In this document: piece after piece, positions 1-12,517 of the stretch
Layout of the letters: each line of letters starts with the position of its first letter
Numbering within the stretch: position 1 is the first letter of the stretch
Origin: Candidatus Nitrosopelagicus sp.
GTDB taxonomy: Archaea; Thermoproteota; Nitrososphaeria; Nitrososphaerales; Nitrosopumilaceae
DNA length: 12,517 nucleotides
Direction of reading: 5' to 3'
Assembly (NCBI GenBank): GCA_018691945.1
Contig: JABHJJ010000099.1
Coordinates: 1-12,517, forward strand
Program-made: the position numbers and the translations under genes
The notes under the pieces: generated by a model
What the model was told of the DNA's origin: nothing
The model's database searches: none
Seen by the model: the letters and a program-made list of their open reading frames with translations, nothing else

Positions 1-7
1 CTTAATT

Positions 8-13
8 AAAAAA
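8..13 (-). terminator. oligo-T terminator of tRNA-Tyr
   Basis: On the minus strand a T6 run begins four bases after the encoded CCA. Archaeal RNA polymerase commonly stops at such T runs. Position right behind a stable RNA gene makes this reading plausible, but no hairpin is needed or seen. Confidence 0.55.
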
Positions 14-16
14 TAA

Positions 17-139
17 TGGTCCCCACTGAAGGATTTGAGCCTTCGACAACCCGATTTCTGTATGCCTAGTAGACTACTGTTATTCAGCCCTAAGCCGACA
101 ACTACAGTCGGAAGCTCTACCAGGCTGAGCTAAGTGGGG
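17..139 (-). tRNA. tRNA-Tyr (GUA) with intron, CCA encoded
   Basis: Read on the minus strand, the acceptor stem CCCCACT (139-133) pairs fully with AGTGGGG (27-21), followed by discriminator A (20) and an encoded CCA (19-17). The D arm is GCTC/GAGC with a GG-containing loop. The T arm is GAAGG/CCTTC with a seven-base loop. The anticodon arm is TCCGA (112-108) with TCGGG (54-50), giving loop C-T-GTA-G then A after splicing. Anticodon GUA reads Tyr codons, and the C1-G72 pair with discriminator A is the known identity signature of archaeal tRNA-Tyr, so two independent signs agree. The intron lies directly after position 37, the usual archaeal site. A T6 run follows the gene and an AT-rich TATA-like element precedes it. 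Confidence 0.95.
56..101 (-). other. tRNA-Tyr intron (46 nt, bulge-helix-bulge)
   Basis: The two exon-intron junctions show a good archaeal splicing motif. CTGT of the anticodon loop (107-104) pairs with ACAG inside the intron (61-58), making the 4-bp central helix. It is flanked by a 3-base bulge AG|T on the 5' side and AA|A on the 3' side, each cut between its second and third base. The outer helix is the anticodon stem. The inner helix next to the 5' bulge is weak, but the intron can form a TCGGC/GCTGA hairpin. Cleavage by the tRNA splicing endonuclease is inferred from this structure. Confidence 0.88.
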
Positions 140-163
140 ACTTATTTTTCAATATTTTTTTGA

Positions 164-174
164 TTTATTAATTA
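164..174 (-). promoter_or_regulatory. TATA-like box of tRNA-Tyr
   Basis: On the minus strand the AT stretch TAATTAATAAA is centred about 30 bp upstream of the tRNA 5' end, the normal distance for an archaeal TATA box. The surrounding region is AT-rich throughout, so the exact box is uncertain. Confidence 0.4.
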
Positions 175-228
175 TTAGTTTTGTCCAATTTTGAACAAAT
201 TTAATTACTTTCCCCATTTCTGACATTC

Positions 229-840
229 ATGAGTGGTAAATCTAAAATCCTCGGTGGATATGTCTGCGCACCGTATCTCCACGATCATGATTCTATAGAA
301 CTCAAAGATCACTGGGTCACATCTAAAAATATTGAATCTCTCTATTTTGTTACTGCTACCTTCTCTGATGATAGTAAACCATACTTTTTGACTTCATCAA
401 ACCACTATATCTTAGCCAAATTCAAAGACCCTGAAAAAGTTATAAAAGAAATTCTTGCCCATCCAACTGGAAAACCATCATTTCTCTTTAAAATCGCAAA
501 TTCAATTTTTGATAGACCACTAACTGAAAAAACAAATTTTGTTTCAATATACTATCTTGAATATGGTGATTCACAATCTGATTTACGAGATGTATCTACT
601 CATATTGCTGGAAGAGAAAAAGTGTATAGAGCTGGATTTGGAAATATGACTTTATTATCCAAAGAATCTCCAAAGTTTGCATTTCCATACAGCGATCATA
701 TCATAATGTTAGAAATTTCAAGTGATAAGAGTCATCAAAGTGATAACAAATACTGTGAACAAACTCGTCGTGATATTTGTAGAAAAGGAATCATTATGAA
801 TAATCTTGTCAGTCTCTCAATTCTTGAAACAATGAAATAA
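229..840 (+). CDS. Conserved-looking protein of unknown function (203 aa)
   Basis: I do not recognise this protein. It is soluble in appearance, with no signal peptide or membrane segment, and has mixed alpha/beta composition rich in aromatic residues. Three cysteines are visible (C13, C176, C184); the last two sit in a basic C-terminal stretch, YCEQTRRDICRKG (175-187). The ATG at 229 is the first in frame. An AT-rich element around 198-207 lies about 26 bp upstream, which fits a leaderless mRNA, and there is no Shine-Dalgarno sequence. The gene stands alone between the divergent tRNA-Tyr and aIF5A, which starts 35 bp after it on the same strand, so co-transcription with aIF5A is possible. 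Codon use matches the neighbours, supporting a real gene. Confidence 0.8.
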   Translation: MSGKSKILGGYVCAPYLHDHDSIELKDHWVTSKNIESLYFVTATFSDDSKPYFLTSSNHYILAKFKDPEKVIKEILAHPTGKPSFLFKIANSIFDRPLTEKTNFVSIYYLEYGDSQSDLRDVSTHIAGREKVYRAGFGNMTLLSKESPKFAFPYSDHIIMLEISSDKSHQSDNKYCEQTRRDICRKGIIMNNLVSLSILETMK

Positions 841-875
841 GAAAAGGTAAATACCCCTCAAAAAATTATTTTGTT

Positions 876-1289
876 ATGAGTAAACCATCTGATTTGGGTT
901 CATTAAAAATTGGCTCTTACATTCTTTTACCAGTAGGTGATCAACCAACAGGAGAACCTTGTAGAATATCTGAATACGATACAAGTAAACCTGGAAAACA
1001 CGGTGCAGCAAAAGCACGAATCGTTGGAGTAGGTGTCTTTGATGGTGCAAAACGTCCACATGTAGGACCTGTAAGTATGCAAATTCATGTACCATTAATC
1101 GATAAGAGAGTCGGTCAAATCATTTCAATTACTGGTTCAGAAATTCAAGTTATGGATGGAGAAACATTTGAAACTGTTGACATACAAATGGTTGACGAAG
1201 AAATTGACGGAAAACTAGAACAAGGGCAAGATATTGAATATTGGAATGTTATGGGAAGAACTAAAATCATGCGAATTAAAACATCCTAA
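876..1289 (+). CDS. eif5A: Translation initiation/elongation factor aIF5A
   Basis: This is the archaeal homologue of eIF5A, which binds the ribosomal E site and relieves stalling during peptide bond formation and termination. The N-terminal SH3-like domain carries the modification loop SKPGKHGAAKAR (37-48). K41 within PGKHG is the lysine expected to be converted to deoxyhypusine or hypusine. The C-terminal half (about 72-137) is the OB-fold domain. Length (137 aa) is normal for archaea. The ATG at 876 gives the standard N-terminus; no Shine-Dalgarno sequence precedes it. A possible TATA element, GTAAATAC, lies at 847-854, about 25 bp upstream. A box C/D guide RNA begins within a few bases of the stop codon and is probably made from the same transcript. 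Confidence 0.97.
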   Translation: MSKPSDLGSLKIGSYILLPVGDQPTGEPCRISEYDTSKPGKHGAAKARIVGVGVFDGAKRPHVGPVSMQIHVPLIDKRVGQIISITGSEIQVMDGETFETVDIQMVDEEIDGKLEQGQDIEYWNVMGRTKIMRIKTS

Positions 1290-1292
1290 ATT

Positions 1293-1357
1293 GGATGCTA
1301 ATGATGATTGGAAAAGCCATCTGATTTTTGATGAAGATTATGAGTTTTGAGGCATCC
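1293..1357 (+). ncRNA. Box C/D guide sRNA (2'-O-methylation guide)
   Basis: The gap between aIF5A and the dph6-like gene holds a nearly ideal archaeal box C/D sRNA. Seen directly, in order: 5' stem strand GGATGC (1293-1298), C box ATGATGA (1301-1307), a 13-nt guide (1308-1320), D' box CTGA (1321-1324), a 4-nt spacer, C' box TGATGA (1329-1334), a 12-nt guide (1335-1346), D box variant TTGA (1347-1350), and 3' stem strand GCATCC (1352-1357), fully complementary to the 5' strand. T-rich DNA follows at once (1360-1370). Such RNAs assemble with L7Ae, Nop5 and fibrillarin and methylate the target base paired to the fifth guide nucleotide before D or D'. The second guide matches a CAU anticodon loop with C34 at that position. 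The D box has U for the usual C, which would give a tolerable G-U pair in the kink-turn. It probably arises from read-through of aIF5A, since I see no clear promoter of its own. Confidence 0.85.
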
Positions 1358-1359
1358 TG

Positions 1360-1370
1360 TTTTTTATTTT
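1360..1370 (+). terminator. T-rich run after the guide RNA
   Basis: TTTTTTATTTT begins three bases after the closing stem of the guide RNA. In archaea a T run is sufficient to slow or end transcription, so it may define the sRNA 3' end. It also lies only 3 bp before the ATG of the next gene, so it could equally be an AT-rich leader, and termination would have to be partial if the downstream gene is co-transcribed. Confidence 0.4.
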
Positions 1371-1373
1371 AAA

Positions 1374-2063
1374 ATGAAACTCGCAGCATTATTTTCTGGT
1401 GGAAAAGATAGCACGTATGCAATCTATCTTGCAAAAAAGTTAGGACATTCAGTTGATGTGTTATTAACATTATACCCTCATTCTAGTGAAAGTCACCTGC
1501 TTCATTATCCAAATATAGAATTCACTCAATTACAAGCTGAATCCATGAAAACCCCACAATTAATAGAAGAAATTCCCTCTGATGATTCTGAAAATGAATC
1601 TAAAAAATTAAATAATCTAATTTCTCTTGCAAAAGAAAAATACTCTATTGATGGAATTGTCCATGGTGGAATTCTTAGTGAATATCAAAAAAATAATTTT
1701 TCTTTAATTTGTGAAAAAAATCATTTAGAAATAATTTCTCCTTTATGGAATAAAGAACCTGAATCTTATATGAAAGAATTATTAAATGAAAACTTTGAAT
1801 ATATTATCTCTACTGTAAGTTCTGATGGTTTGAATGACTCATGGCTAGGGCAAATAATTGATAAGAACGGATTAGATAAACTTCAAAAATTACAAAAAAA
1901 ATTTAGGTTCAATCTAAATTTTGAAGGCGGTGAGGCTGAAACATTTGTAACTAATTGCCCTTTATTTGAAAAACGTCTGTTAATTCAAGATTCAATCACT
2001 GAATGGGATGGTTACAGGGGAAGATTTGAAATATTGGAGGTTAAATTAAAAGATAATGCTTGA
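1374..2063 (+). CDS. dph6: Diphthine-ammonia ligase, Dph6 family
   Basis: This ATP-grasping amidase is expected to catalyse the last step of diphthamide synthesis: ATP-dependent amidation of diphthine on a histidine of elongation factor aEF2. The N-terminus carries the adenine-hydrolase-like PP-loop SGGKDS (8-13). The family pattern continues with VHGGILSEYQKN (96-107) and LWNKEP (124-129), and ends with the C-terminal signature EGGEAETF (184-191). At 229 aa it has the length of a single-domain archaeal Dph6. I chose ATG 1374, which gives the standard start MKLAALFSGG. An in-frame TTG at 1347 would add nine residues but falls exactly on the D box of the guide RNA and is unlikely. The 3' end overlaps srp54 by 8 bp, indicating translational coupling. 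Confidence 0.9.
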   Translation: MKLAALFSGGKDSTYAIYLAKKLGHSVDVLLTLYPHSSESHLLHYPNIEFTQLQAESMKTPQLIEEIPSDDSENESKKLNNLISLAKEKYSIDGIVHGGILSEYQKNNFSLICEKNHLEIISPLWNKEPESYMKELLNENFEYIISTVSSDGLNDSWLGQIIDKNGLDKLQKLQKKFRFNLNFEGGEAETFVTNCPLFEKRLLIQDSITEWDGYRGRFEILEVKLKDNA

Positions 2064-3381
2064 CAATCTAAAAGATGGACTAAGATCTGCGATAAAAAAA
2101 ATTGTTAGTTCTTCTGGTATTGATGAAGAGTTAATCAAAGAATTAGCAAAAGATGTTCAACGTTCATTGTTACAATCTGATGTAAATGTGAAACTTGTCC
2201 TTGAAATTACAAAAAATCTTCAAGAGCGATGTATCAACGAAACTCCACCACCTGGTTTATCAAGAAAAGATCATATTGTTAAAATTCTATATGATGAATT
2301 ATCAAAATTATTAGGAAAAGATACTGAGTTTCATTTTAAATCTGGAAAAATCAACAAAGTGCTGATGCTTGGAATTCAAGGAAGTGGTAAAACCACTGTA
2401 TCATCCAAACTAGCAAAATTTCTTACAAAACAAGGGTATAGAGTTGGTGCAATTGGAGCTGATACGTATCGACCTGGTGCATTGATACAATTAAGAACAA
2501 ACTGTGAAAAATCTAATGTTGAAGTTTATGGTGAAGAAAATAACAAAAATTCAGCTGAAATTGTCAAAAATGGTTTAAAACATTTTGAAAATTCAAACAT
2601 TGATGTAGTATTGATTGATACTGCTGGACGTCATAAAGAAGAAAAAGATCTTTTAGATGAGATGACAGAAATCTCTAAAGTTGCAAATCCTGATTTAGCC
2701 CTATTAATTATTGATGGTACAATTGGACAACAATGCTTTTCCCAAGCGGAGGCATTTAACAAAATAGTTCCTGTTGGTGGTATAGTAATAACAAAACTTG
2801 ACAGTTCGGCAAAAGGTGGTGGTGCATTAGCAGCATCTGCTGCTACGGGTGCACAAGTTATGTATGTTGGAACTGGTGAAAGAATTGATGATCTAGAACA
2901 ATTCTCACCTACTAGGTTTGTTGGTAGACTTTTGGGAATGGGTGATGTACAAGCTGTCCTTGATCTTGCAAAAAGACTTGGTGATGAAGCAGATGAAGTT
3001 CGTATGAAAAGAATTTCTAGCGGTAAAATGAATATGGAAGACTTTTTTTACCAACTTGAAGAAGTAACCAAAGTTGGTTCTCTTCAAAGTTTGATGGAAA
3101 CAATGCCCGGATTGTCAGGTATGGTAAAAGAAGATCAACTTGAAGTGATGGAACAAAGAATGGACAAATGGAGATACATTATCCAAAGTATGAACAAAGC
3201 AGAGAAAGCTGATCCTGACTTGCTTAACTCTTCACGAATTAAAAGAATTGCACGTGGTTCTGGTTGGCCAGAACACGAAGTCAAAGAACTTTTGAAAAAT
3301 TACAAAAATTCAAAGACAATGATGAAAGCCTCTAAAGGCAGACAAATGCAAGGCATGCTTCGTAAACTCGGAATGGGTTAA
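2056..3381 (+). CDS. srp54: Signal recognition particle GTPase SRP54
   Basis: SRP54 binds 7S RNA and signal sequences of nascent membrane and secreted proteins, and docks on the FtsY receptor through paired GTPase domains. The three domains are visible: an N domain helical bundle (1 to about 90); a G domain with P-loop GIQGSGKT (106-113), DTYRPGA (136-142), DTAGRH (188-193) and TKLD (246-249); and a methionine-rich M domain (about 310-441) with the RNA-binding segment SRIKRIARGSG (393-403). Length 441 aa is typical. It overlaps dph6 by 8 bp. GGAGGTTA (2036-2043) resembles a Shine-Dalgarno sequence, though its spacing to the ATG (15 nt after GGAGG) is long. This suggests translation as a downstream operon gene rather than a leaderless one. 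Confidence 0.97.
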   Translation: MLDNLKDGLRSAIKKIVSSSGIDEELIKELAKDVQRSLLQSDVNVKLVLEITKNLQERCINETPPPGLSRKDHIVKILYDELSKLLGKDTEFHFKSGKINKVLMLGIQGSGKTTVSSKLAKFLTKQGYRVGAIGADTYRPGALIQLRTNCEKSNVEVYGEENNKNSAEIVKNGLKHFENSNIDVVLIDTAGRHKEEKDLLDEMTEISKVANPDLALLIIDGTIGQQCFSQAEAFNKIVPVGGIVITKLDSSAKGGGALAASAATGAQVMYVGTGERIDDLEQFSPTRFVGRLLGMGDVQAVLDLAKRLGDEADEVRMKRISSGKMNMEDFFYQLEEVTKVGSLQSLMETMPGLSGMVKEDQLEVMEQRMDKWRYIIQSMNKAEKADPDLLNSSRIKRIARGSGWPEHEVKELLKNYKNSKTMMKASKGRQMQGMLRKLGMG

Positions 3382-3420
3382 TCGATAAATATTCATTAAA
3401 TCAATTATTTACATTAGTGT

Positions 3421-4563
3421 GTGAAATCACAATCTGACACTGTTTCTAAAATCCTGAAAAATTATGATCTATGTGAATATTGTACAGGTAGAATAATATC
3501 AAAAATAGTTGGTAAACCGTCATCAAAATTCCTCGGAAAAAAATATCTCAAAAAACTTGGTAAATCAGATCATAAAACATGCTACATATGTAAAAACATA
3601 TTTGATAGTCTTGAATTTGTCCTATCTAATATCTTTGAGAAATCATCGCACTTTGATTTCAAAACATTTCATCTTGGAATAACTCTAAAACCATCATTCC
3701 TGGAAAGAGATGATTATCTGAAATCTAAATTTAAAATTAAAGGAATTGAAAATATCAAATTTGGCATTGCTAAGGAATTAGCAAAAAAAATTTCTCGAAG
3801 AACAAATTCAAAAAGAATAACTGATGATCCTGATCTGTTTATACAAGCAAATTTTAAAGACGAATCTTGCATACTTCGGGCAAAACCCATGTTCGTATAT
3901 GGTAGATATAATAAAAAAATTAGAAAATTACCACAAAAACAAGGACTATGTCGTAGCTGTAATGGAATTGGATGCCATAATTGTGATTTCAAGGGGATAG
4001 AAAACCTTCAAAGTATTGAAGGCAAAATCTCAAACCTTTTCATAAAAAAATTTGATTGTAATCAAGTTAAAATTAATTGGATAGGTGGTGAAGATCAATC
4101 TAGTTTGGTTCTAGGTAAGGGTAGACCATTTTTTGCAAAAATTCTCAATCCAAAAAGACGTAATCGAATATTACGTAAGACTTCTGACCTGGAAGGTGTT
4201 TATCTCTCTGAATTAAAAAAACTATCTATACAGCCTAAAGGGTCAATTCCATTCAAATCCGAAGTTTCAATAACTATTGATACAAAAAAACCAATTTCTT
4301 CAAATCAATTAAAAAAATTAAAAATTTTAGAAAATGCCAAAATCCAAGATTTTTCAAGAGATAAAAGAAATACCAACAAGAGAATTTACAAGGTTGGTTA
4401 CAAAAAACTTGGAAAAACTTCTTTCATTTTAGATTTATTTGCCGATGGTGGAATCTCAATAAAATCTCTTATTCAACAGTCAGATCTAGTCCCTAATGTA
4501 TCTGAATTATTAGAAAATCAATGTGAATGTAAAAAGTTTGACTTCAAAAATATCGTAGTTTGA
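3421..4563 (+). CDS. pus10: tRNA pseudouridine synthase Pus10
   Basis: Pus10 makes pseudouridine 55 (and in some archaea 54) in the T loop of tRNAs, replacing bacterial TruB. The N-terminal accessory region has two zinc-type cysteine pairs, CEYC (18-21) and CYIC (54-57). A second cluster, CRSCNGIGCHNC (177-188), precedes the catalytic domain. The family signature GGED...GKGRPF runs from 222 to 237, with D225 the expected catalytic aspartate, followed by ILNPKRRNR (241-249). The start is GTG at 3421; no upstream in-frame ATG gives a better N-terminus, and an AT-rich stretch near 3392-3400 is at TATA distance, suggesting a leaderless message. At 380 aa it is somewhat compact for the family. Neighbours are srp54, 39 bp upstream, and an HExxH protein gene downstream. 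Confidence 0.93.
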   Translation: MKSQSDTVSKILKNYDLCEYCTGRIISKIVGKPSSKFLGKKYLKKLGKSDHKTCYICKNIFDSLEFVLSNIFEKSSHFDFKTFHLGITLKPSFLERDDYLKSKFKIKGIENIKFGIAKELAKKISRRTNSKRITDDPDLFIQANFKDESCILRAKPMFVYGRYNKKIRKLPQKQGLCRSCNGIGCHNCDFKGIENLQSIEGKISNLFIKKFDCNQVKINWIGGEDQSSLVLGKGRPFFAKILNPKRRNRILRKTSDLEGVYLSELKKLSIQPKGSIPFKSEVSITIDTKKPISSNQLKKLKILENAKIQDFSRDKRNTNKRIYKVGYKKLGKTSFILDLFADGGISIKSLIQQSDLVPNVSELLENQCECKKFDFKNIVV

Positions 4564-4573
4564 ATACTCAAGC

Positions 4574-4582
4574 TTTTTTATA
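4574..4582 (+). promoter_or_regulatory. TATA box of the HExxH protein gene
   Basis: TTTTTTATA lies about 24 bp before ATG 4603, immediately after the Pus10 stop codon. This spacing places the transcription start at or next to the start codon, so the mRNA would be leaderless. Confidence 0.5.
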
Positions 4583-4602
4583 CTAATTTCTCAAAATTAA
4601 GT

Positions 4603-5307
4603 ATGAACCCACTCCAAAAACTATCTCAATCTTTAGAAAATGGAGTTATACCTGAATCAACTTATGAACTTATTCAAAAAAGATTTCATCTGGTCTCTGA
4701 TGGTATTATGAGGATTGAAAAGGCATCATCAATAAAATATCCAACTATGTACGTAGAACCCTCGATTCTAATTTCTGGAAGTACAAATTCTCTTGACGTA
4801 GGAATTCTATATGCACGAACTATTCCTCTTATTGTTCATGATTCTATTCATGTAGTAATACAAATTTCTGCTCCACTAGTTGCTTATGGTCTTAAAGGTA
4901 CAATTCATGCAATTCTTGCACATGAGTTTCTTCATTATCTTGAATTAGTAACACGTTTATCAAAAACTGAATTACTTTCTGATGAAATTTCAAGTAATTT
5001 ATTTGAAAATGTCTATTCTGATAATACCAGACTATTGGAACCTAGAAGTGTTTTCAATGATAACATGTTAATATCACATATTACAAAAAAATTCCCTTCT
5101 GGATTTCGTGATTATAAACTAGAAGATAAAGTCATTAAATTTTGGATTGAACAAAAATTACCGGTATCAAAAATATCTCTTGATACAAACACTGTGAAAT
5201 TAAATGCTATCCAATTATCTAACATAAAACTCGATGAACTTCTTTTACAACAATTAGAAATAATTAAAACAAAAAATTCTAAACTACGTAAGAAAAGACT
5301 TTACTAA
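4603..5307 (+). CDS. Uncharacterised protein with HExxH metalloprotease-like motif (234 aa)
   Basis: The clearest motif is HEFLH (107-111), set in a hydrophobic helix-like segment (IHAILAHEFLHYLELV). This is the zinc-binding and catalytic pattern of gluzincin-type metallopeptidases, with E108 as general base. A third zinc ligand cannot be assigned; E123 and E128 follow at short distance. No signal peptide or membrane segment is seen, so a cytoplasmic metal-dependent hydrolase is inferred, but substrate and family are not recognised. The C-terminus is basic (KLRKKRLY). The gene has its own TATA-like box and probably starts at its ATG without leader. Its stop codon overlaps that of the convergent S27ae gene by 4 bp. 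The HExxH could be accidental, but its helical context argues for function. Confidence 0.8.
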   Translation: MNPLQKLSQSLENGVIPESTYELIQKRFHLVSDGIMRIEKASSIKYPTMYVEPSILISGSTNSLDVGILYARTIPLIVHDSIHVVIQISAPLVAYGLKGTIHAILAHEFLHYLELVTRLSKTELLSDEISSNLFENVYSDNTRLLEPRSVFNDNMLISHITKKFPSGFRDYKLEDKVIKFWIEQKLPVSKISLDTNTVKLNAIQLSNIKLDELLLQQLEIIKTKNSKLRKKRLY

Positions 5308-5486
5308 ATAAATTCAGTATCGCCACATTTTCCACAAGTTCTTCTATTCTTGTGTTGGGACATAAAAACTCCTTTTCCACATCTTGCACATGATTTTCTT
5401 TCTCTAGATACCTTGTTGTCCTCTACTTTGTAATATTGGCTGACTTTTGGACTGACACCTTTGTGACCCTTTTTCTCTACAGGCAT
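5304..5486 (-). CDS. rps27ae: 30S ribosomal protein S27ae
   Basis: This small zinc-binding protein of the 30S subunit corresponds to the C-terminal part of the eukaryotic ubiquitin-S27a fusion; archaea make it without ubiquitin. The four zinc ligands are visible as CARC (33-36) and CGKC (51-54). The N-terminal part is basic and contains the family's YYKVEDNKV region (18-26). Length 60 aa is normal. The ATG overlaps the stop of rps24e (TAATG), so the two are translationally coupled. The purine-rich GAGGAGAAG in the end of rps24e may act as Shine-Dalgarno. The stop codon shares CTAA with the stop of the convergent HExxH gene. Confidence 0.96.
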   Translation of the reverse strand: MPVEKKGHKGVSPKVSQYYKVEDNKVSRERKSCARCGKGVFMSQHKNRRTCGKCGDTEFI

Positions 5487-5881
5487 TATTCTTTCTTCTC
5501 CTCTTCAGCAGGTGCTTCAGCTGCTTTTTCTTCAGCAGGTGCTTCAGCTGCTTTTTCTTCAGCAGGTGCTTCAGCTGCTTTTTCTTCAGCATCTTTTTTT
5601 GCCTGTCTCTCTAATCTTTCAAATATTGTTGGATTAACTTGTTTTTTTGCTAATTCTTCACTATCATAAACATAAAACATTGCTGTAACATTAGGTCTAC
5701 CTGTTTGATTTTTCATATTTATTGCAATTACTGTCTTTTTTGATAAATTGAATTCTTTAGTGATCATATCAATTGCTTCTTTTCTCTTCAGTCTTCCTCC
5801 AAGACCCCGGAAATTACATGTAATTTCTCTTCTTGACAGGAATGAATTTTCAACATCACTTACTGTTTCAATCATTGACAT
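5486..5881 (-). CDS. rps24e: 30S ribosomal protein S24e with repeat tail
   Basis: Residues 1 to about 97 are a standard archaeal/eukaryotic S24e: N-terminal strand with NSFLSRREI (12-20), the LKRKEAIDMI helix (31-40) and NQTGRPNVTAMFYVYDS (58-74). The protein then continues with a low-complexity acidic/alanine tail: three copies of EEKAAEAPA (99-125) and an end EEEKKE. The core would fold on the 30S subunit; the tail is probably flexible and solvent-exposed. Start ATG 5881 follows a TATA-like box by about 25 bp. An alternative start at the third residue (MIETVSD) cannot be excluded. The gene is first in a two-gene operon with rps27ae, which starts within its stop codon. Confidence 0.96.
   Translation of the reverse strand: MSMIETVSDVENSFLSRREITCNFRGLGGRLKRKEAIDMITKEFNLSKKTVIAINMKNQTGRPNVTAMFYVYDSEELAKKQVNPTIFERLERQAKKDAEEKAAEAPAEEKAAEAPAEEKAAEAPAEEEKKE
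5504..5591. repeat. 27-bp perfect tandem repeat (3 copies plus part) in rps24e
   Basis: Three identical 27-bp units (5504-5530, 5531-5557, 5558-5584) and a 7-bp partial fourth copy encode the EEKAAEAPA tail of S24e. Identity at third codon positions shows recent expansion, by slippage or unequal recombination, rather than long-term selection on protein sequence alone. Copy number may vary between strains. Confidence 0.97.
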
Positions 5882-5904
5882 ATAGCAAAACCTCTGAATT
5901 GTTC

Positions 5905-5912
5905 TTATAAAT
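5905..5912 (-). promoter_or_regulatory. TATA box of rps24e-rps27ae
   Basis: On the minus strand ATTTATAA lies 24-31 bp upstream of the S24e ATG, the best TATA match in the 79-bp divergent gap. The gap also carries AAATTTAAG (5931-5939), centred about 26 bp before the divergent DUF309 gene, so both promoters appear to sit back to back. Confidence 0.55.
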
Positions 5913-5960
5913 CTTCAACGAATTAACAAGAAATTTAAGAAATTCTAATTTACAATAGTC

Positions 5961-6524
5961 ATGGAACGATATATGCTACATCTAAAGAACTCATCTGATC
6001 TTAATCGTAAAATGGCAAAAGATATTTTGAGACAATCTAGAATTCTCGCTTCTGGAATGAATCTAATTTTACGTGATTGTAGAGTATCAAAAAAATATAT
6101 AGAATTTGATACAACAATTCCTCAATCTAGTCTTGATGAATTGATAGAAAAATTGTCTTCCATTGGTCCTTTAGATCATGCAAAACATGTTATTGAAGAA
6201 ATTGTTGAAAAAGAAGAAGCAATTTCTGAAGGAATTTCTTATTTTAATAATGAAAGATTTTGGGAATGTCATGAAATTCTTGAGGGTGTTTGGAAAAATT
6301 GTGATGGCAATGAAAAATTTCTAGTTCAAGGTTTAATCTTAGTTGCAGCAGGATTAGTCCACTATCAGAAAGATGAGGATCCAATATGCTTAAGCATTTT
6401 TAATCGTGCATTAGAAAAATTAGAAAATTCTGATGGTCAATATCATAATATTGACATTGATAAAATTAAAAAAACTGTTAGTGAAATGATTAATTCACAA
6501 AACGTATCTAGTTTTCTGATTTAA
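5961..6524 (+). CDS. DUF309 family protein with N-terminal extension (187 aa)
   Basis: The C-terminal half (about 90-180) matches the DUF309 helical domain: FNNERFWECHEILEGVW (95-111), then FLVQGLILVAAGLVHY (120-135), with conserved H104, E105 and E108. The biochemical function of DUF309 is not known to me. The first 85 residues are an additional domain with alternating strands and helices, and no family I recognise. No membrane segment or signal peptide is present. The ATG at 5961 is preceded by AT-rich DNA at TATA distance and lacks a Shine-Dalgarno sequence. The gene is divergent from rps24e, and its last 17 bp overlap the end of the convergent phosphoglycerate mutase gene. Confidence 0.87.
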   Translation: MERYMLHLKNSSDLNRKMAKDILRQSRILASGMNLILRDCRVSKKYIEFDTTIPQSSLDELIEKLSSIGPLDHAKHVIEEIVEKEEAISEGISYFNNERFWECHEILEGVWKNCDGNEKFLVQGLILVAAGLVHYQKDEDPICLSIFNRALEKLENSDGQYHNIDIDKIKKTVSEMINSQNVSSFLI

Positions 6525-7797
6525 TAATCTCTATTGCTTTACTTACTACTTGAGCCCCTTCTAACAATCCTATCTCTCCATTTTTAGCAAATTCTTCGGT
6601 AAATCTCTCTGAACCATCATTTACAATTTTATCTCCTGAAATTAATACTGGAACTGGATCATCACTATGTCCTTTGTTAATACATGGAGTAGAATGATCT
6701 GCTGAAATCATAACAAAAACTTTACTGGTGTCGATATTTTTTAAAAGTGTGCCAAAAAACCTCTCATCAATTTCTTCAATATTCTTCATCTTTCCTATTG
6801 CATCTCCATCATGACCAAATTCATCTGGTCCTTTCAAATGAACATAAATTGCATTTTCTGTTTCCATAGATTTTGCAGCAACTGTTGCTTTTTCTTCATA
6901 GTCAGTTAATCCACCTGCATTATATGCTCTCATTTCAAGAACATTTGATATGCCAATCTCAACTGGCATATCTACAATACATGAAAAATTCATAGAATAT
7001 TTCTTATTTATTGTTTCAACCTTTGGATATTTGTTTCCTGCATCTCGTAATAAAATACTGTTAAGTAATTTTTTTCCTTGAGATTTTCTCTTTTTGTTTA
7101 TCACGCTTTCTTTTAGAATCTTCAATGATTTCTCTGTAAATTCATTAACTAAATCTGCAGATAGTTTTGCCACATCTGTATCCTCCAACGGCAAACAGCG
7201 TTCAATTTTTAAAAAATCTCCTACTGCTTTAGCTACCCCCATTCCATCTACTCTGGAATAAGCTGGATCTGTATTTGTTATATTTGGAGATAATGGATGC
7301 TCATCCCTTATTCTGACAATGACTCTATGACCGATGGTTGGTACAACAACTACTGATGCAAGTGGGTTTGAAAATTTTAATTTCTGCTCAATTTCTTCAG
7401 ATACTGCTTTAGCATCTTCTCTTTCTATATGTCGTCCAGCTCTTCTGTCTATAATGACATTTTTTTCATCTAATGTTGAAAAGTTTCCACGTAATGCTAG
7501 ATCTCCATCTTTGAAATCTAATCCCGTTCCTATAGCTTCAATCACTCCTCTACCTGCATAATCTGTATGGTGAAATTTGTATCCTAGCATATTGAAAACT
7601 GCAATATCTGATTCAGGTGCAATCCCTTTACCTACTGAAATCACTTCTCCCATTTTGCCATTTTTTGCTAATTTATCCATGTTTGGTGTTTTTGCTGCTT
7701 GTAACGGAGTTTTATTTTCTATATCTGGATGTGGTAAATCCCCTACTCCGTCTAGTAAGACATAGACTATTCTGATCTGAGAGTTATCAGTCAACAT
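6508..7797 (-). CDS. apgM: 2,3-bisphosphoglycerate-independent phosphoglycerate mutase, archaeal type
   Basis: This enzyme interconverts 3- and 2-phosphoglycerate in central carbon metabolism, here presumably in the gluconeogenic direction of an autotroph. It belongs to the alkaline phosphatase superfamily. Visible metal and catalytic elements: LLDGVGD (14-20) with D16; APESDIAVFNMLGY (60-73) with the expected phosphoserine S63; KGPDEFGHDGD (322-332) with D325 and H329; SADHS (365-369) with D367 and H368; and GHSDDPVP (376-383) with H377. Length 429 aa is typical of archaeal ApgM. ATG 7797 is supported by the TATA-like ATTTAAAAT about 24 bp upstream. It is transcribed divergently from the GalT-like gene and overlaps the convergent DUF309 gene by 17 bp. 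Confidence 0.95.
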   Translation of the reverse strand: MLTDNSQIRIVYVLLDGVGDLPHPDIENKTPLQAAKTPNMDKLAKNGKMGEVISVGKGIAPESDIAVFNMLGYKFHHTDYAGRGVIEAIGTGLDFKDGDLALRGNFSTLDEKNVIIDRRAGRHIEREDAKAVSEEIEQKLKFSNPLASVVVVPTIGHRVIVRIRDEHPLSPNITNTDPAYSRVDGMGVAKAVGDFLKIERCLPLEDTDVAKLSADLVNEFTEKSLKILKESVINKKRKSQGKKLLNSILLRDAGNKYPKVETINKKYSMNFSCIVDMPVEIGISNVLEMRAYNAGGLTDYEEKATVAAKSMETENAIYVHLKGPDEFGHDGDAIGKMKNIEEIDERFFGTLLKNIDTSKVFVMISADHSTPCINKGHSDDPVPVLISGDKIVNDGSERFTEEFAKNGEIGLLEGAQVVSKAIEIIKSEN

Positions 7798-7816
7798 TTC
7801 TCAAAAAGGATTGTTC

Positions 7817-7825
7817 ATTTTAAAT
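7817..7825 (-). promoter_or_regulatory. TATA box of apgM
   Basis: ATTTAAAAT on the minus strand is centred about 24 bp upstream of the apgM ATG, suggesting leaderless transcription. The 97-bp divergent gap also holds CTTTTTAAT (7865-7873), about 26 bp before the GTG start of the opposite gene. Confidence 0.5.
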
Positions 7826-7894
7826 CTTCAAGATCTAGACTTTTTTGTATGGATCGTTTCAACACTTTTTAATGATTTTTTTTGTCAGTATTGA

Positions 7895-8911
7895 GTGGGT
7901 AATTTAAGAAAGGATCATGTATCTGAAAGATTTGTCATTGTGAATCCTCCAAAAATAAAATATCCTAAAACAAAGAAAAATCCATTTAAATCTGGAAATG
8001 AATCCTTGACAAATCCCTCTGTACTATCATTGGTTCTAAAAGATGGGATGTTGCAAAGATTGCAAGATGATGAAGGTGATTCTGTTAAAAACTGGGTTGT
8101 CCGAGTTGTACCTGCGATTAATCCTGCAGTAGATATTGAAACTGAGAATTCATATTCTGATCATCCTTTATACAGCGAACCTGCATATGGGTATCATTAT
8201 AACGTAATTGCCTCTCCTAATGAAAAAGAAACACTTGCAACAATTAGTGTTGAACAGTGGGGTTATGTTTTATCTGTAATTCAAGATAGGCTTCGATGGC
8301 TTTATACTCAAAAAGGTGTTGCATATGTTGCAATTTATGCTGACAGCGGTAAAAATTCTGGAAGTAAAGTTAATCATCCGCACTTGCACATGATGTCTTT
8401 CGCAACAATTCCTCCAAAAATTGACGAAGAAGCTAATTCCTCTCATAGAATCTTAAATGAAAAAGGTGTATATCCAATGAGTCAACTCGTAAGTTCTGAA
8501 TTGGGTGGGCCACGTCAAATTCTCCAAACTGAAGGATTCATTGCACTATCTCCTTGGGCTCCATCACATCCATATGAATTTTGGATATGTCCAAAAAAAC
8601 ATGCAACTAGTTTCTCAAAAATTTCTCAAAAAGAAATTAATGATCTCGCTTTAATTCTCAGAGCAACTCTTGGTGGACTATCTAATTCTGTCAAAGATGT
8701 TTCTTTCAATATTGCATTTCACCTTTCCCCTGAAAAGAAAAATAGTAAACAAATTCATTGGCATGTGGAAGTATATCCACAAACTGCTTCTTGGTCTGGC
8801 TTAGAACTTGGATTTGGAATTTTTCTAAATGAATTAACTCCTGAAAAAGCTGCAGCAGAATTGGGGTCTGCATGTAGAAAAGAACTTTCTGCATTAGTGG
8901 GAATTATCTAA
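7895..8911 (+). CDS. GalT-like nucleotidyltransferase/phosphorylase, HIT superfamily (338 aa)
   Basis: The protein has the two-half architecture of galactose-1-phosphate uridylyltransferase relatives. NWVVRVVPAINPAV (66-79) matches the GalT N-terminal strand. The active-site motif is NHPHLHMMS (160-168), where H163 is the expected nucleotidylated histidine. The second half ends with IHWHVEVYPQ (287-296), the GalT C-terminal HxH strand. Typical GalT and Ap4A-phosphorylase enzymes have HPHxQ; here the last residue is H, as in HIT hydrolases. The GalT zinc cysteines are absent. A nucleoside-monophosphate transferase, phosphorylase or hydrolase is inferred; galactose as substrate is unsupported. 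The start is GTG 7895, at the right distance from a TATA-like element. The membrane protein gene follows 42 bp downstream. Confidence 0.82.
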   Translation: MGNLRKDHVSERFVIVNPPKIKYPKTKKNPFKSGNESLTNPSVLSLVLKDGMLQRLQDDEGDSVKNWVVRVVPAINPAVDIETENSYSDHPLYSEPAYGYHYNVIASPNEKETLATISVEQWGYVLSVIQDRLRWLYTQKGVAYVAIYADSGKNSGSKVNHPHLHMMSFATIPPKIDEEANSSHRILNEKGVYPMSQLVSSELGGPRQILQTEGFIALSPWAPSHPYEFWICPKKHATSFSKISQKEINDLALILRATLGGLSNSVKDVSFNIAFHLSPEKKNSKQIHWHVEVYPQTASWSGLELGFGIFLNELTPEKAAAELGSACRKELSALVGII

Positions 8912-8922
8912 GGTAAAGTTAT

Positions 8923-8931
8923 AGTTTATTA
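8923..8931 (+). promoter_or_regulatory. TATA-like box of the membrane protein gene
   Basis: AGTTTATTA is centred about 27 bp upstream of ATG 8954, matching the leaderless spacing seen at other genes here. It is followed by an A8 run and no Shine-Dalgarno sequence. Confidence 0.4.
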
Positions 8932-8953
8932 CATCAAAAAAAAATTTCTAATT

Positions 8954-9406
8954 ATGGCATTAGAAAAGTATATGGCTATTGCAGGTTTGGCTTTATCCAT
9001 ATTCTTTGTTGCAGAAATTATCACTCTATTTAATTTCATGATTAATCCTGCAGATAATGATTCATTTGGTTTTGAAGCAGCGCCAAAACTATTCCAATTC
9101 ATTTCTCTTAGTATAGCACCGGCAACAATAATGATGGGGGTTTCATTTCATTTATCAAAGCGTTACGGCTCTAGATTTAATGGTATGCTGATTATTCTTA
9201 GTGGAATAATTGTTTTAATTGGAATGATTTATGCATATGCTATGATCGATGATCTAAAACCTAGTCTTGTAGATTCTTCTGTTGAGATGGTACCTATAAT
9301 TTTCATGTGCGTTTCAATTCCTATTATTATAATTGGTGTTAGACTATTGAAAACTCGACCTCGAAAACCAAAAAAGAACTATCTTGAAGATGGTTACTCT
9401 TTCTAA
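8954..9406 (+). CDS. Small integral membrane protein, four helices (150 aa)
   Basis: I do not recognise a family. Four hydrophobic segments are visible, roughly residues 6-29, 47-66, 77-97 and 112-131, separated by short loops. The loop between helices 2 and 3 is basic (HLSKRYGSR, 66-74), and the tail after helix 4 is strongly basic (LLKTRPRKPKKN, 131-142), so by the positive-inside rule both N- and C-termini and the central loop face the cytoplasm. No catalytic or ligand motif is evident. It follows the GalT-like gene by 42 bp but has its own TATA-like element. Its stop codon shares four bases with that of the convergent ATPase gene. Confidence 0.82.
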   Translation: MALEKYMAIAGLALSIFFVAEIITLFNFMINPADNDSFGFEAAPKLFQFISLSIAPATIMMGVSFHLSKRYGSRFNGMLIILSGIIVLIGMIYAYAMIDDLKPSLVDSSVEMVPIIFMCVSIPIIIIGVRLLKTRPRKPKKNYLEDGYSF

Positions 9407-11487
9407 ACACTCATCTTTTTCTTATCTGAATTTTGACTCGACATTAAATTTTGTTGCTGTCTAATTCTTTCAGCGATTAGTCTGTAAAGTGATCTAAACT
9501 TATCTTTTGTCTTATCTGAGAGAAAATCTGCCTCTTCTATAGCAATTTTTTCACAAATATATCGTGCTACTTCTTCACTATCGAATTCTTCCCAGCCATT
9601 CTCTCTATGTTCTTCCCATATTGAATGAAGGCTTTCAATAATTCCACTTTTATTTCTAGATTGGATGTCTTGTTCTGTTAAATTGACATATCCCTCTTTT
9701 CTTAATTTAATTGCATAAGTCTGATTTACTGCGTAAAGATAATCTTCTATAACCATATAATCTTCTATTGATTGTAGAGATTTTGCTTTTTCTTCAAAGA
9801 AAATTGTCTGTGTTTTTGAAAACTCATTTGCAATTAATTGGGCAGAAATTTCTTTAGATTCATCTGTATTATCAAGTAAAACAAAAGTATTGTAACCATG
9901 ATTTCTATAAAAAATTGATAGTGGTAAAACTGAATTTTTGTTATATGCTGCTACTATGTTAAGAGGATTCATCGAAATATTTGGGTCTTGTAAGAATTTA
10001 TCAAATGCGTTAAGATACATTGTATCTGAAATAGTCTCTACAACAATCACTGGTCTGGAATTATATCCTATTTGTCTATCTAGGATTGATTCTACTAAGC
10101 CTCTTGATAAACCATAAAGAATTGGTGTCAATGTTAAATCATCGGCATTCCAGTAATCATAATAAATTCTACTCAAATGTTTTTTCTTATCTAATTCAAC
10201 TACCAATAGATTGCCTGGTGCGTAATCAAAAATCATGTAAGGTGAATGTGTAGCGTATAACACCTGGTTTGAACCTGCTAAACTTTTCAATAAATCTGAA
10301 ATACCACGTTGTTGTGTTGGGTGTAAGTTTCTTGCAGGTTCATCTAAAAGCAAAATCGCCTCTTTTAATTCAGCTTTTTGAGTCTCTGCAGCAAAGTTTA
10401 CGATAAATGAAAATGTCCATTTGAATCCTTCAGCTCGTCTATTAAGTAATCCTGTATTTGTAACGGTTCCATCTTTATGCACATCTGATATTACTACACT
10501 TATTACATTATTTGGATTCAACCTTAATTCCACGTGGATTGGATCACCTTTCCAAGCAGGATTTAGTTTTTCAGTGAGTCTCTTACTACATGTATTTAGT
10601 AATTTAATTAGTTGTGATGGACTATTTTTTGCCTCTTCTAATTCATCTACATCTAATTCTGCAAGATAAAATAAGTTATCTACCGTTTCTGCCTTGTCAA
10701 ATTCTTCTTCTCTAAATTCTATACTTGGACCAGTTTTATCTCTGTTGTATTCATTCAAGTTTACATTTCCTATAATTTTTTTATAATCCGAAAAATACAC
10801 GAATCTTGGATGCAAATTAGAATCTATGAAATTCTCTAATGCCATTTTCTCTGTGGTTCCAACAAGTAAACTCTGAAAATTAGAATCATTTTCTTCTGAA
10901 ATATTATTCCATTCTTCTATGACTTGTGGCTCATCTGCTGCTAATACTTGTAAATTATTACCAAATTCTGCCATTTCATTTCTAAACATTTCTTCAGTTT
11001 CTGGTGCTTGACCTTGAAAAAATTCCGTATCCAGTTTAATCTGTACATGATTTGGAATTGTATCTAAAAATAAAAGAAATTTTTCTCTAAAATTCTCCCA
11101 TGAGTTCAATCCGCTATTTTCAGCTTCACTAATTTCTACATCTCCAAAATCATACTGTGGAATTGGATTTTTGTTAGTTCTGAAAATCTTAATTTTTCTT
11201 ATCTCTGGAATTGATGGAAATGTTTCTTTGATGAGTTTAATTTCTTCAAAGTTGAGTTCAAACTCTCCTTCTGCTAGTCTAACCTCTTCTTTCAAATCAT
11301 CAATCATTTCATCGCATAAATCTAGCTCGGAGACTTGTTGATCTTTGTTAAGCAGGGTCAATGCCTGTAAAATAGTAGTTTTACCACTTTCGTTTCGTCC
11401 AACAAATGCTGCAAGATCCCCGACTCTGATTTCACCAGAATCATGAATACAACGGTAAGCACGAGCTCTAAACTTTCTTAATCGCAC
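9403..11487 (-). CDS. OLD-family-like ABC ATPase with degenerate Toprim region (694 aa)
   Basis: The N-terminal and central parts form a split ABC/SMC-type ATPase: Walker A GRNESGKTT (30-38), a long helical insertion (about 60-300), a signature-like RRAEGFKWTFSF (350-361), Walker B ILLLDEP (378-384) with NLHP after it, and the switch histidine in ATHSPYM (412-418). This order is characteristic of OLD-type ATPases. The C-terminal region resembles a Toprim nuclease: VVETISD (482-488) would supply the glutamate and LLDNTD (537-542) the acidic pair. The usual VEG and DxD spacing is altered, so nuclease activity is doubtful. OLD proteins act in phage defence or DNA repair; here no partner helicase is seen. 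The start is GTG 11487, about 25 bp after a GTTAAATC element on the minus strand. A 38-aa gene lies 42 bp upstream on the same strand. Confidence 0.85.
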   Translation of the reverse strand: MRLRKFRARAYRCIHDSGEIRVGDLAAFVGRNESGKTTILQALTLLNKDQQVSELDLCDEMIDDLKEEVRLAEGEFELNFEEIKLIKETFPSIPEIRKIKIFRTNKNPIPQYDFGDVEISEAENSGLNSWENFREKFLLFLDTIPNHVQIKLDTEFFQGQAPETEEMFRNEMAEFGNNLQVLAADEPQVIEEWNNISEENDSNFQSLLVGTTEKMALENFIDSNLHPRFVYFSDYKKIIGNVNLNEYNRDKTGPSIEFREEEFDKAETVDNLFYLAELDVDELEEAKNSPSQLIKLLNTCSKRLTEKLNPAWKGDPIHVELRLNPNNVISVVISDVHKDGTVTNTGLLNRRAEGFKWTFSFIVNFAAETQKAELKEAILLLDEPARNLHPTQQRGISDLLKSLAGSNQVLYATHSPYMIFDYAPGNLLVVELDKKKHLSRIYYDYWNADDLTLTPILYGLSRGLVESILDRQIGYNSRPVIVVETISDTMYLNAFDKFLQDPNISMNPLNIVAAYNKNSVLPLSIFYRNHGYNTFVLLDNTDESKEISAQLIANEFSKTQTIFFEEKAKSLQSIEDYMVIEDYLYAVNQTYAIKLRKEGYVNLTEQDIQSRNKSGIIESLHSIWEEHRENGWEEFDSEEVARYICEKIAIEEADFLSDKTKDKFRSLYRLIAERIRQQQNLMSSQNSDKKKMSV

Positions 11488-11529
11488 AAAAAAATTATTT
11501 CTCTCTAGGATTTAACTCGGATGACCAAA

Positions 11530-11646
11530 TTATCTTAGACGTTTTGACGAATCCTTTTTGTCCACTTTTTTCTTTATTTCATCTTTTACGCTAAAGTCAG
11601 GAATGTTGACTTTACATTGTCCATCTTTACACACCTTTTTTATCAT
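11530..11646 (-). CDS. Small basic protein with CKDGQC motif (38 aa)
   Basis: This short frame reads MIKKVCKDGQCKVNIPDF for its first 18 residues, followed by a charged lysine-rich end that finishes KKDSSKRLR. Two cysteines (C6, C11) are five residues apart, so metal or disulphide binding by a dimer is conceivable. Support for a real gene: a strong TATA-like TTTATTTTA on the minus strand is centred 25 bp before the ATG, exactly the leaderless spacing of the neighbouring genes, and the composition is protein-like rather than random. An out-of-frame ATG seven bases upstream leads only to eight codons. It sits 42 bp upstream of the OLD-like ATPase on the same strand and could share its transcript. 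I do not recognise a family; a chance open frame remains possible. Confidence 0.55.
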   Translation of the reverse strand: MIKKVCKDGQCKVNIPDFSVKDEIKKKVDKKDSSKRLR

Positions 11647-11666
11647 GATTCATGAAAATTCCTTCC

Positions 11667-11675
11667 TAAAATAAA
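11667..11675 (-). promoter_or_regulatory. TATA box of the 38-aa gene
   Basis: TTTATTTTA on the minus strand is centred 25 bp upstream of ATG 11646. With AT-rich but less regular flanks, it is one of the clearer TATA elements of the window and may also drive the ATPase downstream. Confidence 0.5.
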
Positions 11676-11703
11676 CATAATAACTCTCAAAAAATATGAC
11701 AAA

Positions 11704-11712
11704 TTTGATATA
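11704..11712 (+). promoter_or_regulatory. TATA box of the exported protein gene
   Basis: TTTGATATA is centred about 29 bp before the TTG start at 11737, supporting that start despite the rare codon and lack of any Shine-Dalgarno sequence. Confidence 0.45.
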
Positions 11713-11736
11713 CGTGAGAATTAAAGTTGAAACGTC

Positions 11737-12210
11737 TTGGTTAAAGCTTCTGCCTTTGTAATTTACATACTTCCTATAGTACTCTCTATATCACTAGGTA
11801 CTGCGGTAATGGCTGAAACATTAGGCAATTCAGATCGAGAATTAAATTTCTTGCAATTTGGAGGTGAAGGATATTCTACAAGTGCTAAAAATGAAATAAG
11901 TCTTATTGGTTACACAACTGAAATTACACAAAACTCCAATCTTGAATTTAGTATAAACTTCTCAAACTCCGATTTTAACTGTGGTGATCTCTATATTACA
12001 ATTTATGATGCTTCTACGTCTGAAAAACAGGTTCTAACTCAGAGTGGTTATTTGAAACAATGTTTTATTCAAAATAATAATATCTTACCCGTAGGTGAAA
12101 ATTACTCTGAATTGATCTCTAAACCTGGAACTTACGAAATATATGTTGAAATTTATGATCAAAAATACTCAAAAAGTATCAGTATGACTGAAACTTTACG
12201 TGTAAAATAG
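11737..12210 (+). CDS. Exported beta-rich protein of unknown function (157 aa)
   Basis: The N-terminus is a signal peptide: K3, a hydrophobic core (about 5-22), then the small-residue site AVMA (23-26) before ETLGNS, so the mature protein would begin near E27. The mature part is rich in alternating hydrophobic strands, ending with KPGTYEIYVEIYD (129-141), typical of Ig-like beta-sandwich domains. C82 and C109 are its only cysteines and could form a disulphide outside the cell. TTG 11737 is chosen because a stop codon lies in frame at 11728-11730, and the next ATG (codon 25) would delete the signal peptide. A TATA element is well placed. A repeat-tailed gene follows after 18 bp and is probably co-transcribed. 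Confidence 0.75.
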   Translation: MVKASAFVIYILPIVLSISLGTAVMAETLGNSDRELNFLQFGGEGYSTSAKNEISLIGYTTEITQNSNLEFSINFSNSDFNCGDLYITIYDASTSEKQVLTQSGYLKQCFIQNNNILPVGENYSELISKPGTYEIYVEIYDQKYSKSISMTETLRVK

Positions 12211-12214
12211 ATAA

Positions 12215-12219
12215 TAGGT
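12215..12219 (+). promoter_or_regulatory. Shine-Dalgarno sequence of the repeat protein gene
   Basis: AGGTG, within AGGTGA, lies nine bases before ATG 12229 and matches the archaeal 16S rRNA 3' end complement (GGAGGTGA). It supports translation of this gene as second in an operon, in contrast to the leaderless first genes around it. Confidence 0.6.
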
Positions 12220-12228
12220 GAAAATTAA

Positions 12229-12517
12229 ATGAAAAAAAAAGAAATTGATCCAGAAACAGCAAATGAAATCAAAAAAGAATTAGCAGAATTACGAGCTCAA
12301 TTAGAAAGTCAAAAGAAATTAAAAAAGAAAGCAGCTAAACCAAAAGCGGAAAAACCAAAAAAGAAAGCAGCTAAACCAAAAGAGGAAAAACCAAAAAAGA
12401 AAGCAGCTAAACCAAAAGCGGAAAAACCAAAAAAGAAAGCAGCTAAACCAAAAGTGGAAAAACCAAAAAAGAAAGCAGCTAAACCAAAAGTGGAAAAACC
12501 AAAAAAGAAAACAAAAG
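12229..12517 (+). CDS. Lys/Ala/Pro repeat protein, partial (cut by window end)
   Basis: The frame opens with ATG after a good Shine-Dalgarno sequence and stays open to the window edge (96 complete codons). Residues 5-31 form a charged helix with heptad-like leucines (IKKELAELRAQLES). From residue 32 come five tandem copies of KKKAAKPKxEKP, where x is A, E, A, V, V, then KKKTK at the edge. Such Lys-Ala-Pro tails resemble the C-terminal tails of histone H1 and bacterial H1-like proteins, which bind DNA or RNA electrostatically; that role is inferred only. It has no signal peptide although its upstream neighbour, 18 bp away, is exported. The true length and any C-terminal domain lie outside the window. 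Confidence 0.8.
   Translation, partial: MKKKEIDPETANEIKKELAELRAQLESQKKLKKKAAKPKAEKPKKKAAKPKEEKPKKKAAKPKAEKPKKKAAKPKVEKPKKKAAKPKVEKPKKKTK
12322..12501. repeat. 36-bp tandem repeat, five copies
   Basis: Five head-to-tail 36-bp units encode the KKKAAKPKxEKP tail. The units differ only at the middle base of one codon (GCG, GAG, GCG, GTG, GTG), so they are 97% or more identical, including synonymous positions. This indicates recent expansion and likely length polymorphism. A sixth, diverging copy may begin at 12502. Confidence 0.97.

Follow-up and report, generated by a model that had tools for sequence, protein, structure and literature searches.

The window, a stretch of 12,517 nucleotides from Candidatus Nitrosopelagicus sp. 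(contig JABHJJ010000099.1), carries a short segment between the genes for aIF5A and a dph6-like diphthamide synthase that reads as an archaeal box C/D guide sRNA gene (Table 1). The C, D', C' and D boxes and the enclosing stem, claimed at canonical spacing in an initial annotation, were all located by direct reading. The stem is formed by the six-base halves GGATGC (1293-1298) and GCATCC (1352-1357), and T1299 and G1351 add a seventh (U-G) pair, after which the helix reaches the three-base bulge expected of a k-turn. The internal C' and D' boxes with a short spacer, which are a mark of archaeal box C/D sRNAs, are also present (CTGA, 4 nt, TGATGA).

Table 1. Positions of the guide RNA gene, its elements and its neighbours in the window.
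Feature	Position	Strand	Basis or remark
aIF5A gene, upstream neighbour	876..1289	+	Pfam IF5A-like_N and eIF-5a
Gene of the box C/D guide sRNA, 65 nt including both stem strands	1293..1357	+	Direct reading, Rfam, conservation, covariation
Terminal stem, 5' strand, GGATGCT, 7 bp	1293..1299	+	Pairs with 1351-1357
C box ATGATGA	1301..1307	+	Read from sequence
D' guide (guide 1), 13 nt, core GGAAAAGCC at 1310-1318	1308..1320	+	Predicted target 23S rRNA
D' box CTGA	1321..1324	+	Invariant in 17 genus sequences
Spacer, 4 nt, D' to C'	1325..1328	+	Read from sequence
C' box TGATGA	1329..1334	+	Invariant in 17 genus sequences
D guide (guide 2), 12 nt, AGATTATGAGTT	1335..1346	+	Predicted target elongator tRNA-Met(CAU)
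D box variant TTGA (UUGA in RNA), non-consensus	1347..1350	+	Read from sequence
Terminal stem, 3' strand, GGCATCC	1351..1357	+	Read from sequence, covariation
T run 3' of the stem	1360..1365	+	Read from sequence; not conserved in relatives
dph6-like diphthamide synthase gene, downstream neighbour	1374..2063	+	Pfam Diphthami_syn_2

Searched on both strands, the window holds a single strict pattern of C, D', C' and D boxes, at 1301; none of 200 dinucleotide shuffles of the window has one, and a looser pattern was found at a rate of 0.005 per shuffle. The combination had been described at the outset as very unlikely by chance, and the shuffles agree. TGATGA and CTGA are common in A/T-rich sequence, which is what a chance motif or a functionless relic would draw on, but the failure of all 200 shuffles to produce the strict motif, together with the order-wide conservation and stem covariation described below, leaves that explanation a negligible probability, and a chance motif was discarded on the grounds of shuffles and conservation. 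By search against Rfam 15 (E up to 5), four archaeal C/D families were found over 1293-1357, all below gathering: sR2 (25.6 bits against a gathering level of 42), sR41 (24.5 against 54), sR3 (20.8 against 41) and sR14 (14.6 against 38). Two other C/D snoRNA families, snoR77Y and snoR122, matched the same stretch, likewise below gathering, and SNORD49 (RF00277) was absent from the matches to the window RNA up to this E value.

An aIF5A match was found in 23 of the 31 genomes of the window's genus, and the RNA follows directly 3' of aIF5A in all 22 with sequence beyond that gene, the contig of G029 ending at aIF5A. A search model (R1), built from 17 same-genus copies, matched 24 of the 31 genus genomes, 22 of them strongly and over the full length. 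Over the whole order, R1 matched 164 of 250 genomes in 42 of 60 genera, and 132 of the 159 genomes with a completeness of at least 90%. Pattern scanning of named genomes gave at least 119 loci, and the carriers among the 80 matches listed include Nitrosopelagicus, Nitrosopumilus, Nitrosarchaeum, Nitrosotenuis, Cenarchaeum, Nitrososphaera and Nitrosopolaris. One match, in Ruegeria (L414), was taken as chance and removed, leaving 118 loci among the matches listed. Guide conservation in these loci arises by construction because the scan pattern selects both guides, and only the counts for stem, flanks and context are independent of it. When the 118 listed loci were aligned on the anchor without gaps, mean majority identity was 0.79 for the 5' stem plus C box, 0.55 for the 5' flank, which in many of the listed loci runs into the coding end of aIF5A, and 0.43 for the 3' flank. 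The initial annotation had proposed an alignment of relatives in which boxes and stem are kept while flanks drift; boxes and stem are indeed conserved, and the contrary outcome named there, their loss in relatives with the same gene order, did not occur. The T run noted 3' of the stem is present in the window, but it is not part of what is conserved, as the identity of the 3' flank indicates. By these sequence comparisons, the guide RNA is conserved widely among ammonia-oxidising archaea and related groups.

For the analysis of the stem, 99 of the 118 listed pattern loci and the window were reduced to 88 distinct sequences, an alignment that was fitted to the stem and so leans towards it. Among these sequences, 98.5% of the cells of the terminal stem are paired, as against 33-47% when the stem is slid, and double changes occur at seven of seven stem pairs, with 62 double-change cells compared with a shuffled mean of 13.3. 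None of 500 shuffles reached the covariation score of the stem. In the alignment restricted to the genus, the covariation did not exceed that of shuffled data, 160 of 500 shuffles scoring as high. Of the 88 distinct relatives, 87 keep the two sheared G-A positions of the k-turn (GA of the C box and GA of the D box); at the U-U position, 74 have U-U and four have G-C. The first base of the D box varies. It forms the outer k-turn pair with base 6 of the C box, and only 30 of 88 relatives have a standard pair there; the D box is accordingly regarded as degenerate. With this qualification of the outer pair, k-turn-capable C and D boxes and a terminal stem, as expected of archaeal box C/D sRNAs, are present.

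In the window, the stop codon of aIF5A (TAA, 1287-1289) is followed by three bases and then by the RNA stem, and dph6 starts 16 nt past the RNA. The initial annotation had taken the three-base spacing to suggest that the RNA is processed from an mRNA 3' end. The adjacency to aIF5A holds for the window and, as direct 3' position, for the genus, but dph6 is the more constant neighbour in other relatives: by tblastn with the window's own proteins, a dph6 match starts 50-537 nt past guide 1 in 110 of the 119 loci listed, and aIF5A ends no more than 250 nt upstream in 77 of these 119. Diverged copies may be missed in these counts, and in five loci the sequence breaks off early because a contig or stretch ends there. 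Outside the genus, aIF5A was found tens to 228 nt upstream of the RNA, or further, or not at all. An origin of the RNA from the 3' end of aIF5A mRNA is thus at best local. Since dph6 starts so soon after the RNA, the arrangement suggests that the RNA may be co-transcribed with its neighbours and then excised. A promoter-like motif was reported for only about 20% of the archaeal C/D genes examined, according to a review, most of the RNAs being processed from longer transcripts (PMC7994747).

The same neighbourhood might point to regulation in cis, with L7Ae binding a k-turn element of the aIF5A-dph6 transcript and thereby controlling dph6 or aIF5A; the closeness of dph6 in 110 of 119 loci fits such an element, and translational regulation by L7Ae has been suggested in archaea (PMC5539422). 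In five loci of family f8 (L140, L141, L142, L147 and L153), however, neither dph6 nor aIF5A was found by tblastn within 1.5 kb, and these loci retain the two guide cores or close variants of them. In addition, a leader element would have no need of C' and D' boxes and guides, and the guide co-changes in trans with 23S rRNA (see below). A cis-regulatory dph6 leader was therefore rejected on the retention of guides at loci where neither neighbour was found, and an L7Ae-bound cis-acting element in this transcript is considered very improbable. On the minus strand of the window, an intron-bearing tRNA gene was also observed at 20-139 (47.8 bits to RF00005), which was missed by ARAGORN and is by reading a tRNA-Tyr(GUA) gene with an intron after position 37; a similar tRNA gene is located upstream of aIF5A in the closed genome of the genus, G001 (L077).

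Targets, for which the initial annotation made no proposal, were sought in G001 by comparing both guides with its rRNA operon stretch and with a set of 41 tRNA genes. The best match of the D' guide was 9 bp with GGCUUUUCC of 23S rRNA, in which the +5 nucleotide falls at position 2618, aligned to E. coli C2510. Taken alone this match is weak, 23 of 400 shuffled D' guides also reaching 9 bp in one genome. No SSU or LSU match was found in the window's own assembly, and for this reason the 23S target was followed in relatives only, where it reads GGCUYUUCC across genomes. Among 42 genomes read, the site is GGCUUUUCC in those of family f1 and GGCUCUUCC in the others, and the core of the D' guide matches the variant, being GGAAAAGCC in f1 and GGAAGAGCC in the others. 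Families f1 and f8 probably correspond to Nitrosopumilaceae and Nitrososphaeraceae, respectively. Four of the 42 genomes (G013, G014, G016 and G024) were left out because no guide was in hand for them; among the remaining 38, guide and 23S agree at the variable core column in 37, with guide A and 23S U in 26 of 26 f1 genomes and guide G and 23S C in 11 of the 12 others. The exception is G049 (guide A against 23S C), a genome with 5% contamination. When guides and 23S sequences were paired across the two groups, agreement at this column was found in 26 of 624 pairings. The +5 nucleotide forms a G-C pair in all 38 genomes, and the full 9 bp are formed in 31. The copy in G075, which carries a different D' guide, stands outside the 38 because its 23S was not found. 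The covariation between guide and 23S may represent one evolutionary change. The predicted 23S target of the D' guide is strongly supported by this covariation across genomes, and the designation as a box C/D guide RNA gains from the same co-change in addition to the genus-wide retention and the stem covariation in the wider group. Altogether, the sequence evidence strongly supports a box C/D guide RNA at 1293-1357, with the boundaries as first assigned.

In elongator tRNA-Met(CAU) of G001, the D guide AGATTATGAGT has its counterpart in ACUCAUAAUCU, with which it forms 11 contiguous Watson-Crick base pairs, the +5 nucleotide being the wobble C34. The same target tRNA-Met gene is present in the window's own assembly. 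Only two of 400 shuffled D guides reach 11 bp. Guide-target complementarity with a paired +5 nucleotide, a further property of archaeal box C/D sRNAs, is hence present for both guides, for the D' guide with 23S in relatives and for the D guide with tRNA-Met. Conservation of the D guide was examined in 90 loci chosen from the R1 matches in the order so as to spread over genera, and the motif [AG]TTATGAG is carried by 72 of them (68 by script and four by eye: L116, L123, L135 and L158). L116, L123 and L135 carry GATTATGAG, and L158 carries GATTATGAG beside another guide 1. The remaining 18 consist of seven loci of a different type (L121, L122, L149, L155, L157, L164 and L166) and 11 orthologue-like loci without the motif (L120, L133, L134, L139, L146, L148, L150, L152, L159, L162 and L163).

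By two pattern searches, a tRNA-like match with the target string was detected in 29 of 46 genomes; a looser tRNA pattern was dropped as too noisy. The searches found no tRNA-Met containing this string in the other 17 of the 46, of which eight belong to family f8; within f8, the string was seen in G113 only. The gene could escape detection in such genomes if it contains an intron or if its T arm has changed. In L075 and L353, the elongator tRNA-Met gene carries an intron of about 42 nt that apparently breaks the anticodon stem before A31. Introns of archaeal tRNAs are usually located after position 37, and a place before A31 is non-canonical. Because the intron appears to lie before A31, the region of pairing with the D guide would be whole in the tRNA-Met precursor. 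In the 29 genomes with both guide and tRNA-Met seen, hand-picked from the pattern-search matches, the 9-nt core of the D guide is intact in 21, which thus have the complementarity and register predicted for a Cm34 guide of the kind of sR49 and the Haloferax guide; it is altered in eight (G056, G042, G050, G046, G239, G002, G027 and G028). The rRNA guide is accordingly the more constant half of the RNA, many lineages but not all having retained the tRNA guide. The predicted tRNA-Met target is supported by the length and register of the pairing and by its partial conservation.

Several variants of the D guide were observed. In L017, L020 and L022 (G026, G027 and G028), the D guide is GATTACGAG, with C opposite A35 of tRNA-Met, and tRNA-Met is unchanged in G027 and G028; in L019 (G002), two nucleotides of the D guide are deleted. 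G027, G028 and G002 belong to the window's genus. The variant GAATCAGAG of G042 was considered as a retargeted C34 guide and rejected, no convincing target being found in 30 of 31 tRNA hits or in the 23S locus and its flanks; an assignment to Gln(CUG) failed by eye. The D guide GAATCAGAG is carried by the orthologous loci L133, L134 and L139 of family f12, which by reading have swapped k-turn pairs (GAUC on the C side, GAGA on the D side). A second C/D-like RNA was detected in G158 (L166:1501-1558, minus strand) with the D guide GATCTTGAG. This sequence, present in G046 and in the G158 paralogue, fits CTCAAGATC of the tRNA-Leu(CAA) gene, which was read in G001, and suggests that the L166 RNA may be a C34 guide for another tRNA. 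A related C/D-like RNA was found in four genomes of genus g4 (L149:1501-1567, L155:1501-1569, L157:1501-1567 and L164:1501-1569), with AGAAAAGCTA in its D' guide and TTTGCCGAATT in its D guide, and a dph6 or aIF5A match was absent from the stretch.

Based on the anatomy, the conservation, the stem covariation, the complementarity in the N+5 register and the co-change of D' guide and 23S, the window RNA is very probably a dual-target archaeal box C/D sRNA, with the equivalent of 23S C2510 and C34 of tRNA-Met as predicted sites. Genes for L7Ae, Nop5 and fibrillarin are expected in archaeal genomes. The RNA would be expressed within an aIF5A-sRNA-dph6 transcript and excised from it; L7Ae would bind at two places, the C/D k-turn at the terminal stem and the C'/D' motif inside the RNA, and would be joined there by Nop5 and fibrillarin. 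Pairing of the D' guide with GGCUUUUCC of 23S would then direct 2'-O-methylation to the E. coli C2510 equivalent, beside the peptidyl transferase centre, and the D guide, paired with elongator tRNA-Met(CAU) from A31 to U41, would direct it to the wobble C34.

A guide with rRNA as its single target would differ from this in that the D' guide works throughout, the D guide being a drifting or orphan sequence whose match to tRNA-Met is functional in some lineages or in none. The pairing of the D' +5 nucleotide in 38 of 38 genomes beside a D guide altered in eight of 29, and the 17 of 46 genomes in which the tRNA-Met target string was not found, are what such a guide would leave behind; moreover, the Pyrobaculum tRNA-guiding sRNAs described in PMC7994747 have no target for their other guide, so a pair of rRNA and tRNA targets appears to be uncommon. 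This explanation is nevertheless unlikely, if worth keeping in mind, as copies from no fewer than three families (f1, f8 and f13) carry GATTATGAG, as 11 bp in the N+5 register are equalled by so few shuffled guides, and as C34 of tRNA-Met is known to be C/D-guided both in archaea (Haloferax) and in human (PMC6601510, PMC2584109). The dual-target RNA may best be described as a guide with a nearly fixed rRNA half and a tRNA half that drifts between lineages.

The RNA belongs to a well-known kind and calls for no new mechanism; what looks unusual is the pairing of rRNA and tRNA-Met targets, and the interest lies in this pair and its overlap with eukaryotic sites. The family is ready for use as a search model in ammonia-oxidising archaea, with two specific predicted methylation sites, and since both of these are methylated in human, it offers a handle on the age of the modification sites and their guides. 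In the open-licence literature, no paper on C/D guides in ammonia-oxidising archaea was found among the best 10 of 24 and the best 12 of 991 partial matches, judged by title. The genome paper of Nitrosopumilus maritimus may mention predicted C/D guides.

Among known guide RNAs, the closest by target in archaea are the tRNA-Met Cm34 guide of Haloferax volcanii and sR49 of Pyrococcus (Joardar et al. 2011; Grosjean et al. 2008), which are also C/D RNAs with C34 as directed or predicted site (PMC6601510, PMC2584109). These belong to a different phylum, however. In the present case, the other guide of the RNA has a predicted target in 23S that is conserved, the intron of tRNA-Met lies apparently before A31, and the comparison with sR49 is one of targets. 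Among eight relatives searched in Rfam, the best non-tRNA match was that of the f8 copy L130 to sR41 (RF01126; 31.8 bits, E 0.00054, below the gathering level of 54); the D guide of sR41 ends in CUAUGAG, in register with UUAUGAG here, but its D' guide differs. In human, C34 of tRNA-Met(CAT), the same target nucleotide, is served by the dedicated RNAs SNORD97 and SCARNA97 (Vitali & Kiss 2019; PMC6601510), which are compared here by target only.

The likeness of the D' half extends to SNORD49A/B (RF00277), the guides of human 28S Cm4456 (PMC9941101). Human Cm4456, Arabidopsis Cm2880 and an algal Cm2711 stand in one table row of PMC11542601, where neither archaea nor bacteria are represented. Counted to the equivalent of A-loop U2552, the distance is the same 42 in human, in E. 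coli and in Arabidopsis (4498-4456 = 2552-2510), and because both sites are 42 from that nucleotide, the 23S C2510 equivalent was taken as the human Cm4456 site, an identity by numbering arithmetic. L130, alone among the eight relatives searched, matched SNORD49 at 22.1 bits, with its D' guide GGAAGAGCCGUC in register with GGAAGUGCCGUC of the consensus; this is far below the gathering level of 37, one core base and the other half of the RNA differ, and SNORD49 is eukaryotic. It is conceivable, though we consider it improbable, that one archaeal guide RNA joins two sites served by separate snoRNAs in human (SNORD49A/B and SNORD97/SCARNA97) and that its D' half is ancestrally related to SNORD49. 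If so, the archaeal RNA would be a relic of a guide shared by archaea and eukaryotes, in which modification of the peptidyl transferase centre was coupled with that of elongator tRNA-Met.
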